This document shows positions 1-64,000 of a stretch of DNA of 64,000 bases, one piece after another. Each line of letters opens with the position of its first letter. The first letter of the stretch is position 1. Origin of the DNA: Longitalea luteola (GTDB lineage Bacteria; Bacteroidota; Bacteroidia; Chitinophagales; Chitinophagaceae); assembly GCF_017356035.1 (NCBI RefSeq), contig NZ_JAFIQX010000005.1, positions 345,368 to 409,367 of the forward strand, in the 5' to 3' direction. The notes under the pieces were generated by a model. The model was not told where the DNA came from. It searched no databases and saw only the letters and a program-made list of their open reading frames with translations. The translations under genes were made by a program, and so were the position numbers.

Positions 1-120
1 GATGGGTCGGCCAATAAAACATTCTTTAATGTAGCTGCTCATAAGCTCGTGTTACGCTCAGGATGTTTTGCTGTTGATGCGGGTGTGGAGAAGGTATACA
101 ATCGCGTCTTTGCGCACTAA
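1..120 (+). CDS. C-terminal end of an unidentified protein (partial)
   Basis: Reading frame 1 is open from the first base of the window to a TAA at 118-120, giving 39 residues that end in KVYNRVFAH. I do not recognise the family from so short a piece. The stop codon is followed within about 15 bases by a reverse-symmetric micro-repeat, the arrangement seen after most real stop codons in this window, which is weak support that this is a true gene end. The 5' part lies outside the window. Confidence 0.4.
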   Translation, partial: DGSANKTFFNVAAHKLVLRSGCFAVDAGVEKVYNRVFAH

Positions 121-136
121 CTTTGGCCCCAACTAA

Positions 137-199
137 ATGTGATAATTCGATAATGTAAATACACTTTCCATGCATTATCACATTATCAAATTATCACAT
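137..199. repeat. Inverted micro-repeat, TGATAAT family
   Basis: Arms at 137-155 and 181-199 are reverse complements with one mismatch in 19; the 25-nt loop holds one more CATTATCA word. It sits between the partial gene end and the S9 peptidase, so it could form a 3'-end hairpin of the upstream transcript. There is no clear T tract. The rest of 200-299 is AT-rich leader with no other feature I can support. Confidence 0.7.
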
Positions 200-299
200 C
201 ATCACATTAGCTAATTATTATAAGCGGTTATTCTGCAGGATAGCAGTTGCGGTAGAAATAAAGTTTGTATTAATTTTATTTTTTAACCGACTACAACTC

Positions 300-3266
300 A
301 TGAGAAGAATACTCGCGCTCCCTGTATTGTTGCTGGCAGCAGTAACCGCTTCCGCCCAAAAAAAGCCCCTTACGCATGCCGTGTACGATGGCTGGCAAAA
401 TATTAATGAACGTTATATCAGCAACGATGGAAAATGGGTGGTATACACCATCACGCCGCAGGAAGGAGATGCCACCCTGGTGATCCAGGCTACCGATAAT
501 TCCTACAAAAAAGAAATTCCCCGTGGCTATGCAGCCGCTATTACCGAAGACAACCGTTTCGTGATCTGTAAGATCAAACCGCTGTTTGCGGCTACCCGCG
601 AGGCTAAGATCAAAAAGAAAAAAGCCGAGGATATGCCGAAAGACAGTCTGGCCATTGTTGAAATGGGCAAAGACAGCGTGTTGCGATTACCACGTGTACG
701 ATCATTTAAATCACCCGAAAAAGGAACCGGTCAATGGATGGCGTATCTGCGGGAGAAAGCACTGCCGGCGCCGCCGAAACAGCCGGACTCGCTTGCCCGG
801 TTGACGGATCTGGTGCGCATGGCCGATAGCCTGGCCCGCGTGGCCGACAGTTTGCGCAACAAGGCGAATGAAGCAAAAACAAAAGGCCTGCTTGCCCTGC
901 AGGCGCCGAAGAAAGAGAGTAAGTCAAAGGGTGAAACAATTGAAGAAGGCACTGAACTGGTGCTCAGGAATTTATATACCGGGGAAGAAAGGACCTTTCC
1001 GCTAACAAATGATTATTATTTCAGCAAGGCCGGTAATACGCTCGTTATAGAAACCACGCGCAGCAATGCCGATACCCTGAAAAAAGCAGCCATCCTTTGG
1101 CACCAGGTGACCAATGGAAGAACCGATACGGTGCTGCGCGGCTTCAATGTAGCAAAAAGCTTTGCGATCGACGAGGCCGGTACACAACTGGCGTTTATTG
1201 CCGAACGCGACAGCAGCACGAAAGCGCTGCAGAAATTCTATAAATTATATTATTACCGGCCCGGTATGGACAGCGCCCGGTTACGGGTCGACAGAACTAC
1301 TGCCGGCGTTGCCAAAGGCTTAACACTGAGCGAAACGCAGGCGCCTGAGTTCAGCAGGAATGGTCAGAAATTATATTTCGGATTAATGCCGATCCGCAAG
1401 CCAAAAGATACCACACTCGTTGATTTTGAAACAGCCAAACTCGACATCTGGCATTATAAAGACGATTACCTGCAGCCGCAGCAGCTGGTGCAACTGAACA
1501 CGGAATTACAGCGAAGTTTCCGGGCTGTGCTGAATGGAGATGATCACAAGGTGATCCAGTTGGGCGCCGAAGATGCAGAAGTAGTTCACCTGGCAGATGA
1601 GGGCAATGCAGATCATGTGCTGGCCGCGACCTCCAAAGGCAATCGTGTTGAATTCCAATGGCTGGGTCATTCGAAATACAATGTGTACATCATTTCAACC
1701 ATCGATGGCTCGCGTAAAGCAGTCAAGGACAAAGTACGCTCGCCGATAGCTATCTCGCCAAAAGGCAAATATGTGATCTGGTACGATGCGGTACAACGTA
1801 ATTATTTTACCTATAACGTGAGCAGCGGCGTCATTACGAATATCACTAAAAGCATCGCCGTTCCCTTATATCAGGACGATGATGATCATCCAGACGATCC
1901 GCCTGCTTATGGCATCATGAAATGGCACCAGGACGACAGGTTTGTATATGTGTATGATAAGTATGATGTATGGCAATGCGATCCCGATGGCAAGACCCAG
2001 CCCCGCAATTTTACCAACGGGTACGGCCGGTTGCATAAGACGAGGTTCCAGTATATGTCGCCTGACAAGGAAGAAAGATACATTTCTGATGGCCAGAAAC
2101 TGGTATTTAAAACATTGAATGAAGTAAACAAGTATGGCGGATTGAGCATTTATGATACGCAGGAAAAGACATTCAACCAAACGCAGGTGGATGGGCCCTT
2201 CCAGATCGGTTTCCAGGTAGTAAAAGCCAAAAACGCCGACACCTGGGTATACACAACCGAAAGTTTCGACAGGTCGCCATCGCTGGCAGTCAGCGAATGG
2301 AGCAAGTCGACCAATACAAAATCGGGCCATGGCACATTGCCACAAACCATACTGGGAACAACCAATCCGCAACAGAAAGAATATAACTGGCTAACTGCCG
2401 AGCTGGTAAAATGGAAAATGTTCGATGGAAAAATGTCGGAAGGGTTATTGTTCAAACCGGAAGATTTTGATGCGAAGAAGAAATACCCCGTGATATTTTA
2501 CTTCTATGAAAAATATTCAGAGACCCTGCATATGTACCGTGCGCCTGCGCCCAGCGCTTCAACCGTTAATATCCCTTATTTTGTAAGCAATGGTTACCTG
2601 GTGTTCATTCCCGATATCTATTATAAGAAGGGAGAGCCTGGCGAAAGTGCTTACAACGCGGTTGTTTCAGCAGCCAGATCTCTCGCGAAAAAGCCGTGGG
2701 TCGATTCTACCAAAATGGCTATTCAGGGACAAAGCTGGGGTGGCTACCAGGTGGCTTACCTGGTTACCCGCACCAATTTGTTTGCAGCAGCTGAAGCCGG
2801 TGCACCGGTATCAAACATGACCAGCGCCTATGGCGGCATTCGCTGGGGAACCGGCCTGAACCGCCAGTTCCAGTACGAACGGTCACAAAGCCGTATCGGC
2901 GCTACTTTGTGGCAACGGCCCGACCTGTACATCAGGAACTCACCTTTGTTCAGGGCCGATAAAGTAAATACGCCCCTGCTTATTATGCATAATGATGCCG
3001 ATGGTGCAGTACCCTGGTACCAGGGCATTGAATTCTTTACCGCTTTGCGCCGCCTGGGTAAAAAAGTATGGATGTTACAGTATAACGGTGAAGATCATAA
3101 CCTGGTTGAAAGAAAGAACCGCAAAGACCTCAGCATCAGGCTGGCTCAATACTTCGATCATTTTTTGAAAGGAGCGCCTGCGCCTCGCTGGCTGGCGGAA
3201 GGATTACCCGCTACGTCGAAGGGCATTGACTGGGGAACGGAGGTTGAGGAGAAAAAAGGTTTTTGA
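300..3266 (+). CDS. S9 family (prolyl oligopeptidase-like) serine peptidase, exported
   Basis: An exported serine peptidase that probably trims short peptides in the periplasm. Residues 1-20 form a signal peptide ending ASA/Q. The middle (about 40-650) carries WD/beta-propeller-like stretches typical of S9 enzymes, with a charged, lysine-rich insert near residues 100-220. The C-terminal alpha/beta hydrolase domain has the nucleophile motif GQSWGG (Ser812), an Asp in DGAVPWYQ (Asp901) and a His in GEDHNL (His933), so the triad is complete. The length of 988 residues is long for the family but usual for Bacteroidota members annotated as prolyl oligopeptidase. It is monocistronic and convergent with the next gene. 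Exact substrate is not predictable. Confidence 0.9.
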   Translation: MRRILALPVLLLAAVTASAQKKPLTHAVYDGWQNINERYISNDGKWVVYTITPQEGDATLVIQATDNSYKKEIPRGYAAAITEDNRFVICKIKPLFAATREAKIKKKKAEDMPKDSLAIVEMGKDSVLRLPRVRSFKSPEKGTGQWMAYLREKALPAPPKQPDSLARLTDLVRMADSLARVADSLRNKANEAKTKGLLALQAPKKESKSKGETIEEGTELVLRNLYTGEERTFPLTNDYYFSKAGNTLVIETTRSNADTLKKAAILWHQVTNGRTDTVLRGFNVAKSFAIDEAGTQLAFIAERDSSTKALQKFYKLYYYRPGMDSARLRVDRTTAGVAKGLTLSETQAPEFSRNGQKLYFGLMPIRKPKDTTLVDFETAKLDIWHYKDDYLQPQQLVQLNTELQRSFRAVLNGDDHKVIQLGAEDAEVVHLADEGNADHVLAATSKGNRVEFQWLGHSKYNVYIISTIDGSRKAVKDKVRSPIAISPKGKYVIWYDAVQRNYFTYNVSSGVITNITKSIAVPLYQDDDDHPDDPPAYGIMKWHQDDRFVYVYDKYDVWQCDPDGKTQPRNFTNGYGRLHKTRFQYMSPDKEERYISDGQKLVFKTLNEVNKYGGLSIYDTQEKTFNQTQVDGPFQIGFQVVKAKNADTWVYTTESFDRSPSLAVSEWSKSTNTKSGHGTLPQTILGTTNPQQKEYNWLTAELVKWKMFDGKMSEGLLFKPEDFDAKKKYPVIFYFYEKYSETLHMYRAPAPSASTVNIPYFVSNGYLVFIPDIYYKKGEPGESAYNAVVSAARSLAKKPWVDSTKMAIQGQSWGGYQVAYLVTRTNLFAAAEAGAPVSNMTSAYGGIRWGTGLNRQFQYERSQSRIGATLWQRPDLYIRNSPLFRADKVNTPLLIMHNDADGAVPWYQGIEFFTALRRLGKKVWMLQYNGEDHNLVERKNRKDLSIRLAQYFDHFLKGAPAPRWLAEGLPATSKGIDWGTEVEEKKGF

Positions 3267-3287
3267 TTACCACCATTTAATTTCTGA

Positions 3288-3363
3288 TTTCTGATTTCGG
3301 GATTTTGAGATTTAATTCTAAAAATCCCGAAATCTCGAAATCTCAAAATCGCGAAATCAGAAA
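3288..3363. terminator. Long near-perfect hairpin between convergent genes
   Basis: Arms at 3288-3313 and 3338-3363 are reverse complements over 26 nt with a single mismatch, separated by a 24-nt loop. Both are made from the repeated words GATTTCGGG and GATTTTGAG. It fills the gap between the S9 peptidase stop and the stop of the opposite-strand gene, so it probably terminates or protects both transcripts. Confidence 0.75.
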
Positions 3364-3368
3364 TGTTT

Positions 3369-4085
3369 TTACGCTGCTTTCGATATATATCTTACCAGAC
3401 TCCGTTTCGCTACCGGTAACAAAGTTTCCGAAACAGGAAACGACAATTCGGTCTCAATGGAATATACAGCGGGATTAGGCATGTCGCGGTTATTGCGCAA
3501 CAGTTCAGCCTTGATGTTCTCGTAGGTATTTACAATATTGCGTTCCCAGTCATTCACATATTCTGTTCTGATAGCCCGGTATTTTTCGTCGTGCTTTTCA
3601 AAAAAGCTCAATCTGTATTGATACACCATTGTAGTACGATGCGAACCTTCACTCAAGAAGAAATAACCTTCATTCGTGTCAAGCGGTACCAGTCCAACCG
3701 GAAAAATATTCAGCTTCTCCTCCACAAATTCATAGATCTCTGTGCCATTACTGATGGTTGTTTTCAGTTTATCAGCCGAATAGTTGATAATATCCTCCAG
3801 TTCCTGCATCAGTTCGTCATCTTCGATGATCTGCTCATACAACAACTGCAGCTTTTCAATCTGAACACCTGTTAATTTTTTAGGAAATTGTTCCTGTAAG
3901 AATTTTTTGTTCTCTTTTAATGCCTGCAGATTATTATAATGAAAGATAACATCCGATAATTGCGGGTATAATTTAGATTCATTGAAGTATTGGGTCACCT
4001 GTTGAAGATAGGCGAGAAGCGTATATTTCTTTAACTCGAAATCAATATAGCCTTCGGCAAACCAGGTTTCTGAAAGCGTTTTCAT
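3369..4085 (-). CDS. Conserved-looking hypothetical protein, 238 aa
   Basis: I do not recognise the family. The protein is soluble, has no signal peptide and is strongly alpha-helical and acidic in its first 130 residues, with leucine/glutamate-rich helices; the second half is mixed and ends in VRYISKAA. The start chosen is the ATG at 4085 (MKTLSETWF), because the upstream in-frame extension (MMIRSIICLQ...) reads like translated leader; an AT-rich stretch precedes it. It is transcribed alone on the minus strand, with the E2 gene's terminator region upstream. Function unknown. Confidence 0.65.
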   Translation of the reverse strand: MKTLSETWFAEGYIDFELKKYTLLAYLQQVTQYFNESKLYPQLSDVIFHYNNLQALKENKKFLQEQFPKKLTGVQIEKLQLLYEQIIEDDELMQELEDIINYSADKLKTTISNGTEIYEFVEEKLNIFPVGLVPLDTNEGYFFLSEGSHRTTMVYQYRLSFFEKHDEKYRAIRTEYVNDWERNIVNTYENIKAELLRNNRDMPNPAVYSIETELSFPVSETLLPVAKRSLVRYISKAA

Positions 4086-4305
4086 TCGATTACGTTTTAA
4101 AAGTTTAGAATTTAGTTGATCCGGGCACTGCAGGCAAATGATTGACCTTATCATCAATTTACAAAAAAAAGACCGTGCCAGGAAGTGATGGTTTAACTAT
4201 TTTCCGTTAAAACCGGGTTCTGCCCAACGATGTTTAACCGGGCACACAGTGAACAATTCGGGCGCTTAATTGTAAACGCGGGTCCTGTAAGATTAGTATA
4301 TAAAA

Positions 4306-4337
4306 AAATAACCCTGACATGGCCGTCAGGGTTATTT
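4306..4337 (-). terminator. Rho-independent terminator of the E2 gene
   Basis: A hairpin with arms AAATAACCCTGAC and GTCAGGGTTATTT around the loop ATGGCC, followed on the minus strand by a run of T. It lies just beyond the stop of the dihydrolipoamide acyltransferase gene, whose end is at 4357. Confidence 0.85.
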
Positions 4338-4356
4338 CCTACTATTTGAAAGCGAC

Positions 4357-5721
4357 TTATAACGTTCTTTCCACTGAAAAGTTCTCCAGTTCTTTGGCTA
4401 CTGCATTCAGGAATGTAGAACCTAATGCGCCATCGATGATGCGATGATCGTATGACAGCGACAGGTACATCATGTGGCGGATGGCAATGAAATCGCCCTG
4501 CTCGGTTTCAATAACCACTGGTCTTTTCTTAATTACGCCGGTTGCCAGAATAGCTACCTGCGGCTGATTGATGATGGGAGTGCCCATCAGGCTGCCAAAG
4601 GTGCCTACATTGGTAAGCGTAAAAGTGCCCCCCTGGGTATCATCGGGCCTTAAGCGGTTATTGCGCGCTGCATTCGACAGCGAGTTCACCTGGCGGGTGA
4701 GGCCAACGAGGTTCAGCTGATCGGCGTTACGAATAACCGGTACGATGAGGTTACCGGTTGGCAGGGCAGTGGCCATACCAATATTGATGTCTTTCTTTAC
4801 GATCAGTTTATCACCATCAACGCTGCTGTTCAGCCAGGGATATTTTTTAATGCAGCGAATAATGGCTTCTATGAACAGGGGTGTAAACGTGAGCTTTTCA
4901 CCTTCCTGTTTTTCAAACTCTTTTTTAACCTTATCGCGCCAATGCACCATATTCGTTACATCGGCTTCGGTAAAGCTGGTAACGTGTGCACTGGTTTGTT
5001 TGCTGCGGATCATGTGGTCGGATATCAGCTTGCGCATGCGATCCATTTCAATGATCTCGACATTACCGCTGTAGGTTTGGATGTGGCGCTCAGGTTCCTG
5101 CTGGGGCTGATGCACCTGGGGCAGAATGGTCGGTGTGGATTCAGCCGCTTTCTGAACGGGTGAAGCAACAGCCGCACCGCCGCCGACCTTACCGGCTTTT
5201 TTATTGGCAATGTATTGCAGGATATCTTTTTTGGTAACCCGGCCTTCATTTCCCGTACCGGGAATATTTTCCAGCTCGCTGAGGCTAACGCCTTCGCTGG
5301 TGGCAATATTCAAGACCAGGGGAGAATAAAAACGCGAACCGTTTTGGGCAGCCGGTTGATGGCTGAACGACTCACTGGTAACTGGTTTGTGGTTCATGTC
5401 GTGCGCCAGCGGGCGGTTTTCCGCTACTTCCGCGGCCGGACTGGTAACCACTGGTGTATTGGTTGAAGCTGGTTCTGCAGCATTTGACCGGATGCGGGCA
5501 ATCACCGTACCTACGGGTACGACGTCATTCACATTGAAAAAGGTTTCTTCAATAACGCCTTCAGCAATGGAGGGTACCTCACTGTCCACTTTATCGGTGG
5601 CAATTTCAAGTACCGCTTCATCCATCTTCACTGTTTCTCCGGGATGTTTATACCACTTCAAAATAGTGGCTTCCATAATACTTTCACCCATTTTAGGCAT
5701 CACCAGGTCAACTAGAGCCAT
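4357..5721 (-). CDS. 2-oxoacid dehydrogenase E2, dihydrolipoamide acyltransferase
   Basis: The E2 core of a 2-oxoacid dehydrogenase complex, transferring an acyl group from lipoyl-lysine to CoA. The N-terminal lipoyl domain (about 1-78) contains the ATDKVDSEVPS loop with the lipoylated Lys44. A proline/alanine-rich linker follows, then a peripheral subunit-binding domain (about 130-170, with GTGNEGRVTKKDI), another linker and the catalytic domain ending in SYDHRIIDG with the active-site His (residue 426). The sequence resembles branched-chain ketoacid E2 more than pyruvate E2, but that is a judgement by eye. Start taken at MALVDLVMP; an ATG two codons earlier is possible. No E1 gene is adjacent; an E3 candidate is at 46333-47736. 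Confidence 0.9.
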   Translation of the reverse strand: MALVDLVMPKMGESIMEATILKWYKHPGETVKMDEAVLEIATDKVDSEVPSIAEGVIEETFFNVNDVVPVGTVIARIRSNAAEPASTNTPVVTSPAAEVAENRPLAHDMNHKPVTSESFSHQPAAQNGSRFYSPLVLNIATSEGVSLSELENIPGTGNEGRVTKKDILQYIANKKAGKVGGGAAVASPVQKAAESTPTILPQVHQPQQEPERHIQTYSGNVEIIEMDRMRKLISDHMIRSKQTSAHVTSFTEADVTNMVHWRDKVKKEFEKQEGEKLTFTPLFIEAIIRCIKKYPWLNSSVDGDKLIVKKDINIGMATALPTGNLIVPVIRNADQLNLVGLTRQVNSLSNAARNNRLRPDDTQGGTFTLTNVGTFGSLMGTPIINQPQVAILATGVIKKRPVVIETEQGDFIAIRHMMYLSLSYDHRIIDGALGSTFLNAVAKELENFSVERTL

Positions 5722-5741
5722 ATGCAATTGCAGATTTTAAT

Positions 5742-5759
5742 TTCCCGCCATGGCGGGAA
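5742..5759. promoter_or_regulatory. Perfect 18-bp palindrome upstream of E2
   Basis: TTCCCGCCATGGCGGGAA is fully self-complementary and sits about 20 bp upstream of the E2 start. It could be an operator or part of a leader hairpin. No matching second copy was seen in the window. Confidence 0.4.
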
Positions 5760-5847
5760 GGTTTATGATTTCACTTTTAGTTTCGGGCCGGATCAATAAC
5801 TAAAGTCGCGAACTTATTAATTAATACTCAAATCGCAACATCAAAAC

Positions 5848-5901
5848 CTTAGAACTTGGAACTTAGAACTTAGAACTTAAAACTTTGAACTTTGAACTTC
5901 C
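5848..5901. repeat. Tandem micro-repeat, GTTCAAA/TTTGAAC family
   Basis: About five imperfect 8-10 bp units of the type GAACTTAGAACTT and GAACTTTGAACTT on the plus strand. On the minus strand this lies directly after the cinA stop and reads AGTTCAAAGTTC, the same word and orientation found after other stop codons (for example at 46146). The rest of 5722-5941 shows nothing else except the palindrome listed separately. Confidence 0.7.
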
Positions 5902-5941
5902 AAGGCGCCAAAGGTAATGATTTATGCTAACAACTGTTTGC

Positions 5942-7198
5942 TTATGCGTTTTCTACAATAAATTTCCGTAAAAGATTCAATGCCTGGATCGCCGTCATTT
6001 CAATATTCCGCGCACGATCGAAGCGGAACTGAAATCTATGGGTGACCAGCTTAGTTCGGTCGCCGGCAGCCACCCAAACGGTGCCCACCGGTTTTTCGGG
6101 TGAACCACCATCGGGTCCCATGATACCTGAAACAGCTACGGCGTAATCGGTATTCAGTTTGGCCAGGGCGCCGGCAGCCATTTCTTTTACCACTTCCTCA
6201 CTCACTGCCCCTGCTTTTTGCAGGGAGGCAGGCGATACATTCAGTGCCGAGATCTTTATCTCGTTGTCGTAACTTATGATGCTCCCTTTATATATGTTAC
6301 TGGCCCCGCTAATGGCTGTAATAAGATGGGCCATATATCCGCCTGTACAGCTTTCTGCAGTGGCCATCGTTTTTTTTCTGGACCGTAACAATTTGCTTAA
6401 CACCATGGGCAGGGTCTCATCTTCATCGGTCACCAGCCATTCCTGAACCAGTTGTTTCAATTTGCCAAATTCGGTATCCAGCTCGTTTTCCAGCCGGGTC
6501 TTATCGGTGCTCCATCCGGTAATGCGCAACCGTACCATGCCATAATTGGGCAGGTAGGCGAGCTTCAGGTGTGCGGGCAGTTTTTCTTCCCAGTCTTTAA
6601 TCCGTTCTGCAATAAACGATTCGCCCATACCCACTGTAAGCAGCGTCCTGTGTGTTATGAATGGCATTGTGAATGTCTGCTGCAGGCGAGGCAGCACTTC
6701 TGCGGTCATCAATCCTTTCATTTCATGTGGTACACCGGGAAGAGACACAAATACTTTACCATTCTTTTCAAACCACATGCCGGGCGCTGTGCCGCGGGCA
6801 TTGGGCAGCACGGTACAAACATCAGGCACTTCTGCCTGCTTAAGATTGCGTTCGATAATAGGGCGGCGGTATACCTGTTCAAAAAGATAGATCAGGTGTT
6901 TTCGCACTTCTTCATTCATGACCAGCTTTCCGCCGAAGTATTCACACAGTACCGGTTTGGTAATGTCATCGGCAGTAGGGCCCAGTCCACCGGTAATGAG
7001 AATGATATTCGAATCGCGGCTTTCCTCATTGAGTGCGCGGATGATCTCTTCTTTACTATCACCTACAGCCACTCTTCTTTTTACCCATACCCCGGCCTTG
7101 TTCAATTCCTGCGAAATGAAAGCGCTGTTGGTATCAACTACCTGGCCTATCAGCAATTCATCACCAATGGTTATTATGGAGGCGATAATCTTTTCCAT
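5942..7198 (-). CDS. cinA: CinA family protein (competence/damage-inducible protein A, NMN amidase type)
   Basis: A two-domain CinA. The N-terminal part (about 1-170) is a molybdopterin-binding-like fold starting IIASIITIGDELLIGQ with the GGLGPTADD motif. The C-terminal part (about 260-415) is the CinA/PncC domain with ATAESCTGGYMAH and SGIMGPDGGSPEKPVGTVW, which in characterised homologues deamidates nicotinamide mononucleotide for NAD recycling; the N-terminal domain has ADP-ribose pyrophosphatase activity in some. All expected motifs are present. The start at 7198 (MEKIIASI) fits the family; six further upstream codons are open. A -7-like element lies almost against this start. Confidence 0.92.
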   Translation of the reverse strand: MEKIIASIITIGDELLIGQVVDTNSAFISQELNKAGVWVKRRVAVGDSKEEIIRALNEESRDSNIILITGGLGPTADDITKPVLCEYFGGKLVMNEEVRKHLIYLFEQVYRRPIIERNLKQAEVPDVCTVLPNARGTAPGMWFEKNGKVFVSLPGVPHEMKGLMTAEVLPRLQQTFTMPFITHRTLLTVGMGESFIAERIKDWEEKLPAHLKLAYLPNYGMVRLRITGWSTDKTRLENELDTEFGKLKQLVQEWLVTDEDETLPMVLSKLLRSRKKTMATAESCTGGYMAHLITAISGASNIYKGSIISYDNEIKISALNVSPASLQKAGAVSEEVVKEMAAGALAKLNTDYAVAVSGIMGPDGGSPEKPVGTVWVAAGDRTKLVTHRFQFRFDRARNIEMTAIQALNLLRKFIVENA

Positions 7199-7203
7199 AG
7201 CAA

Positions 7204-7211
7204 CAAATGTA
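7204..7211 (-). promoter_or_regulatory. Candidate -7 element, TACATTTG
   Basis: On the minus strand TACATTTG matches the Bacteroidota -7 consensus TAnnTTTG and ends five bases before the cinA ATG. No clear -33 TTG was found at the usual distance. If real, the transcript would be leaderless or nearly so. Confidence 0.35.
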
Positions 7212-7215
7212 GACA

Positions 7216-7349
7216 TAATGTGCTAATTAGCTGATGTGCTAATTAGCTAATGTGCCAATTAGCTAATGTGCCAATGAATACAGGTTTCGATAGCTTTGAG
7301 CTTTGTACCTTTTAATCCTTTACCTTGTAACCTGAAACCTGTAACTTGT
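7216..7349. repeat. Micro-repeats between divergent cinA and dacB
   Basis: Three copies of a 17-18 bp unit GTGCTAATTAGCTGAT / GTGCCAATTAGCTAAT lie at about 7220-7275, each containing the palindrome AATTAGCTAATT-like core. Closer to dacB is a second set of words, GTAACCTGAAACCTGTAACTT. This is the shared upstream region of two divergent genes. Confidence 0.6.
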
Positions 7350-7354
7350 AACCC

Positions 7355-8764
7355 ATGAAGAGACTGATCTTTCTCTTATTTGCCATGATCGTGCAAATTA
7401 GTTGGGCCCAAACTGTTGCCCTGAAACTTGCCAACGCTGTAAAAAAGTTTGAAGCCGATGCCCAGGTACAACATGGTATTTTCAGTATATATGTGGCCGA
7501 TGCAAAGACCGGTAAACCGGTGTATGAGCACCAGGCGCAAATCGGGTTGGCGCCAGCCAGTACCCAGAAACTGTTTACCAGTATAGCTTCCTTTGATCTA
7601 CTGGGCGCGGATTACCGCTATAAAACGGTGATCGGTTATGATGGCCGTATCGAGAATGGCGTATTACATGGGAACCTGCATATTAACGGTTATGGAGACC
7701 CTACATTGGGCAGCTGGCGTTGGGCAGATACCAAAGAGGAAATCGTATTCAAAAAAATAATAGCAGCGCTGCAGCAACATAACATTACGCGCATTACGGG
7801 CCATGTATTATTGAATGATTCGGCATTTTCAGTGCAACCGCTGCCTGGCGGCTGGATCTGGGATGATATTGGCAATTATTATGGGGCAGGCAGCTGGGCC
7901 ATTAACTGGCACGAAAATCAGTATGACCTGCATCTGGCGCCGGGAAAAAATGAAGGCGACACTACCAGGATCGTAAAAACAATTCCCGAATTGCAGGGCT
8001 CTGTACTGAGCAACTATATTACCACTGGCAAAAGGGGGAGCGGCGACAATGGATTTATTTATTTACCGCCTTACTCAAGAACAGGTTTTACCGAAGGCAC
8101 TGTGCCTATGGGCAACGAATCGTTTGTTATTTCGGGCGCTTTCCCGAATGCCCCTGTACAGTTTGCACATGAGCTGGAACAATTATTGACTAAACACCAT
8201 ATTGCCGTTACAGGCAGGTTCAAAATATATTCAACGAGCAAGGCTCATGCTGCACAATGGCCGGCGATGCAAAAGGAATTGACGACGCTATTGTCGCCAA
8301 CAATGGAAAACATTAATTTCTGGTTTTTACGCAAGAGCATCAATCTTTATGGAGAAGCGCTGATAAAGACCATCGCCTGGGAAAAAAGCAGATCAGGGTC
8401 TACGGAAAAAGGCGTTGAACTGGTGCGCAATTTCTGGGCGGCCAATGGAATAAACAAAGGCGCCATCAATATGATCGATGGCAGCGGGCTGTCGCCCCAG
8501 AACCGGGTTACCACCCATGCCGAAGTGAAAGCATTGTTATATGCGAAGAACCGGCCCTGGTTCAATTCGTTTTACAATGCGCTGCCCGAGTACAATGGGA
8601 TGAAAATGAAAAGCGGTTCCATCGGCGGTTCAAGGGCATTTGCCGGCTATCATACCGCAAAAGACGGAAAGCAGTATGTGTTCTCTGTTATAGTAAATAA
8701 CTATGAACGGTCGGCGGGAGACATCGTGAAGAAGTTATATACAGTGCTCGATGTGCTGAAATAG
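7355..8764 (+). CDS. dacB: D-alanyl-D-alanine carboxypeptidase/endopeptidase, PBP4 type (peptidase S13)
   Basis: A periplasmic low-molecular-mass penicillin-binding protein that trims stem peptides or cuts peptide cross-links in peptidoglycan. A signal peptide covers residues 1-18 (cut after SWA). The three active-site motifs are present: SxxK as STQK (Ser69, Lys72), SxN-like SGLSPQN after DG, and KSG as KSGSIGG near the C terminus. The large insert between the first and second motifs is typical of S13 enzymes. Length of 469 residues is normal. It is monocistronic, divergent from cinA, and convergent with the thioesterase gene. Confidence 0.92.
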   Translation: MKRLIFLLFAMIVQISWAQTVALKLANAVKKFEADAQVQHGIFSIYVADAKTGKPVYEHQAQIGLAPASTQKLFTSIASFDLLGADYRYKTVIGYDGRIENGVLHGNLHINGYGDPTLGSWRWADTKEEIVFKKIIAALQQHNITRITGHVLLNDSAFSVQPLPGGWIWDDIGNYYGAGSWAINWHENQYDLHLAPGKNEGDTTRIVKTIPELQGSVLSNYITTGKRGSGDNGFIYLPPYSRTGFTEGTVPMGNESFVISGAFPNAPVQFAHELEQLLTKHHIAVTGRFKIYSTSKAHAAQWPAMQKELTTLLSPTMENINFWFLRKSINLYGEALIKTIAWEKSRSGSTEKGVELVRNFWAANGINKGAINMIDGSGLSPQNRVTTHAEVKALLYAKNRPWFNSFYNALPEYNGMKMKSGSIGGSRAFAGYHTAKDGKQYVFSVIVNNYERSAGDIVKKLYTVLDVLK

Positions 8765-8917
8765 GATTTCCGATTTCGGGATTTCGGGATTTCGGGGTTT
8801 CAGGATTTCGAGATTTTGGGATTTGGCTAATCGGAATTTTAAGATTTATCGGAAAGTTGAAATGTAAGCAAATCTCAAAATCTCAAAATCAGAAATCAGC
8901 AATCAGAAATCAGAAAT
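8765..8917. repeat. Reverse-symmetric micro-repeat filling a convergent gap
   Basis: The left half repeats GATTTCGG several times in tandem; the right half repeats AAATCTCAAAATC and AATCAGAAATCAG, the reverse complement of the left words. A best pair of arms is around 8802-8827 and 8875-8899, imperfect. The array runs from the dacB stop to the thioesterase stop with no other content, as at 3288-3363, whose words are nearly the same. Confidence 0.75.
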
Positions 8918-9328
8918 CTAAAAGAATGTTTTTAATTTATCGTACAGTTGCGCAGGCATCGTCGTTTTCTGCATGCCATTGGCAGTAACGAAGTAAAGCA
9001 CTACACGGCCTACCGTGAGCAGTTTTTTGTTCTCATTAAATACTTCCTGGTGAAATTCAATTTTATGATCGGTGGGTAATTCCTTCAGGGTGGTTTTAAT
9101 GGTAAGCAGGTCGTCGTAATGCGCGGTACGCAAATAGCGGCAATGCATTTCAACCACGGGCATAATAACGCCCATCGCTTCCATATCTTTATAGGTAAAA
9201 CCCAACTGGCGGATAGATTCAGCACGGCCTACTTCAAAATACTGGGCATAATTGCCATAGTACACTACATTCATCTGGTCAGTTTCGGCATATCGAACAC
9301 GGATCTGGGTTTCGGCGGTGAACATGGT
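8918..9328 (-). CDS. Acyl-CoA thioesterase, 4-hydroxybenzoyl-CoA thioesterase/YbgC family
   Basis: A single hot-dog domain protein of about 136 residues that hydrolyses acyl-CoA. The family signature YAETDQMNVVYYGNYAQYFEVGR near the N terminus includes the catalytic Asp and the helix that follows it. The start at 9328 (MFTAETQIRVRY) is preferred; an upstream ATG would add eight residues that read as repeat DNA (DHSPLT). Substrate chain type cannot be told. The DoxX gene lies upstream on the same strand across a 200-bp repeat-rich gap, so co-transcription is uncertain. Confidence 0.88.
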   Translation of the reverse strand, partial: TMFTAETQIRVRYAETDQMNVVYYGNYAQYFEVGRAESIRQLGFTYKDMEAMGVIMPVVEMHCRYLRTAHYDDLLTIKTTLKELPTDHKIEFHQEVFNENKKLLTVGRVVLYFVTANGMQKTTMPAQLYDKLKTFF

Positions 9329-9332
9329 CAAC

Positions 9333-9521
9333 GGTGAATGGTCAATGGTCAATAGCTAATCCAATTTGAAATGAACTGCTGTTTGCATAATGCGATCTTC
9401 GAATGACCCTGACTTATTTAATGTTAAATAAAAAGTTTGAAACAATAGACATGAACAGCGGGTTGTAAATGATCAGTGGCGGGTTCTGAATACGGGTACC
9501 ATTCACCACTGACCATTCACC
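9333..9521. repeat. Inverted micro-repeat, GGTGAATGGTCA family
   Basis: An arm at 9333-9353 and an arm at 9501-9521 are reverse complements with two mismatches in 21. The 147 bp between them carry no gene. It lies after the DoxX stop and before the thioesterase start on the minus strand. Confidence 0.7.
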
Positions 9522-9527
9522 ATTCAC

Positions 9528-9935
9528 TTATTTGCCCATAGCGCCATCGATGCTATATTTGCCAGGCCCCATTAACAGGGTGCTGAAAAATCCGGCGAGA
9601 TAAATTACGGCTACTTCATTATTACCCCTGAATCCTTTGTGGATCATGAAAACGGCCACTAAAAAAGTGATCACAATAGGAATGGTCATAATGCGGGTAA
9701 AAAGTCCCAGAATGACAAATACGGCACAAAACACTTCAGCAAACAGCACCAGCATCAGCGATGGCATATGCCCAATATGAAACGGATCGGGGAAGCTGTT
9801 CTGTCTTTCAGCAAAATGCTTCAGCTTGTCAATTCCATGATTTACGAGGAGCAGTAAACCGAAAGTAACACGTATTAGTAACACGGCGATATTAAATGCG
9901 GTTTCGGAACAGGCTGTGCTCAGTAGTCTTTTCAT
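9528..9935 (-). CDS. DoxX family inner-membrane protein
   Basis: A small integral membrane protein of about 135 residues with four predicted hydrophobic helices (around residues 15-38, 60-82, 86-108 and 112-130). The overall pattern, with LLLVNHGIDKLKHF in the first helix and FCAVFVILGLFTR in the third, fits the DoxX family, whose members are loosely linked to redox and envelope stress; the exact role is unknown. Start taken at MKRLLSTACS (9935). A TATTTTTG -7-like word lies about 22 bp upstream on the minus strand (9957-9964), without a clear -33. Confidence 0.8.
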   Translation of the reverse strand: MKRLLSTACSETAFNIAVLLIRVTFGLLLLVNHGIDKLKHFAERQNSFPDPFHIGHMPSLMLVLFAEVFCAVFVILGLFTRIMTIPIVITFLVAVFMIHKGFRGNNEVAVIYLAGFFSTLLMGPGKYSIDGAMGK

Positions 9936-10106
9936 GAGTTCGTTTTTAAGGTAGGTCAAAAATACGGGTATTTATTTTTCACATTTAGTATTAAAAAGAT
10001 TTGTTAATCCTGCCACTTATCCACATCTGTTTGGAACGATGTTTGGTTAAAGGTTAAATATTTAGAACCTTTACGAAGTTTTACCTATCACCTTAAGGAC
10101 ACTGGA

Positions 10107-13100
10107 ATGAAACAAACGACAGCCTTCATAACCCTTTTAGGTCTTTTTCATTTTTCCTATGCCCAGCAAACACGTGTATTAACAGATCCCCAGGCAACAT
10201 TCAAGCAAGCAAAAGAATATTATCAACGGGAACAATACAGTCTGGCATATCCATTATTAAAAGACCTGCAGCTACAACAAACCTCGGCCGACCGTAGCGA
10301 CCAGGCTATAACGTACCAGGAAATAAAATATTACAGCACGGTCTGCGCCCTGAAGCAAAATGAAGAAGGCGCCGTTTTGAATGCCCGTAAATTCATTGAA
10401 CTGGAAGATAATGCCGCCCGGGTGCAAATGATGAGCTTTCACCTGGCTGAATATTATTTCCGCCAGGGTGATTATGCCCAGGCAGCTTCCTTATACGAAA
10501 CCGTTAAGATCGGCAACCTGAGCAACCGGGAAATTGCCGATATGAAATTTCATCTCGGGTACGGCTATTTTGTTTCTAAACAGTTCGACAAGGCCAAACC
10601 GATGTTCGATGCCATCAGGCAGATGAAGGATGATCCCAATTATGCCGATGCCAATTACTACTATGGGTTCATTTGTTTTTACGAAAAGAAATACAAGGAC
10701 GCACTCACTGCCTTTACCGTGGTGGAAGACCATCCCAATTATGGTAAGGTGGTGCCTTTTTATATTGCCGGCATCTATTATTCATTAGGTCAGAAAGAGA
10801 AAGCGCTGGAATATGCCGAGTCGAAACTGAAAAGGGGCAATCTCTTTTACGATACACAGATGCGCCAGATGGTGGGCCATGCTTATTTTGAAAAAAGACA
10901 GTTCGATAAAGCGCTGCCGTATCTGGAGTCCTACGTTAAAAAAGCGGATAGTGTAAAACGCGAAGATATCTACGAGCTTTCCTACAGCTATTACGAAGCG
11001 AAGAACTGGAACAAAGCGATCGAGGGATTCAAGCAGATCAGTGGCAAAGATGATTCACTGGCGCAGAACGCGATGTACCTGCTGGGCGATGCCTACTTAA
11101 GAACAGGGCAGAAAGCCAATGCCCGCAACGCCTTTCAATTGTGTGCCCGCAACAGCAGCAATCAAAAGCAACAGGAAGTTTCGCAATTCAATTACGCAAA
11201 ATTATCATACGAATTGGGTTACCAGGACGTAGCCCTCTCCGAGTTACAGGAGTTCCTGAACAAGTATCCGCAGTCAGAATACAACAACGAAGCAAAAGAG
11301 CTGCTGGTAAATATGCTGGCCAGCACCAACAACTATAAAGATGCCCTGGCGTTGATCGAATCGGTGAAGAATCCATCTTCCAATGCCAGGAAACTGTACC
11401 CGGTGGTATTATATGGCCGGGCTACTGAACTCATCAATGATGGTATGCTGGTTACTGCCAACGACCTGCTCACCAAAGCAGAGGCAGACGCCAATAATAC
11501 GGGTGTATTACCCCAGATCCAGTTCTGGCGGGGCGAAATTTCGTATCGGCTGAACAAACTGGATGATGCTATCCGCTATTATTTTGAATACCTGAAACGC
11601 CCGGTTTCTTATATAGAAATAAATCCAACCAATGCTTATTATAACCTGGGTTATTGTTTCTTAAAAAGAGAGAACTATAACCAGGCGCTGGGTTATTTTG
11701 AAAAAGTGGTCAGTAACCCGAAGATCAATGCCAGTGCACTCGAGCAGGACGCATATGTTCGCAGTGCCGACTGTTATTATATGAACCGCGATTTCAAGAA
11801 GGCAATGGCCATGTATGATAAAGTGATCGGTTACTCATGGGCGGCGGGCGACTATGCCACCTTCCAGAAGGCCATGATCACCGGCGTAAATAATGAAAAG
11901 GAAAAGATCAATCTGCTTACTACCATTGCACGCCGTTATCCGCAATCGAACCTGCTGGCCGATGCCAATATGGAAATTGCTATGACCTATATTGCCGGTG
12001 AGCAGTTCCGGGAAGCTATTCCTTATTTAAAGAATGTGGTGAGCGATCCGGTGCCATCACTGAAGCCCAAGGCTTACCTTAAAATGGGTATCGCATATTA
12101 CAACCTGAACAATGATAACGAAGCGCTGAAACAATATACCAATGTCCTGCAACAGTTCCCCAATTCACCGGAGGCAGAAGCCGCATTGGAGAATGCACGC
12201 CTCATCTATGTAGAGCAGGGCAAAACCAGCGAGTACATAACGTTTGCCCGTTCTGTGGGTAAGGAAATTACCACCAACCAGGAAGATGAGTTGATGTACC
12301 AGCAGGCAGAAGTGCAATTCAATAATGGTAATTTTCCCGGTGCAGCCAAAAAGTTTGAGGAATATCTTACCCGTTTCCCCGATGGCAAATATGCTATGGA
12401 AGCATTGTACTACAAGAGTGAAATTTATTATAACCAGAAAGACTGGACCAAAGCGGCCGAAGGTTATGAAAAATTATCAGACCTGGTGCCTAATAAATTC
12501 GGCGAAAAATCATTACTGAGCGCCGCACGCCTGAACTTTTTTGAACTGAAGAATTATGAGAAGGCTGAGAAATATTTTACCAGGCTGAAAGAATTTGCCA
12601 CCTCGCAGGAAAATAAGCTGGAAGCCATGCGTGGATTGCTGCGCAGCCAGTTCCAGTTACAAAAATGGACGGATGCTGTTACCAATGCAAAAGACCTGTT
12701 GAGCCAGAAAGGTATTGGTTCAGACGATAAGGTGATTGCGAATATGGCCATTGCGAAATCGTTCCAGACGTCCAATCAATGTGACCAGGCGATCAGTTAT
12801 TACCGCCAGGTTGTTTCCCTCAATAAATCAGCTTATGGTGCAGAAGCCCGGTATGAGATTGCCAATTGCTTCCTGGTGCAGGACCGCCTGGCCGATGCAG
12901 AGAAAGCAGCTTTTGAAGTGGTGAACAAATCCGGCTCATACGAAGTTTGGGTAACCAAAGCCTATCTTTTGTTAGGTGATGTATACCTGAAACAGAAAGA
13001 TTATTTCAATGCAAAAGCCACTTACCAAAGCATAGTGGACAATGCCAAACTGGAAGACCTGCGGCAGGAAGCGGAACGCAAGCTGAAACAAACGCAGGAG

Positions 13101-13133
13101 GAGGAGAGGAAGAACAGTAAAGTAGGGGGCTAG
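10107..13133 (+). CDS. Exported tetratricopeptide repeat protein, 1008 aa
   Basis: A secreted or periplasmic scaffold built almost wholly of TPR units. Residues 1-19 are a signal peptide (cut after SYA). From about residue 25 to the end, 34-residue units with the A-x-x-x-Y/F and G/A-x-x-x-F pattern recur, for example YYFRQGDYAQAASLYETV and YYNLGYCFLKRENYNQALGYF. TPR arrays bind other proteins, so it probably organises an envelope complex. The next genes, a beta-barrel and an HU-CCDC81-like membrane protein, run the same way and may belong to that complex. It lacks catalytic motifs. Confidence 0.85.
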   Translation: MKQTTAFITLLGLFHFSYAQQTRVLTDPQATFKQAKEYYQREQYSLAYPLLKDLQLQQTSADRSDQAITYQEIKYYSTVCALKQNEEGAVLNARKFIELEDNAARVQMMSFHLAEYYFRQGDYAQAASLYETVKIGNLSNREIADMKFHLGYGYFVSKQFDKAKPMFDAIRQMKDDPNYADANYYYGFICFYEKKYKDALTAFTVVEDHPNYGKVVPFYIAGIYYSLGQKEKALEYAESKLKRGNLFYDTQMRQMVGHAYFEKRQFDKALPYLESYVKKADSVKREDIYELSYSYYEAKNWNKAIEGFKQISGKDDSLAQNAMYLLGDAYLRTGQKANARNAFQLCARNSSNQKQQEVSQFNYAKLSYELGYQDVALSELQEFLNKYPQSEYNNEAKELLVNMLASTNNYKDALALIESVKNPSSNARKLYPVVLYGRATELINDGMLVTANDLLTKAEADANNTGVLPQIQFWRGEISYRLNKLDDAIRYYFEYLKRPVSYIEINPTNAYYNLGYCFLKRENYNQALGYFEKVVSNPKINASALEQDAYVRSADCYYMNRDFKKAMAMYDKVIGYSWAAGDYATFQKAMITGVNNEKEKINLLTTIARRYPQSNLLADANMEIAMTYIAGEQFREAIPYLKNVVSDPVPSLKPKAYLKMGIAYYNLNNDNEALKQYTNVLQQFPNSPEAEAALENARLIYVEQGKTSEYITFARSVGKEITTNQEDELMYQQAEVQFNNGNFPGAAKKFEEYLTRFPDGKYAMEALYYKSEIYYNQKDWTKAAEGYEKLSDLVPNKFGEKSLLSAARLNFFELKNYEKAEKYFTRLKEFATSQENKLEAMRGLLRSQFQLQKWTDAVTNAKDLLSQKGIGSDDKVIANMAIAKSFQTSNQCDQAISYYRQVVSLNKSAYGAEARYEIANCFLVQDRLADAEKAAFEVVNKSGSYEVWVTKAYLLLGDVYLKQKDYFNAKATYQSIVDNAKLEDLRQEAERKLKQTQEEERKNSKVGG

Positions 13134-13262
13134 TTAATAAGTTATTTAGTTCTTAAGTTATTAAGTTAATAGGTTATTGGATTGTGAGGCAGCAATGAAA
13201 TTCGTGAGCTATTCACTCACCATTTACCATTGACGATTCACGATTTCACCATTCACGAACAT
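13134..13262. repeat. Two adjoining micro-repeat tracts
   Basis: Just after the TPR stop come five units of AGTTATTTAGTTCTTAAGTT type. From about 13200 a second tract uses TTCGTGA, then ATTCACGATTTCACCATTCACGAA, which is partly reverse complementary to its own start. No coding potential and no T-tract terminator were seen. Confidence 0.55.
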
Positions 13263-13272
13263 CGTTATTCAG

Positions 13273-14943
13273 ATGAATAAACAATTCAGAACAACAGTTT
13301 TCCTTATCAGTGGTTGTTTTTTAGGTTCTACCGTAATGGCGCAGGAACCCAATAAAGGAAAGACCATTGATGTAACCTCTACTTTTAAACCGGTTTTACG
13401 GGAGGCATCAAAGATCAATTTCAATGCAACAGAGCCGGCAGTGGATACCACCAAACCCCGGCTGAATTATAATATACCGGCGCAGAACCTGTTTTTTACC
13501 TATCAGCCGGCGGGGGTTCATCCGGTGGCGTTAAAGGCGGATACGGGCAATAACTGGGTGAACAGTAATTACATCAAAGCGGGTATCGGTAATATTCATC
13601 AGCCCTTTGTAAAAGCAGGATTCAGTTTTGGCGATGGCCAGAAAACCTTCTTTAATATTTTCGGTAATCACTATACGTCGAAAGGCGAACTGCCTTTTCA
13701 AAAGAACAGTCAGACCAGTGTGGGCGCGGCAGCTACCTACAGAACCTCGAAGAACCTGGAGTGGAATGGAAGCCTGGGTTTCCGCAGTGATGATTATTAT
13801 TTGTATGGCTTTAAACCCGATTCACTGGCAGAAGTGTTCACCAAGGACGATCTGAAGCAGAAGTTTCAGACCATTGAAGGAAAGGTCGATTTCAGGAATA
13901 TTGCGCCCACAGAATTCGGGCTTAATTTTCACCCGAGCATCCGGGTGAGTGGCTTTAACGGAACTACATTTGGCAACAAAGCCACAGAGACCAACACCGT
14001 GCTGAACCTGCCGCTGGAAAAGACCTTTGGCGACAGTGAGAAATTTGCCTTTAATATTGGCGCCACCGCTGATCTTACCAACTATAAGAACGACAATCTG
14101 AAGACCGATAAGAAAAGTATTCAGAACAATTTATACCAGATCGCAACAGCGGTATCGGTTAAGACCGGTAACCTGTACCTGCATGCAGGAATTCTGCCCT
14201 CATGGGATCAGAAGAAATTCCACATGCTGCCCAATGTTATGGCCGACATCACTACCAATGACAAACAATTCACGCTGCAATTGGGTTGGGTAGGCTCTTA
14301 CAGCAAGGGATCGTACCAGCGTTTTGCGTCCATCAATCCCTGGCTGGCGCAGCCTGATTCCCTGGTGAATACCCGTACCATAGAAATGTATGGCGGTGTT
14401 AAGGGGTCGTTGGGCGATCATTTCACCTATTCTGCTAAACTGGGTTTAGCTACTTATCATAATATGCCATTATTTGTTAATGACACACTTTATGGCAACA
14501 CCTTCAATATCCGCTATGAGCCCAAGATGAATAACCTGCGTTTGCACAGTGAAATCGGGTATACGGTGGGCGAAAAGTTCAGCGCTACTGCCGGGCTGAC
14601 ATGGAACAATTATTATAAGCAGGAGCGTGAAGCAGATCCCTATGGTTTAATTCCTATAGAATTAAATGCGGCGATCCGCTGGCAGTTATTGAAAGACCTG
14701 TTCTTTTACAGTGAACTGTGGACCTGGACCAAACCTAAATACCTGTCAAAGAACGGCGACAGCTATAAAGGGGACAATGCATTTGACCTGAATGCAGGAG
14801 CCGAGTTCAGGATCACGAAAAACTTTAACCTGTGGGTACAGCTTAACAATTTGTTAAATGACAGGTACCAGCGCTGGAACCAGTACGAGGTATTCGGGTT
14901 TAGTATTTTGGGAGGTATAACGTATTCATTCAATACAAAATAG
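13273..14943 (+). CDS. Outer-membrane beta-barrel protein, TonB-receptor-like barrel without plug
   Basis: A 556-residue exported protein with a signal peptide to about residue 23 (VMA/Q). From about 95 to the C terminus, alternating short amphipathic strands and turns are visible, ending ILGGITYSFNTK, a typical barrel end. A short N-terminal segment (IDVTSTFKPVLREASKINF) replaces the roughly 120-residue plug domain of true TonB receptors, and no TonB box is obvious, so active transport is unlikely. Homologues are often labelled TonB-dependent receptor. Position after the TPR gene and before the HU-CCDC81-like gene suggests joint function. Confidence 0.75.
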   Translation: MNKQFRTTVFLISGCFLGSTVMAQEPNKGKTIDVTSTFKPVLREASKINFNATEPAVDTTKPRLNYNIPAQNLFFTYQPAGVHPVALKADTGNNWVNSNYIKAGIGNIHQPFVKAGFSFGDGQKTFFNIFGNHYTSKGELPFQKNSQTSVGAAATYRTSKNLEWNGSLGFRSDDYYLYGFKPDSLAEVFTKDDLKQKFQTIEGKVDFRNIAPTEFGLNFHPSIRVSGFNGTTFGNKATETNTVLNLPLEKTFGDSEKFAFNIGATADLTNYKNDNLKTDKKSIQNNLYQIATAVSVKTGNLYLHAGILPSWDQKKFHMLPNVMADITTNDKQFTLQLGWVGSYSKGSYQRFASINPWLAQPDSLVNTRTIEMYGGVKGSLGDHFTYSAKLGLATYHNMPLFVNDTLYGNTFNIRYEPKMNNLRLHSEIGYTVGEKFSATAGLTWNNYYKQEREADPYGLIPIELNAAIRWQLLKDLFFYSELWTWTKPKYLSKNGDSYKGDNAFDLNAGAEFRITKNFNLWVQLNNLLNDRYQRWNQYEVFGFSILGGITYSFNTK

Positions 14944-14957
14944 GCTTAAAGCCTAAA

Positions 14958-15033
14958 GCTGAACGCTTGATGCTTAACGCAGACTACCTTGATGGTGTCT
15001 TTTGCCTTAAGCGTTAAGCGTTTGACGTTTAGC
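14958..15033. repeat. Reverse-symmetric repeat, GCTTAACGC family
   Basis: Words GAACGCTTGATGCTTAACGC on the left (14958-14980) face GCGTTAAGCGTTTGACG on the right (15011-15033), about 17 of 23 positions complementary. It follows the barrel gene's stop. Confidence 0.6.
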
Positions 15034-15124
15034 GGTTTCTGGGGTGGTGGATAAAGGTTTTAGGGACATTATGTGCTTAAAACCAGAAAATTTTTGTTTT
15101 TTGCAGCGTAAACAACGGAATATT

Positions 15125-15805
15125 ATGAACAATGTGCTGGTAAGTTATCTGCTTCAACATAGAAGTATCAGTATTCCCGGACTGGGTTCAATGTATATAG
15201 AGCGCATTCCGGCGCAAACTGATTTTGTGAACCGTCGTATTCTTCCTCCCGATTACCATTTCCGTTTTGATAAATATTTCGATGCTCCGGATAAAGATTT
15301 TTTCACCTATCTGGCCAAACAGCAGAACATTGCCGATTATGAAGCCATTAAATGGTATAACGAATGGGCATACGAGTTGCGCAGTAAATTGCGCGAAGGA
15401 ATGGAAGTTCAGTGGGATGGCATAGGAACACTGAAAAAAGATATCTCAGGAGAAATAGTTTTTGAATCGGCAGGCCGGATACCCAGTTTGCAGGAACATA
15501 CGCCGGCCAATCGCGTGATACATACCCATACACAGCACACCATGCTCGTGGGTGACCAGGAAGTGACGCGGAAGATCTCCAGCACAGACCTCGTTGAAAC
15601 CTCAGCATCAAATAATAATGTAATATCTGGTGATGAACAGGCGCCCGAGTTGTATGAGGAGCAGCCGCCTAAGAAAAAAGGCTGGTGGATCTTTGCCATA
15701 GTGCTTGCTGCACTTGCTTTGACGGTGATCTTCCTGCGGATGTACCGGGATGGACTGGTTACATCAGCTGCAGGAAACCAACAACCGATCCAGGCAGCTC
15801 CCTGA
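15125..15805 (+). CDS. Membrane protein with HU-CCDC81-like N-terminal domain, 226 aa
   Basis: The first 110 residues (MNNVLVSYLLQHRSISIPGLG, then WYNEWAYELRSKLREGMEVQWDGIGTLKKD) fit the prokaryotic HU-CCDC81 domain, a divergent HU fold found in Bacteroidota envelope proteins, often with a SPOR peptidoglycan-binding domain. Here the C-terminal part has one transmembrane helix (about 186-205, GWWIFAIVLAALALTVIFL) and a short tail; no SPOR domain is visible. So it is an inner-membrane protein with the HU-like domain on the cytoplasmic side. Start chosen at 15125; the open frame upstream is leader. It follows the TPR and barrel genes. Confidence 0.7.
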   Translation: MNNVLVSYLLQHRSISIPGLGSMYIERIPAQTDFVNRRILPPDYHFRFDKYFDAPDKDFFTYLAKQQNIADYEAIKWYNEWAYELRSKLREGMEVQWDGIGTLKKDISGEIVFESAGRIPSLQEHTPANRVIHTHTQHTMLVGDQEVTRKISSTDLVETSASNNNVISGDEQAPELYEEQPPKKKGWWIFAIVLAALALTVIFLRMYRDGLVTSAAGNQQPIQAAP

Positions 15806-15860
15806 TATTTTTCTTTTAAACAATTTGAATTTTCTTTTCTTTGCAGGTCATAAATACCTG

Positions 15861-16760
15861 ATGTCGTCACCTATACATTATACCACATGCCCTGCCTGCG
15901 ATTCGTCTGAGATCCGTCGTGTACTGGCATCAAAGGATCATACGGTTTCGCAAAAAATGTTCGAGATCTGGGAGTGTAGCCGTTGCACCATGCGATTTAC
16001 CCAGGACGCACCCCAACAGGATGATATAGCTGCTTATTATCAGTCGGAAGACTATATTTCACACAGCAATACCAGCAAAGGACTGGTGAACAGATTATAT
16101 CTTCGAGTGCGCGAACGTAGTTTGAAAAATAAAAGGAAACTGGTACAATCGTACACCAATGCCGAAAGCATGCCCCGCCTGCTGGATGTTGGTTGTGGTA
16201 TTGGCGCATTTATGGATCATATGCGGCAGTTTGGCTGGCTGGTAGAAGGGGTTGAACCCAGTGAAACCGCCCGTGAAAATGCCGTAAAACAGTACGGATT
16301 ATACGTATATCCTCCCGATAAATTCTTCGATAATTCCTTTGGCGATTTCGATGTCATTACCATGTGGCATGTGCTGGAGCATGTGCACCTGTTGAATGAG
16401 TATATGGACCGGCTGAAAGAATTGTTGCGCCCGCAGGGAACCCTGTTCATTGCCGTTCCTAATTATACGAGCTACGACGCCGGCAAATATAAAGAGCATT
16501 GGGCCGCGTATGATGTTCCCCGCCATTTGTATCATTTCTCTCCTGACTCCATGCGGTTACTGCTCGAAAAACACGGACTGAAACTAAGAGCCGTAAAACC
16601 AATGTGGTTCGACAGCTTTTATGTAAGCATGTTAAGCGAGAAATATAAAACCGGAAAAGACAGTGTGCTGAAAGGAGGCATCATGGGCTCCATTTCCAAC
16701 CTGAATACGTTATTCCACAAAGAACAATGCAGTTCGCTGATCTATGTGATCGGGGAATAA
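15861..16760 (+). CDS. SAM-dependent methyltransferase with N-terminal zinc-ribbon-like motif
   Basis: A 299-residue class I methyltransferase. An N-terminal Cys4 motif, CPAC (10-13) and CSRC (about 41-44), resembles a small zinc ribbon and is common in methyltransferases acting on sugar nucleotides or lipid-linked sugars. Motif I is LLDVGCGIGAFM (about 107-118), and DVITMWHVLEHV follows as motif IV-like. The C-terminal 90 residues include HLYHFSPDSMRLLLEKHGL, frequent in this family. Start at MSSPIHYTTC. Substrate is not predictable. It follows the HU-CCDC81-like gene by 55 bp and may be co-transcribed. Confidence 0.82.
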   Translation: MSSPIHYTTCPACDSSEIRRVLASKDHTVSQKMFEIWECSRCTMRFTQDAPQQDDIAAYYQSEDYISHSNTSKGLVNRLYLRVRERSLKNKRKLVQSYTNAESMPRLLDVGCGIGAFMDHMRQFGWLVEGVEPSETARENAVKQYGLYVYPPDKFFDNSFGDFDVITMWHVLEHVHLLNEYMDRLKELLRPQGTLFIAVPNYTSYDAGKYKEHWAAYDVPRHLYHFSPDSMRLLLEKHGLKLRAVKPMWFDSFYVSMLSEKYKTGKDSVLKGGIMGSISNLNTLFHKEQCSSLIYVIGE

Positions 16761-16765
16761 AAAGA

Positions 16766-16924
16766 GTTACAGGTTTCAGGGAAATTGTTACCGGATACCA
16801 GTCGCCGGTTCCCGGCCCTGCAAATTAAGATCTAAGACATTTTTTGGCATTCTGCAATCTACACCGCTGGTAACTGTACTTGGTAACCTGTAACTGGGGT
16901 AACCTGCAACTTGAAACTTGTAAC
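16766..16924. repeat. Reverse-symmetric micro-repeat in a convergent gap
   Basis: GTTACAGGTTTCAGG at 16766-16780 is matched by the reverse complement at 16910-16924 (13 of 15), with several more GTAACCTG and GGTAACTG words between. It separates the methyltransferase and the glutaminyl cyclase genes, which face each other. Confidence 0.7.
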
Positions 16925-16979
16925 CTGTGACGCTTTCCTAATACTGTAATACTTACAAGTAAGCACCAGACGATCCTGT

Positions 16980-17801
16980 TTACTGTATCTTTATCTCATA
17001 AATAAACGGCCACCTTTTGCCGGTAACAAGTACCTGACCGGTCTCGGGGTTGTATGCAATACCATTTAATACATCGGCGCCCGGGCGCAGGGAGGAGGCT
17101 TCTTTCTGCAGGTTCTCCAGGTTAATACGGCCGACTACTTTACCGGTTGCCGGGTCGATCTTGAGAATATAGGATGTTTCCCATTGATTGGCATAGATGT
17201 AGCCGTTGATGTATTCCAGCTCGTTCATATTGGCTACAGGGCCATTATTATCCGTTACCCGCAAAATGTTCTGAAGTTTGAGTGAATCAGGGGTAAGGTA
17301 ATACAGGTTGCTGGTACCATCGCTCATGATGAGGTGAGTTGAATCATGGGTTAAACCCCAGCCTTCCTTGGAAGGAAGTTTGAATTCTTTGATCTTTTTA
17401 AACGTATTGGCATCGTACACAAAGCCGATCTGGCTCGTCCAGGTAAGTTGATACAGTTTATCATTGAAGAAGGTAATACCCTCGCCGAAATATTTTGTTT
17501 TATCCAGCTGCACTTTGGTAGTTACTTTGCCCGTTTTCAGGTCGCTGATGCCCAGTTCAGAGGGGTAGGGGCTTTCGTCGGCATTGCCGCCGGAGCTTTC
17601 GAACAGCTGTCCTTTATAGAATTCGAGGCCTTCTGTAAAATAGGAGGTATCGTGAGGATATTTATTCACTACTGCATATTGAATGGCAGGGATGGCTTCC
17701 GTTACAGACATGTTATTAGCGTCACCATTGCCGTTTTCGGTCTCGTTACAGGCAATGAGCGTAGTAAAGATCACGGTAGCTGCAAAAAGTATTCTATTCA
17801 T
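16980..17801 (-). CDS. Glutaminyl-peptide cyclotransferase, bacterial/plant beta-propeller type, lipoprotein
   Basis: Catalyses cyclisation of N-terminal glutamine of peptides to pyroglutamate. The protein begins with a lipoprotein signal peptide whose lipobox ends LIAC (Cys18), so it is probably membrane-anchored in the periplasm or at the cell surface. The rest (about 35-273) has the repeated propeller blades of the glutamine cyclotransferase family, with YFTEGLEFYKGQLFESSGG, YFGEGITFFNDKLYQLTW and GWGLTHDSTHLIMSDG, and NELEYINGYIYANQW near the end. Length of 273 residues is normal. The adjacent upstream region holds the 21-bp tandem array. Confidence 0.88.
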   Translation of the reverse strand: MNRILFAATVIFTTLIACNETENGNGDANNMSVTEAIPAIQYAVVNKYPHDTSYFTEGLEFYKGQLFESSGGNADESPYPSELGISDLKTGKVTTKVQLDKTKYFGEGITFFNDKLYQLTWTSQIGFVYDANTFKKIKEFKLPSKEGWGLTHDSTHLIMSDGTSNLYYLTPDSLKLQNILRVTDNNGPVANMNELEYINGYIYANQWETSYILKIDPATGKVVGRINLENLQKEASSLRPGADVLNGIAYNPETGQVLVTGKRWPFIYEIKIQ

Positions 17802-17939
17802 AATAAAGGGCGTAAGCTTTCAAAAATACGATCGGAAAGATAAGCAAAGCTTAAAGAATAATTAATTTTTGAATTTATGGGGGATTTTGGGCTGATAAGT
17901 TTAGTTGTATCCATAATGTTTACGATCGCTGATCACAGC

Positions 17940-18517
17940 ACGCTTGCTACGGATCGTTGCTAGGCTGCAATGGATCATTGTTTCGTGTATTTTCATCGTT
18001 GCTGCCTGTAACCAGGTCATTGTTGGTTGTTATTACAGCGTTGCAAGCTGTTACCTCAACACAGTAGGCTGTTATGTTACCATTGCAGGTTGCTAAACGC
18101 ACAAAGCAGGTTGCCATGATCCAAGATCGCTTTGCAATAAATCGTTGCTGAGTTGCAATGGTCCATTACCATAAAGAAATGGATCATTGTTGCGTTGAAA
18201 CGATCCGAATTCAGGTTGAAATGATATAAATACATGTGTTCTTAGTTCATAACAGACTGAAATGACTTCATTGCATGCTGACATGAAGTAATTTCAAGCT
18301 GCAATAAGCCAAAAGCAAATGATCTTATTTCATTGCAAAGAATCAATGATGAGAAGTCAGCTTGCAGCGACCATTTCGGGTGAGCAATGATCTATCGCAA
18401 GCCAGCAGTGATCCTAAGTAGGCCCGAAATCGTACATCGCAGGCTGGCTAAACACCGAAGCAACGTGGTTTGTTCCGTTGCAGGCCAACAGTGATGGAAA
18501 GCGATTTGATGGAAGGT
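17940..18517. repeat. Degenerate tandem array of 20-21 bp units (about 28 copies)
   Basis: Units are in register at 17940, 17961, 17981, 18002, 18023, 18044, 18065, 18086, 18107, 18128, 18149, 18170, 18191, 18212, 18233, 18253, 18274, 18295, 18316, 18337, 18358, 18378, 18399, 18420, 18440, 18461, 18481 and 18502. The rough consensus is CAGGTTGCAATGATCC plus five variable bases. By hand, 24 of the 28 have G at position 7. Single-base slips and stop codons rule out a coding repeat. It fills most of the gap between the cyclase gene and the ECF sigma factor. A matching word at 17901 may be an older edge. Confidence 0.8.
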
Positions 18518-18639
18518 GGTTGCAACTGTATTTCTGACCTTTTATCAACGCCTGCATAAAAAAAGGCATGGCAAATTTTTGCTGGTATTATTTTTTTAGC
18601 AGAAATTAGGCTTGCGATATAAAACCAGAACTTGCCATT

Positions 18640-19218
18640 TTGAATGATCTCTATCATATCAGATCGCTCCAGGAGCGCATTGCTTTGTATGAGGATATGC
18701 AGGCTTACCATGCTTTGTATGATCTTTTCTTCCATAATCTCCACCGGTTTTGTTACTCCTTTGTAAAGTCATCGGAAACAGCCGAAGAAATTGTTTCTGA
18801 CGTATTTATCAAATTATGGCAGATCAGGAACAAGCTGCCGGAGATCGAAAACCTGAAGGTATATCTCTATCAGATCGCCAAGAACTTCTGCCTTAATTAT
18901 ATTACCCGCCATTTCAAGAACCCCGTGGCCAGTCTCGATGAAATGGATATCGAAGCGGTGATCTGCCTCGATAATCCCGAAGAACTGTGCATTTCTGCCG
19001 ACATCATTAACACCATTCAACAAACCATAAAACAGCTGCCGCCCCAGTGCCGCCTCATCTTTCAAATGGTAAAGGAAGATGGCATGCGCTATAAGGAAGT
19101 GGCTGATATTCTGCACATTTCGGTGCTCACCGTGCGCAACCAGGTAGCCATAGCCACCCGCAAGATCGCCGAAGCCTTACCAGCCTCCATCCGTGAATCG
19201 GCCATTCGCCTCCGCTAA
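18640..19218 (+). CDS. RNA polymerase sigma-70 factor, ECF subfamily (FecI-like)
   Basis: A 192-residue extracytoplasmic function sigma factor that would direct transcription of the neighbouring SusC/SusD genes when released by the FecR partner. Region 2 (about 25-95) has LHRFCYSFVKSSETAEEIVSDVFIKLW; region 4 (about 125-180) has IKQLPPQCRLIFQMVKEDGMRYKEVADILHISVLTVRNQV, a helix-turn-helix. The first in-frame codon is TTG at 18640; the first ATG is only at 18697 and would remove residues that look like part of the conserved N terminus, so the TTG start is favoured but not certain. The 21-bp array lies just upstream. Confidence 0.9.
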   Translation: MNDLYHIRSLQERIALYEDMQAYHALYDLFFHNLHRFCYSFVKSSETAEEIVSDVFIKLWQIRNKLPEIENLKVYLYQIAKNFCLNYITRHFKNPVASLDEMDIEAVICLDNPEELCISADIINTIQQTIKQLPPQCRLIFQMVKEDGMRYKEVADILHISVLTVRNQVAIATRKIAEALPASIRESAIRLR

Positions 19219-19384
19219 GGCTACGGCGGACAAGTCGTGAACCGACATTCGTCAATCGACAATCGTCAATTGTCAATCCCCAATTGTGAATTCGAAAAAC
19301 CGGTACCTGGCAACCGGTACCCTGTACCTGGCAACCGGTAACCGGTACCCGGCAACCGGCAACCGGTACCCGGCAACCGGCAAC
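19219..19384. repeat. Micro-repeats between sigma and FecR genes
   Basis: Two families adjoin: CAATCGTCAATTGTCAAT at about 19250-19285, then GGTACCCGGCAACC / GGCAACCGGTACC at about 19300-19384. The second family is rich in the palindrome GGTACC and resembles the words at 50430-50476 and 55071-55116. Confidence 0.65.
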
Positions 19385-19449
19385 TTTTTTTTCAAACCCT
19401 TGGTACATCAGGAACGGATCCCTTGTCTTAGCAGGTACAGCCATCCTTT

Positions 19450-20580
19450 ATGAACGAAGAAAGAGTCTGGTTTCTGTTAAGTATACAGCTTTCAGGCGAA
19501 GCCACCCCGAAAGAACTGGAAGAACTCAATAGCCTGTTGAAGCAGCATCCCGAATGGGAATTGCGTGCTGAGCTCATGCGCAATATGTGGCGCAGCAAAC
19601 GGCCATCATCGCCGGTAGCGGCCAGTCATTTTGATAAACACCTGCAACGCCTCAGCAATCACCTGGCGTTGCCTGCCCTGCAGTTTGACAACGAAACAAC
19701 AGAAAGCGACCCTGCAGAAACAACAACAGAACGGCGCCGCAACCCACTCCGATGGCTTTGGGCGGCTACCGCCGCTGCGGCCTGCCTGGTGATCTTTTTG
19801 CTGGTGTACATGCCTGCCACAAAAAGAGAAGCCAAACCCGTTGCCAGTAATACGATCAGCACCCGCCCCGGCTCCAAATCGAAAGTGGAATTGCCCGATG
19901 GTACCCAGGTTTGGCTGAATGCTGATAGTAAATTAACGTACGGGCAAAACTTTTCAGGAAATACCAGAGAAGTTACCCTTATCGGCGAAGCCTATTTTGA
20001 TGTGGCGCATGCTTCGTCTCCCGAAACCGGCAAACGTATCCCGTTTATCATTCATACCAATTCCATTGATATAAAGGTATTGGGCACCGCATTCAATGTT
20101 CGCTCTTATCCCGCTGAAAAAACCACGGAAACAGCGCTGATCCGCGGATCCGTAGAAATAACCCTGCATAATAGTCCCGACAAAAAAATAGTGCTGAAGC
20201 CCGATGAAAAGCTCATTGTTAAAAATGATAACGCTGCCGTTATCAGTACCGCCAATAACGACAGCAGCGCCGGCTGGCCGGATAATGAACCTGTAATGAC
20301 ATTGAGCAGGATACGTCCATATAAACAGGATACCACCAGCCACTTTGAAACCATGTGGGTGAAGAACAAACTGGCATTCGAGAATGAAGCGTTCGATCGG
20401 ATGCTGCCCGAAATAGAAAGATGGTATAATGTAACCATCGTATTGAAGAATGAATCGCTGAATGGACTGCATTTCACGGGTGTCTTTGAGAACAAATCGC
20501 TGGCCGACGTAATGGAGGCTTTGAGTATTTCCCGTGGATTTCATTATGAGATAAAAGGCGACCGGGTCACTATATGGTAA
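19450..20580 (+). CDS. FecR family anti-sigma factor
   Basis: A 376-residue inner-membrane signal transducer that holds the ECF sigma factor and passes on a signal from the SusC receptor's STN domain. An N-terminal cytoplasmic region of about 95 residues binds sigma, followed by one transmembrane helix (about 97-118, LRWLWAATAAAACLVIFLLVY). The periplasmic FecR domain starts near 130 with RPGSKSKVELPDGTQVWLNADS, and a DUF4974-like C-terminal domain covers about 300-376. Gene order sigma-FecR-SusC-SusD is the classical trans-envelope arrangement. Confidence 0.92.
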   Translation: MNEERVWFLLSIQLSGEATPKELEELNSLLKQHPEWELRAELMRNMWRSKRPSSPVAASHFDKHLQRLSNHLALPALQFDNETTESDPAETTTERRRNPLRWLWAATAAAACLVIFLLVYMPATKREAKPVASNTISTRPGSKSKVELPDGTQVWLNADSKLTYGQNFSGNTREVTLIGEAYFDVAHASSPETGKRIPFIIHTNSIDIKVLGTAFNVRSYPAEKTTETALIRGSVEITLHNSPDKKIVLKPDEKLIVKNDNAAVISTANNDSSAGWPDNEPVMTLSRIRPYKQDTTSHFETMWVKNKLAFENEAFDRMLPEIERWYNVTIVLKNESLNGLHFTGVFENKSLADVMEALSISRGFHYEIKGDRVTIW

Positions 20581-20667
20581 GAACAAATAGCTATATATAC
20601 GCTGTATAACGATTGTGTAACCAAAACGATTTGCAATGAACAAACGAACATGACTTCGTAAAAACAA

Positions 20668-20695
20668 AACGGAGAATGTTGGCGCATTCCCCGTT
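20668..20695. promoter_or_regulatory. Hairpin in the FecR-SusC gap
   Basis: AACGGAGAATG (20668-20678) pairs with CATTCCCCGTT (20685-20695) with one mismatch and a six-base loop. It sits in the 179-bp gap before the SusC gene. It has no T tract, so an attenuator, processing site or transcript-stabilising element is as likely as a terminator. Confidence 0.45.
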
Positions 20696-20759
20696 GATGT
20701 TAAATTCTGAAAACCTTCTTGCGAGAAATTCTCATCCTTTAACGATTCAAAACTAAGTT

Positions 20760-23700
20760 ATGAAAAAAAATGGATGTAGGGCATTCTCATGCCCTGCCCC
20801 TGTTATCAAATGCTTGCTGCTGATGAAATTGACTGTTCTGCTTATTTGTTATTTCTCACTTCAGTCTGTAGCGCATGTAGGGTTTGCCCAGGAGAAAGTG
20901 ACGTTGAAACTGGCAAATGCTTCCCTGCGAACCGCCTTTAAAATAATTGAGCGGCAAACCTATTTCAGGTTTGTCTATAATGAAGAGATCTTACCAGCCG
21001 AACAAAAGATCAATATCAATGTGCAAAGTCAGCCGGTGGGCAATGTGGTGAAGCAGCTGCTGAATAACACGCCGCTTACCTTTAAAATTGTGGGCAGCGA
21101 TCTCATCGTTATTTCAACCGAACAAAAAGAAGCTGCGGAAGCCCGCACGCCACTGGCCTTTGAAGTATCGGGCCGCGTTACAGATACCCGCAATAATCCA
21201 TTGCCCAACGTGACCGTGCAGGAAAAAGGTACGAGCAATGGAACTTCCACGAAAGAACATGGCACCTATTCCCTGAGTGTGTTTAATGAAAATGCAGTGC
21301 TGGTGATCAGTTCTGTTGGTTTTCTCGACCAGGAAATACCCGTGAAAGGACGGCATGCCATCGATATAGTGTTGCAGGAGAATGTCGCTGATCTGAATCA
21401 GGTAGTGGTAATAGGCTATGGTACGCAAAAGAAGTCAGATGTTACCGGTTCGGTAGTATCTGTTCCGAAAGCACGTTTATCTGAACTGCCGGTGACCAAC
21501 GTTTACCAGGCTATGCAGGGCTCGGTAGCGGGCCTGAACATTACACAAAACTCATCTGTGCCGGGCAGCGGCGCTACCGTTACGGTAAGAGGTATTAATT
21601 CTATCAATGCCAACCGAACGCCATTTATTGTAGTGGACGGTATTCCCTTCAGTACAACAGGTGGTAATATCAACGACATCAACTCAAATGACATTGCCTC
21701 TATTGAAGTGTTGAAAGATGCATCGGCCGTGGCCATTTATGGCACCCGTGGCGCTAATGGCGTAATACTCATTACTACCAAGCGTGGTGCTTCCGGTAAA
21801 CCGCTTATCCGCTACAACGGTTATATGGGTTTGGAAAACCTGGCGCATGTAATGGAGCCCAACAGCCCGGAAGGGTATGTGCAAAAATATGCCGACTGGT
21901 GGAAGCAGGTGAATCCTACCCAGGCACAAACCGATGTGTTGCCGAACGCGTATGAAATTGCCAATTACAATGCAGGCAATACCGTTGACTGGATCAAAGA
22001 AGTAACCCAGCAAGGCATCATCCAGGATCATAACATCAGTGTATCGGGCGGAACCAAAGACGTAAAGTATTATCTCTCGGGCGAATACCTGAAGCAGAAA
22101 GGTGTAGTAAAAGGGTATCAATACCGGCGCCTGAGCATTCGTTCGAACCTGGATGTAAACCTCACCGACTTCTTAACAGTGGGAACGTCCTTATTTTTCG
22201 CCAATAACAATTACGACGGCGGAAGAGCTAACTTTTATCTTGGCGCTATTATGAGTCCGTACGGAACATTGCGCAAGGCCAATGGTGATTATGAGATCTT
22301 CCCTATGAACCCGGAATTATTGTACCTGAATCCTTTGCTTGGTTTGTATACCGATCGCATCAGCCGCGGCAATAACCTGAACGGAACTTTTTATGTTGAA
22401 GTAAAACCGGCTATTATCCCTGGTCTGAAATACCGGGCCAATGCTGCCTGGTCATACCTGCCCCGCGACAGCGCCAACTACGTAGGCCGCAAAGCCAATG
22501 ACCAGTTGGGAACAGCCATTGTCATGAACGCCCATAACAAGAACTGGTTGTTTGAAAATATCATCACCTATACAAAGGACTGGCAAAAACATCATATTGA
22601 TTTTACCGGTTTATACAGCGCCCAGCGCAACGATTTCTTTGGAAGCAGTACGACGGGTACCGGTTTTGTGAACGATGAGCTGTCATACAAGAACCTGAGT
22701 GCGGCGGCCACCCTAAGTGCCGGGTACCTGGGTTATTTCAATGGCGTTAACGTATACGGTTCGTATGAGAGCCGAAGTACGCTCATCTCGCAAATGGGCC
22801 GGTTGAACTATAATTACGACAGCCGCTACCTGGTAACGGTTACCGCGCGGCGCGATGGCTATTCCGCTTTTGGCGCCAATACCGACAAATACGGATTATT
22901 CCCGTCCTTTGCCCTGGGTTGGAACATCAGCAATGAGAAATTCATGGCTCCGGTTACGTTCGTCAACAACCTTAAACTGCGCGTTTCCTACGGTAAATCG
23001 GGTAACCAGGCTATTGACCCCAATGGAACTGCTTCTACCAATGCTTCCGTTCGTTTTCCTTTCAACGGCGTAAGCACTGTTGGTGCTGTAAGCACCAGCA
23101 CGATGGGCAACAGGAACCTTACCTGGGAAACCACCACCGGCTTTAATACCGGCCTCGATTTCTCGTTACTGAACAGCCGGATCAATGGTACCATAGAAGT
23201 GTATAGTACCCGCACGAATGATATCCTGCTAAGACGCAATCTGCCTACAGCCACCGGTTATAACACCGTGTGGGATAACCTGGGTAAATTAGCCAATAAC
23301 GGATTTGAAATTACCCTGAACACGGTTAACGTAAAAGCCGGGGAATTCAAATGGGAAACCATGGTGAATTTCTCCCGCAACCGTAATAAGATCATTGACC
23401 TGTATGGTGATAAAAAAGACGATCTCGGCAACCGGTGGTTCATCGGGCAGCCGCTGTCGGTAGTGTTCGATTATGTGCTGGAGGGGGTTTGGCAAACCGG
23501 CGAAGATGCTTCCAGCCAGGATCCCGGAGTTAAACCAGGCGATCTGAAATTCGCTGATCTGGACGGCAGCAAAACCATCACGGCTGATGATAAACGCGTG
23601 CTGGGCTCCACATTACCCAAATGGATCGGTGGCCTCACCAATACTTTTCATTACAGGAACTGGCACCTGAACATTTTTATTCAAACTTTCCAGGGTGCTA

Positions 23701-24089
23701 TTAAAAATAACGTAAACCTGACCTGGGCCGATGAAGCGGGCCGTATGAATACGCCGGGTGAGATCGGTTACTGGACAGAGGAGAACAAAAGCAATTCCCG
23801 CCCATCGCTGCGCTATACCAACAGCCGTGGTTATGGTTATGCTTCTGACAACAGCTACACCCGCATCAAAGATGCTACTTTAAGTTATACTACGCCTCAA
23901 CGATTGTTAAACAAGACCGGACTGGGCAGCCTCACTTTTTATCTAAGTGGTCGTAACCTGTATACATTCACCGACTGGGTAGGCTGGGATCCCGAAAATG
24001 ACTTTACTTTCCGCGGAAGCGGGGGCTGGGAGAACAACTACCCACTGGTAAGATCATTCATTTTCGGTGTTAATGTAGGACTTCGTTAA
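20760..24089 (+). CDS. susC: SusC/RagA family TonB-dependent outer-membrane transporter with STN domain
   Basis: Imports oligosaccharides together with the SusD partner encoded next. A long signal peptide (about 1-44, ending GFA/Q) is followed by an STN secretin/TonB N-terminal domain (about 46-118, VTLKLANASLRTAFKIIERQ), which signals to FecR. A carboxypeptidase-like regulatory domain (about 128-210, FEVSGRVTDTRNNPLPNVTV), a plug (about 215-345, GYGTQKKSDVTGSVVSV) and the 22-strand barrel to residue 1109 follow. All domains are intact. The STN domain links it to the sigma/FecR pair upstream and sets it apart from the SusC at 29286, which lacks one. Confidence 0.95.
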   Translation: MKKNGCRAFSCPAPVIKCLLLMKLTVLLICYFSLQSVAHVGFAQEKVTLKLANASLRTAFKIIERQTYFRFVYNEEILPAEQKININVQSQPVGNVVKQLLNNTPLTFKIVGSDLIVISTEQKEAAEARTPLAFEVSGRVTDTRNNPLPNVTVQEKGTSNGTSTKEHGTYSLSVFNENAVLVISSVGFLDQEIPVKGRHAIDIVLQENVADLNQVVVIGYGTQKKSDVTGSVVSVPKARLSELPVTNVYQAMQGSVAGLNITQNSSVPGSGATVTVRGINSINANRTPFIVVDGIPFSTTGGNINDINSNDIASIEVLKDASAVAIYGTRGANGVILITTKRGASGKPLIRYNGYMGLENLAHVMEPNSPEGYVQKYADWWKQVNPTQAQTDVLPNAYEIANYNAGNTVDWIKEVTQQGIIQDHNISVSGGTKDVKYYLSGEYLKQKGVVKGYQYRRLSIRSNLDVNLTDFLTVGTSLFFANNNYDGGRANFYLGAIMSPYGTLRKANGDYEIFPMNPELLYLNPLLGLYTDRISRGNNLNGTFYVEVKPAIIPGLKYRANAAWSYLPRDSANYVGRKANDQLGTAIVMNAHNKNWLFENIITYTKDWQKHHIDFTGLYSAQRNDFFGSSTTGTGFVNDELSYKNLSAAATLSAGYLGYFNGVNVYGSYESRSTLISQMGRLNYNYDSRYLVTVTARRDGYSAFGANTDKYGLFPSFALGWNISNEKFMAPVTFVNNLKLRVSYGKSGNQAIDPNGTASTNASVRFPFNGVSTVGAVSTSTMGNRNLTWETTTGFNTGLDFSLLNSRINGTIEVYSTRTNDILLRRNLPTATGYNTVWDNLGKLANNGFEITLNTVNVKAGEFKWETMVNFSRNRNKIIDLYGDKKDDLGNRWFIGQPLSVVFDYVLEGVWQTGEDASSQDPGVKPGDLKFADLDGSKTITADDKRVLGSTLPKWIGGLTNTFHYRNWHLNIFIQTFQGAIKNNVNLTWADEAGRMNTPGEIGYWTEENKSNSRPSLRYTNSRGYGYASDNSYTRIKDATLSYTTPQRLLNKTGLGSLTFYLSGRNLYTFTDWVGWDPENDFTFRGSGGWENNYPLVRSFIFGVNVGLR

Positions 24090-24115
24090 TTGATCAACTT
24101 AAATTTTTTGGAGAA

Positions 24116-25732
24116 ATGAAAAAGCATATCATCACCATATTGTGCGTGTACATGGTTTTGCAGGGATTGTATTCCTGCAAAAAAACTTTCCTCGACGAAA
24201 AGTTGTATTCGAATTATGCGCCTGAAACGCTGACCGACAGCCTGGGCTTTGAAGCGGCTGCTATCGGTTTATATTACCAGATGGGATTGTTCTTAACCAA
24301 GAGCGATGCGCAGGGCTGGCCCAGTGTATGGCAGGCCGGAACTGATATTGCGTTCGTGCCGCCTACGCAAAAGCAGGGCATAGAAGTACCTTATTATGAT
24401 TATTCGCAATTGATCTCTACAGATGCTGCTGCTTCCTTTACCTGGAGCTGGGCCTACCAGATGATCAATAATGCCAACAATATTATTGCGAACGCAGAGA
24501 ATCCGGCCATTACCAGTTTGTCAGATGCCGCCAGGAACACTGTCAATGGTGAAGCCCGTTTTTTCAGGGCCTATGCCTACAACACCCTGGCTACCTTATT
24601 TGGGAGAGTGCCCATTATTACAGAACCGTTATCCAGGCCTAAAACAGATTTTGTGCGCGCCTCACTGGATTCTGTAAACGCATTGATCATCGAGGATCTC
24701 AGCTTTGCGGCAACCTGGCTGCCCACGATCGATAATGTGAAATCGAACTCAAAAGGCAGGTTGTATGGCCGGGCCAACAAGGCCATGGCGCAGCAGTTAC
24801 TGGCAGAGGCCTACTTGCGCATGGGAAAGAACGATCTGGCGGAAGTGCAATGTAAAGCCGTTATCAACAGTAACAAGTTTAGTCTGACCAAATCGAGGTA
24901 TGGCATCCGCACGAGCCAGCCCGGTGATCCTTTTTCTGATATGTTTGTATATGGCAACCAGCGGTACGGACAAGGCAATAAAGAAGCCATCTGGGTATTG
25001 GAACTGGAAAATACAAGTACCGTAGTTGGCGGTTACAGTGGTGCTCCCCAACAGCGGCGTAACTGGGGTGCTGCGTATTACCAGATCACCGATATGACCA
25101 TCTGCGATTCCCTCGGTGGCAGGGGCATTGCCCGGTTGCGCCTTACCGATTGGGTAGTGTATGGCTTGTATGAGCCCGGCGATATGCGTAATTCCGAGAA
25201 CAATATCCGTCACCGGTTTTATTACAATACAGCAGGAAAGCCCAATTATGGCCAGCCTGTTCCGTACGTAGGCGCTGATACGGTGTTCAAGATCGCGCCG
25301 CATACTACCAAATGGTACCAGTTCGATCCCAACGATGTATTCGGATTTGCGATGGTCAAGGATTTCATTTTAATGCGTTTGGGCGAAACCTATTTGCTGC
25401 TGGCAGAAGCGCAGTTCAAACAGGGGAAGCTGGCCGAAGCAGCTGCTTCGTTGAATGAGATCAGGACCAGGGCGAACGCTACACCAGTAACAGCCGCGCA
25501 GGTGAATATGGATCTCATCCTCGATGAAAGGGTGCGCGAATTGTTAGCTGAAGAGAACCGCCGCATGACCTTGATGCGTACCGGCACACTGGTTGACCGC
25601 ACCAAAAAATACAATACGCAAAATATTAATCCGGTATTGGGGCTGAACAGCAAACACCTGTTGTTACCCATTCCGCAGGCGGAAAGGGATTTGAACAAGG
25701 ATGCAGTGTTGGAGCAGAATCAGGGTTATTAG
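24116..25732 (+). CDS. susD: SusD/RagB family outer-membrane lipoprotein
   Basis: The surface lid of the SusC transporter, binding the glycan and closing over the barrel. A lipoprotein signal ends at LYSC (Cys21). The SusD alpha-helical TPR-like scaffold is recognisable by NNANNIIANAE, ARFFRAYAYNTLATLFGRVPIITEP (about 142-168) and the C-terminal RLGETYLLLAEAQFKQGKLAEAAASLNEIRTRA. Length 538 is typical. It starts 27 bp after the SusC stop, so the two are in one transcript. Bound glycan cannot be told from sequence; the following GH88 gene suggests a uronic-acid-containing polymer. Confidence 0.94.
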   Translation: MKKHIITILCVYMVLQGLYSCKKTFLDEKLYSNYAPETLTDSLGFEAAAIGLYYQMGLFLTKSDAQGWPSVWQAGTDIAFVPPTQKQGIEVPYYDYSQLISTDAAASFTWSWAYQMINNANNIIANAENPAITSLSDAARNTVNGEARFFRAYAYNTLATLFGRVPIITEPLSRPKTDFVRASLDSVNALIIEDLSFAATWLPTIDNVKSNSKGRLYGRANKAMAQQLLAEAYLRMGKNDLAEVQCKAVINSNKFSLTKSRYGIRTSQPGDPFSDMFVYGNQRYGQGNKEAIWVLELENTSTVVGGYSGAPQQRRNWGAAYYQITDMTICDSLGGRGIARLRLTDWVVYGLYEPGDMRNSENNIRHRFYYNTAGKPNYGQPVPYVGADTVFKIAPHTTKWYQFDPNDVFGFAMVKDFILMRLGETYLLLAEAQFKQGKLAEAAASLNEIRTRANATPVTAAQVNMDLILDERVRELLAEENRRMTLMRTGTLVDRTKKYNTQNINPVLGLNSKHLLLPIPQAERDLNKDAVLEQNQGY

Positions 25733-25735
25733 ATT

Positions 25736-25784
25736 AGTTGACCAGTTGACCCAGTTAACTAGTTAACCCGTTAACTGGTCAACT
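25736..25784. terminator. Inverted micro-repeat after SusD, GTTGACC family
   Basis: Arms at 25736-25750 and 25770-25784 are complementary with one mismatch in 15, and the centre repeats GTTAACTAGTTAAC, itself palindromic. A weak terminator or processing hairpin between SusD and GH88 is possible, which would set different transcript levels for the two. Confidence 0.55.
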
Positions 25785-25889
25785 TCCTGCCTATGTAAGG
25801 ATCATATATTTTTTTACCAATATAGCTTAGTGATAATCGCCCGGTTTTACTATACATTTCATTATTTTCGACGGAAATTAAAGCTATCC

Positions 25890-27104
25890 ATGAGATCACC
25901 TGTTATTGTTCCTGCGTTGTTATCAATGGTTATAACGATAAGCGTAGCCTGCCAGGCGCAGAAGAGAGCGACTGCGGTAAAAAGCGATGCGCTCCTGCAA
26001 ACGATCGCCACGAATTTTGAAGATGGCGCGAAGCAATACAAAGTATTAAAAGCAAGTTTGCCGCCCGGCCGTTTCCCGAAGACGTATTATCCGCAAACCG
26101 GTAAGTCAGAGACCAGTGGCTCGGGCTGGTGGTGCAGCGGTTTTTATCCCGGCACGCTGTTATACCTGTACGAAGAAACCCGCGATACTGCGCTGTACAA
26201 TGAAGCCGATCGTATCCTGGGCATATTACAAAAGGAGCAATATAACACAACCACCCACGACCTTGGGTTTATGATGTTCTGCAGTTTTGGTAATGCCAAC
26301 CGCATCAAACCAAAAGAGGAGTACAAAGCGATATTACTGAACAGCGCCAAATCACTTTGCACGCGGTTCAATGAAAGAACCGGTTGTATCAGGTCCTGGG
26401 ATTCTAAAGATCCGTCCGATTTTCTCGTGATCATTGATAACATGATGAACCTGGAGCTGTTGTTTGAAACAACCAAAGCAACCGGTGATTCCTCTTACTA
26501 TAAGATAGCGGTTACCCATGCCAATACCACTTTAAAGAATCATTTCCGCCCTGATAACAGTTCTTACCACGTATTGAATTATGATGTAAATACAGGCGCG
26601 GTTAAACAGAAGAAAACAGCGCAGGGGGCAGCTGACGCTTCCGCCTGGGCGCGCGGCCAGGCGTGGGGTCTATATGGTTATACGGTTTGCTATCGCTATA
26701 CCAAAGACGCAAGTTACCTGCAGCAGGCGCAAAAGATCGCCAAATACATTTTGTCGCATCCCAATTTACCGGCCGATAAGATCCCTTACTGGGATTTCAA
26801 TGCACCCGAAATTCCCAATGCCTTGCGCGATGCATCAGCAGCAGCCATCATGGCTTCCGCATTTATTGAATTGAGCCAGTATACCAAAGGGGCAGCCGCC
26901 CGGGAGTATCTGCAGGTGGCAACGACCCTCATTAAAAACTTATCAGGTGCCGACTATAAAGCTGCTGCCGGAACGAATGGAGGTTTTATCCTGCAGCATG
27001 GAGTAGGGCATAAACCTGCCGGCACTGAGGTAGATGTGCCTTTGACCTATGGCGATTATTATTTTATTGAAGCGTGTAAGAGATATAAAGAGTTGAGTAA
27101 ATAA
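25890..27104 (+). CDS. Unsaturated glucuronyl/galacturonyl hydrolase, GH88 family
   Basis: Removes the 4,5-unsaturated uronic acid left at the non-reducing end by a polysaccharide lyase, using a vinyl-ether hydration mechanism. An N-terminal export signal is present (about 1-22, VACQAQ). The alpha/alpha-barrel carries both key aspartates of the family: HDLGFM (Asp124) and FLVIIDNMMNL (Asp183), about the same spacing as in Bacillus UGL. GWWCSGFYPGTLLYLY and DASAWARGQAWGLYGY are also typical. The start at 25890 is preferred over an upstream extension without signal character. No lyase gene accompanies it here, so the substrate (glycosaminoglycan, ulvan, xanthan-like) stays open. Confidence 0.9.
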   Translation: MRSPVIVPALLSMVITISVACQAQKRATAVKSDALLQTIATNFEDGAKQYKVLKASLPPGRFPKTYYPQTGKSETSGSGWWCSGFYPGTLLYLYEETRDTALYNEADRILGILQKEQYNTTTHDLGFMMFCSFGNANRIKPKEEYKAILLNSAKSLCTRFNERTGCIRSWDSKDPSDFLVIIDNMMNLELLFETTKATGDSSYYKIAVTHANTTLKNHFRPDNSSYHVLNYDVNTGAVKQKKTAQGAADASAWARGQAWGLYGYTVCYRYTKDASYLQQAQKIAKYILSHPNLPADKIPYWDFNAPEIPNALRDASAAAIMASAFIELSQYTKGAAAREYLQVATTLIKNLSGADYKAAAGTNGGFILQHGVGHKPAGTEVDVPLTYGDYYFIEACKRYKELSK

Positions 27105-27120
27105 CTGGCGGCTGGTAGTT

Positions 27121-27167
27121 ACAAAACAGGTGTGGCACCCTTTTAAAGGGTGCCACACCTGTTTTGT
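27121..27167. terminator. Perfect 47-nt palindromic terminator between convergent genes
   Basis: Two 23-nt arms (27121-27143 and 27145-27167) are exact reverse complements around a single central base. The core word is GGTGTGGCACCC. It sits between the GH88 gene and the opposite-strand Nudix regulator and should stop transcription both ways. Its GTGTGGCAC core recurs in the hairpin at 39419-39451. Confidence 0.85.
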
Positions 27168-27218
27168 ATTCAAAATATAAATATTTCAATGTGCTCAATG
27201 CCCCGGGTGTCCATTTGC

Positions 27219-27923
27219 TTATTTCAGATTATCCGGGTTGGGAATGAAGTTGAGGAAAGCATGGAATTGCGAGTCATAACGACGCTTATCCAGCTTATAA
27301 TAGAAGGCGCCTTTTTTAGAACCCTCTTTTTCCTTTTCCTTTTGTTTAATGAGCAGTTTGGTAGAAAGTATTTTGCGCGTGAAATTACGTTTGTCCAACA
27401 CAGTATCATACACGCCGGTGTACAGGTTGTACAATTGTGGAAGGGTGAACTTTTCCGGCATCAGCTCAAACAAAATAGGGTGGAAGGCCGCTTTATAACG
27501 AAGTTTTTCCTGGGCCATTTTCACCATGCGGCTATGGTCGAAGATCAGCTTGGGTATTTTTTTCAGGGAGAACCATTCGGCGTGGAAATCGTCGCTCAGT
27601 TGCTTTTCGTATTTATGAATATCGATCAGGGCAAAATAGGCAATGGAAACAGTGCGTTCTTCAGGGTCGCGATTGGGTTCGCCGAAGGCATACAGCTGTT
27701 CTATATATACATTTTTAAGACCGGTGAGCTGTTTAAGGATGCGGGCGCCGGCCTGTTCAAAATCTTCATCAGGCTGAACGAAACCACCCATAAGGCTCCA
27801 TTTGCCTTTTTCGGGTTCAAAACCTCTTTGGATGAGCAGCAGTTTTAGTTCATGACCGTCAAAACCAAAAATGATACAGTCAACCGCAACAAGCATGCGT
27901 TTTTGCTTGGAATAATGTTTCAT
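27219..27923 (-). CDS. Nudix-domain transcriptional regulator (NrtR/AraR type)
   Basis: A 234-residue protein with an N-terminal Nudix fold (about 8-140) and a C-terminal winged-helix domain (about 150-225, with FTLPQLYNLYTGVYDTVLDKRNFTRKIL). The Nudix box is degenerate: after GGFVQPDEDFEQAG comes RILKQLTG, so the REUxEE glutamates for metal binding are missing. That is expected for regulators of this group, in which the Nudix domain senses a metabolite; Bacteroides AraR of this type senses arabinose. It is probably a sugar-responsive repressor. Its target may be itself or the nearby sugar loci; an imperfect palindrome lies just upstream. Confidence 0.85.
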   Translation of the reverse strand: MKHYSKQKRMLVAVDCIIFGFDGHELKLLLIQRGFEPEKGKWSLMGGFVQPDEDFEQAGARILKQLTGLKNVYIEQLYAFGEPNRDPEERTVSIAYFALIDIHKYEKQLSDDFHAEWFSLKKIPKLIFDHSRMVKMAQEKLRYKAAFHPILFELMPEKFTLPQLYNLYTGVYDTVLDKRNFTRKILSTKLLIKQKEKEKEGSKKGAFYYKLDKRRYDSQFHAFLNFIPNPDNLK

Positions 27924-27942
27924 ATGAAAGTGAATCGGTCCA

Positions 27943-27979
27943 TTTTACTACTACAATCGAGTAATTATAATAGTGGAAA
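27943..27979. promoter_or_regulatory. Imperfect palindrome upstream of the Nudix regulator
   Basis: TTTTACTACTACAAT at 27943-27957 faces ATTATAATAGTGGAAA (27964-27979) in inverted orientation, mostly complementary. The 20-bp distance from the start codon suits an autoregulatory operator. The remaining 28000-28174 shows no other feature. Confidence 0.3.
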
Positions 27980-28174
27980 CGGATAGAATTTTGGGTTAAA
28001 GTAATAAGAAAAACCGAACAATAATATAACCGTGTGATGAAGATAGCTATTTTTTTTAAATAGGGCCCTCGCCATACCCTTTGCACAGGGCCTATTTGCC
28101 GGTTTTTGCAAGTTGCAGCCGTCTGCCGTTCACCCATACATGTCATTTACTAACGATGATCAGGAAATCACGTC

Positions 28175-29053
28175 TTAAATAAAGATCCGGGTACCCGAAA
28201 AGCTTTCCCGGAAGTCTTTGGGTGTACAACTTTTTTTCTTCTTAAAGATCCGGTTGAAGTTCGAAATATTGTTAAAGCCGCAGTGATAGGCCACTTCAGC
28301 GATCGATTGGGTGGTGTCTATCAGCAATCGCGACGCATGGCCCAGCCTGATCTCGGTCAAACTATCGATAAATGTATTGCCGGTACGCTGTTTAAAAAAG
28401 CGGCTGAAGGCGGCGTCAGACATATTGGCCAGCCTGGCTACTTCGTTCAGTGTGATCGGTTTGTCAAAGTTGTGGTTCATATACTCCAGCGTTTTTTCAA
28501 TGCGCCGGCTATTATAAGTGTATTGTTCGGTATTGTTGAAGGAAGCGTCTGATAAAATACGCATATTGCGTGAGATCGATAAATCGTGTAGTATTGACAT
28601 TAATTCAAGCACTGAATCGAATCCCTGCTTCTGGTTCAGCTCTATAATACGGGGCGCCAGCTGCTGGGTCGTTTCTTTGGAGAATAAAATGCCCCGCAGC
28701 GATTTTTCCAGCATCGTGCGGATGAAGCTCAACTGGTTCCGGCGCAGGAACCTTTCATCGAAGAGGTCTTTATGAAACTGGATGGTGATCTCCCTGATCT
28801 CTTTGCTGCGGCAATGATGGGTGAACCAGGCATGCTGCAGGTTGCTGCCTACCAGCACCAGTTCCAGCTCATCAATCTCTTCAATATGATCGCCGATCAC
28901 ACGCCTGGCGTTTTTGGCGTTATGAATAAAATTGAGCTCGAACTCTTCATGATAATGAAGGGGAAAATCAAACTCAGATTTGATGCGGGAGAAAAGGGTA
29001 AAACAATCACTTTGCGTCAGGGGCGTTATTTCCCGTAATAAAGTGCTTTTCAT
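28175..29053 (-). CDS. AraC family transcriptional regulator
   Basis: A 292-residue regulator with an N-terminal cupin-like ligand domain (about 20-110, with FDFPLHYHEEFELNFI) and a C-terminal double helix-turn-helix (about 190-288, LNEVARLANMSDAAFSRFFKQRTG and IAEVAYHCGFNNISNFNRIFKKKKSCTPKDFR). It is divergent from the second SusC/SusD locus and is the likely activator of it, responding to a sugar inside the cell. A TAAATTTG -7-like word (29082-29089, minus strand) lies 29 bp upstream of its start. Confidence 0.92.
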   Translation of the reverse strand: MKSTLLREITPLTQSDCFTLFSRIKSEFDFPLHYHEEFELNFIHNAKNARRVIGDHIEEIDELELVLVGSNLQHAWFTHHCRSKEIREITIQFHKDLFDERFLRRNQLSFIRTMLEKSLRGILFSKETTQQLAPRIIELNQKQGFDSVLELMSILHDLSISRNMRILSDASFNNTEQYTYNSRRIEKTLEYMNHNFDKPITLNEVARLANMSDAAFSRFFKQRTGNTFIDSLTEIRLGHASRLLIDTTQSIAEVAYHCGFNNISNFNRIFKKKKSCTPKDFRESFSGTRIFI

Positions 29054-29081
29054 ATGCTGGCAATTGTATCGTTATTCTGAT

Positions 29082-29089
29082 CAAATTTA
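29082..29089 (-). promoter_or_regulatory. Candidate -7 element of the araC-type gene, TAAATTTG
   Basis: The minus strand reads TAAATTTG, a full match to TAnnTTTG, about 29 bp before the start codon. No -33 TTG was found at 17-23 bp. Confidence 0.35.
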
Positions 29090-29258
29090 TACAATTACCG
29101 GTATAATTAATATCATAATTGTATTATATACGTGCAAACGATGAAATGTAGCATGAGTAACGATTTAGCTGATTTATACGTGTGTTTTGCACGATTAACG
29201 CATGAAATAATATAAAAATAGGTCAATATAGTATTATATCTCAATCATCCTTGAAGCA

Positions 29259-29266
29259 TAAATTTG
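29259..29266 (+). promoter_or_regulatory. Candidate -7 element of the second SusC operon, TAAATTTG
   Basis: TAAATTTG on the plus strand lies 20 bp before the SusC start at 29286, giving a leader of roughly 15 bases. The same octamer serves the divergent regulator. The missing -33 element would fit a promoter that needs an activator. The region 29054-29258 also contains repeated AATTGTAT words. Confidence 0.35.
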
Positions 29267-29285
29267 AACCAAATTGTATTGCTGT

Positions 29286-32200
29286 ATGAGAAAAAAAGTA
29301 CTCTGCCGGGTACTCATAGGTGTGCTATGGGTACTGGCACAAACGGCTCCTGCGTTTGCCCAAACCAAAACGATCTCGGGCGTTGTCTCCGACCAAAACG
29401 GGGTTCCACTTGAAAAAGCTACCATTAAAGTAAAAGGAGGAAAAATAACTGCGGTTTCAGATGCCAGCGGCCAATTCCGGCTCACAGTTCCTGACGGCGC
29501 TACCGCACTCGAAGTCTCCTATGTTGGCATGAAACCGTTGAACGTTTCCATCGAGGGAAAACAATCGGTCATGATTACCCTGAACATTACCGATAGCAAA
29601 CTGAACGAAGTGGTTGTTATCGGCTACGGCACAGCCCGCCGAAGCGATGTGAGCTCAGCTGTTTCCTCTGTTAAAGCCAAAGACCTGAAAGACCTGCCGG
29701 TAGCCGGTATCGACCAGGCTTTACAGGGAAAAGTGGCCGGTTTAACCATTACCAATAACAGCGGCCAGCCGGGTGGCGGTGTGTCGGTTAAGGTGCGTGG
29801 CGTTACATCTATTAACAGCAACGACCCATTGATCGTGATCGATGGCGTTCCGTTCTTCAGTAATACGCGTAACACCACCGGTTATGCCGGCCTCGGTGGT
29901 TCCGATGGTCAAACCGGTAACAGCGTAATGGCTTCCATTAACCCGGGTGATATTGAATCGATCGATGTATTGAAAGATGCGTCTGCACAGGCTATTTACG
30001 GGTCACAGGCAGCGAATGGCGTCATTCTTATTACCACCAAAAAAGGAAAGAACGGTGAAGGAAAAATCAGCTACGATATGTATTACGGCGAGCAACAGGT
30101 GCAAAAGAAATTAGACCTGATGAACCTGCAGGAGTTTGCCGAGTATCAGAATGCCGTAGCGCCGTTGATAGGTTCACTACCTGCCGAGGAATTCAAAGAT
30201 CCTTCTGTATTGGGATCTGGTACCGACTGGCAGGATGCCATGTTCCGCCACGGCCAGTTGCAGAATCACCAGCTGAGCTTTTCGGGTGGCAAGGACAAAA
30301 CATCATACTATCTATCATTAAACTATTTTGATCAGAAAGGTATTCTCATCGGTTCCGATTTCAAACGGTATGCACTGCGCTTTAATATCGATCATCAGAT
30401 CAAGAACTGGTTGAAGATCGGCTTCAGCACCAATGCCACCAGGTCTATCCAGAATGTGACGCTGGCCGATGCGGCCGAAGGAACCATCTGGTGGGGCGCT
30501 GTTCAAAGTCCGCTCATCCCGGTAAAGAACCTCGATGGAACCTGGGGCGGTGGAACTACCGTTGGTGGTTTTCAATACGGCCAGGACAATCCCATTGCCA
30601 GAAGTCATTACCGCGGCAACAAAGGCACCAACTGGCAGGTATTCGGCAGTACTTACGCTGATGTGCAATTGCGAAAAGACCTTTCCTTTAAAACAGAATT
30701 CGCCTATTCGCTTAGCCTCAACAATAACCAGGCCTACCAGAACGCAGGCGCTATTGGTCCCAACAAACTGCAAAGCCAGTTATTCGACAAACGGGCCAAC
30801 AGTTATTATTATTCCCTGCGCAATTACCTCAACTATAATAAATGGCTTAATAAACACAGCATTTCTGCTACCGTAGGGCATGAAGCTCAGTATTCCTACT
30901 ATGAATCCATAAACGGAAAGAAGATCAATCTTGCCAATAATATCCTTGACCTGAATGCCGGCAGCAGCGATAAACCTACCTGGGAGCTCGAAGGCGGCAA
31001 AAATAACTGGGCCATGGAATCGTGGTTTGCCAGGGGCACCTACACCTATGATGACCGCTTCTCTTTGTCGGTAAGCTTCCGCGCAGATGCTTCTTCCAAT
31101 TTCGGTCCGAATAACAAATGGGGGTATTTCCCCGGTGCATCGTTGGGCTGGACAGCCTCCAACGAACGGTTCATTGATCCCATTAAACATGTAATGAACT
31201 ATCTGAAGCTGCGCGTGGGTTATGGTGCTGTTGGGAACCAGAACCTGCCTTCCGGCGCGCCCAATCCGCCATACACGTCAGTCGTTGGCTTCTGGCCCGG
31301 GCCCGTTGGTTTTGGGGACGCCAATTACCTGAATGGTATTTCCAACCCTGATCTGAGCTGGGAAGCCGTGGTAACGAAGAATGCAGGTATCGATGCGTCG
31401 TTCCTGAAGGGCAGGATCGACCTGAGCGTAGACCTGTACAAGAAAACAACCACTGATATGTTGATGTTCCTGACCGGTCCGCGGTTAATAGGCGTGGGCG
31501 ACCAGTGGGACGACCTTAAAGCGCCTATCGGCAATGTGGGCGAAATGAGCAATACCGGTGTTGATATCAGTGTGACCACCAATAACATTAAGACCAACAA
31601 TTTTACCTGGAGAACCAATTTCATCTTTTCACACTTCAAGAACCGCCTTGAGAAAATGGCGGCGTCAACCGCCGGCCTGTCGGGTAAAGTATATTACGAC
31701 AATTACACCATCACCTTTACCAAACCTGGTTATGCGGTTGGTTCATTCTTTGGCTTGGTTACCGATGGGCTGTTCCGCACCAAAGATGAGCTGGACAACA
31801 GCCTGCCGCAGTTTGATTATACGGTCGATCAAACGCATACCTGGCTCGGCGATGTTCGCTTCAGGGATGTGACGGGTGATGGCATCATCGATGCAGAGGA
31901 TATTACTTTCATCGGCAGCCCGCTTCCCAAATTCACTTTCGGATTCACCAATACCTTCCAGTATAAAGATTTCGATCTTAGTGTATTCCTGCAGGGTAGC
32001 CAGGGCGCCAGGATCTTCAACTTCCTTCGCTGGCAGCTGGAAAAAATGGATAATGCGAATTATAACCAGCTGCGCACGGTAAAAGACCGGTACACCGAAA
32101 CCAATACAAGCGCCAAATTACCCCGGTTCAGCAATACGAACACCAACAACATTTATATCTCTGACCGCTATGTTGAAGATGGTTCCTATGTGCGCATTCA

Positions 32201-32426
32201 AAACATTACGCTGGGCTACCGGTTACCACGGCATATCCTTGACAAAGTAAAAGTGAGCAACGCCCGCGTGTATGTAAGTATACAGAACCTGAAAACATTT
32301 ACTGATTACAGCGGATACGATCCGGAGATCGGGGCCTTCAACAATAACATCAAGCTCATGAATGTTGATATGGGCCACTATCCCAATCCACGCTCCTTTA
32401 CGATCGGTGCAAGTCTTGAGTTTTAA
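29286..32426 (+). CDS. susC: SusC/RagA family TonB-dependent outer-membrane transporter
   Basis: Second SusC of the window. Signal peptide about 1-25 (AFA/Q), then directly a carboxypeptidase-like regulatory domain (about 30-105, KTISGVVSDQNGVPLEKATIKVKG), plug (about 110-250, GYGTARRSDVSSAVSSVKAKDLKDLPVAGIDQ is the usual start) and barrel. There is no STN domain and no sigma/FecR pair nearby; control probably comes from the divergent AraC-type regulator. The start ATG at 29286 gives a good signal peptide; an earlier ATG adds four residues. The downstream enzymes suggest import of mannose-containing disaccharides or oligosaccharides. Confidence 0.94.
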   Translation: MRKKVLCRVLIGVLWVLAQTAPAFAQTKTISGVVSDQNGVPLEKATIKVKGGKITAVSDASGQFRLTVPDGATALEVSYVGMKPLNVSIEGKQSVMITLNITDSKLNEVVVIGYGTARRSDVSSAVSSVKAKDLKDLPVAGIDQALQGKVAGLTITNNSGQPGGGVSVKVRGVTSINSNDPLIVIDGVPFFSNTRNTTGYAGLGGSDGQTGNSVMASINPGDIESIDVLKDASAQAIYGSQAANGVILITTKKGKNGEGKISYDMYYGEQQVQKKLDLMNLQEFAEYQNAVAPLIGSLPAEEFKDPSVLGSGTDWQDAMFRHGQLQNHQLSFSGGKDKTSYYLSLNYFDQKGILIGSDFKRYALRFNIDHQIKNWLKIGFSTNATRSIQNVTLADAAEGTIWWGAVQSPLIPVKNLDGTWGGGTTVGGFQYGQDNPIARSHYRGNKGTNWQVFGSTYADVQLRKDLSFKTEFAYSLSLNNNQAYQNAGAIGPNKLQSQLFDKRANSYYYSLRNYLNYNKWLNKHSISATVGHEAQYSYYESINGKKINLANNILDLNAGSSDKPTWELEGGKNNWAMESWFARGTYTYDDRFSLSVSFRADASSNFGPNNKWGYFPGASLGWTASNERFIDPIKHVMNYLKLRVGYGAVGNQNLPSGAPNPPYTSVVGFWPGPVGFGDANYLNGISNPDLSWEAVVTKNAGIDASFLKGRIDLSVDLYKKTTTDMLMFLTGPRLIGVGDQWDDLKAPIGNVGEMSNTGVDISVTTNNIKTNNFTWRTNFIFSHFKNRLEKMAASTAGLSGKVYYDNYTITFTKPGYAVGSFFGLVTDGLFRTKDELDNSLPQFDYTVDQTHTWLGDVRFRDVTGDGIIDAEDITFIGSPLPKFTFGFTNTFQYKDFDLSVFLQGSQGARIFNFLRWQLEKMDNANYNQLRTVKDRYTETNTSAKLPRFSNTNTNNIYISDRYVEDGSYVRIQNITLGYRLPRHILDKVKVSNARVYVSIQNLKTFTDYSGYDPEIGAFNNNIKLMNVDMGHYPNPRSFTIGASLEF

Positions 32427-32453
32427 AGTATCTGATGGTTTAAAAAAATAACA

Positions 32454-34019
32454 ATGAAACGAAATCATATATATACCCTCGGGGCCGTACTACTGGTACT
32501 GGTATCCTGTTCGAAAAAATTTACCGAGCGGCCTGCCCTGGATGCAACCACCCTGGATAACTATTACAATACAGCAGATGAAGTGCGCGGGCTCACCAGC
32601 ACATTATATGGCCTGCCGTGGTCGGGTTATGAGAACAGGGCCATGGACGCCATCGGCGATGTAATGGCCGGCAATGAACATACAAGCGGTGGGGATGATC
32701 CGCCATTTCTGAATTTTTCCTACGCTTCCACCTCTGTGCGGATAGCCGATGCGTGGAAAGTATTTTACAAGATCGGCGGCTGGACGAGCGAATACATCAA
32801 AACCCTGGAGCAGAAAATTGCTATGGGGGGTAACAGGACTTTTATTGATCCCGCTATTGCAGAATGTCATTTCTTCAGAGGAACGGTGTACTTCTTTATC
32901 GGCCGCATCTGGGGCGATGCGCCCATTATCACCGATCCGGGTAAAACGGCTTTGTCGGGCAATTTCAATATTCCCCGGTATTTCCAAAGAGATGTATTGC
33001 GCTTTGCGCTCGAAGAGCTGCAGCTGGCTGAAGCAGGTTTGCCTGAAACTGATCCGCAGCCCGGCCGGTTGACGAAGTATTCCGCCAAAGGCATGATGGC
33101 TAAACTGTACCTGTACCTGAAAGACTATGAGAATGCGAGGAAAAAAGCGCAGGAAGTGATCGCCTCCAACCAGTACGACCTGGTTGATAATTATGCGGGC
33201 ATGTTCAATTCAAGCAGCTTTAACAACAATAAGGAATCCCTGTTCTCCATCCAGCACCAGCTTACCAGTAATCCCTGGGGATCAGGTAACCAGAAAAATC
33301 CTGACCGGGGACCCTCCAATTTGCAAACAGAAGAAGCCAGTATGTGGCAATTGTATATTCCCAGCCTGGACATTTTAAATGCCTATGAGTTCGGTGATCT
33401 GCGGCGCAAAGGTTCGGTGATGGAGCATGGCTGGACAAAACCCGAGTGGAAACCGAAAAACGCCAACGCGAACTATAATGCGTTTATGGCGAACGGTTAT
33501 AAATACGATACCCTGCAAAAAGACGGCGAGGGTGGCATTAAAAATGCGACGCGTTCGAATATTGCCAAATACGTAGTGGGCCCTGGAAAAACTTTTGGCG
33601 GTGAAACCGTACTGGGCATGAACTCGGGTATCAATACCATGATGCTGCGGTATGCCGATGTATTGCTGATATATGCGGAGGCCGTAATAGGCGCCGGCGC
33701 ATCAACTACCGAATCATCAGCGGTGGAAGCGTATAATAAAGTGCGCAGAAGGGCCGGTTTGTCAACAAAGACCTCGATCACAAAAGATGATATTCTGAAA
33801 GAACGCCGGGTTGAGTTCGCTTTTGAAGGGGATTACTGGTTTGACCTGCAAAGACAGGGTTTTGCAAAAGCAAAGCAACTGATTGAAGCGCAGAACAGGG
33901 GCACGGCAGACGCACCAGCCTATGTAACCTTTTTAGAACGGTATATGTATCTGCCCGTTCCTGCAGGTGAAATATTGCAGGACCCTGAGCTGGCAAAAGA
34001 TCCGGTTAGTTATTATTAA
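32454..34019 (+). CDS. susD: SusD/RagB family outer-membrane lipoprotein
   Basis: Partner lid of the preceding SusC. Lipobox ends LVSC (Cys19). Typical features are the N-terminal LDATTLDNYYNTADEVRGLTSTLYGLPW, CHFFRGTVYFFIGRIWGDAPIITDPG (about 142-167), a disordered middle, and the C-terminal RYADVLLIYAEAVIGAGASTTESSAVEAYNKVRRRAGL with RRVEFAFEGDYWFDLQRQG. The length of 521 residues is normal. It starts 28 bp after SusC and precedes an IPT lipoprotein by 20 bp, so the three form one operon with the enzymes that follow. Confidence 0.94.
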   Translation: MKRNHIYTLGAVLLVLVSCSKKFTERPALDATTLDNYYNTADEVRGLTSTLYGLPWSGYENRAMDAIGDVMAGNEHTSGGDDPPFLNFSYASTSVRIADAWKVFYKIGGWTSEYIKTLEQKIAMGGNRTFIDPAIAECHFFRGTVYFFIGRIWGDAPIITDPGKTALSGNFNIPRYFQRDVLRFALEELQLAEAGLPETDPQPGRLTKYSAKGMMAKLYLYLKDYENARKKAQEVIASNQYDLVDNYAGMFNSSSFNNNKESLFSIQHQLTSNPWGSGNQKNPDRGPSNLQTEEASMWQLYIPSLDILNAYEFGDLRRKGSVMEHGWTKPEWKPKNANANYNAFMANGYKYDTLQKDGEGGIKNATRSNIAKYVVGPGKTFGGETVLGMNSGINTMMLRYADVLLIYAEAVIGAGASTTESSAVEAYNKVRRRAGLSTKTSITKDDILKERRVEFAFEGDYWFDLQRQGFAKAKQLIEAQNRGTADAPAYVTFLERYMYLPVPAGEILQDPELAKDPVSYY

Positions 34020-34039
34020 TTCTAAACTCGATTGTTACT

Positions 34040-35116
34040 ATGAAAAAATTCATTCAGTATAGATCTCTTGCGATCGGTTTTATAACAGCCTGTCTCGCCA
34101 TAACCCTGCATTCGTGTGAAAAGGATCACGATGGCAATCCTGGCGATCCATCGGGTGATCCGGTGGCTGAAAGTCTGGACCCCAGTTCTGCAGCCGGCGG
34201 CACGGTGCTAACCCTGAAGGGTACCGGCCTGGGCGATATCAGGAAGATCCTTTTTGATAAGGACAGCGTGCCTGCATCTTTTTATACTACGCTTAATACC
34301 GCCACTGCTGTTGTGTTCCGCGTGCCTGATACGGTATCGGGCGGCCAGCAGAATATCATCTTTACCAATGGCGCCGGAAAAACGCTGTCGGTACCATTTA
34401 ACGGTTTGGCGTACCCCAGTGTGACCAGTGTGTCGAATTACAATTATGTAGCCGGAACAGAGCTTACATTAACGGGAAATAACCTGGAAAGCGTAAGCAA
34501 GGTGGTGTTGACCGGTACTACTGCAGAGGCAACCGTTCTTTCCAAATCAAAAAAGCAGCTGGTGATCAGGATGCCGGCCACAACGGTTCCGCGCGCTACC
34601 CTCGATATTACCAATGGTACGGGCATGCGGACCACCACACAGGAGTTTGTGAACATTGACCTGGCATTACCCGTTTTTGCAGAGGATTTCGGAGCGGGCA
34701 TTACCAATAACTCCTGGGGTGATGCGGCTTTTATTTCTACGGCAGAATTCAAGAGTGGTACCAGATCCGTTGGTAAGAACTATCAGAAGGGTAACTGGCA
34801 CCTGATCGGTTTCAAAAGTGCAGCCGGCATAGCCATGGATCCTGCCTACAAATACCTGACCTTTTGGGTAAAAGGTGCATCGAGGGATTATTCACTTTAT
34901 ATCATGTCAGATAAAATAGACGGCGGCTATGGAACTTATATCGAGGATAACCGCATAGATGTGAAGGCGAACGTATGGACTTATTTCAAAGTGCCTTTAT
35001 CAACATTGAAATTGTGGGAAAAAGGGTCGCCGTTCAACGAATTGGGTTTCCGCATCAAGGGACCCGATGCGCAGGATGAAGTATTCTATTTTGACGATGT
35101 ATTACTGGTGAAATAG
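34040..35116 (+). CDS. Surface glycan-binding lipoprotein with two IPT/TIG domains
   Basis: A 358-residue lipoprotein (lipobox near residue 29, LHSC) in the position of SusE/SusF-type glycan-binding proteins. Two immunoglobulin-like IPT/TIG domains cover about 48-125 (LDPSSAAGGTVLTLKGTGL) and 126-210 (GTELTLTGNNLESVSKVVL). The C-terminal 145 residues (VFAEDFGAGITNNSWGD to YFDDVLLVK) form a beta-sandwich-like module resembling carbohydrate-binding domains. It probably projects from the outer membrane to capture the glycan for SusC/SusD. Binding specificity cannot be inferred. Confidence 0.82.
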   Translation: MKKFIQYRSLAIGFITACLAITLHSCEKDHDGNPGDPSGDPVAESLDPSSAAGGTVLTLKGTGLGDIRKILFDKDSVPASFYTTLNTATAVVFRVPDTVSGGQQNIIFTNGAGKTLSVPFNGLAYPSVTSVSNYNYVAGTELTLTGNNLESVSKVVLTGTTAEATVLSKSKKQLVIRMPATTVPRATLDITNGTGMRTTTQEFVNIDLALPVFAEDFGAGITNNSWGDAAFISTAEFKSGTRSVGKNYQKGNWHLIGFKSAAGIAMDPAYKYLTFWVKGASRDYSLYIMSDKIDGGYGTYIEDNRIDVKANVWTYFKVPLSTLKLWEKGSPFNELGFRIKGPDAQDEVFYFDDVLLVK

Positions 35117-35148
35117 CGGCAACCCAAAAGAAACAGGAGCAACGTATA

Positions 35149-36981
35149 ATGAGATTAACACTTTTAGATGTAAGCATCGTAGTGCTGTACCTGATCACTA
35201 TGGTGGGAATTGGCTGGGTAATGCGCAAGCGGGCGCGAAAGAATAAAGAAAGTTATCTGCTGGGCGGCAAGTCGCTGCCCTGGTATATGCTGGGGTTGAG
35301 CGATGCCAGCGATATGTTCGATATCAGTGGCACCATGTGGATGGTGGCGCTTTGTTTTGTGTATGGCATGAAATCGATCTGGATCCCCTGGTTATGGCCT
35401 GTATTCAACCAGGTTTTTATGATGATGTTCATTTCAAAATGGGTGCGCCGGTCAAATGCCAGCACGGGTGCTGAATGGCTGGTGACCCGTTTTGGATCGA
35501 GCGGCAGAGGGGTAAGGGGTTCGCATAATGTAGTGGTGGCTTTTGCGCTGATAAGCTGTTTGGGATTCCTGGCCTATGGCTTTGTGGGCCTGGGCAAGTT
35601 CATGGAGATCTTTGTGCCCTGGCATATAGTGCAGCCGTATGTGCCATTTACAGTGGCACCGGAATATGTGCCGCATTTGTATGGCATCGTGTTTACGCTG
35701 TTTGCAATGTTCTATTCCATTCTCGGCGGCATGCACAGTATTGTGCTCGGCGATGTGATCAAGTATGCGATCATGATCCTGGCCTGCATTTCCATTGCGG
35801 TCATTGCCATGCTGCGCTTGCACGGCTCCGGTACCCAAATGGCCGTGCCCGCTGGTTGGACCAATCCCTTTTTCAACTGGCAGCTGGATCTTGACTGGAG
35901 CAACATCGTGCCGGACGCCAACAAGAAGATCACAGAAGATGGGTTTGGTTTGTTCGGCTTCTTCTTTATGATGATGCTGTTCAAAGGCATATTCGCCAGC
36001 CTGGCCGGGCCGGCGCCCAACTATGATATGCAGAAAGTATTATCAACCCGTTCACCGAAGGAAGCGAGTAAAATGTCGGGCTTTGTTTCCATCATATTAT
36101 TGCCGGTGCGGTATTCGATGATCATTGGTTTAACGGTGCTCGCCCTGTTATACTATGACCAGCTGGATCTGCGGTCAGGCGCCGGAACCGATTTTGAAAA
36201 GATCTTACCGGCGGCCATCAACAGTTTTTTACCCGTTGGCATACTGGGTTTGGTGCTCACCGGATTATTAGGCGCCTTTATGGGCACTTTTTCGGGAACC
36301 CTGAATGCGGCACAGGCTTATATTGTAAATGATATATACCTCAAGTACATTGATCCGCATGCCGGTACCAGGAAGATCATCACGGCCAATTACCTGGTCG
36401 GTATTGTCGTGGTGGCCATTGGCGTAACGCTTGGTTTTTTTGCCAAAGATGTTAACAGTGTGCTGCAATGGATCGTAGGGGCTTTATATGGCGGATATAT
36501 TGCTGCGAATATGTTGAAATGGTATTGGTGGCGCTTTAACGCCAGCGGATTTTTTTGGGGTATGGCCAGTGGTATTGCAGCCGCCCTGGTATTCCCTTAT
36601 ATTTTTCAAAATACCCTGCCCCTGTACAGCTGGCCATTGTTGTTCCTGATCTCGCTGGCCGGTTGTTTTATCGGTACCTGGCTGGCCCCGCCCACCGCAG
36701 AACCCGTTCTGAAACAGTTTTACAAAACGGTAAAACCCTGGGGCTTCTGGAAACCCATACAGGTAAAAGTGATGGCCGAAGACCCTGCTTTCAGGCCCAA
36801 TAAGAATTTTAAAACAGATATGTTCAATGTGGCATTAGGTATCACAGGCCAGTGTTGCTTAACCATTCTGCCTATGTACATCGTGTTGTGGCTAAAACTG
36901 CCTTTATTGATCACCGTTGCCATACTGTTGATCATTGTATTGATCCTGAAAAAGACCTGGTGGGATAAACTTGAAAACTAA
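35149..36981 (+). CDS. Sodium/solute symporter (SSS) family sugar transporter
   Basis: An inner-membrane Na+-coupled symporter of 610 residues with about 13-14 hydrophobic helices. It begins LDVSIVVLYLITMVGIGWVMRKRARKNKESYLLGGKSLPWYMLGLSDAS, the usual first helix and loop of the SSS family. In the equivalent Bacteroides fragilis cluster the symporter carries mannobiose across the inner membrane next to a GH130 phosphorylase and a cellobiose 2-epimerase, and the same gene trio occurs here. It starts 32 bp after the IPT lipoprotein and 12 bp before GH130. Confidence 0.9.
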   Translation: MRLTLLDVSIVVLYLITMVGIGWVMRKRARKNKESYLLGGKSLPWYMLGLSDASDMFDISGTMWMVALCFVYGMKSIWIPWLWPVFNQVFMMMFISKWVRRSNASTGAEWLVTRFGSSGRGVRGSHNVVVAFALISCLGFLAYGFVGLGKFMEIFVPWHIVQPYVPFTVAPEYVPHLYGIVFTLFAMFYSILGGMHSIVLGDVIKYAIMILACISIAVIAMLRLHGSGTQMAVPAGWTNPFFNWQLDLDWSNIVPDANKKITEDGFGLFGFFFMMMLFKGIFASLAGPAPNYDMQKVLSTRSPKEASKMSGFVSIILLPVRYSMIIGLTVLALLYYDQLDLRSGAGTDFEKILPAAINSFLPVGILGLVLTGLLGAFMGTFSGTLNAAQAYIVNDIYLKYIDPHAGTRKIITANYLVGIVVVAIGVTLGFFAKDVNSVLQWIVGALYGGYIAANMLKWYWWRFNASGFFWGMASGIAAALVFPYIFQNTLPLYSWPLLFLISLAGCFIGTWLAPPTAEPVLKQFYKTVKPWGFWKPIQVKVMAEDPAFRPNKNFKTDMFNVALGITGQCCLTILPMYIVLWLKLPLLITVAILLIIVLILKKTWWDKLEN

Positions 36982-36993
36982 AATTCAAATGCA

Positions 36994-38175
36994 ATGGATA
37001 AGAACTTTTTGATGCGACTGGAGATGCTGAAACAAGCGCATGAAGCATTGATCACCCGTCCTAATGAAAGATCGGAAGAACAGAATGGCATTTATTGCCG
37101 GTTCAAATATCCGATATTGACGAACCGGCATACGCCGCTGTTCTGGCGATATGATCTTAATGAGAAAACGAACCCGTATTTAATGGAACGGATCGCCATT
37201 AATTCGGTGCTGAATGCGGGCGCTATAAAACTGAACGGAAAATATTACCTGGTAGCGCGGGTGGAAGGATCGGACCGGAAATCATTTTTTGCGGTGGCTG
37301 AAAGTGAGAATGGCATCGACGGCTTCCGGTTCTGGGATTACCCGGTGTTGATGCCCGAGACAGCTATAGAGGATACGAACATCTATGATATGCGTGTAGT
37401 GCAGCATGAAGATGGCTGGATCTACGGTTTGTTCTGTGCCGAACGCCGTGATCCCAATGCGGCGCCATCAGATCAGTCTTCCGCCATTGCACAATGCGGT
37501 ATTGCGCGCACGAAAGATCTTAAAAAATGGGAGCGGCTGGCCGATCTTAAAACGCCATCGCCCCAGCAACGGAATGTGGTGCTGCACCCGGAGTTTGTTG
37601 ACGGACAATATGCTTTTTATACCCGCCCACAGGATGGATTTATTGAAGCCGGCACCGGCGGTGGCATTGGATTTGGCCTGAGCAGGTCTATTGAACAGGC
37701 CGTTATTCACAAGGAGGTGGTGGTAGATAAGCGGGTATATCATACCATTTCGGAACTAAAGAATGGATTGGGGCCGCAACCGATCAGAACAGCTCATGGC
37801 TGGTTGCACCTGGCACATGGCGTGCGGAACACTGCAGCCGGATTGCGTTATGTGCTGTATATGTTTATGACCGACCTGAACGATCTGGCAAAGATCATTT
37901 ACAAACCCGGTGGCTATTTCATTGCGCCCGAGGGCGAAGAAAGGGTAGGAGATGTATCGAACGTAGTGTTTGGCAATGGCTGGGTGGTTGATGAGGATGG
38001 CCGCGTATTGATCTATTATGCATCATCAGACACCCGCATGCATGTGGCCGAATCGAGCATCAGCCGGCTGATAGATTATGTGATGCACACGCCGGCAGAT
38101 GGCTATACTTCTGCCGCTTCGGTGCGAACGCTGTATAAAATGATTGATAACAATAAGATTGTACAACAGCAGTAA
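36994..38175 (+). CDS. GH130 glycoside phosphorylase, probably mannosylglucose phosphorylase
   Basis: A cytoplasmic phosphorylase of 393 residues that splits a beta-mannoside with phosphate. The five-bladed propeller is recognisable by [24 protein letters not shown] and by [19 protein letters not shown], which holds the family's essential Asp. The pattern fits subfamily 1, 4-O-beta-D-mannosyl-D-glucose phosphorylase, producing alpha-mannose-1-phosphate and glucose. The partner cellobiose 2-epimerase encoded 42 bp downstream makes the substrate from mannobiose. Subfamily assignment is by eye. No signal peptide. Confidence 0.88.
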
Positions 38176-38217
38176 ATTTAATATCTCCCGCATTGAAAAA
38201 AGTGGTATAATCGTTTC

Positions 38218-39420
38218 ATGAAGCTGATAGATCTTAAAAGGGAAATCCAGCAGGAGCTGTTGGCCATACTCGAATACTGGTTACGCCATGCGGTGGATGA
38301 AAAGCAGGGTGGGTTTTATGGCCGCATTGATAATCACAATAACTGTTATGCTGATGCGCCTAAAGGCTGCGTGTTGAATGCGCGCATCTTATGGACGTTT
38401 TCGGCTGCTGCAAACAGGACGAACGATTGGCGATATGCAAAAATGGCCAACCGGGCCTTTGCTTACATCCAGGAATATTTTCTTGATAAAGAATACGGTG
38501 GCGTGTACTGGACGGTGACCAGTACGGGCGAACCACTTGATGCTAAAAAGCAGGTATATGCGCTTGCTTTTGTATTGTATGGCTGCAGTGAATATTACAC
38601 CGCCATGCATAAGGAACCGGCGAAGCAACTGGCCATTGATCTGTACAGGTTGATACAGGAAAAAGCCTATGACCCGGTGCACGGGGGGTACTTCGAAGCC
38701 TTTGCGCGTGACTGGCAACCGCTGGCTGATCTGCGGCTGAGCGACAAAGACGCCAATGAGAAGAAGACGATGAATACGCACCTGCATATTCTGGAAGCTT
38801 ACACCAATCTATACCGTATATGGCCCGATGCTCAACTAAAGCAGGCTATTGCAGGGCTCTTACATAACTTCGATGAACACATCATCAATCAATATACCGG
38901 TCATCTGCATTTGTTTTTTGATGAACAATGGAATGTACGATCGGGTACGGTCTCCTACGGACATGATATAGAAGCCAGCTGGTTATTGTTTGAAGCGGCA
39001 AAAGTCATCGGCGACGAAGCGTTAGTCAACAGGATGAAGGCGAACGCGCTTAAAATGGCAGATGCAGTGGTCATCGGGCTCGATACCGATGGTGGTTTAT
39101 GGTATGAGTTTGAAGCTGCCGATAACCGGTTGATTAAGGAAAAGCACTGGTGGCCGCAGGCGGAAGCGCTGGTAGGTTTTTTCAATGCCTGGCAGCTGAG
39201 TGACCAGCATGAATACCTGCAGTATGTGTACAACACATGGGCATTCATTAAGCAACACATCATCGATCACCGGCACGGCGAATGGTTTTGGGGCGTTAAC
39301 GAAGATCATGCTGTTATGCAGCAACAAGACAAGGCTGGCTTGTGGAAATGTCCTTACCACAATGGCCGCGCCTGTCTGGAATTATTGCGAAGGATAGGAA
39401 GGCAAGCTGACGAGCATTAG
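38218..39420 (+). CDS. Cellobiose 2-epimerase (N-acylglucosamine 2-epimerase family)
   Basis: A 400-residue (alpha/alpha)6-barrel enzyme converting beta-mannobiose to mannosylglucose, or cellobiose to glucosylmannose. Conserved pieces include MNTHLHILEAYTNLY, SYGHDIEASWLL, KHWWPQAEALVGFFNAW and the C-terminal PYHNGRACLELLRR, all rich in the His and Trp residues used by the family; these resemble cellobiose epimerases rather than GlcNAc 2-epimerases. It closes the operon SusC-SusD-IPT-symporter-GH130. The TAG stop lies inside the left arm of the terminator hairpin. Confidence 0.88.
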   Translation: MKLIDLKREIQQELLAILEYWLRHAVDEKQGGFYGRIDNHNNCYADAPKGCVLNARILWTFSAAANRTNDWRYAKMANRAFAYIQEYFLDKEYGGVYWTVTSTGEPLDAKKQVYALAFVLYGCSEYYTAMHKEPAKQLAIDLYRLIQEKAYDPVHGGYFEAFARDWQPLADLRLSDKDANEKKTMNTHLHILEAYTNLYRIWPDAQLKQAIAGLLHNFDEHIINQYTGHLHLFFDEQWNVRSGTVSYGHDIEASWLLFEAAKVIGDEALVNRMKANALKMADAVVIGLDTDGGLWYEFEAADNRLIKEKHWWPQAEALVGFFNAWQLSDQHEYLQYVYNTWAFIKQHIIDHRHGEWFWGVNEDHAVMQQQDKAGLWKCPYHNGRACLELLRRIGRQADEH

Positions 39421-39451
39421 GTGTGCCAAATTTTCAACGTGTGGCACACCT
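39419..39451. terminator. Terminator hairpin overlapping the epimerase stop codon
   Basis: AGGTGTGCCA (39419-39428) and TGGCACACCT (39442-39451) are perfect 10-bp arms around a 13-nt loop. The last two bases of the TAG stop (39418-39420) form the start of the left arm. It separates convergent genes and shares its core word with the palindrome at 27121-27167. Confidence 0.75.
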
Positions 39452-39456
39452 GAACA

Positions 39457-40125
39457 TTACACCGCCATTGCCTGCATGAGGCCGGCAGGTGTCAGGTGCG
39501 TATAATCTTTTATATAGTGAATGATCCCTGTGTATTGTGTGAATTCGTGCTTTTCATGCATGGTGGTCAGCACTACAGACGACATACCCGCATTTTGGGC
39601 CGCTTCCACACCTTTGGGCGCATCTTCAAAAACCAGGCAGTTCGCCGGATCAACACCTAACAGTTTGGCGGCTTTCAGGTATGTTTCGGGATGAGGTTTG
39701 CTGATCTGAACATCGTCGGCGCTCACAATGGCTTTGAAATAATGCCTGATGTTCAGTCCGTCTAATACAAAGTCAATATTGAATGGGATGGCGGCAGAAC
39801 CAATCGCCATCGGAATGTTCAACGCATGTGCTTTTTCCAGGAACTGTTGCAGGCCTGGTAACAATTGCAGGTGCGGCCGGTATTCCTGCTGATACCGTTT
39901 TTCTTTTTCTACTGACAGCCGGTCTATTTCTTCAGGTGTAAACCGGTCTTTTCCAAATATGCGGATCAATAACTCACTGTTCTTGCCATACATATGGCTT
40001 TTGGTTTCTTCCCAGCTTAAATTGGCTCCCAGGTCATCGTTCAGGATATGATACCATGCTTTTAAATGAAAGTGCATATCGTCGATCATGGTGCCGTTCA
40101 AATCGAATAAAAAAGCCTTTTCCAT
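39457..40125 (-). CDS. HAD superfamily protein, beta-phosphoglucomutase-like, with Asp-to-Asn change in motif I
   Basis: A 222-residue haloacid-dehalogenase-fold protein with a helical cap. Motif I reads FDLNGT: the nucleophile Asp8 is kept, but the second Asp, the general acid/base in phosphatases and phosphoglucomutases, is Asn10. Motif II is AIGSAA, motif III the Lys in SKPHPE, motif IV VFEDAPKG, as in beta-phosphoglucomutase and related sugar phosphatases. The change may lower turnover or alter the reaction. It is convergent with the GH130/epimerase operon, so a role in sugar-phosphate handling is suggested but not shown. Start at 40125 (MEKAFLF). Confidence 0.85.
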   Translation of the reverse strand: MEKAFLFDLNGTMIDDMHFHLKAWYHILNDDLGANLSWEETKSHMYGKNSELLIRIFGKDRFTPEEIDRLSVEKEKRYQQEYRPHLQLLPGLQQFLEKAHALNIPMAIGSAAIPFNIDFVLDGLNIRHYFKAIVSADDVQISKPHPETYLKAAKLLGVDPANCLVFEDAPKGVEAAQNAGMSSVVLTTMHEKHEFTQYTGIIHYIKDYTHLTPAGLMQAMAV

Positions 40126-40156
40126 AAAATTTCCCCTGTGCATTTAGTAAAAAAAA

Positions 40157-40194
40157 CACCGCAAAAGTAAGGCATCAGCCTCGTTTTACGGTGT
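40157..40194 (-). terminator. Rho-independent terminator of the histidine kinase gene
   Basis: Reading the minus strand, ACACCGTAAAA pairs with TTTTGCGGTGT (10 of 11) and is followed by eight T residues. It lies between the kinase stop (40248) and the HAD start (40125). Confidence 0.65.
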
Positions 40195-40247
40195 AAAACA
40201 ACCAAACACAATATGTTAATGAAATTTTAACCTGTCAGGGTTGAAAA

Positions 40248-42092
40248 TCAAATGGTAAAGCTGATCTGCATGCGGCAGCCCTGCCCGGGCGATGATTCAA
40301 TTTTAACGCGTCCATTGAACAATTCAGTGCGGCTGATAATATTGGTAATGCCAATGCCTTTTCTTTTCTGCGTGGTGTCGAACCCTTTGCCATCGTCGGC
40401 AATGGTGACCAGTAACAACCGGTTTTTCCGTACGATAGCGATCTGCATCGCTGAGGCAGCGGCATGTTTAATAGTGTTGTTCAATTGTTCCTGTACGATG
40501 CGGAAGATCGTCATTTTAAGTTTATCGTCGAGTTGCTGTTCGTCCGGCACATCGAAATGCAGGGAGATGGTGAATGGTTGCGCCAGCCGTACATTTTCAA
40601 TGAGGTCGTTCAACGATAATTCAAGGCCCACTTCTTTATGAAATGTTTCGATCATCGATTTGGACAATCGCCTGATCTCTTCTATGGCGCTGCTGATGGT
40701 GATGATGCTTTTTTTGATCATACTCTCCTGCATGGCCGGAGTATCCCTGGCGCAGGTAAGATACAGCCGTGCTGTCGTAAGCACCTGCGTGATATTATCG
40801 TGCAGTTCGCGGCCGAGGCTTTCGCGTTCGCTTTCCTGCCCATCGATTACCGCTTTGGCAATTTCCTGTTGCCGCCTGATCTTTTCTTCTACCAGCTGGT
40901 TCTGCAATTGTATTTTTTCGGTGATGTCATTTACGAGTACCAGCCAGGCATTGCAGCCTTTGTAATTGATAGCATGCGCCCATACTTCTACAAAAATGGT
41001 TTCGTTATTCTTTTTAACGTGTTTCCGTAATATCGAGGGGCGGTTGTTATGTTCCGTTATAGGCAGGGAGGGTTGCAGTTCAGATTTTTCTTCCGGCGAC
41101 ATAACGTCATAGGCGGTCATCTTCATGAACTCCTTCTGTGAATAGCCGTACAGCTGAATCGTAGCGTCATTCACTTCTACGAACTGCATGGTTGCTGCAT
41201 CACAAACACAAATGGGCAGCGGGCTTTTCAGGAACAGGTTCTTATACAGGTATTCCGATTCCTGGATTAATTCTGCTGCCTGTTTGCGTTCGGTAATATC
41301 CCTGAAATTGCCCACCAGTGCATTGATGCCGGGCGCCTGTAGCATGTTCGTAGCGAGCCCCTGTACCCATCTTTCATTGCCTTGTTTGTCAAATACCTTC
41401 AGGTCGAGGTCGAACAGTTCGTCGGGGTGCTGCATGAGGTTTTGCAATAATTCGCCCATGGCGGGCAAACTATCGGGGTGTACAAACGCACAAACATGAC
41501 GGCCGATGTAATCGGCTTCCTCATAGCCAAAGACCTTATAGGCAGAGGGTGAGCTGTAAAAGATATTTCCTTCAGCATTGGCCATCGTGATGATGTCGGT
41601 GCTGTTTTCGATAAGCGATCTGAATTTCAATTCACTTTGGCGCAGCCTTTCTTCGGCATTTTTTCGTTCGGTAATATCCTGGGCTGTGCAGGAGAGCGCG
41701 ATGATATTACTGGCTTCGCGCACCGGGTTCACCGTAATGTCGAAGTAAACAGCTTTATCCTGTATGCAGATCTGCTGGGTAAACCGATGCGGCTGACCGT
41801 TAAACGCGGTGTGATAAATATTGCCCCAGGGGAGTTTTTGCGAAGCGTCGAGCAGGGCTATGCAATCAATTACCTCGTCGCCGGGCACAATTTCTTTACC
41901 GGTATATTGTTTAATGATATTGCGAAGACGGGCATTACAAACTACGTACTGCAGGTTATTGTCAATGATCCAGGTAAATCCTTCGGTATTTTCAATTACA
42001 CCGTTCAGAATGGCAAAAAAGGCTGCCGGCCGCTTAGCGCCATTTGTTGCCTGCATAGTGGTGTCACTATGCGAAACAGATGAGGTTTGCAT
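40248..42092 (-). CDS. PAS-domain sensor histidine kinase, HisKA_3 (NarL-partner) type
   Basis: A 614-residue soluble kinase without transmembrane segments, so it senses a cytoplasmic cue. Three PAS domains are visible (about 20-140, 150-268, 272-390; linkers read DITERKNAEERLRQSE and DITERKQAAELIQESE). The dimerisation region has ESLGRELHDNITQVL with phospho-acceptor His431, and the ATPase domain ends GKGFDTTQKRKGIGITNIISRTELFNG. Such kinases usually phosphorylate NarL/LuxR-type response regulators, but none is encoded in the window. It is transcribed alone. The signal sensed is unknown. Confidence 0.92.
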   Translation of the reverse strand: MQTSSVSHSDTTMQATNGAKRPAAFFAILNGVIENTEGFTWIIDNNLQYVVCNARLRNIIKQYTGKEIVPGDEVIDCIALLDASQKLPWGNIYHTAFNGQPHRFTQQICIQDKAVYFDITVNPVREASNIIALSCTAQDITERKNAEERLRQSELKFRSLIENSTDIITMANAEGNIFYSSPSAYKVFGYEEADYIGRHVCAFVHPDSLPAMGELLQNLMQHPDELFDLDLKVFDKQGNERWVQGLATNMLQAPGINALVGNFRDITERKQAAELIQESEYLYKNLFLKSPLPICVCDAATMQFVEVNDATIQLYGYSQKEFMKMTAYDVMSPEEKSELQPSLPITEHNNRPSILRKHVKKNNETIFVEVWAHAINYKGCNAWLVLVNDITEKIQLQNQLVEEKIRRQQEIAKAVIDGQESERESLGRELHDNITQVLTTARLYLTCARDTPAMQESMIKKSIITISSAIEEIRRLSKSMIETFHKEVGLELSLNDLIENVRLAQPFTISLHFDVPDEQQLDDKLKMTIFRIVQEQLNNTIKHAAASAMQIAIVRKNRLLLVTIADDGKGFDTTQKRKGIGITNIISRTELFNGRVKIESSPGQGCRMQISFTI

Positions 42093-42124
42093 AAAATTGT
42101 AAGTATTAGGTCAAAAAAACACCT

Positions 42125-42149
42125 CGTTTTCATGGCTGTCACGAAAACG
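42125..42149. promoter_or_regulatory. Hairpin or operator in the kinase-MFS gap
   Basis: CGTTTTC (42125-42131) and GAAAACG (42143-42149) are exact inverted 7-mers 33 bp upstream of the kinase start. The rest of the 385-bp divergent gap (42093-42477) holds no supported gene; a 69-residue open frame at 42200-42409 lacks any convincing property. Confidence 0.35.
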
Positions 42150-42464
42150 TAGCACTTGGTTGGAAGGGAGCTGCTACTGCTACTAGTCAGAGGAAATAAA
42201 TGACCGGTTGGAACGTCACTGAGCCTTTTGGAACGAATAAATTGAAAACCCGTTTTGTAAATTTAAAGAAATATATCAATCAGACTGCATTAACGGTTAT
42301 AAATCTTATGCATTGTCTGGTTGAACATTTATTCGCTATCCTAACAGCCTTTTGTACGCAAAGAGGGTTCAGCTTTATGTACGTTTATAAACAACAGATG
42401 GTTGTATAAAATGAAGAAATTGATCCAAATTCATGCAAAAATGTTTTTGTGATTAGAACCATCG

Positions 42465-42472
42465 TAATTTTG
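42465..42472 (+). promoter_or_regulatory. Candidate -7 element of the MFS gene, TAATTTTG
   Basis: TAATTTTG matches TAnnTTTG and ends five bases before the ATG at 42478, so a transcript from it would be leaderless or nearly so. A TTTG at 42446-42449 is 15 bp upstream, shorter than the usual spacing. Same geometry as upstream of cinA. Confidence 0.4.
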
Positions 42473-42477
42473 GAACC

Positions 42478-43632
42478 ATGGATACTTCTGTGGTGCAGCC
42501 GGCGGTTTCAAAAAGAGCAGCCCGCCTGTCGATTGGTACATTCTTTTTTATTGCCGGATTATGTTTTGCCAGTTGGGCTTCGCGCATTCCCGATATAAAA
42601 TTGCACTTGCATTTAAGTGATGGTGGACTGGGCGCGGTTCTGTTTGCATTACCTGTTGGACTGATGCTTAGTTTACCATTTTCAGGATGGCTGGTGCATC
42701 ATTTCGGGAGCCGCAAAATGGTTTTGCTGGCTGCTGTAGTGTATCCGCTTTTTTTATGCATGATCGGATTGGTTCAACAAACCTGGCAGCTGGTAGCGGT
42801 CTTGTTTGCGTTTGGCCTGGTGGGCAACCTGTTCAATATTGCGGTAAACACCCAGGCCGTAAGCCTTGAAGTATTGTATGGCCGCTCGATCATGGCTTCT
42901 TTTCATGGCATCTGGAGCCTGGCAGGTTTTACCGGCGCTTCCATTGGTACGCTCATGATCAATTTTCATCTATCGCCATTCATTCATTTTTGCATTATAA
43001 CCGGTGCAGCTTATTTGTTTATCATTCTGCTGTACCGCAACACCCTTAAGCAGGATATCAATGCCGGCGATGACCGCCCCTTATTTGCAAAACCCGATAG
43101 CACGTTGTTAAAGCTCGGTTTAATTGCAATGTGCTGTATGGTATGTGAGGGCACGATGTTCGACTGGAGCGGCGTGTATTTTCAAAAAGTGGTGGAGGCG
43201 CCGAAAGGTTTGATACCGCTTGGGTATACCGCTTTTATGAGTACGATGGCCGGCGGCCGTTTTATCGGTGATAAACTGATCACCCGCCTGGGTACCTTGC
43301 GAATCTTGCAATTAAGCGGGTTGGTCATTGCGTGCGGTCTGGCGATCGCTATTGGCTTTCCTACTATAGTTATGGCTACACTGGGTTTTATGCTGGTGGG
43401 TATTGGTGTATCTTCTGTGGTGCCTTTGGTGTATGGTGTTGCGGGAAAATCAACGCAGTTCTCACCGGGTGTGGCGCTGGCGGCTGTTTCTACGATCGGT
43501 TATCTGGGGTTTTTAGCCGGTCCGCCAATGATAGGTTTTATTGCTGATCTTTCCAGTTTGCGGTGGTCGTTTGCATTGATCGCGTTGCTTGGGTTTACGA
43601 CGACGATTATTTCGACTAAAACCAAGTTCTAA
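42478..43632 (+). CDS. Major facilitator superfamily transporter
   Basis: A 384-residue inner-membrane carrier with 12 predicted helices. It begins with ARLSIGTFFFIAGLCFASWASRIPDIKLHLHLSDGGLGAVLFALPVGLM, the first two helices and the loop typical of YbjJ-like MFS proteins, and has the GSRKM loop-2 motif. These relatives are often labelled sugar or drug transporters with little evidence, so the substrate remains unknown. It is monocistronic, divergent from the histidine kinase, and the stop lies inside a GTTCAAAG micro-repeat. Confidence 0.85.
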   Translation: MDTSVVQPAVSKRAARLSIGTFFFIAGLCFASWASRIPDIKLHLHLSDGGLGAVLFALPVGLMLSLPFSGWLVHHFGSRKMVLLAAVVYPLFLCMIGLVQQTWQLVAVLFAFGLVGNLFNIAVNTQAVSLEVLYGRSIMASFHGIWSLAGFTGASIGTLMINFHLSPFIHFCIITGAAYLFIILLYRNTLKQDINAGDDRPLFAKPDSTLLKLGLIAMCCMVCEGTMFDWSGVYFQKVVEAPKGLIPLGYTAFMSTMAGGRFIGDKLITRLGTLRILQLSGLVIACGLAIAIGFPTIVMATLGFMLVGIGVSSVVPLVYGVAGKSTQFSPGVALAAVSTIGYLGFLAGPPMIGFIADLSSLRWSFALIALLGFTTTIISTKTKF

Positions 43633-43664
43633 GTTTTAAGTTCAAAGTTCAAAGTTCAGAGTCA
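43626..43664. repeat. GTTCAAA-family micro-repeat overlapping the MFS stop
   Basis: Four imperfect 8-10 bp units (AGTTCTAAGTTTTAAGTTCAAAGTTCAAAG) begin inside the last codons of the MFS gene and run into the end of the convergent four-helix-bundle gene. The minus-strand reading frame ends within this repeat. Confidence 0.6.
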
Positions 43665-44105
43665 ATATCTAAAGTTTGTTCTGCACCAGGCAAATTATTG
43701 TCTTTGTTTTTACGATCTTTAAATTTTACTCCTTTTGCGCAAGCTTTCTGTATATAAAGAATCAACCCAAAAATCATTTTTCTGATTTCATTACACAAAT
43801 GATATAGCTCGTCAAACATTATTTTATCGATATAATTCCTGTCCGACACACGGTATAATTGTGATTGGCATTCACATACAGACCCAAGTGAGATGCATAG
43901 AAATTGAATAAATTCCTTATTTCCTCCTCTTCCAAAACCTTCCGCAATGTTGTCCATAATTGAGCCGCTGGAGCCATTGATCTGGTCCTTCAATTTATAA
44001 TCCTTTGCCAGATCTGTCGTGGTAGAAAGCGAATGGATTTTAGCGCACAGCATTCTTTGCTTTTTGCCAGGCTTTAATTTCTTCGAAGCTGTTAAAAGTA
44101 GCCAT
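43649..44105 (-). pseudogene. Four-helix-bundle (S23-like) protein gene with N-terminal frameshift
   Basis: The long open frame (43649-44053) starts in the middle of helix 1, CAKIHSLSTTTDLAKDYKLKDQINGSSGSIMDNIAEGFGRGG, the signature of the four-helix-bundle family found also as intervening proteins in 23S rRNA genes. Just upstream, in another frame, an ATG at 44105 opens MATFNSFEEIKAWQKAK, exactly the expected N terminus, which then runs into a stop. One extra base around 44052-44056 would account for the break. Either the gene is broken, or a shorter product starts at 44053. The biochemical role of the family is unclear. Confidence 0.75.
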
Positions 44106-44194
44106 TTCGAAATTGTTCAAGTGAAGTAATATTATAATGCTACTATAAAGCCTGAGAAATAAATATAAAATTTATTTTATGAATAACAAAAAAA

Positions 44195-44227
44195 GTTAAC
44201 TATGAACTATGAACTTTGAACTATGAA
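44195..44227. repeat. GTTCATAG micro-repeat after the FAD oxidoreductase stop
   Basis: Three to four 10-bp units of GAACTATGAACTTTGAACTAT; read on the minus strand, the stop of the oxidoreductase gene is followed by GTTCATAGTTCAAAG, as after the DUF4197 gene at 46146. The nearby 44106-44194 is AT-rich with nothing else. Confidence 0.6.
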
Positions 44228-45354
44228 CTGAGTAACTTTGCAATCCGTTGTCCAATAACGGGAGCAAGTGCAACACCCATGCCGCTCATTCTAACGGCAC
44301 AAAATACCTGTGGAGATACTTCTTTTACGATCGGTAGCTTTTCATTGCCCATGCCCATGATGCCGCTCCAGCGGTCGGTGATCTGGTACGAATAACCAGG
44401 CAGGATATAGGTGCATAGAAAATGTTCCAGCTCCTGTTGAATGGTATTGGTAGTAGTGAGCTCGGTGGTTGTTTCCTCTTCGAAAGCCTTGTTGCGTGCC
44501 CCACCGAGCAATACCCGGTTGCCGAGGTTACGGAAGTAATAATAGCCGGCATCAAAGTGAAAAGTGCCCTTGAGTGGCAGATTTTCAATAGGGGAGGTCA
44601 CTAATACCTGTCCACGCGCAGGAACGATATCCAATGCCGGTAATAACTGCCGGGCAAAGGCATTGGTACATATCAGCAGTTTACTGGTACGCAGGGGCAC
44701 AAACTGGTTGGTGTACAGTTCAATGTGATCGTTTTGTTTTTCAAAACCGCTGATCTCAATGGCGTTCAGAACGGTGACGCCCATCGATTGTACCGTCTGT
44801 AATAATGCCTGGCATAATTTGCCGGAATGCAAATAACCTTCGAGCTTGTTCTCTATCAGATGCGTTACATGATGCAATCCCTGTGCTGCGATCTTTTTAT
44901 CGGCCCGTTTAAAGGTTTGATTTCTGCCCGTGATATCTTTTAGTAAAGTATTTAAATGCTCTATATCGTGGTCAAGTGAAGTTATTTGCGCTTTTTCGTT
45001 ACCGGTGAACAGCTCATAACCGCCGCAAAGCTCGAAGTCGATGGTAACCGGCTTAAACACTTTGCGGATGTATTGCAATCCTTTATAGCGCATTTCAACC
45101 AGTTGAAGCATATTTTCCTCGCCAAATCGGGCGGCATCTTCAACCAGTTCTGTAACGCTGCCAAAGCAGGCAAAACCTGCATTTCGCGTGCTGGCGCCTG
45201 TGGGAATGATGCCCCGGTCTACGATGGCAACAGAAAGTGTGGGATCATTTTTTTTAAGATGCCAGGCGCACCACAAGCCAACCAGGCCGCTGCCCACGAT
45301 GATCACATCTTTTGGTGCATAAAAACTTTCTTTTTCCCAGATTGATATTTGCAT
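44221..45354 (-). CDS. FAD-dependent amino acid/amine oxidoreductase (DadA/ThiO-like)
   Basis: A 377-residue FAD enzyme. The dinucleotide-binding motif VIIVGSGLVGLWCAWHL is at about 18-34, and RNAGFACFGS follows. A C-terminal RWSGIMGMGNEKLPIVKEV and VRMSGMGVALAP are typical of glycine/D-amino-acid oxidase family members. Homologues oxidise D-amino acids, sarcosine or glycine; substrate cannot be told. It is divergent from the DUF4197 gene across about 50 bp and has no clear operon partner. Confidence 0.85.
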   Translation of the reverse strand: MQISIWEKESFYAPKDVIIVGSGLVGLWCAWHLKKNDPTLSVAIVDRGIIPTGASTRNAGFACFGSVTELVEDAARFGEENMLQLVEMRYKGLQYIRKVFKPVTIDFELCGGYELFTGNEKAQITSLDHDIEHLNTLLKDITGRNQTFKRADKKIAAQGLHHVTHLIENKLEGYLHSGKLCQALLQTVQSMGVTVLNAIEISGFEKQNDHIELYTNQFVPLRTSKLLICTNAFARQLLPALDIVPARGQVLVTSPIENLPLKGTFHFDAGYYYFRNLGNRVLLGGARNKAFEEETTTELTTTNTIQQELEHFLCTYILPGYSYQITDRWSGIMGMGNEKLPIVKEVSPQVFCAVRMSGMGVALAPVIGQRIAKLLSS

Positions 45355-45404
45355 TTTTATAATTTTACGGCTTATTCTTGCAAAAATTAATCAGTAAACA
45401 ATTG

Positions 45405-46145
45405 ATGATGAAAAAAATTATCCAATTATTATCCTGTGTAATCCTGTTGACCTTTTTCACCAGTTGCGAACATACGCACCAGATCGTGAAAGCCCTGGAA
45501 CCTTATGCTGCCGGCGCTAATGGCCAGTTAACCACTTCAGAGATAGCGTCTGGCTTAAAGCAGGCCCTTGAAGTAGGCGCCCAGAATTCTGCCAACAGCC
45601 TGTCTGCCCTGGACGGCTTCTTTAAAAATGCCGCTATAAAGATATTATTACCGCCGGAAGCGCAAAAAGTGGAGAAGACCCTGCGCGACCTGGGAATGAG
45701 CAGTCTGGTAGATAAAGCGATCTTATCGGTGAACCGGGCGGCTGAGGATGCTGCCAAATCTGCTGCGCCTATTTTTATTGATGCTATCAAGACCATGACC
45801 ATCCAGGATGCGCTGGGCATTTTGAAAGGCGGAGATTTTGCGGCTACCAATTACCTGAAATCAAAGACCACTACATCGTTAACGACCGCTTTCAAACCTG
45901 TCATCGAGAACTCGCTGTCAAAGGTAGGTGCAACCAAATATTGGGGCGATGTATTTAATGCCTACAATAAGTTTGCTACCAACAAGGTGAATCCTGATCT
46001 GTCGGGATTTGTAACCGGTAAAGCCATTGACGGCATTTTTTACCAGGTAGGTTTGGAAGAGCAAAAGATACGTAAGGATCCTGTTGCGCGGGTGACTGAT
46101 CTGCTGAAGAAAGTGTTTGGAAGCAAGCAGGCGCAGGGGTCATAG
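45405..46145 (+). CDS. DUF4197 family lipoprotein
   Basis: A 246-residue lipoprotein of unknown function. The signal peptide ends at FTSC; the protein then runs ALEPYAAGANGQLTTSEIASGLKQALEVGAQNSANSL, the usual opening of the DUF4197 family, with further conserved stretches (KILLPPEAQKVEKTLRDLGM and LSGFVTGKAIDGIFYQVGLEEQKIRKDP). It is mostly alpha-helical. Two neighbouring ATGs (45405 and 45408) are possible starts. It is monocistronic, between divergent and convergent neighbours. Confidence 0.85.
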   Translation: MMKKIIQLLSCVILLTFFTSCEHTHQIVKALEPYAAGANGQLTTSEIASGLKQALEVGAQNSANSLSALDGFFKNAAIKILLPPEAQKVEKTLRDLGMSSLVDKAILSVNRAAEDAAKSAAPIFIDAIKTMTIQDALGILKGGDFAATNYLKSKTTTSLTTAFKPVIENSLSKVGATKYWGDVFNAYNKFATNKVNPDLSGFVTGKAIDGIFYQVGLEEQKIRKDPVARVTDLLKKVFGSKQAQGS

Positions 46146-46272
46146 TTCAAAGTTCAAAGTTCAAAGTTCATAGTTCAAAGTTCATAGTTCATAGTTCAAA
46201 GTTCATAGTTATTGAGTTATTAGGTCATGAATCGGGCGTGCCGATCCACGATTTCCGATTCACGATTCACGG
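46146..46272. repeat. GTTCAAAG/GTTCATAG tandem micro-repeat
   Basis: About seven units of 8-10 bp, AGTTCAAAGTTCAAAGTTCATAG, begin immediately after the DUF4197 stop. A second set (CCACGATTTCCGATTCACGATTCACGG) follows. A strong terminator lies just beyond at 46276-46315. Confidence 0.7.
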
Positions 46273-46275
46273 CAT

Positions 46276-46315
46276 AAAAAAAGACCATCCGCCAGCTGGC
46301 AGATGGTCTTTTTTT
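46276..46315. terminator. Strong bidirectional rho-independent terminator
   Basis: A run of seven A plus GACCATC (46276-46289) pairs perfectly with GATGGTC plus seven T (46302-46315); the interior GCCAGCTGGC (46291-46300) extends the stem. It serves the DUF4197 and dihydrolipoyl dehydrogenase genes, which converge here. Confidence 0.92.
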
Positions 46316-46332
46316 ATGGAAGAGAAATCCTA

Positions 46333-47736
46333 TTAAATGTGAATGGGTTCGCCATAAGCTACTTCGATAGCTTCTTTGACGTTCTCACTCATAGTTGGGT
46401 GCGGGTGAATGCTATCCAGCACTTCATGGTAAGTAGTTTCCAGTTTGCGGGCAACTACTGTTTCGGCGATCATTTCGGTTACATTGTAGCCGATCATGTG
46501 GGTGCCGAGCCATTCGCCGTATTTAGCGTCGAAGATAACTTTAATGAAACCTTCGTTGTGTCCGGCAGCAGTAGCTTTACCGGCAGCGCTTAACGGGAAT
46601 TTACCAACCTTGATCTCATAACCGGCATCTTTGGCCTGTTTTTCTGTTAAACCAACAGAAGCAATTTCAGGTGTGCAATAAGTACAGCCCGGAACGTTGC
46701 CGTAGTCGAGCGGCTCAGGCTGGTGGTTGAATTTCTTTTCGCCATGAGCAATACTCTCTACGCAAATGATACCTTCTTTGGAAGCTACGTGTGCCAAAGC
46801 TTGTCCGGGTACGCAGTCGCCAATAGCGTATACGCCCTGTACATTGGTTTTGTAGTATTTGTCAACAACGATCTTACCTTTCTCTGTTTTTACACCGAGC
46901 TCTTCGAGGCCAATGCCTTCGATGTTGGCAGCAACACCAACAGCGCTCAGTACAACGTCAGCTTCCAGGGTAACTTCGCCATCTTTGGTTTTTACTTTGG
47001 CTTTAACGCCATTGCCGCTGGTATCTACGCTGGTCACTTCAGAGCTGGTCATGATCTCGATGCCGCCTTTTTTGAAGTTCTTGGCCAGTTCTTTTGAGAT
47101 CTCTTCATCTTCTACAGGCACGATACGATCCATGAACTCAACGATGGTAACTTTAGTTCCGAGGGCGTTGTAGAAATAACCGAACTCAACACCTATGGCG
47201 CCACTACCTACCACGATCATGCTCTTGGGTTGCTGAGGCAGCACCATTGCTTCGCGGTAGCCAATGATCTTTTTACCATCAATTTTCAGGCTGGGCAGTT
47301 CGCGGCTGCGTCCGCCGGTAGCCAGAATGATATGTTTAGCTTCAACGATCTGCGTTTTGCCATCGGCGCCTTTTACTTCGATCTGACCTTTGGCTTTCAG
47401 TTTACCGAAACCCATGATCACATCGATCTTGTTCTTCTTCATGAGGAAGGTAACGCCTTTGCTCATTTTATCAGCCACACCGCGGCTGCGTTTAATTACT
47501 GCCGAAAAATCAGCTGTACCGCTGGCTTCAATACCATAATCTTTTGCGTGCTTGATGTAATCATAAACCTGGGCGCTTTTCAGCAGGGCTTTGGTGGGAA
47601 TACAGCCCCAGTTCAAACAAATTCCACCCAGACTTTCTTTTTCAATTACAGCGGTTTTGAATCCCAGTTGAGATGCCCGGATAGCTGCCACATATCCGCC
47701 GGGGCCGCTTCCGAGAACTACTACGTCGTATGCCAT
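46333..47736 (-). CDS. lpdA: Dihydrolipoyl dehydrogenase (E3)
   Basis: The flavin E3 subunit shared by 2-oxoacid dehydrogenase and glycine cleavage complexes; re-oxidises dihydrolipoamide with NAD. The FAD motif VVLGSGPGGYVAAIRA is at 6-21, the redox disulphide in GGICLNWGCIPTKALL (Cys40, Cys45), the NAD-binding motif MIVVGSGAIGVEFGYFY near 175, and the C-terminal HPHPTMSENVKEA contains the active-site His-Glu pair of the partner subunit. Length 467 is standard. Not linked to the E2 gene at 4357-5721, but they may serve the same complex. Confidence 0.95.
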   Translation of the reverse strand: MAYDVVVLGSGPGGYVAAIRASQLGFKTAVIEKESLGGICLNWGCIPTKALLKSAQVYDYIKHAKDYGIEASGTADFSAVIKRSRGVADKMSKGVTFLMKKNKIDVIMGFGKLKAKGQIEVKGADGKTQIVEAKHIILATGGRSRELPSLKIDGKKIIGYREAMVLPQQPKSMIVVGSGAIGVEFGYFYNALGTKVTIVEFMDRIVPVEDEEISKELAKNFKKGGIEIMTSSEVTSVDTSGNGVKAKVKTKDGEVTLEADVVLSAVGVAANIEGIGLEELGVKTEKGKIVVDKYYKTNVQGVYAIGDCVPGQALAHVASKEGIICVESIAHGEKKFNHQPEPLDYGNVPGCTYCTPEIASVGLTEKQAKDAGYEIKVGKFPLSAAGKATAAGHNEGFIKVIFDAKYGEWLGTHMIGYNVTEMIAETVVARKLETTYHEVLDSIHPHPTMSENVKEAIEVAYGEPIHI

Positions 47737-48012
47737 TTCGATTTACGATTTTAGATTTTACGATTTACTGATTCTTCCGGCAGTATTCTATTACTGACTT
47801 TCTATTTCACTTTCTAATAAAGACCTGCGAAGCTACTTGAAAATGAGAAAAGAGCAAAAAAAAGGGATGATGTCCTTCGGGGGGCTTATGTAATTATTTT
47901 TATTGTGTTACATATTCCTTTTTTTTACACAGGCCTCAGAAAATAGTTAATAACCAGTCACTGGTGTGATCAGGTTGTTTCAATTTATTACCTTCATCTA
48001 ACAACCTCCGCT

Positions 48013-49152
48013 ATGAAAAAGTTTATTCGCGTTTTTGTATATGTTTTCCTGACGATTATTCTTGTTTTTACTGCATACGCCTTTATCTCAGGCCGTACCT
48101 ACCTGTTTGAGGCGCTATGGTACAATTTTGCCGATATTGATGATTATAAAAAGTTTTCCAACAACACCGTTACCACCGGGGAGCCGCAACCCTGGCCGCT
48201 TTCAGCCAATTATAACCGGAATCCTTTGCCGGGCGAATTGAAAAAAATGCTCGAAGACCTGGAAACCGTTGCTGTGCTGGCCATTAAGAATGATTCCATC
48301 CTGTATGAGTTTTACTGGGACGGTTATGGCGATTCTTCTTTGTCGGGTTCTTTTTCCATGGCCAAAAGCATTACCAGCCTGTTGATCGGCGCTGCCCTCA
48401 GGGAGGGAAAGATACGGTCGCTCGACGAGCCGGTGGGCAATTATGTACCGGAGTTCAGGACCGGCGACAAGGCCAAACTGCGCATCATCGATCTGCTTAC
48501 CATGAGCAGCGGCAGTAACTGGGAAGAGTCGTATGCCAACCCATTTTCGGTGACCACCGAGTTATATTACGGGCATAATGCATATAAAACGGCTACCGGC
48601 GTTTCCATTATTCATCAGCCTGGTTCGGTGCATTCCTATAAATCGGGCGATACCCAGCTGCTGGCGCTGGTGCTCAAAAAAGCCACCGGAAAATCGCTCA
48701 GCGCCTATGCGGCGGAGAAGTTATGGCAGCCCCTGGGGGCAGAACACGCGGCCCTATGGAGCACCGATGATGTGGGCGGCATTGAAAAGGCTTACTGTTG
48801 TTTCAATTCCAACGCCCGCGATTTTGCCCGGCTGGGACAACTGATGCTCGATAGTGGCCGGTGGAAGGGCAATGAGATCATTCCCATGGATTACTATCTG
48901 AACTCGATAAAACCCTGTATGATTCCAGATACGGAAGGTAAACCCTGTAACTACTATGGGTATCAATGGTGGATCATGCCCAGCACACCCGAGATCTTTT
49001 ATGCCCGCGGGATCCTGGGACAATACGTTATAGTAATTCCTTCCAAGAAAACAGTCATTGTACGGTTGGGAAAAAAGCGCTCGGAAAAGCGGATCGACAA
49101 TGCGCCGGCGGAGGTAGATGCATTGATTCGGTGGGGAATGTTGTTTTACTAA
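48013..49152 (+). CDS. Beta-lactamase-fold serine hydrolase (class C-like), membrane-anchored
   Basis: A 379-residue protein with an N-terminal hydrophobic helix (about 5-28) that probably anchors it facing the periplasm. The serine hydrolase motif SMAK (Ser115, Lys118) lies in SFSMAKSITSLLIGAALREGKI, and the second motif is SYKSGDTQ. The gap in the third position (HTG/KTG) is replaced by ARGILGQ. Such proteins range from esterases to D-peptidases; true beta-lactamase activity is unlikely. It stands alone after a 276-bp divergent region in which only TTTACGATTTTAGATTTTACGA words near 47750 were seen. Confidence 0.82.
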   Translation: MKKFIRVFVYVFLTIILVFTAYAFISGRTYLFEALWYNFADIDDYKKFSNNTVTTGEPQPWPLSANYNRNPLPGELKKMLEDLETVAVLAIKNDSILYEFYWDGYGDSSLSGSFSMAKSITSLLIGAALREGKIRSLDEPVGNYVPEFRTGDKAKLRIIDLLTMSSGSNWEESYANPFSVTTELYYGHNAYKTATGVSIIHQPGSVHSYKSGDTQLLALVLKKATGKSLSAYAAEKLWQPLGAEHAALWSTDDVGGIEKAYCCFNSNARDFARLGQLMLDSGRWKGNEIIPMDYYLNSIKPCMIPDTEGKPCNYYGYQWWIMPSTPEIFYARGILGQYVIVIPSKKTVIVRLGKKRSEKRIDNAPAEVDALIRWGMLFY

Positions 49153-49179
49153 ATTGGTTGTTTTGTTTATGGGGATAGA

Positions 49180-49510
49180 GTTTATGGTTTATGGTTTGTG
49201 GTTTATGGTTGCTTACTATCCGGCCATCTAAACTATTTCTTTCTGCCCTAAATTTCCGGAAGTAAGCGATTGGTAAACCTTTACGAAGGGCGGAATAACC
49301 ACAAACAACAAACCACAAACCACAAACCGTTCCAAGCGATTGGTAAACCTTTACGAAGGGCGGAATAACCACAAACAACAAACCACAAACCACAAACCAC
49401 AAACAACAAACAACAAACCCGTTAATTGCTTGAGTTTCCGGAAGTAAGCGATTGTTAAAGCTTTATCAACAGCGGAAATAACAACCAACCACAAACCATA
49501 AACCACAAAC
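49180..49510. repeat. Compound repeat: inverted TTTATGG micro-repeat around a three-copy direct repeat
   Basis: GTTTATGGTTTGTGG words at 49180-49210 face CCACAAACCATAAACC words at 49487-49510 in inverted orientation. Between them a longer unit, AAGCGATTGGTAAACC followed by TTTACGAAGGGCGGAATAACC, begins at 49264, again at 49334 (70 bp later, identical over about 60 bp) and a third time, degenerate, at 49446. Copies 1 and 3 are also preceded by TTTCCGGAAGT. Nothing coding is seen. Confidence 0.75.
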
Positions 49511-49517
49511 TCTTTAT

Positions 49518-49525
49518 TACCTTTG
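49518..49525 (+). promoter_or_regulatory. Candidate -7 element of bshB1, TACCTTTG
   Basis: TACCTTTG, continuing GCGGC, matches the TAnnTTTG pattern 16 bp before the bshB1 start. There is no clear -33 TTG because the upstream sequence is the CCACAAACC repeat. Confidence 0.4.
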
Positions 49526-49541
49526 CGGCTCAAATTTTACT

Positions 49542-50279
49542 ATGAAACTGGATTTACTGGCAATAGGCGTTCATCCTGACGATGTGGAGTTGAGCTGTTC
49601 GGGAACGATCCTGAATGAAATAAAGCGGGGCAAGAAGGCCGGGATCCTTGATCTTACACAAGGAGAGCTCGGCACCCGGGGAACCATTGAAACACGGTAT
49701 GCAGAAGCTGCAAAAGCGGCTGAGATCATGGGCGTGCATATGCGCGCCAATCTGAAAATGCGGGACGGCTTTTTCAGGAACGACGAAGAACATCAGTTAC
49801 AGCTGATCCGTGCCATCAGGACCTACCAGCCTGAGGTGGTGCTGGCGAATGCCCTGGAAGACCGCCATCCTGATCATGGGCGCGCGGGGCAATTGATCGC
49901 CACCGCCTGTTTTTTATCGGGACTGGCAAAAATTGAAACCACCGACGAAAGCGGAAGACCACAGGAACGCTGGCGCCCTAAATACATCCTGCATTATTTG
50001 CAGGACTGGTATCATGAACCCGATCTGCTCATAGATATTTCTGACGTTTTTGAGCAGCGGATGGAGGCGATTAAGGCTTATACGACCCAGTTCTTCAACC
50101 CGGTAAACGGGCATGATGGTCCGCAGACCTATATTTCATCGCCCGATTTCCTGGATAGCATCATCGGCAGAGCCCGCATGATGGGCAAACGTATTGGCGT
50201 GAAATATGCGGAAGGATTTATTTGTGAAAAAAAGATCGGGATCAGCAACCTGGATGCTTTGTTGCAGGTTGAAACCTAA
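49542..50279 (+). CDS. bshB1: Bacillithiol biosynthesis deacetylase BshB1
   Basis: Zinc-dependent deacetylase of the PIG-L/LmbE fold that removes acetate from GlcNAc-malate in the second step of bacillithiol synthesis. The metal motif HPDD (11-14) occurs in LLAIGVHPDDVELSCSGTI, and the second metal-binding His is in ALEDRHPDHGRAGQLI. RYAEAAKAAEIMG and the C-terminal RARMMGKRIGVKYAEGF are typical of the BshB1 subgroup. Length 245 matches. BshA and BshC are not in the window. Confidence in subgroup is good because of the VKYAEGF ending. Confidence 0.93.
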   Translation: MKLDLLAIGVHPDDVELSCSGTILNEIKRGKKAGILDLTQGELGTRGTIETRYAEAAKAAEIMGVHMRANLKMRDGFFRNDEEHQLQLIRAIRTYQPEVVLANALEDRHPDHGRAGQLIATACFLSGLAKIETTDESGRPQERWRPKYILHYLQDWYHEPDLLIDISDVFEQRMEAIKAYTTQFFNPVNGHDGPQTYISSPDFLDSIIGRARMMGKRIGVKYAEGFICEKKIGISNLDALLQVET

Positions 50280-50282
50280 GCT

Positions 50283-50476
50283 GGAAGTTCACGAGTTGAC
50301 CGGTTGACGAGTTCACAAGTTAATAGGGTAGTGGTTAACAATTTGTATGGTTCCTTGTTATAATGCGGACGTGAATGCCGTCTTTATTGCAGTTGAAATT
50401 TAGAGTAAACAGGCTTTTTACTAAAATGGTTACCGGTTACCAGTTCCCGGTAACCGGTAACTGGCAACTGGTAACT
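50283..50476. repeat. Micro-repeats between bshB1 and the amidase gene
   Basis: After the bshB1 stop come GTTCACGAGTTGACCGGTTGACGAGTTCACAAG words. Just before the next gene TTACCGGTTACC (50430-50441) and GGTAACCGGTAA (50449-50460) form a perfect 12-bp-arm hairpin, then GGCAACTGGTAAC. The middle, 50325-50420, shows nothing. Confidence 0.65.
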
Positions 50477-50484
50477 AAAAGAAA

Positions 50485-51363
50485 ATGACAAAAGTTAAAA
50501 TAGGCATGGTGCAAATGAGCTGCACCAACGACAAAGAAGCTAATCTGCAAAAAGCGATCGCTAAAGTACGTGAGGCGGCAGCCAAAGGTGCGCAGATCGT
50601 TTGCCTGCAGGAATTGTTCACTTCGCTGTATTTCTGCGATGTGGAGGATTATGACAACTTCAAACTGGCAGAGCCGATCCCTGGTCCGTCGACCGAAGCA
50701 TTGAGCAAGGTGGCTGCGGAAGTGGGCGTCGTGATCATTGCCTCTTTGTTTGAAAAAAGAACGCAGGGCATTTACCACAATACCACGGCTGTACTGGATG
50801 CCGACGGTACTTACCTGGGTAAATACCGCAAAATGCATATTCCGGACGATCCATCATACTACGAGAAATTCTATTTCACGCCGGGCGACCTGGGATATAA
50901 AGTATTCAAAACAAAATTCGCCACTATCGGTGTGCTGATCTGCTGGGATCAATGGTATCCTGAAGCAGCGCGCATTACGGCGCTGATGGGCGCAGAAATT
51001 TTGTTCTATCCCACCGCTATCGGCTGGGCTACTTCGCAGGATTCAGTTACCAATACCGAGCAGTACAACGCCTGGCAAACCATTCAGCGCGGCCATGCCG
51101 TGGCCAATGGCGTGCATGTGGTGAGTGTGAACCGGGTTGGACTGGAGCAGAATGGCGCCATGAAATTCTGGGGTGGTTCTTTTGTGAGCAATCCGTTCGG
51201 CACCATTTTATACCAGGCCCCGCACGACCAGGAAGAAGTGCATGTGATAGAGCTTGATACCGAGCTGAGCGATCGCTATCGCACCCACTGGCCGTTCTTA
51301 CGCGACCGCCGGATAGATTCCTACCAGCCGATCACCAAGCGCTTCATAGATGATGAAGCGTAA
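50485..51363 (+). CDS. aguB: N-carbamoylputrescine amidase (nitrilase superfamily)
   Basis: Hydrolyses N-carbamoylputrescine to putrescine, carbon dioxide and ammonia. The nitrilase catalytic triad is present: Glu in CLQELF (about residue 43), Lys in KYRKMHIPDD (about 114) and Cys in LICWDQWYPEA (about 153). YEKFYFTPGD and the C-terminal HWPFLRDRRIDSY fit the AguB subgroup. Length 292 is normal. Agmatine deiminase, which makes its substrate, is encoded downstream on the same strand after a 350-bp repeat-rich gap, so the two form one pathway. Confidence 0.93.
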   Translation: MTKVKIGMVQMSCTNDKEANLQKAIAKVREAAAKGAQIVCLQELFTSLYFCDVEDYDNFKLAEPIPGPSTEALSKVAAEVGVVIIASLFEKRTQGIYHNTTAVLDADGTYLGKYRKMHIPDDPSYYEKFYFTPGDLGYKVFKTKFATIGVLICWDQWYPEAARITALMGAEILFYPTAIGWATSQDSVTNTEQYNAWQTIQRGHAVANGVHVVSVNRVGLEQNGAMKFWGGSFVSNPFGTILYQAPHDQEEVHVIELDTELSDRYRTHWPFLRDRRIDSYQPITKRFIDDEA

Positions 51364-51392
51364 TTATTGTGAAACGTCAAATCAAAAATAGA

Positions 51393-51708
51393 GTTTCAGG
51401 TTTCAGGTTACATGTTGCAGGGAATACCACCGTCGCGGATGCTGCAACACAAGCAGATCAAAGAGCAGTATGCAATTCGCAATAAAAGCCCCTGAAACCT
51501 GGAACTTGAAACCTGCAGCCGGTGGACTTTTAACCCGAAAGTGGGCCGGCTTGCTTAGCCGACGCTCCGCGAAGGCACGGGAGGCAGGCTGTGAACTTTG
51601 AACTGTGAACTTTGAACTTTGAACTTTGAACTGTGAACTTTGAACTGTGAACTTTGAACTGTGAACTTTGAACTTTGAACTGTAAACTTTGAACTGTAAA
51701 CTGGAGCA
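51393..51708. repeat. Repeat-rich gap: inverted GTTTCAGG arms and GAACTTTGAACTGT tandem array
   Basis: An arm at 51393-51407 is the reverse complement, one mismatch in 15, of 51491-51505. From about 51590 to 51705 there are about ten units of 10-11 bp, alternating GTGAACTTTGAACTTT and GTGAACTTTGAACTGT, ending 6 bp before the next ATG. Between the two, 51549-51590 reads as a GC-rich segment resembling an extragenic element (see findings). Confidence 0.75.
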
Positions 51709-51713
51709 TTATA

Positions 51714-52763
51714 ATGAAGGATAGTCCCACTCCCAAAGAACTAGGTTATTATTTTCCAGCTGAGTTTGCGCCGCATACGGCTACCTGGCTTAGCTGGCCG
51801 CATAAAGAAGCATCCTGGCCTGGAAAGATTGAAACCATTTATCCTTTTTACAGCCAGTTTGTAAAGGAAGTGGCGCTGGGTGAAAAAGTGTGCATTAATG
51901 TGGTCGATGCCGCGATGAAAGCATTTGCAGAAAAATGCCTTATGGAAGCCGGCGCGAAGATGAGCAATATTCAGTTCTTTATTCATCCTACGAACGATGC
52001 CTGGTGCCGTGATCATGGTCCGGCGTTTTTGATAAATCCGCAGGCGGAGATCAAAAAAGTGATCGTTGACTGGGGTTATAATGCCTGGGGTAATAAATAT
52101 CCTCCTTATGATCTCGACGATGTTATTCCTACTTTAATAGGTAAACACTATAATATTCCGGTATATCATCCCGGTATTGTAATGGAAGGCGGTTCTGTTG
52201 AATTTAATGGACAGGGCACCTTACTTACATCTACGGCCTGTTTGTTGAACCCTAACCGTAATCCACACCTTAATCAGCAGCAAATTGAAGGATACCTGTA
52301 TCAATACTACGGGGTAGAACAGGTGTTATGGGTGGATGAAGGCATTATTGGGGATGATACCGATGGACATATTGATGATACGGTTCGTTTTGTAAATGCG
52401 AATACCGTATTGACCGTAGTAGAAGAAAATAAGCAGGATGAGAATTACGAATTGCTGCAGCATAACCTGCGTCAGTTACAACAGATGCGGTTACTGAATG
52501 GCCAGCAGCTGAATATCATCGAGCTGCCTATGCCCGATGCGGTGGTATTTGAAGACCAGCGCCTGCCTGCTTCCTATGCCAATTTTTATATTGCCAATGC
52601 GGCTGTTGTAGTGCCTACTTATCGTTGTGCACAGGATGACAAAGCGCTGCAGATCATTCAGCAATGTTTCCCTGATCGTAAAGTGATCGGTATCGATTCT
52701 ACGGAGATCATCTGGGGACTGGGCAGTTTCCACTGTTTAAGCCAGCAGGAACCGGCCGTTTAA
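51714..52763 (+). CDS. aguA: Agmatine deiminase
   Basis: Converts agmatine to N-carbamoylputrescine and ammonia. A pentein-fold enzyme of 349 residues: it opens PAEFAPHTATWLSWPHKEASWPGKIE, has WCRDHGPAFLI (Asp and His of the active site, about 99-109), GGSVEFNGQGTLLTS, DGHIDDTVRFV and the catalytic Cys in GLGSFHCLSQQEP (Cys341). All match the peptidyl-arginine-deiminase-like agmatine deiminase family. It sits downstream of the carbamoylputrescine amidase. Arginine decarboxylase, the expected source of agmatine, is not in the window. Confidence 0.94.
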   Translation: MKDSPTPKELGYYFPAEFAPHTATWLSWPHKEASWPGKIETIYPFYSQFVKEVALGEKVCINVVDAAMKAFAEKCLMEAGAKMSNIQFFIHPTNDAWCRDHGPAFLINPQAEIKKVIVDWGYNAWGNKYPPYDLDDVIPTLIGKHYNIPVYHPGIVMEGGSVEFNGQGTLLTSTACLLNPNRNPHLNQQQIEGYLYQYYGVEQVLWVDEGIIGDDTDGHIDDTVRFVNANTVLTVVEENKQDENYELLQHNLRQLQQMRLLNGQQLNIIELPMPDAVVFEDQRLPASYANFYIANAAVVVPTYRCAQDDKALQIIQQCFPDRKVIGIDSTEIIWGLGSFHCLSQQEPAV

Positions 52764-52884
52764 GTTCCTTAGTTATTCAGTTATTGAGTTTGTCAGTTAG
52801 TTCCAACGTTTACAAATTTAGCTAAAAGCTGAGCCATATTATATTATGGCTTATTTTGTTATGGTAACTTAATAACTCAGGAAC
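52764..52884. terminator. Nested inverted repeat between convergent genes
   Basis: Outer arms at 52764-52782 and 52866-52884 are reverse complements with two mismatches in 19, built from GTTATT words. An inner hairpin AGCCATA (52832-52838) / TATGGCT (52845-52851) is followed by TATTTTG. It spans the whole gap between the agmatine deiminase and threonine synthase ends. Confidence 0.7.
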
Positions 52885-52909
52885 TAATAAACTTATCAAC
52901 TTATAGCTT

Positions 52910-54085
52910 TTAAAGAATATTCTCCAGGTATTTATAGCCGCTACCCGTATTCAACAACAGGATCTTCTCCGCCCGTTGAACAGTTCCATCGTTAACCAGC
53001 TGCAGCAGTCCCTTCCAAAGGGCGCCGCCTTCCGGAGCAACGATCAATCCTTCTTTGCGGGCAATTTCTTTTACAGCACTTACCATATCTGCGTCATTTA
53101 CGGCCAGGGGCTGCCCTTTTGATTCCCGCAAAACCCGCAGAATCATGTCTTCTGCAAACGGGTTGGGCACGGCCAGTCCATTGGCGGCGGAAGGGCGGCC
53201 TACATAGTTCCTGGCATTGGGTTGCAGTCCCTTCCAGGTTTGCACTACCGGCTGGCAGTTCTCGGCCTGTATCGCATACAGGCGGGGCAGTTTTTCGCCT
53301 ATCCATCCCATTTGTTGCATTTCTTTAAACGCTTTCCACATGCCGATCAGCCCGGTGCCGCCACCTGTGGGGTACAGGATCACATCGGGTAGTGTCCAGT
53401 TGCATTGTTCAGCTATTTCATAACCCATGGTCTTTTTCCCTTCCAGGCGGTAAGGTTCTTTCATGGTAGAAATATCAAAGTATGGGTTCGATTCTTTTAA
53501 CTGCGCCAGTTTTTTAGCACAATCGCTGATCAATCCATCTACCAGTACCAATTCGGCGCCGTATAATTCACACTCATCTTTAAACACCTGCGGCGTATGC
53601 CGGGGCATTACCACCACGGCCTTCATGTTGGCCTTGGCACAATACGCTGCCAGCGCGCCGCCGGCATTACCGGCTGTGGGAATAATGCAGGCTGGCAAAC
53701 CAAACTCTTTTGCTTTGGAAACGGCGGCACTCAGGCCACGGGCTTTGAAAGAACCGGTAGGGTTCTTCGATTCGTCCTTCAAAAACAGATTAGGCAATTC
53801 GTAAGCTGCCTGTAAACGTTTTAGTTCAAGAATGGGCGTCATGCCTTCTCCCAGGCTCACAATATTTTCTTCTTCCAGAACGGGCAGTACCTCTTTATAC
53901 CGCCACATCGTAGCAGGCCGGTTATACACTACCGTTTTAGCCGGCACTTCCGCCAGATTATATTGGGCCACCAACGGTTGCCGGCAACACGGGGAGAAAG
54001 TTTGCGGGTGAAAGGCACTATAGGTCTGTGCGCATTGCGAACACGCGAGTTGCGTTAACGAGGTAAGTGATCGTATTGTTCTCAT
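52910..54085 (-). CDS. thrC: Threonine synthase
   Basis: PLP enzyme making threonine from O-phosphohomoserine. The N terminus carries a zinc-ribbon-like Cys pair (CSQC and CCRQP, about 11-35) found in the longer class of threonine synthases. PLP-lysine is in KDESKNPTGSFKARG (Lys about 119). IIPTAGNAGGALAAYCAKANM, then YPTGGGTGLIGMWKAF (PLP phosphate loop) and APEGGALWKGL are conserved. Length about 391 from MRTIRSL (54085). Other threonine pathway genes are not here. The LysR gene upstream on the same strand is 67 bp away. Confidence 0.92.
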   Translation of the reverse strand: MRTIRSLTSLTQLACSQCAQTYSAFHPQTFSPCCRQPLVAQYNLAEVPAKTVVYNRPATMWRYKEVLPVLEEENIVSLGEGMTPILELKRLQAAYELPNLFLKDESKNPTGSFKARGLSAAVSKAKEFGLPACIIPTAGNAGGALAAYCAKANMKAVVVMPRHTPQVFKDECELYGAELVLVDGLISDCAKKLAQLKESNPYFDISTMKEPYRLEGKKTMGYEIAEQCNWTLPDVILYPTGGGTGLIGMWKAFKEMQQMGWIGEKLPRLYAIQAENCQPVVQTWKGLQPNARNYVGRPSAANGLAVPNPFAEDMILRVLRESKGQPLAVNDADMVSAVKEIARKEGLIVAPEGGALWKGLLQLVNDGTVQRAEKILLLNTGSGYKYLENIL

Positions 54086-54151
54086 TGTAGTTTTATGACA
54101 GGGTAAAAGTAGCAAGCTGCTGCAAGGAGAACGATACCGTTTGCTTATACA

Positions 54152-55060
54152 CTATAACTTTTTGTTATAGTAACTGGTAGCCAGTTTTATGAATAGTTGA
54201 TTGATGCGATCTGTTTCCGATCCGCGCCGTTGCATAAAATAAAACGCACGATGAATTTGTAAACCAGGAATGGTTAACCGAACGAGTTCGCCGTTCTTAA
54301 GCTGCCGGGCTACAGATCGTAAAGGTAAAAAGCCCAGGCATACATCATCGAGCAGGAAGTTCTTCAGCGCTTCTGTTCCTCCCAAAACGATCTTATGTTT
54401 AATATCGGCGATGCTGATCCTGCATTTTTGCAGGGCTTCGGTTACGGCGGCTAAAGTGCCTGATCCTCTTTCGCGCAGCGCAACGGGAATGGTCTTTAAT
54501 TCTTCCGGCGCAATATTCTTTTTTTTCACAAGCTCACTTTTGGCACTGCAAACGGGAATCACTTCATCTGTTAAAAAGAACTGATATTTTACTGAGGTGA
54601 TGGTGTTTCGTCCTTCAGTAATGGCAAGGTCAATTTCATGGTCGAGCAGCGCTTTGAGAATATTCTCGGAGTTCCGGTTTACCAGTTTCAATTCAATGTT
54701 GGGATATTGCTGATGAAAAGCGGAAAAAACGGGTGGAATAACATACAGGGAGATCGTTGTGCTGGTGCCCAGGGTGAGCGAGCCTTTTGCCTGTTGCAGG
54801 TTCTTTTGTTTCGTGATATCGAACTCGAGCTGCCGTTGCAGTTCGCGGCCCTGTACTACATACTCAAGCAGTATTTTGCCTTCGCTGGTGAGCGAAACGG
54901 TATTGCCCTTGCGTTCGAACAAACTTACTTTATAATGTTTTTCGAGCGATTGTATATGTTTCGTGATAGCCGGCTGACTGATATATAAAATGTCAGCGGC
55001 TTTGGAAAAGCTGAGATGGGTGGCTACTTCAAAAAATACTTCGTGACTATAACTGAGCAT
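54152..55060 (-). CDS. LysR family transcriptional regulator
   Basis: A 302-residue regulator with an N-terminal winged helix-turn-helix (SYSHEVFFEVATHLSFSKAADILYISQPAITKHIQSLEKHYKVSLFERK, about 3-55) and a LysR substrate-binding domain (about 88-295) with GSLTLGTSTTISLYVIPPVFSAFHQQYP. The ligand-domain sequence resembles CysB/CbbR-like members that sense small anions or metabolites. It lies just upstream of threonine synthase on the same strand, but transcriptional linkage is not proven. The start at 55060 is preferred; the earlier in-frame ATG reads as repeat DNA. Confidence 0.9.
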   Translation of the reverse strand: MLSYSHEVFFEVATHLSFSKAADILYISQPAITKHIQSLEKHYKVSLFERKGNTVSLTSEGKILLEYVVQGRELQRQLEFDITKQKNLQQAKGSLTLGTSTTISLYVIPPVFSAFHQQYPNIELKLVNRNSENILKALLDHEIDLAITEGRNTITSVKYQFFLTDEVIPVCSAKSELVKKKNIAPEELKTIPVALRERGSGTLAAVTEALQKCRISIADIKHKIVLGGTEALKNFLLDDVCLGFLPLRSVARQLKNGELVRLTIPGLQIHRAFYFMQRRGSETDRINQLFIKLATSYYNKKL

Positions 55061-55070
55061 GTTGAGTATG

Positions 55071-55116
55071 CCAGTTACCGGGTGCCAGTTACCGGTAACT
55101 GGCACCCGGTAACTGG
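55071..55116. terminator. Perfect 46-bp palindrome between USP stop and LysR start
   Basis: Bases 55071-55093 are the exact reverse complement of 55094-55116 (core CCAGTTACCGGTAACTGG). It lies 10 bp after the stop of the universal stress gene and 11 bp before the LysR start on the same strand. It can act as terminator for the first gene or as operator/leader hairpin for the second. There is no T tract. Confidence 0.75.
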
Positions 55117-55126
55117 TAACGCGATA

Positions 55127-55954
55127 TTATTCATGTATAGCTACAATGGGTATGTGGCTGTGGTAGGCCAGCTTTTTGGTATGGCTGGTCTTGAACAGTC
55201 CACTGAGGAAAGAGCGTTCGCGCGGAACGATAACGATGAGGTCGATATTTTTATCATCGACGAACTGGCTGATGGCGTCAAAGAAATCGTACTGCCTGAT
55301 GAAATAGAATTCGGGGCCATAGTCTTTCAGCATCAGTTCCAGTTTGGCTCTTTCCGCCTTGAACTCATCAGTAAGCTCAACATAGTGCTCACTATCTACA
55401 TTCACAATATGCAGGGCGGGTTTAAACAGGTCGAGGGTTGCTTTCAGCGGTGCAACGGGAATGGTAGTATCCACGTCTTTAAAGTCGCTGGCCAGCACTA
55501 CATTTTTGATCTTGCGGTATTTTGCATCCGGCGGAATGATCAGCACGGGGCAAACGCTTTCTTTAGCCATTTCGAGGGTGTTGCTGCCCATAAAGATCTG
55601 TTCGAGCCGGGTAGCGCCGGTGATGCCCATGATCACCATATCAATAGCCTGGTAGCGAACGTAGCGGCTAAGGGTTTCCACGAGGGAGGAACCTTTTTCC
55701 ATTGCAAACTCAATGGGCACCTGTGCCACCGCCAGCAATTCCTCTTTCAATTGAGTAAGCGCCTGGCTAAGAATGAGGCGGCGGTCGTCATCGTCTTCGG
55801 TTAGCGGTGAACCGTCTGACCCGCCGGTGATCTTGTCAGACACATGGATCAGGATGAGCTTTGCATTTTGAATGTCTGCCGCCATTTGTGCAGCAAAACG
55901 GGCTGCATTTTTCGATGTATCGGAAAAGTCAGTGGGAACCAGCAGTTTCTTCAT
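55127..55954 (-). CDS. Universal stress protein, tandem UspA domains
   Basis: A 275-residue cytoplasmic protein with two UspA folds (about 1-150 and 155-275). Each domain has a recognisable core: KKLLVPTDFSDTSKNAARFAAQMA and then GITGATRLEQIFMGSNTLEMAKESVCPVLIIP, with the ATP-binding G-x2-G-x9-G(S/T) spacing; the second domain, KNVVLASDFKDVDTTIP, lacks most of the motif. Tandem USPs are common in Bacteroidota stress regulons. It is transcribed alone from the minus strand. Confidence 0.88.
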   Translation of the reverse strand: MKKLLVPTDFSDTSKNAARFAAQMAADIQNAKLILIHVSDKITGGSDGSPLTEDDDDRRLILSQALTQLKEELLAVAQVPIEFAMEKGSSLVETLSRYVRYQAIDMVIMGITGATRLEQIFMGSNTLEMAKESVCPVLIIPPDAKYRKIKNVVLASDFKDVDTTIPVAPLKATLDLFKPALHIVNVDSEHYVELTDEFKAERAKLELMLKDYGPEFYFIRQYDFFDAISQFVDDKNIDLIVIVPRERSFLSGLFKTSHTKKLAYHSHIPIVAIHE

Positions 55955-56087
55955 GTATTTGATTGTTTTTGGGAAGTTACAAATTAATGATCATTCAATA
56001 AAGAGGATCAATCGTTTGCATTAATTTTAAAAGCTGGAGAGCTGATAATTTCCCTAATTTTAAAACCGCCATAATCGTAAATATTCA

Positions 56088-58004
56088 ATGACTAATATGA
56101 AACAGATCAGTTTGTTATTTGCCAGTTTCTGGATGATTGCTTCCGCCGTATCCCAAACCACGCAGGAGATATCCATTATCCCGCAGCCGGTTTCCCTTGA
56201 AAAAAAGAACACCCGCTTTGTTTTGAACGCTCAAACCAAAATAGCGGCCGATAGTAAAAATGCCGATGTGCAGCGTATCGCCGGCTTCTTTACAGGCCAG
56301 GTAAAAAAAGCTACCGGTTTTGCGCTGGGGCAGGCAGCACCGGCAGCTAAAACAAATGTGATCAGTTTTTCGCTGAACCGCACCCCTGATAAATCAATTG
56401 GAAAAGAGGGCTACACTTTAGATGTAACCGCCACCGGCGTGCAGATTGCTGCCAACGACGCTGCGGGCTTGTTTTATGGCGTGCAAACCCTGTTGCAGTT
56501 GCTGCCCAAGGAAATTGTAAGTGAATCGGTGGTCAAAAAAGCCTCCTGGACCATTCCCGGAGTGCAGATAACCGATTATCCGCGCTTTGCCTGGCGCGGA
56601 CTGATGTTCGATGTAGCCCGGCACTTCTTCACCAAAGAACAGGTAAAACAGTTCATAGACGATATGGTGCGGTATAAATACAATTTATTGCACTTACACC
56701 TTACTGATGACCAGGGCTGGCGCATCGAGATCAAATCGCTGCCTAAGTTGACCGAAGTGGGCGCCTGGCGGGTTGATAAGACCGGTACATTCGGTACATT
56801 CACACCCCCTGCTGAAAATGAGCCACGCACTTACGGCGGCTTCTATACCCATAACGATATTAAAGAGCTGGTGCAATATGCGGCCGACCGTTATGTGAAC
56901 ATCCTGCCTGAAGTGGATGTGCCCGGCCATAGCATGGCAATGGTTGCTGCTTACCCGGAACTCTCCTGCACACCGGGCACCTACCGCGTTAACTCGGGCG
57001 AAAAATTCATGCAGTGGACCGATACCGGCTTTTATGCACTGATAGATAATACGCTTTGTCCGGCCAATGACAAAGTATACGAGGCGCTTGATAAAGTGTT
57101 TACGGAAGTAGCCCAACTGTTCCCGTTCCAATATATTCATATGGGTGGCGATGAATGCGCCAAGAATTTTTGGGAGAAGAGCGATGCCATCAAACAGCTG
57201 ATGCAGCGGGAGAACCTGAAAGACCTGCATGAAGTGCAAAGTTATTTTGTAAAAAAAGTAGAGAAGATCATTGAATCGAAAGGCAAAAAGATGATAGGCT
57301 GGGATGAGATCCTCGAAGGCGGCCTGGCGCCCAATGCGGCTGTTATGAGCTGGCGCGGATCGAAGGGTGGGGCAGAAGCCGCCAGGTTGCAACATGAGGT
57401 TGTAATGAGCCCAAACAATCATACTTACATAGACCTGATGCAGGGCGATCCGGCTATTGAACCGCCCGTTTATAAAAGCGTACGGTTGAAATCGTCTTAC
57501 CAGTTTGAACCGGTGCCCGCAGGTGTAGATCCCAAATTCATCAAGGGCGGACAAGCCAATTTATGGACGGAACAGATCTACAATATGCGCCATTTGCAAT
57601 ATATGGTGTGGCCGCGTGCCTTTGCAGTGGCAGAAAGTGTTTGGTCGCCCGCAGAAAAAAAGAACTGGAACGATTTCATCCGCCGCGTGGAAGATCATTT
57701 TGAACGGTTCGATGTGGCCGAGATCAAGTATGCGCCCAGCATGTACGAACCTATTTTCGATGTAAGCAAAGATGGCGAGCTGCTGAAGCTGACGATGAGC
57801 ACAGAGGTGGAAGGACTGGACATTTATTACAGCTTCGATAATTCATTCCCCGATCGTTTTTATCCCAGGTATACCAAGCCGGTACAGATCCCCAGGGATG
57901 CGGTAAATGTTCGGGTGATCACGTATAAAGGAAAAGAACCTGCCGGCCGCATGATCACAATTCCGGTGGCTGAGCTAAGAAAACGTGCTGACAAGAAAAA
58001 ATAA
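56088..58004 (+). CDS. Beta-N-acetylhexosaminidase, GH20
   Basis: An exported exo-enzyme that releases terminal N-acetylglucosamine or N-acetylgalactosamine. Signal peptide about 1-22 (VSQT). GH20 domain 2 lies at about 25-155 (IIPQPVSLEK) and the catalytic barrel at about 158-515, with PGVQITDYPRFAWRGLMFDVARHF, HLTDDQGWRIEIKSLPKLTEVG and the Asp-Glu pair in HMGGDECAKNFW. A C-terminal beta-sandwich resembling the chitobiase C domain (IYYSFDNSFPDRFYPRYTKP) follows. Length 638 is typical. It is not next to a SusC/SusD pair. A second ATG at 56097 is also possible. Confidence 0.93.
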   Translation: MTNMKQISLLFASFWMIASAVSQTTQEISIIPQPVSLEKKNTRFVLNAQTKIAADSKNADVQRIAGFFTGQVKKATGFALGQAAPAAKTNVISFSLNRTPDKSIGKEGYTLDVTATGVQIAANDAAGLFYGVQTLLQLLPKEIVSESVVKKASWTIPGVQITDYPRFAWRGLMFDVARHFFTKEQVKQFIDDMVRYKYNLLHLHLTDDQGWRIEIKSLPKLTEVGAWRVDKTGTFGTFTPPAENEPRTYGGFYTHNDIKELVQYAADRYVNILPEVDVPGHSMAMVAAYPELSCTPGTYRVNSGEKFMQWTDTGFYALIDNTLCPANDKVYEALDKVFTEVAQLFPFQYIHMGGDECAKNFWEKSDAIKQLMQRENLKDLHEVQSYFVKKVEKIIESKGKKMIGWDEILEGGLAPNAAVMSWRGSKGGAEAARLQHEVVMSPNNHTYIDLMQGDPAIEPPVYKSVRLKSSYQFEPVPAGVDPKFIKGGQANLWTEQIYNMRHLQYMVWPRAFAVAESVWSPAEKKNWNDFIRRVEDHFERFDVAEIKYAPSMYEPIFDVSKDGELLKLTMSTEVEGLDIYYSFDNSFPDRFYPRYTKPVQIPRDAVNVRVITYKGKEPAGRMITIPVAELRKRADKKK

Positions 58005-58020
58005 TGTGGTAATCTGATAA

Positions 58021-58060
58021 TACAAAAGATCCGATGGCCAGGGCCATCGGATCTTTTGTA
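58021..58060. terminator. Terminator after the hexosaminidase
   Basis: A perfect 19-bp-arm hairpin at 58021-58060 with a two-base loop (arms TACAAAAGATCCGATGGCC and its reverse complement, ending GATCTTTTGTA). Suits rho-independent termination on the plus strand and, given the A tract, on the minus strand too. Confidence 0.9.
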
Positions 58061-58075
58061 TTTAAAAATAAAATA

Positions 58076-58125
58076 GGAACGCCGGCCGTACTATGTTTAA
58101 TCCTTCACGTGTACATGGGCGTTCC
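58076..58125. other. Long-range hairpin in the 58.0-58.8 kb gap
   Basis: GGAACGCC (58076-58083) pairs with GGCGTTCC (58118-58125), and inside it GTAC and TGTAC can add base pairs. It could be part of a structured RNA or a cruciform. 58130-58490 otherwise shows no gene or repeat I can support. Confidence 0.35.
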
Positions 58126-58494
58126 CCTGGCAAGAAGATATTTTATACTAGAAAAGTAAAATCGATTTTAAAAAATAACGTTCGGCCTTTTCAAGTTAAC
58201 GGCAAAATATTATTTGTCCTAATATCTAATATGATGATTATGCTAAGTTTTTACAGGCATGATTGAGCGATTTACCTGCTGTTTTTGCACAGCTTTGCCC
58301 TGCAAAATTAATGTTAGCACATGCGATCTATACAGGTAACCCGAATAGTTAACTGAAGGCGCAACGGATTTATTGCATGATGTGTCAATTAAAAAGATCA
58401 TCGGCCCTGTATAACAAGGTGATGATTAACCGCTAAGCTGACATAGTGGTTCTGCATCTGTATTTTTACGGGTTACGATTAATCAATCATTGCG

Positions 58495-58525
58495 AAAGTC
58501 CTGGCGGTACCCGTCGGGACTTTTT
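58495..58525 (+). terminator. Hairpin with T tract, possible small-transcript terminator
   Basis: AAAGTCC (58495-58501) pairs with GGACTTT in GGGACTTTTT, then T tract to 58525. No gene ends nearby on the plus strand (the hexosaminidase ended 490 bp earlier at its own terminator), so it may end an unannotated small RNA. A TATTTTTA word (58461-58468) is the only promoter-like sequence seen before it. Confidence 0.5.
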
Positions 58526-58619
58526 GTAGAAATAATGTCTCAGGTTGACAGTCACTACAATTGTTGAAATGGCGTCAGTTTGGGGTTTACAGTTTCCTTA
58601 ACAGCGTTTATTGGCCGAA

Positions 58620-58649
58620 TTGTGGTCAGGCACAAATAATGTAGCCTTG
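58620..58649 (+). promoter_or_regulatory. Candidate promoter, TTG-N19-TAGCCTTG
   Basis: TTG at 58620-58622 and TAGCCTTG at 58642-58649 are separated by 19 bp, the Bacteroidota -33/-7 spacing; the -7 differs from TAnnTTTG at one base. It would start a transcript near 58655, with a terminator 90 bp downstream. Confidence 0.5.
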
Positions 58650-58655
58650 GTGTAG

Positions 58656-58745
58656 TTACTAAAAACAACAATATTCAAATAGGTAAGTTAAGGGGTATTA
58701 TCATCACAAAGGCTTCTCCCGGTTTTTCCGGGAGGGCCTTTTTTC
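58656..58745 (+). ncRNA. Candidate small RNA (about 90 nt)
   Basis: The stretch has no reading frame of note, is preceded by the promoter-like pair at 58620-58649 and ends in a strong hairpin (AAAGGC, then CTCCCGG pairing with CCGGGAG, then GCCTTTTTT, 58708-58745). The 5' part GTTACTAAAAACAACAATATTC is A-rich and unstructured, a plausible target-pairing region. The family is not recognised. Alternatively it is only the leader of nothing, or the terminator works for the minus strand. Confidence 0.4.
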
Positions 58746-58767
58746 GTTCAGGCAGGGCAGAAGCAAC

Positions 58768-58801
58768 AAAAAAGCGTCCCGGCGGGGCCAGAACGCTTTT
58801 T
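58768..58801 (-). terminator. Terminator of the isocitrate dehydrogenase gene
   Basis: On the minus strand AAAAAGCGT pairs with ACGCTTTTTT around the loop TCTGGCCCCGCCGGG, ending in six T. It lies 41 bp after the icd stop. Confidence 0.85.
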
Positions 58802-58842
58802 GTATATGTGTAACCAGTTTATTTTGTTAAGCTGGCGGCTTA

Positions 58843-60075
58843 TTAAGCCATTTTCTTTTTCAGGTTAGCATCGATCGCATCCAGGAATTCTTCAGTATAC
58901 AGGTAGTGTTTTCCATGTTCTACTTTATTTCCATGAATACAAACGGCCAAATCTTTAGTCATTTTGCCACTTTCAACTGTTTCTATACAGGTAGACTCTA
59001 ATGTGTTGCAGAAGTCGATAAGGGCCTGGTTGCCGTCCAGTTTACCGCGGAAGGCCAAACCTCTTGTCCATGCAAAGATCGAAGCGATGGGGTTGGTGCT
59101 GGTACGTTTACCAGCCTGGTGGTCGCGGTAGTGACGGGTAACAGTACCGTGGGCTGCTTCGGCTTCCATGGTCTTGCCGTCAGGAGTGATCAATACTGAG
59201 GTCATTAAGCCCAGAGAACCAAATCCTTGTGCAACGGTGTCGCTTTGAACGTCGCCATCGTAGTTCTTACAGGCCCAAACGAAATTACCGTTCCATTTCA
59301 GGGCGCTGGCTACCATGTCATCGATCAGGCGGTGTTCGTACACGATATTGGCTTCCTGGAACGCCTGTTTGAACTCATTGTCAAAGATCTCCTGGAAGAT
59401 ATCCTTGAAACGGCCATCGTATTTTTTCAAAATGGTGTTTTTTGTACTCAAATACAACGGCCATTTTTTGTTCAGGGCCATGTTGAAGCAGCTGCGGGCA
59501 AAACCCTTGATGCTTTCGTCGGTGTTGTACATGGTGAGGGCCACGCCATCGCCTTTGAAGTTGAATACTTCAAACGTTTGTGGTTCGCCGCCATCTTCAG
59601 GGGTAAAGGTCATAGTAAGTTTACCTTTTCCTTTGATCACGGAATCAGTAGCGCGGTACTGGTCGCCAAAAGCGTGACGGCCAACGATGATCGGAGCGGT
59701 CCAGTTGGTAACAAGGCGGGGAATATTGTTGATTACGATAGGTTCACGGAATACAGTACCATCGAGAATGTTACGGATGGTACCATTGGGGCTCTTCCAC
59801 ATTTGTTTCAGGGAGAACTCTTTTACGCGGGCTTCGTCGGGTGTGATAGTAGCACATTTGATTCCAACACCATACTGTTTGATAGCATTGGCGGCATCAA
59901 TAGTTACCTGGTCATTGGTTTTGTCGCGGTATTCAATACCCAGGTCGTAATACTTAATATCGACGTTAATGTAGGGAAGGATGAGTTTATCCTTGATGAA
60001 CTTCCAGATAATGCGTGTCATTTCATCGCCATCCAGTTCTACAACAGGATTCTGTACATTGATTTTTTGTGCCAT
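58843..60075 (-). CDS. icd: NADP-dependent isocitrate dehydrogenase, eukaryotic-type homodimer
   Basis: Oxidises isocitrate to 2-oxoglutarate with NADP in the citric acid cycle. The 410-residue sequence is of the type II (eukaryotic-like) class: [20 protein letters not shown] at the N terminus, the substrate-binding [44 protein letters not shown] and [25 protein letters not shown]. The catalytic Tyr and Lys motifs are intact. It is transcribed alone and has a well-formed promoter and terminator. This type differs from the E. coli NADP enzyme. Confidence 0.95.
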
Positions 60076-60106
60076 AAATGCTTTTTTTTGCCTTCAAATA
60101 AGGGTG

Positions 60107-60137
60107 CAAACCTACAGCAGAATGGCCAAATGTGCAA
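60107..60137 (-). promoter_or_regulatory. Promoter of icd, TTG-N20-TAGGTTTG
   Basis: On the minus strand TTG at 60137-60135 is followed after 20 bp by TAGGTTTG (60114-60107), a full match to the Bacteroidota vegetative promoter. It implies a start near 60100 and a leader of about 25 nt before the ATG at 60075. Confidence 0.7.
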
Positions 60138-60236
60138 AAGGCTTTTTAGCGCCCAACCAGTACAGGTGTATGATGTTTTCCATAGCGCCGGTACATAGTA
60201 GTACCTAAAAAAGGGAAGCTCCCGGCTAAACGGCTA

Positions 60237-60248
60237 CAACAATTGTTG
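60237..60248. promoter_or_regulatory. 12-bp palindrome CAACAATTGTTG upstream of Crp/Fnr pair
   Basis: A perfect dyad ends 19 bp before the first Crp/Fnr-like start codon. The position fits an autoregulatory operator, but it does not resemble the TGTGA or TTGAT half-sites of E. coli Crp or Fnr. Confidence 0.4.
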
Positions 60249-60267
60249 ATAAACTATAACTTGCAAT

Positions 60268-60870
60268 ATGGTTGCTATATTACAAAAATATATAGACCAG
60301 TTCATTGATCTTCCGGCTGAAGAACTGGAAGCGCTCATCAATTCCATTGAAGTAAGATCTGTTGATAAGAAAGTTCGGCTCACCGATGTTAATGAAACGG
60401 AGAAGTACTTATATTTCGTAATTAAAGGGCTGGCGCGTAAGTTTTTCTATAAAGGCAAAGAAGAGATCATTACCCAGATAGCCAAAGAAGGTGAATTGAT
60501 CTCCTCCTCCGTGTCGTATTTTTCTGGAATGCCTTCAGGATATGTGGTAGAAACCATTGAGCCCACTACGTTTTACTCGCTTCACCATGACAGGGCAGAA
60601 CAGTTGTATAGCCGGTACCCTAAGCTCGAACGCCTCAGCCGTTTGATCATTACCGAGCTGTTCCTGCAAAAAGAGGTTTGGGAGCTGGAACGCATCCGGT
60701 TCAGTACAAAAGAACGATTTTTACGTTTTATGACCGATAATCCGGAACTGTTTCAGCGGGTGCCGCAAAAATACCTGGCATCCTACCTGAACATAAAACC
60801 GGAAACATTCAGCCGGCTGAAGCATTTGCTGAGAACCAAAAAAAGCTCAGATGCTCCTTATCTTAAATGA
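60268..60870 (+). CDS. Crp/Fnr family transcriptional regulator (first of a tandem pair)
   Basis: A 200-residue regulator with a cyclic-nucleotide-binding-like barrel (about 15-125, KVRLTDVNETEKYLYFVIKGLARKFFYKGKEEIITQIAKEGELI) and a C-terminal helix-turn-helix (RVPQKYLASYLNIKPETFSRLKHLL). The cAMP-contact residues of E. coli Crp are not evident and there are no Fnr cysteines, so the ligand is unknown, as for most Bacteroidota members. It is 9 bp upstream of a paralogue with a nearly identical recognition-helix region; the two are co-transcribed. Confidence 0.88.
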   Translation: MVAILQKYIDQFIDLPAEELEALINSIEVRSVDKKVRLTDVNETEKYLYFVIKGLARKFFYKGKEEIITQIAKEGELISSSVSYFSGMPSGYVVETIEPTTFYSLHHDRAEQLYSRYPKLERLSRLIITELFLQKEVWELERIRFSTKERFLRFMTDNPELFQRVPQKYLASYLNIKPETFSRLKHLLRTKKSSDAPYLK

Positions 60871-60879
60871 TGTTTTTTT

Positions 60880-61491
60880 ATGGGGGATAAAAATATTGTT
60901 GCCAGGGAATGCTACGAACAGTTACTGGCACACCTGCAGCGGTTTTCGCCAATCAGCCGCGAAGGGATTGAACAATTAATACCTTACCTGGAGATCCGCC
61001 GTTTCGATAAAAAAAAGAAACTGGTAAACCAGGGCGACATGGAGGATTATCTAAATGTCGTGATCAAAGGGCTCGTACGCAAATACATTCCATCTTCCAT
61101 AAGGGGTGAAGTAACCCTGCAACTGGCCACCGAAGGCCATTTTATTCAATCAGAACTTTCCTTCCATCACCGGGTTCCCTCTGAAGTGGTTATTCAAACC
61201 CTGGAACCAACCGTACTGGTGTCGGTCAGGTTCGACCGTATGCAGGAAGCAATGGATAAAGTGCCGGAAGCCGAAACATTGGGCCGCGCCATTATCATGC
61301 AGATGTTCATTAAAAAAGACAGCCGCTATTTCGAGCAGTTAAAAACATCTACCCGCGCGCGTTTTATCGAATACATGAACACGCACCCGCATATGCTGCA
61401 ACGCGTGCCTCAAAAAGTACTTGCTTCTTACCTCAATATAAAACCAGAAACTTTCAGCCGGTTAAAGCACTTACTGTATCTAAAAAAATAG
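60880..61491 (+). CDS. Crp/Fnr family transcriptional regulator (second of a tandem pair)
   Basis: A 203-residue paralogue of the preceding gene. The barrel (KKKKLVNQGDMEDYLNVVIKGLVRKYIPSSIRGEVTLQLATEGHFI) and the C terminus (RVPQKVLASYLNIKPETFSRLKHLLYLKK) align throughout. The HTH is almost the same as in the first gene, which implies overlapping DNA targets, while the sensory half differs more. Could form heterodimers. It starts nine bases after the stop of the first. Confidence 0.88.
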   Translation: MGDKNIVARECYEQLLAHLQRFSPISREGIEQLIPYLEIRRFDKKKKLVNQGDMEDYLNVVIKGLVRKYIPSSIRGEVTLQLATEGHFIQSELSFHHRVPSEVVIQTLEPTVLVSVRFDRMQEAMDKVPEAETLGRAIIMQMFIKKDSRYFEQLKTSTRARFIEYMNTHPHMLQRVPQKVLASYLNIKPETFSRLKHLLYLKK

Positions 61492-61494
61492 TTC

Positions 61495-61612
61495 ATTGGT
61501 TCCTGAGTTATTAAGTTATTAAGTTATTAAGTTCTTTAGTTCTTTAGTTCATGAACTCATAACCTTTTTCAAAACTGAATAACTTATGAACTGAATAACT
61601 GATGAACTGAAC
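61495..61612. terminator. Reverse-symmetric micro-repeat in a convergent gap, AGTTATTA family
   Basis: AGTTATTAAGTTATTAAGTTCTTTAG words on the left meet a perfect 12-bp palindrome AGTTCATGAACT (61546-61557), and TGAATAACTTATGAACTGAATAACT words follow on the right, the reverse complement of the left. It spans the full gap between the second Crp/Fnr gene and mntH. Confidence 0.75.
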
Positions 61613-61615
61613 AAC

Positions 61616-63499
61616 TTAAAGATTAACCACAAGGATGGGGATCTTCAATTCATGCCTCACAGAGTTAATTGTTTCCCCGTATAACCAGTCTTTGATACCG
61701 CTGTGCCGGTGAGCGCCTATAACCAGCATATCGGCGCCGGATTCCTTAATAATGCGAATGATCTCCCCGGCCCGGTGCCTGAAGCCCAGATGACAGGTTG
61801 CTGTAAGGCCCTGCTCCCGCAGCTGTTGCATATAGGACTGCAGGCGGGCTTCATCGTGCCTGGTTTCATAATCGTCACTTTCCTTACCCAATATTCGGGC
61901 AGAAGCACTTTCCACAACATGGATGAGCACATATTCGGCATTGCCATGTCCCTGCCCAATGGCGTGCGCCAGCAGCGTATCGTCGTGCTCCCCGAAGTCG
62001 AGGGCCACTGCAATCTTTTTGTAGGTTGGAATATGGAGCGTATTTAATCCTTCCATCTGCGGGTGCATTTGAATGCTGCCTGCTTTCAGGCGTTTGCTGA
62101 ATACCGGGTAGAAAATAATATAAAGCAAGAGCGCCAGGAAAACCACTCCACCTGTAATGATCAGTGCTTTCCAGAAAATATTGGTTGACCCGGCAAAAAA
62201 GGAACTGGCTTCATTCACCAGCATGCGAATATTCAGGTACACGAGTATGGTGGTAACGATCCAGGCTATAACCTGTACAACAGGTTTAATGGCGTAGTCG
62301 CCCATGGTCTTTTTATCGCTTACAAAGTGAATGAGCGGAATGATGGCAAAGCCCAGTTGCATACTTAAAATAACCTGGCTTAACACCAGCAGGGCGTCCA
62401 CTTCCTTTTCACCCGCAATGGCAATGACCAGGATGGCCGGAACAATGGCCAGTAAACGGGTGAGTAGTCGTCGCATCCAGGGATTAATGCGCAGGCGAAG
62501 ATAGCCTTCCATTACGATCTGTCCGGCCAGCGTGCCAGTCACCGTAGAGCTTTGTCCGGCGGCGATCAGCGCAACGGCAAACAGCACCGGCGCAACCGAT
62601 GAGCCTAATAAACCCGACAGCAATTGATGGGCCTGCTTGATCTCGGCTACTTCAACCATGCCCTTTTTAAAGAAGGTGGTAGCAGCCAGAATTAATATGG
62701 CAGCGTTTACGAGAAATGCCACATTGAGGGCTACGGCCGAATCGATGAAACTCCATTTCAGCGCTTGTTTTATGCCTTCTTTTGTTTTGGCGATCTTGCG
62801 GGTTTGCACCAGTGCAGAATGTAAATACAAATTGTGTGGCATTACCGTAGCGCCGATGATACCAATGGCAATGTACAACGCCTGGTCATTGGGCAGGGTA
62901 GGCACTAACCCGGTAGCTATTTCACCTAAGACCGGTTTGGCAATAAGTATCTCTACAAGGAATGAAACGCCAACAATAGCTACCAGTCCAATGATGAATG
63001 CTTCCATTTTACGAATGCCGAGCCTTTGCAGGAACAGTAATAAGAAGGTATCGAATACGGTGATGGCTACGCCCCAGATCAGCGGTAAACCTGTTAACAG
63101 GTTAATACCGATGGCCATACCCAGCACTTCAGCCAGGTCGGTAGCGGCAATAGCTACTTCGGCGAGGATATAGAGGATAAAGTTTACCGGGCGGGGGTAG
63201 GTTTCGCGGTTAGCCTGCGCCAGGTCGCGGCCGCGCACAATACCCAGCCGGGCCGAAAGGCTTTGCAGCAGCAGGGCCATCAGGTTACTCATCAATAACA
63301 CCCAGATGAGGGCATAACCAAAGCGGCTGCCGCCTGCCAGGTCGGTGGCCCAGTTGCCGGGGTCCATATACCCTACGCTCACCAGGTAGGCCGGACCAAA
63401 AAAAGCCAGGATGCGGCGCCAGCCAACGCTTTTTTTACTGATATCAACCGATTCGTGCACCTCACTTAACGAAGCATCTCCTTTTATTCTATTCATCAT
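61616..63499 (-). CDS. mntH: Nramp family divalent metal transporter fused to a C-terminal UspA domain
   Basis: A 627-residue proton-coupled Mn2+/Fe2+ importer. The Nramp part (about 30-465) has 11-12 helices with the metal-site motifs DPGNWATD (about 46-53) and MPHNLYLHS (helix 6). After a linker the last 140 residues form a universal stress domain (KKIAVALDFGEHDDTLLAHAIGQGHGNAEYVLIHVVES and MLVIGAHRHSGIKDWLYGETINSVRHELKIPILVV) with the ATP-binding G-x2-G-x9-G spacing largely kept. Its start overlaps the end of the mntR-type gene by 11 bp, so the two are translationally coupled. An alternative start lies three bases on. Confidence 0.92.
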   Translation of the reverse strand: MMNRIKGDASLSEVHESVDISKKSVGWRRILAFFGPAYLVSVGYMDPGNWATDLAGGSRFGYALIWVLLMSNLMALLLQSLSARLGIVRGRDLAQANRETYPRPVNFILYILAEVAIAATDLAEVLGMAIGINLLTGLPLIWGVAITVFDTFLLLFLQRLGIRKMEAFIIGLVAIVGVSFLVEILIAKPVLGEIATGLVPTLPNDQALYIAIGIIGATVMPHNLYLHSALVQTRKIAKTKEGIKQALKWSFIDSAVALNVAFLVNAAILILAATTFFKKGMVEVAEIKQAHQLLSGLLGSSVAPVLFAVALIAAGQSSTVTGTLAGQIVMEGYLRLRINPWMRRLLTRLLAIVPAILVIAIAGEKEVDALLVLSQVILSMQLGFAIIPLIHFVSDKKTMGDYAIKPVVQVIAWIVTTILVYLNIRMLVNEASSFFAGSTNIFWKALIITGGVVFLALLLYIIFYPVFSKRLKAGSIQMHPQMEGLNTLHIPTYKKIAVALDFGEHDDTLLAHAIGQGHGNAEYVLIHVVESASARILGKESDDYETRHDEARLQSYMQQLREQGLTATCHLGFRHRAGEIIRIIKESGADMLVIGAHRHSGIKDWLYGETINSVRHELKIPILVVNL

Positions 63500-64000
63500 A
63501 TTTCACAAATACGTTTTTTGCTACATGTTCACTAATGGTTACCGGGGACTGATTCTTTATTTTCAATTCAATCGAATTGTCAAAGGCGAATTTTTTCTTT
63601 ACTTCCAGCCGCGTACCCAGGGCGATATGCTTATGATTTAGCAGTTCCAGGATCTCGGCCGACTGGTCGCCAATGCCGCTCACTTCTGCAATTTGGTTAA
63701 TGGGCAGGTTCAGCAGGTCTACCTGCCGGGTAAGCGTCCACCGGCCCTGGCTGTCGGGAATAGGATCGCCGTGCGGATCGGTTTTGGGATATCCTAAAAA
63801 TTCATCGAGGCGGTCGATCAGTTTCTTGCTGCTGATGTGTTCCAGTTCCTCTGCAATTTCATGCACTTCATCCCAGCCAAAGCGTAATTTTTCAACCAGG
63901 AAAAATTCCCATAACCGGTGTTTACGAATGATCTGCAGGGCCACTTTGCGTCCTTCGGTGTTCAGCTTAAAGCCCTTGTATTTTTCATACAATAGTAATT
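63489..64000 (-). CDS. DtxR/MntR family metal-dependent repressor (partial, 5' end outside window)
   Basis: A regulator of the iron/manganese-dependent DtxR group that would repress mntH when metal is plentiful. The visible 170 or so residues start inside the HTH wing (LLLYEKYKGFKLNTEGRKVALQIIRKHRLWEFFLVEKL), continue through the metal-binding dimerisation domain (WDEVHEIAEELEHISSKKLIDRLDEFLGYPKTDPHGDPIP) and finish with an FeoA/SH3-like domain (about the last 70 residues). The frame stays open to the window edge, so the N-terminal 40-50 residues with the helix-turn-helix are missing. It overlaps mntH by 11 bp. Confidence 0.9.
   Translation of the reverse strand, partial: LLLYEKYKGFKLNTEGRKVALQIIRKHRLWEFFLVEKLRFGWDEVHEIAEELEHISSKKLIDRLDEFLGYPKTDPHGDPIPDSQGRWTLTRQVDLLNLPINQIAEVSGIGDQSAEILELLNHKHIALGTRLEVKKKFAFDNSIELKIKNQSPVTISEHVAKNVFVKYDE

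Follow-up and report, generated by a model that had tools for sequence, protein, structure and literature searches.

Two described small RNAs (sRNAs) come closest to the locus reported here. GibS of Bacteroides thetaiotaomicron is an intergenic, trans-acting sRNA of ~145 nt which is conserved within one genus, combines an exposed conserved stretch with hairpins and an intrinsic terminator, and has a promoter that is not of the standard sigma-A form (PMC7366714). Rfp18 of Flavobacterium psychrophilum is an independent transcript conserved beyond one species, with strong predicted folding and predicted base-pairing targets; it is expressed and affects proteases (PMC9723704). The same sources give TAnnTTTG as the sigma-A -7 consensus (PMC7366714, PMC9723704) and describe an SM5 box, TAnnTTGY, for Flavobacterium (PMC9723704).

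The locus lies in a window of 64,000 nucleotides, i.e. the whole stretch of DNA of the soil bacterium Longitalea luteola that was analyzed, taken from a 7.3 Mb genome (G000). A sequence-only reading of this window had pointed to a gap of ~840 bp; from the list of open reading frames it measures 838 bp (58005-58842), between a 638-aa ORF and icd, both taken to be metabolic genes of an ordinary kind. Comparison with relatives suggests that this gap very probably holds two small regulatory RNA genes, B and C, and perhaps a third, A. Comparisons were made within a set of 10 Niastella/Longitalea genomes, the window's own included (hereafter the genus set), in which the nearest relative of G000 is G007. 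The features are the following.

56088-58004, plus strand: 638-aa ORF, hexosaminidase-like (41.7 bits to the beta-N-acetylglucosaminidase model, cut-off 1000)
58020-58209, minus strand: candidate RNA A, with a TATTTTGC box at 58209-58202, a possible start near 58197 and a conserved block at 58136-58066
58358-58526, plus strand: predicted RNA B, in 10 of 10 genus genomes
58493-58526, plus strand: terminator of B, folding in 10 of 10 genomes
58598-58644, plus strand: two-part element TTAACA-N25..27-GGCA ending ...ATAATGTAG, in 10 of 10 genomes
58677-58709, plus strand: invariant core of predicted RNA C, 33 nt identical in each of the 9 genomes in which it was found
58708-58745, plus strand: terminator of C, a hairpin and U-rich tail, present in all 9 genomes with C, with differing stems
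58843-60075, minus strand: icd, NADP-dependent isocitrate dehydrogenase (TIGR00127, 750 bits, cut-off 397)

That the 638-aa ORF encodes a GH20-type hexosaminidase is our own reading, its model score lying far under the cut-off. A DNA search with the gap locus matched all 10 genomes of the genus set, and the order hexosaminidase-B-C-icd is kept in 9 of them, the nine whose contig reaches icd. No ORF of at least 40 aa is listed within 58402-58842, and a mechanical 52-aa ORF on the minus strand (58243-58401) covers the beginning of B. Closed ORFs span 6-21 codons inside B and 0-2 codons inside C. Both B and C are intergenic and non-coding and end in an intrinsic terminator (B in 10/10 genomes, C in 9/9), which are criteria for an sRNA. 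The small-RNA reading is based on this conservation, the kept neighbours, the terminators, the lack of coding content and a restriction to the genus.

B and C resemble GibS in being intergenic and conserved within one genus, with an exposed conserved stretch, hairpins and an intrinsic terminator, and B is similar to it in size; a promoter that departs from the standard sigma-A form may be a further likeness (PMC7366714). The conserved exposed stretch of GibS is however at its 5' end, whereas in B and C it directly precedes the terminator, and the gibS neighbours, a para-aminobenzoate synthase cluster and a glycogen operon, differ from those of B and C when compared by description (PMC7366714). 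With Rfp18, the locus would share an independent transcript, conservation beyond one species, strong predicted folding and predicted pairing targets, but Rfp18 is reported as expressed, with an effect on proteases (PMC9723704), while B and C are predicted.

The conserved body of B covers 134 nt (58358-58491) and starts at 58358 or earlier, as conserved letters upstream reach ~58337. Alignment of this body over the 10 genomes (58355-58494) gave a mean column identity of 84%. Two hairpins are predicted in it (58396-58427 and 58428-58451), followed by a conserved tail ending in AATCAATCATT and by the terminator. Folding of the body alone is weak evidence for structure: depending on the genome, 8 to 166 of 300 shuffled sequences were as stable, so that most genomes exhibit no stability beyond that of shuffles, and the changes in its two hairpins are limited to one side of a pair, with a few pairs broken. 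The 4 pairs of B that changed on both sides are all inside the terminator, a hairpin (58493-58526) of -21.0 kcal/mol (z -5.8, 0/200 shuffles as stable). B would then be an RNA of ~130-190 nt, with a 5' end between ~58340 and ~58396 and a 3' end at ~58526, in which two predicted hairpins are followed by a conserved, exposed tail and then by the intrinsic terminator. The sequence-only reading had noticed a hairpin at 58495-58525 with no known gene before it. The second terminator is indeed there, but the predicted RNA ending at it is much larger than was noted, its conserved body reaching back at least to 58358. No TAnnTTTG box was found in the 150 nt 5' of B in the 10 genomes. An invariant TTTATTGC is present inside B (58369-58376), differing from the SM5 box TAnnTTGY by a single letter.

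Could terminator-like and promoter-like patterns arise by chance in an AT-rich gap? A generic terminator scan over 2 kb found 4 terminators, against 2.3 (sd 1.5) in shuffled sequences, a count close to chance, and left the first hairpin (58493-58526) unlisted; moreover, the promoter motif proposed before C recurs 7 times in the window in its loose form, TTG-N19-TANNNTTG. The two hairpins reported earlier are nevertheless both present, the second one within a segment (58674-58745) of -24.4 kcal/mol (z -4.8, 0/200 shuffles as stable). Across the genomes, 0 to 3 of 300 shuffles were as stable as the terminator folds after B and C. The corresponding position holds a hairpin and U-rich tail after B in 10/10 genomes and after C in 9/9, with stem sequences that differ, and this makes the hairpins more than chance. 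Such conservation and renewal of the terminators contradicts the chance explanation, which we find scarcely credible. Lack of conservation was one half of what the sequence-only reading named as evidence against two short RNAs. The two blocks, each ending in a terminator, are instead conserved throughout the genus, and the possibility of two short RNAs is now well supported.

C was found in 9 of the 10 genus genomes, the exception being G008, a genome 61% complete. The contig of G008 ends 338 nt past B, and C begins 183-421 nt past B in the other nine, so that its absence may be explained by a contig ending too early. As a yardstick for the 33 invariant nt, we used the neighbouring icd, in which only 49 of 157 fourfold-degenerate sites are invariant and third positions are 70-85% identical in pairwise comparisons. 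The icd coding sequence nevertheless contains one invariant run of 74 nt, longer than the C core, and the length of the invariant run is therefore not by itself unique to C. The sequence directly 5' of the core is unrelated between species, except between G000 and G007. A stretch of 90 nt proposed earlier as non-coding thus stands in part: it is non-coding, and its portion from ~58677 to 58745 is conserved, while the preceding ~20 nt are common to G007 alone. The core folds at only -1.2 kcal/mol and is predicted to be unfolded, as expected of a pairing stretch. With its conserved exposed stretch and the terminator that follows, C is built like the 3' part of a small RNA. Having 33 nt unchanged across a genus beside freely changing sequence, C offers a clear entry point for experiments.

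Two other meanings of these conserved blocks were weighed. They might be DNA sites, for protein binding or recombination, rather than RNAs. An invariant core in C would also fit a DNA site, and the two-part element at 58598-58644 may well represent one. For the blocks as a whole this is improbable, as directional plus-strand terminators with T-tracts follow B in 10/10 and C in 9/9 genomes. Alternatively, C (or B) could act as a regulatory leader or attenuator, given a possible codon run in C, ATT ATC ATC ACA (read as Ile-Ile-Ile-Thr), that lies directly before the terminator. This we regard as very improbable, given that no ORF with a start codon covers the core, the longest closed ORF of C has 0-2 codons and third positions are as fixed as the others. 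In addition, the next gene, icd, is convergent with blocks B and C, and nothing lies downstream on the plus strand to be controlled.

The start of C is less clear than its end. The promoter suggested earlier, TTG-N19-TAGCCTTG, is present at 58620-58649, but it is not conserved: G007, the nearest relative, lacks it, and of 9 genomes just 2 have a TTG-N19..21-TANNNTTG pattern in the B-C interval, at distances of 57 and 138 nt from C. The TAnnTTTG box was also absent from this interval in the 9 genomes. Its lack of a standard sigma-A box should make the locus informative on the activation of such RNAs in this family.

What is conserved in this interval is the two-part element. Its TTAACA and GGCA halves are separated by 25 nt in 1 genome, 26 in 7 and 27 in 2, and TTAACA-N25..27-GGCAYAAW has a single match in the window, where 0.02 were expected. 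Over the 10 genomes this pattern gave 22 sites, 8 of them at the present locus; the other 14 compare with 11 for a reversed control, and no regulon was found for it in the genus set. The element may be the control region of C. It sits 48 to 304 nt 5' of the core, depending on the genome, so that the 5' part of C must vary or be trimmed if the element controls C; such a spread is odd for a simple promoter-RNA unit. The element loosely resembles a sigma-54 -24/-12 element. The -12 element usually carries a C, which is missing from GGCACAAATAATGTAG (GG-N10-G), and the element is not a recognised promoter.

These observations also bear on whether B and C could belong to one longer transcript, with partial read-through of the B terminator and C as a processed 3' end. 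Such an arrangement would account for the lack of a recognised promoter directly before C and of conservation directly before its core. We consider it unlikely in view of the strong B terminator in 10/10 genomes, the variable B-C spacing and the conserved element that the interval has of its own. We favour B and C as stand-alone plus-strand genes. C would be a short RNA with its 3' end at ~58745, whose working part is the exposed invariant 33 nt directly before the terminator; the part 5' of the core is presumably trimmed off or unimportant, since its length and sequence vary between species.

Outside the genus, no match to a 25-mer of C with at most 3 mismatches was found in 288 other genomes drawn from the family Chitinophagaceae, and the same search retrieved 6 of 6 genus genomes. 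The check by covariance model proposed earlier was run for B, and C was traced by pattern instead. Among 117 genomes, strong matches to the B model were confined to the two genus members, and the other 115 gave one weak match (G127, 69% complete, E 0.004); the A model likewise gave 2 strong matches, with 5 further genomes at E 0.0015-0.0075. Both model searches used strict filters, with 27 or 42 candidates scored per genome, and may miss distant relatives. Within ~1.5 kb of icd in 10 other genera (one locus being shorter, at a contig end), no gap-like sequence was found, the sole match being of 22 nt (E 0.34). An exact 19-mer of C retrieved, from a named genome collection, 7 records from Niastella/Longitalea and 3 from unrelated bacteria, namely two from Dehalococcoidia and one from Enterococcus; we estimate that ~2 chance matches are expected. 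In its own genome, an 18-mer of C has no second site with fewer than 2 mismatches. Phage and plasmid records gave no match, and IMG/VR no exact match to the 19-mer.

Among the genomes searched, B and C are therefore restricted to the genus. No Rfam 15 family reached its gathering score in the window or in the loci of the nine relatives, and the 17 matches from a scan of 58000-58900 at a low threshold all stayed under the cut-offs of their families. 6S RNA, a conserved RNA expected in the genome and comparable to B in size, was considered as well: its model, RF00013, finds nothing in the 10 genus genomes, and was positive in only 5 of 14 control genomes. Limited literature searches found no small-RNA work on Niastella or Longitalea. 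Small RNAs restricted to a genus are a familiar kind, of which B and C would be new members. In B. thetaiotaomicron, 27 of 49 high-confidence intergenic sRNAs are described as strain-specific (PMC7366714).

From this pattern we infer transcription of B and C, control through 58598-58644 and base pairing in trans. On the sequence evidence, both RNAs are highly likely to exist; that they exist and also act by trans base pairing is somewhat better than an even bet. By analogy with GibS, their short exposed stretches would pair with target mRNAs. Searches of the genus genomes with an antisense 20-mer, a wobble-allowing 16-mer and duplex energies established no target of C. With at most 3 mismatches, the 20-mer found the 9 C loci themselves and 4 sites in 3 genomes, of four different sequences. 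The 16-mer found 62 sites, 9 of them C loci, against 34 for the reversed control. Thirty-six of the 16-mer loci were examined, of which 2 were C itself; among the remaining 34, 24 had their longer open frame antisense to the site. One sense site recurs, 33 nt from the start of a 174-184-aa ORF, which we take to be SRPBCC-like. Predicted pairing with C there reaches -28.2 to -31.8 kcal/mol in 5 genomes (0/200 shuffles as good in each), these genomes having been picked for matching; the values for the 5 remaining orthologues are -17.7 to -21.1 kcal/mol, with 10 to 17 of 200 shuffles as good. This predicted site is a lead only. The ORF (L106:1468-1992, orthologues L132-L141) encodes a membrane-anchored protein of 174-184 aa whose early coding region is strongly complementary to the C core in 5 of 10 genomes and weakly so in the others.

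At the other end of the gap, block A (58066-58136) has a mean column identity of 97% over 10/10 genomes. Its TATTTTGC box, on the minus strand, was seen in all 10 genus genomes (9/9 plus G001) and fits the SM5 box. The block can form GGAACGCC/GGCGTTCC, a stem without any variation across genomes, whose pairing is thus predicted only; the folding of the block by itself lacks significance (z -1.6 to -1.9). On the minus strand, an inverted repeat, read by eye in relatives, lies 3' of the block and is common to A and the end of the hexosaminidase gene. A is a possible third RNA of ~180 nt (about 58197-58020, minus strand), which the sequence-only reading did not mention.

With A included, the gap might form a compact hub of three RNAs activated by different sigma factors and none from the standard promoter, in which C would partly act as a decoy of B, through TTATCATCAC imitating the 5' arm of the first hairpin of B and pairing with the GTGATGAT arm. 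Duplexes of -18.0 to -22.8 kcal/mol are predicted between the C core and 10/10 B sequences, with 0 to 23 of 200 shuffles as good and an average of -14.5 to -16.2 kcal/mol for shuffled C cores against B. We hold this elaboration to be a long shot. Finally, 3' of icd, a terminator-like hairpin of 15 pairs (58769-58801, minus strand) is convergent with the terminator of C, an ordinary arrangement.
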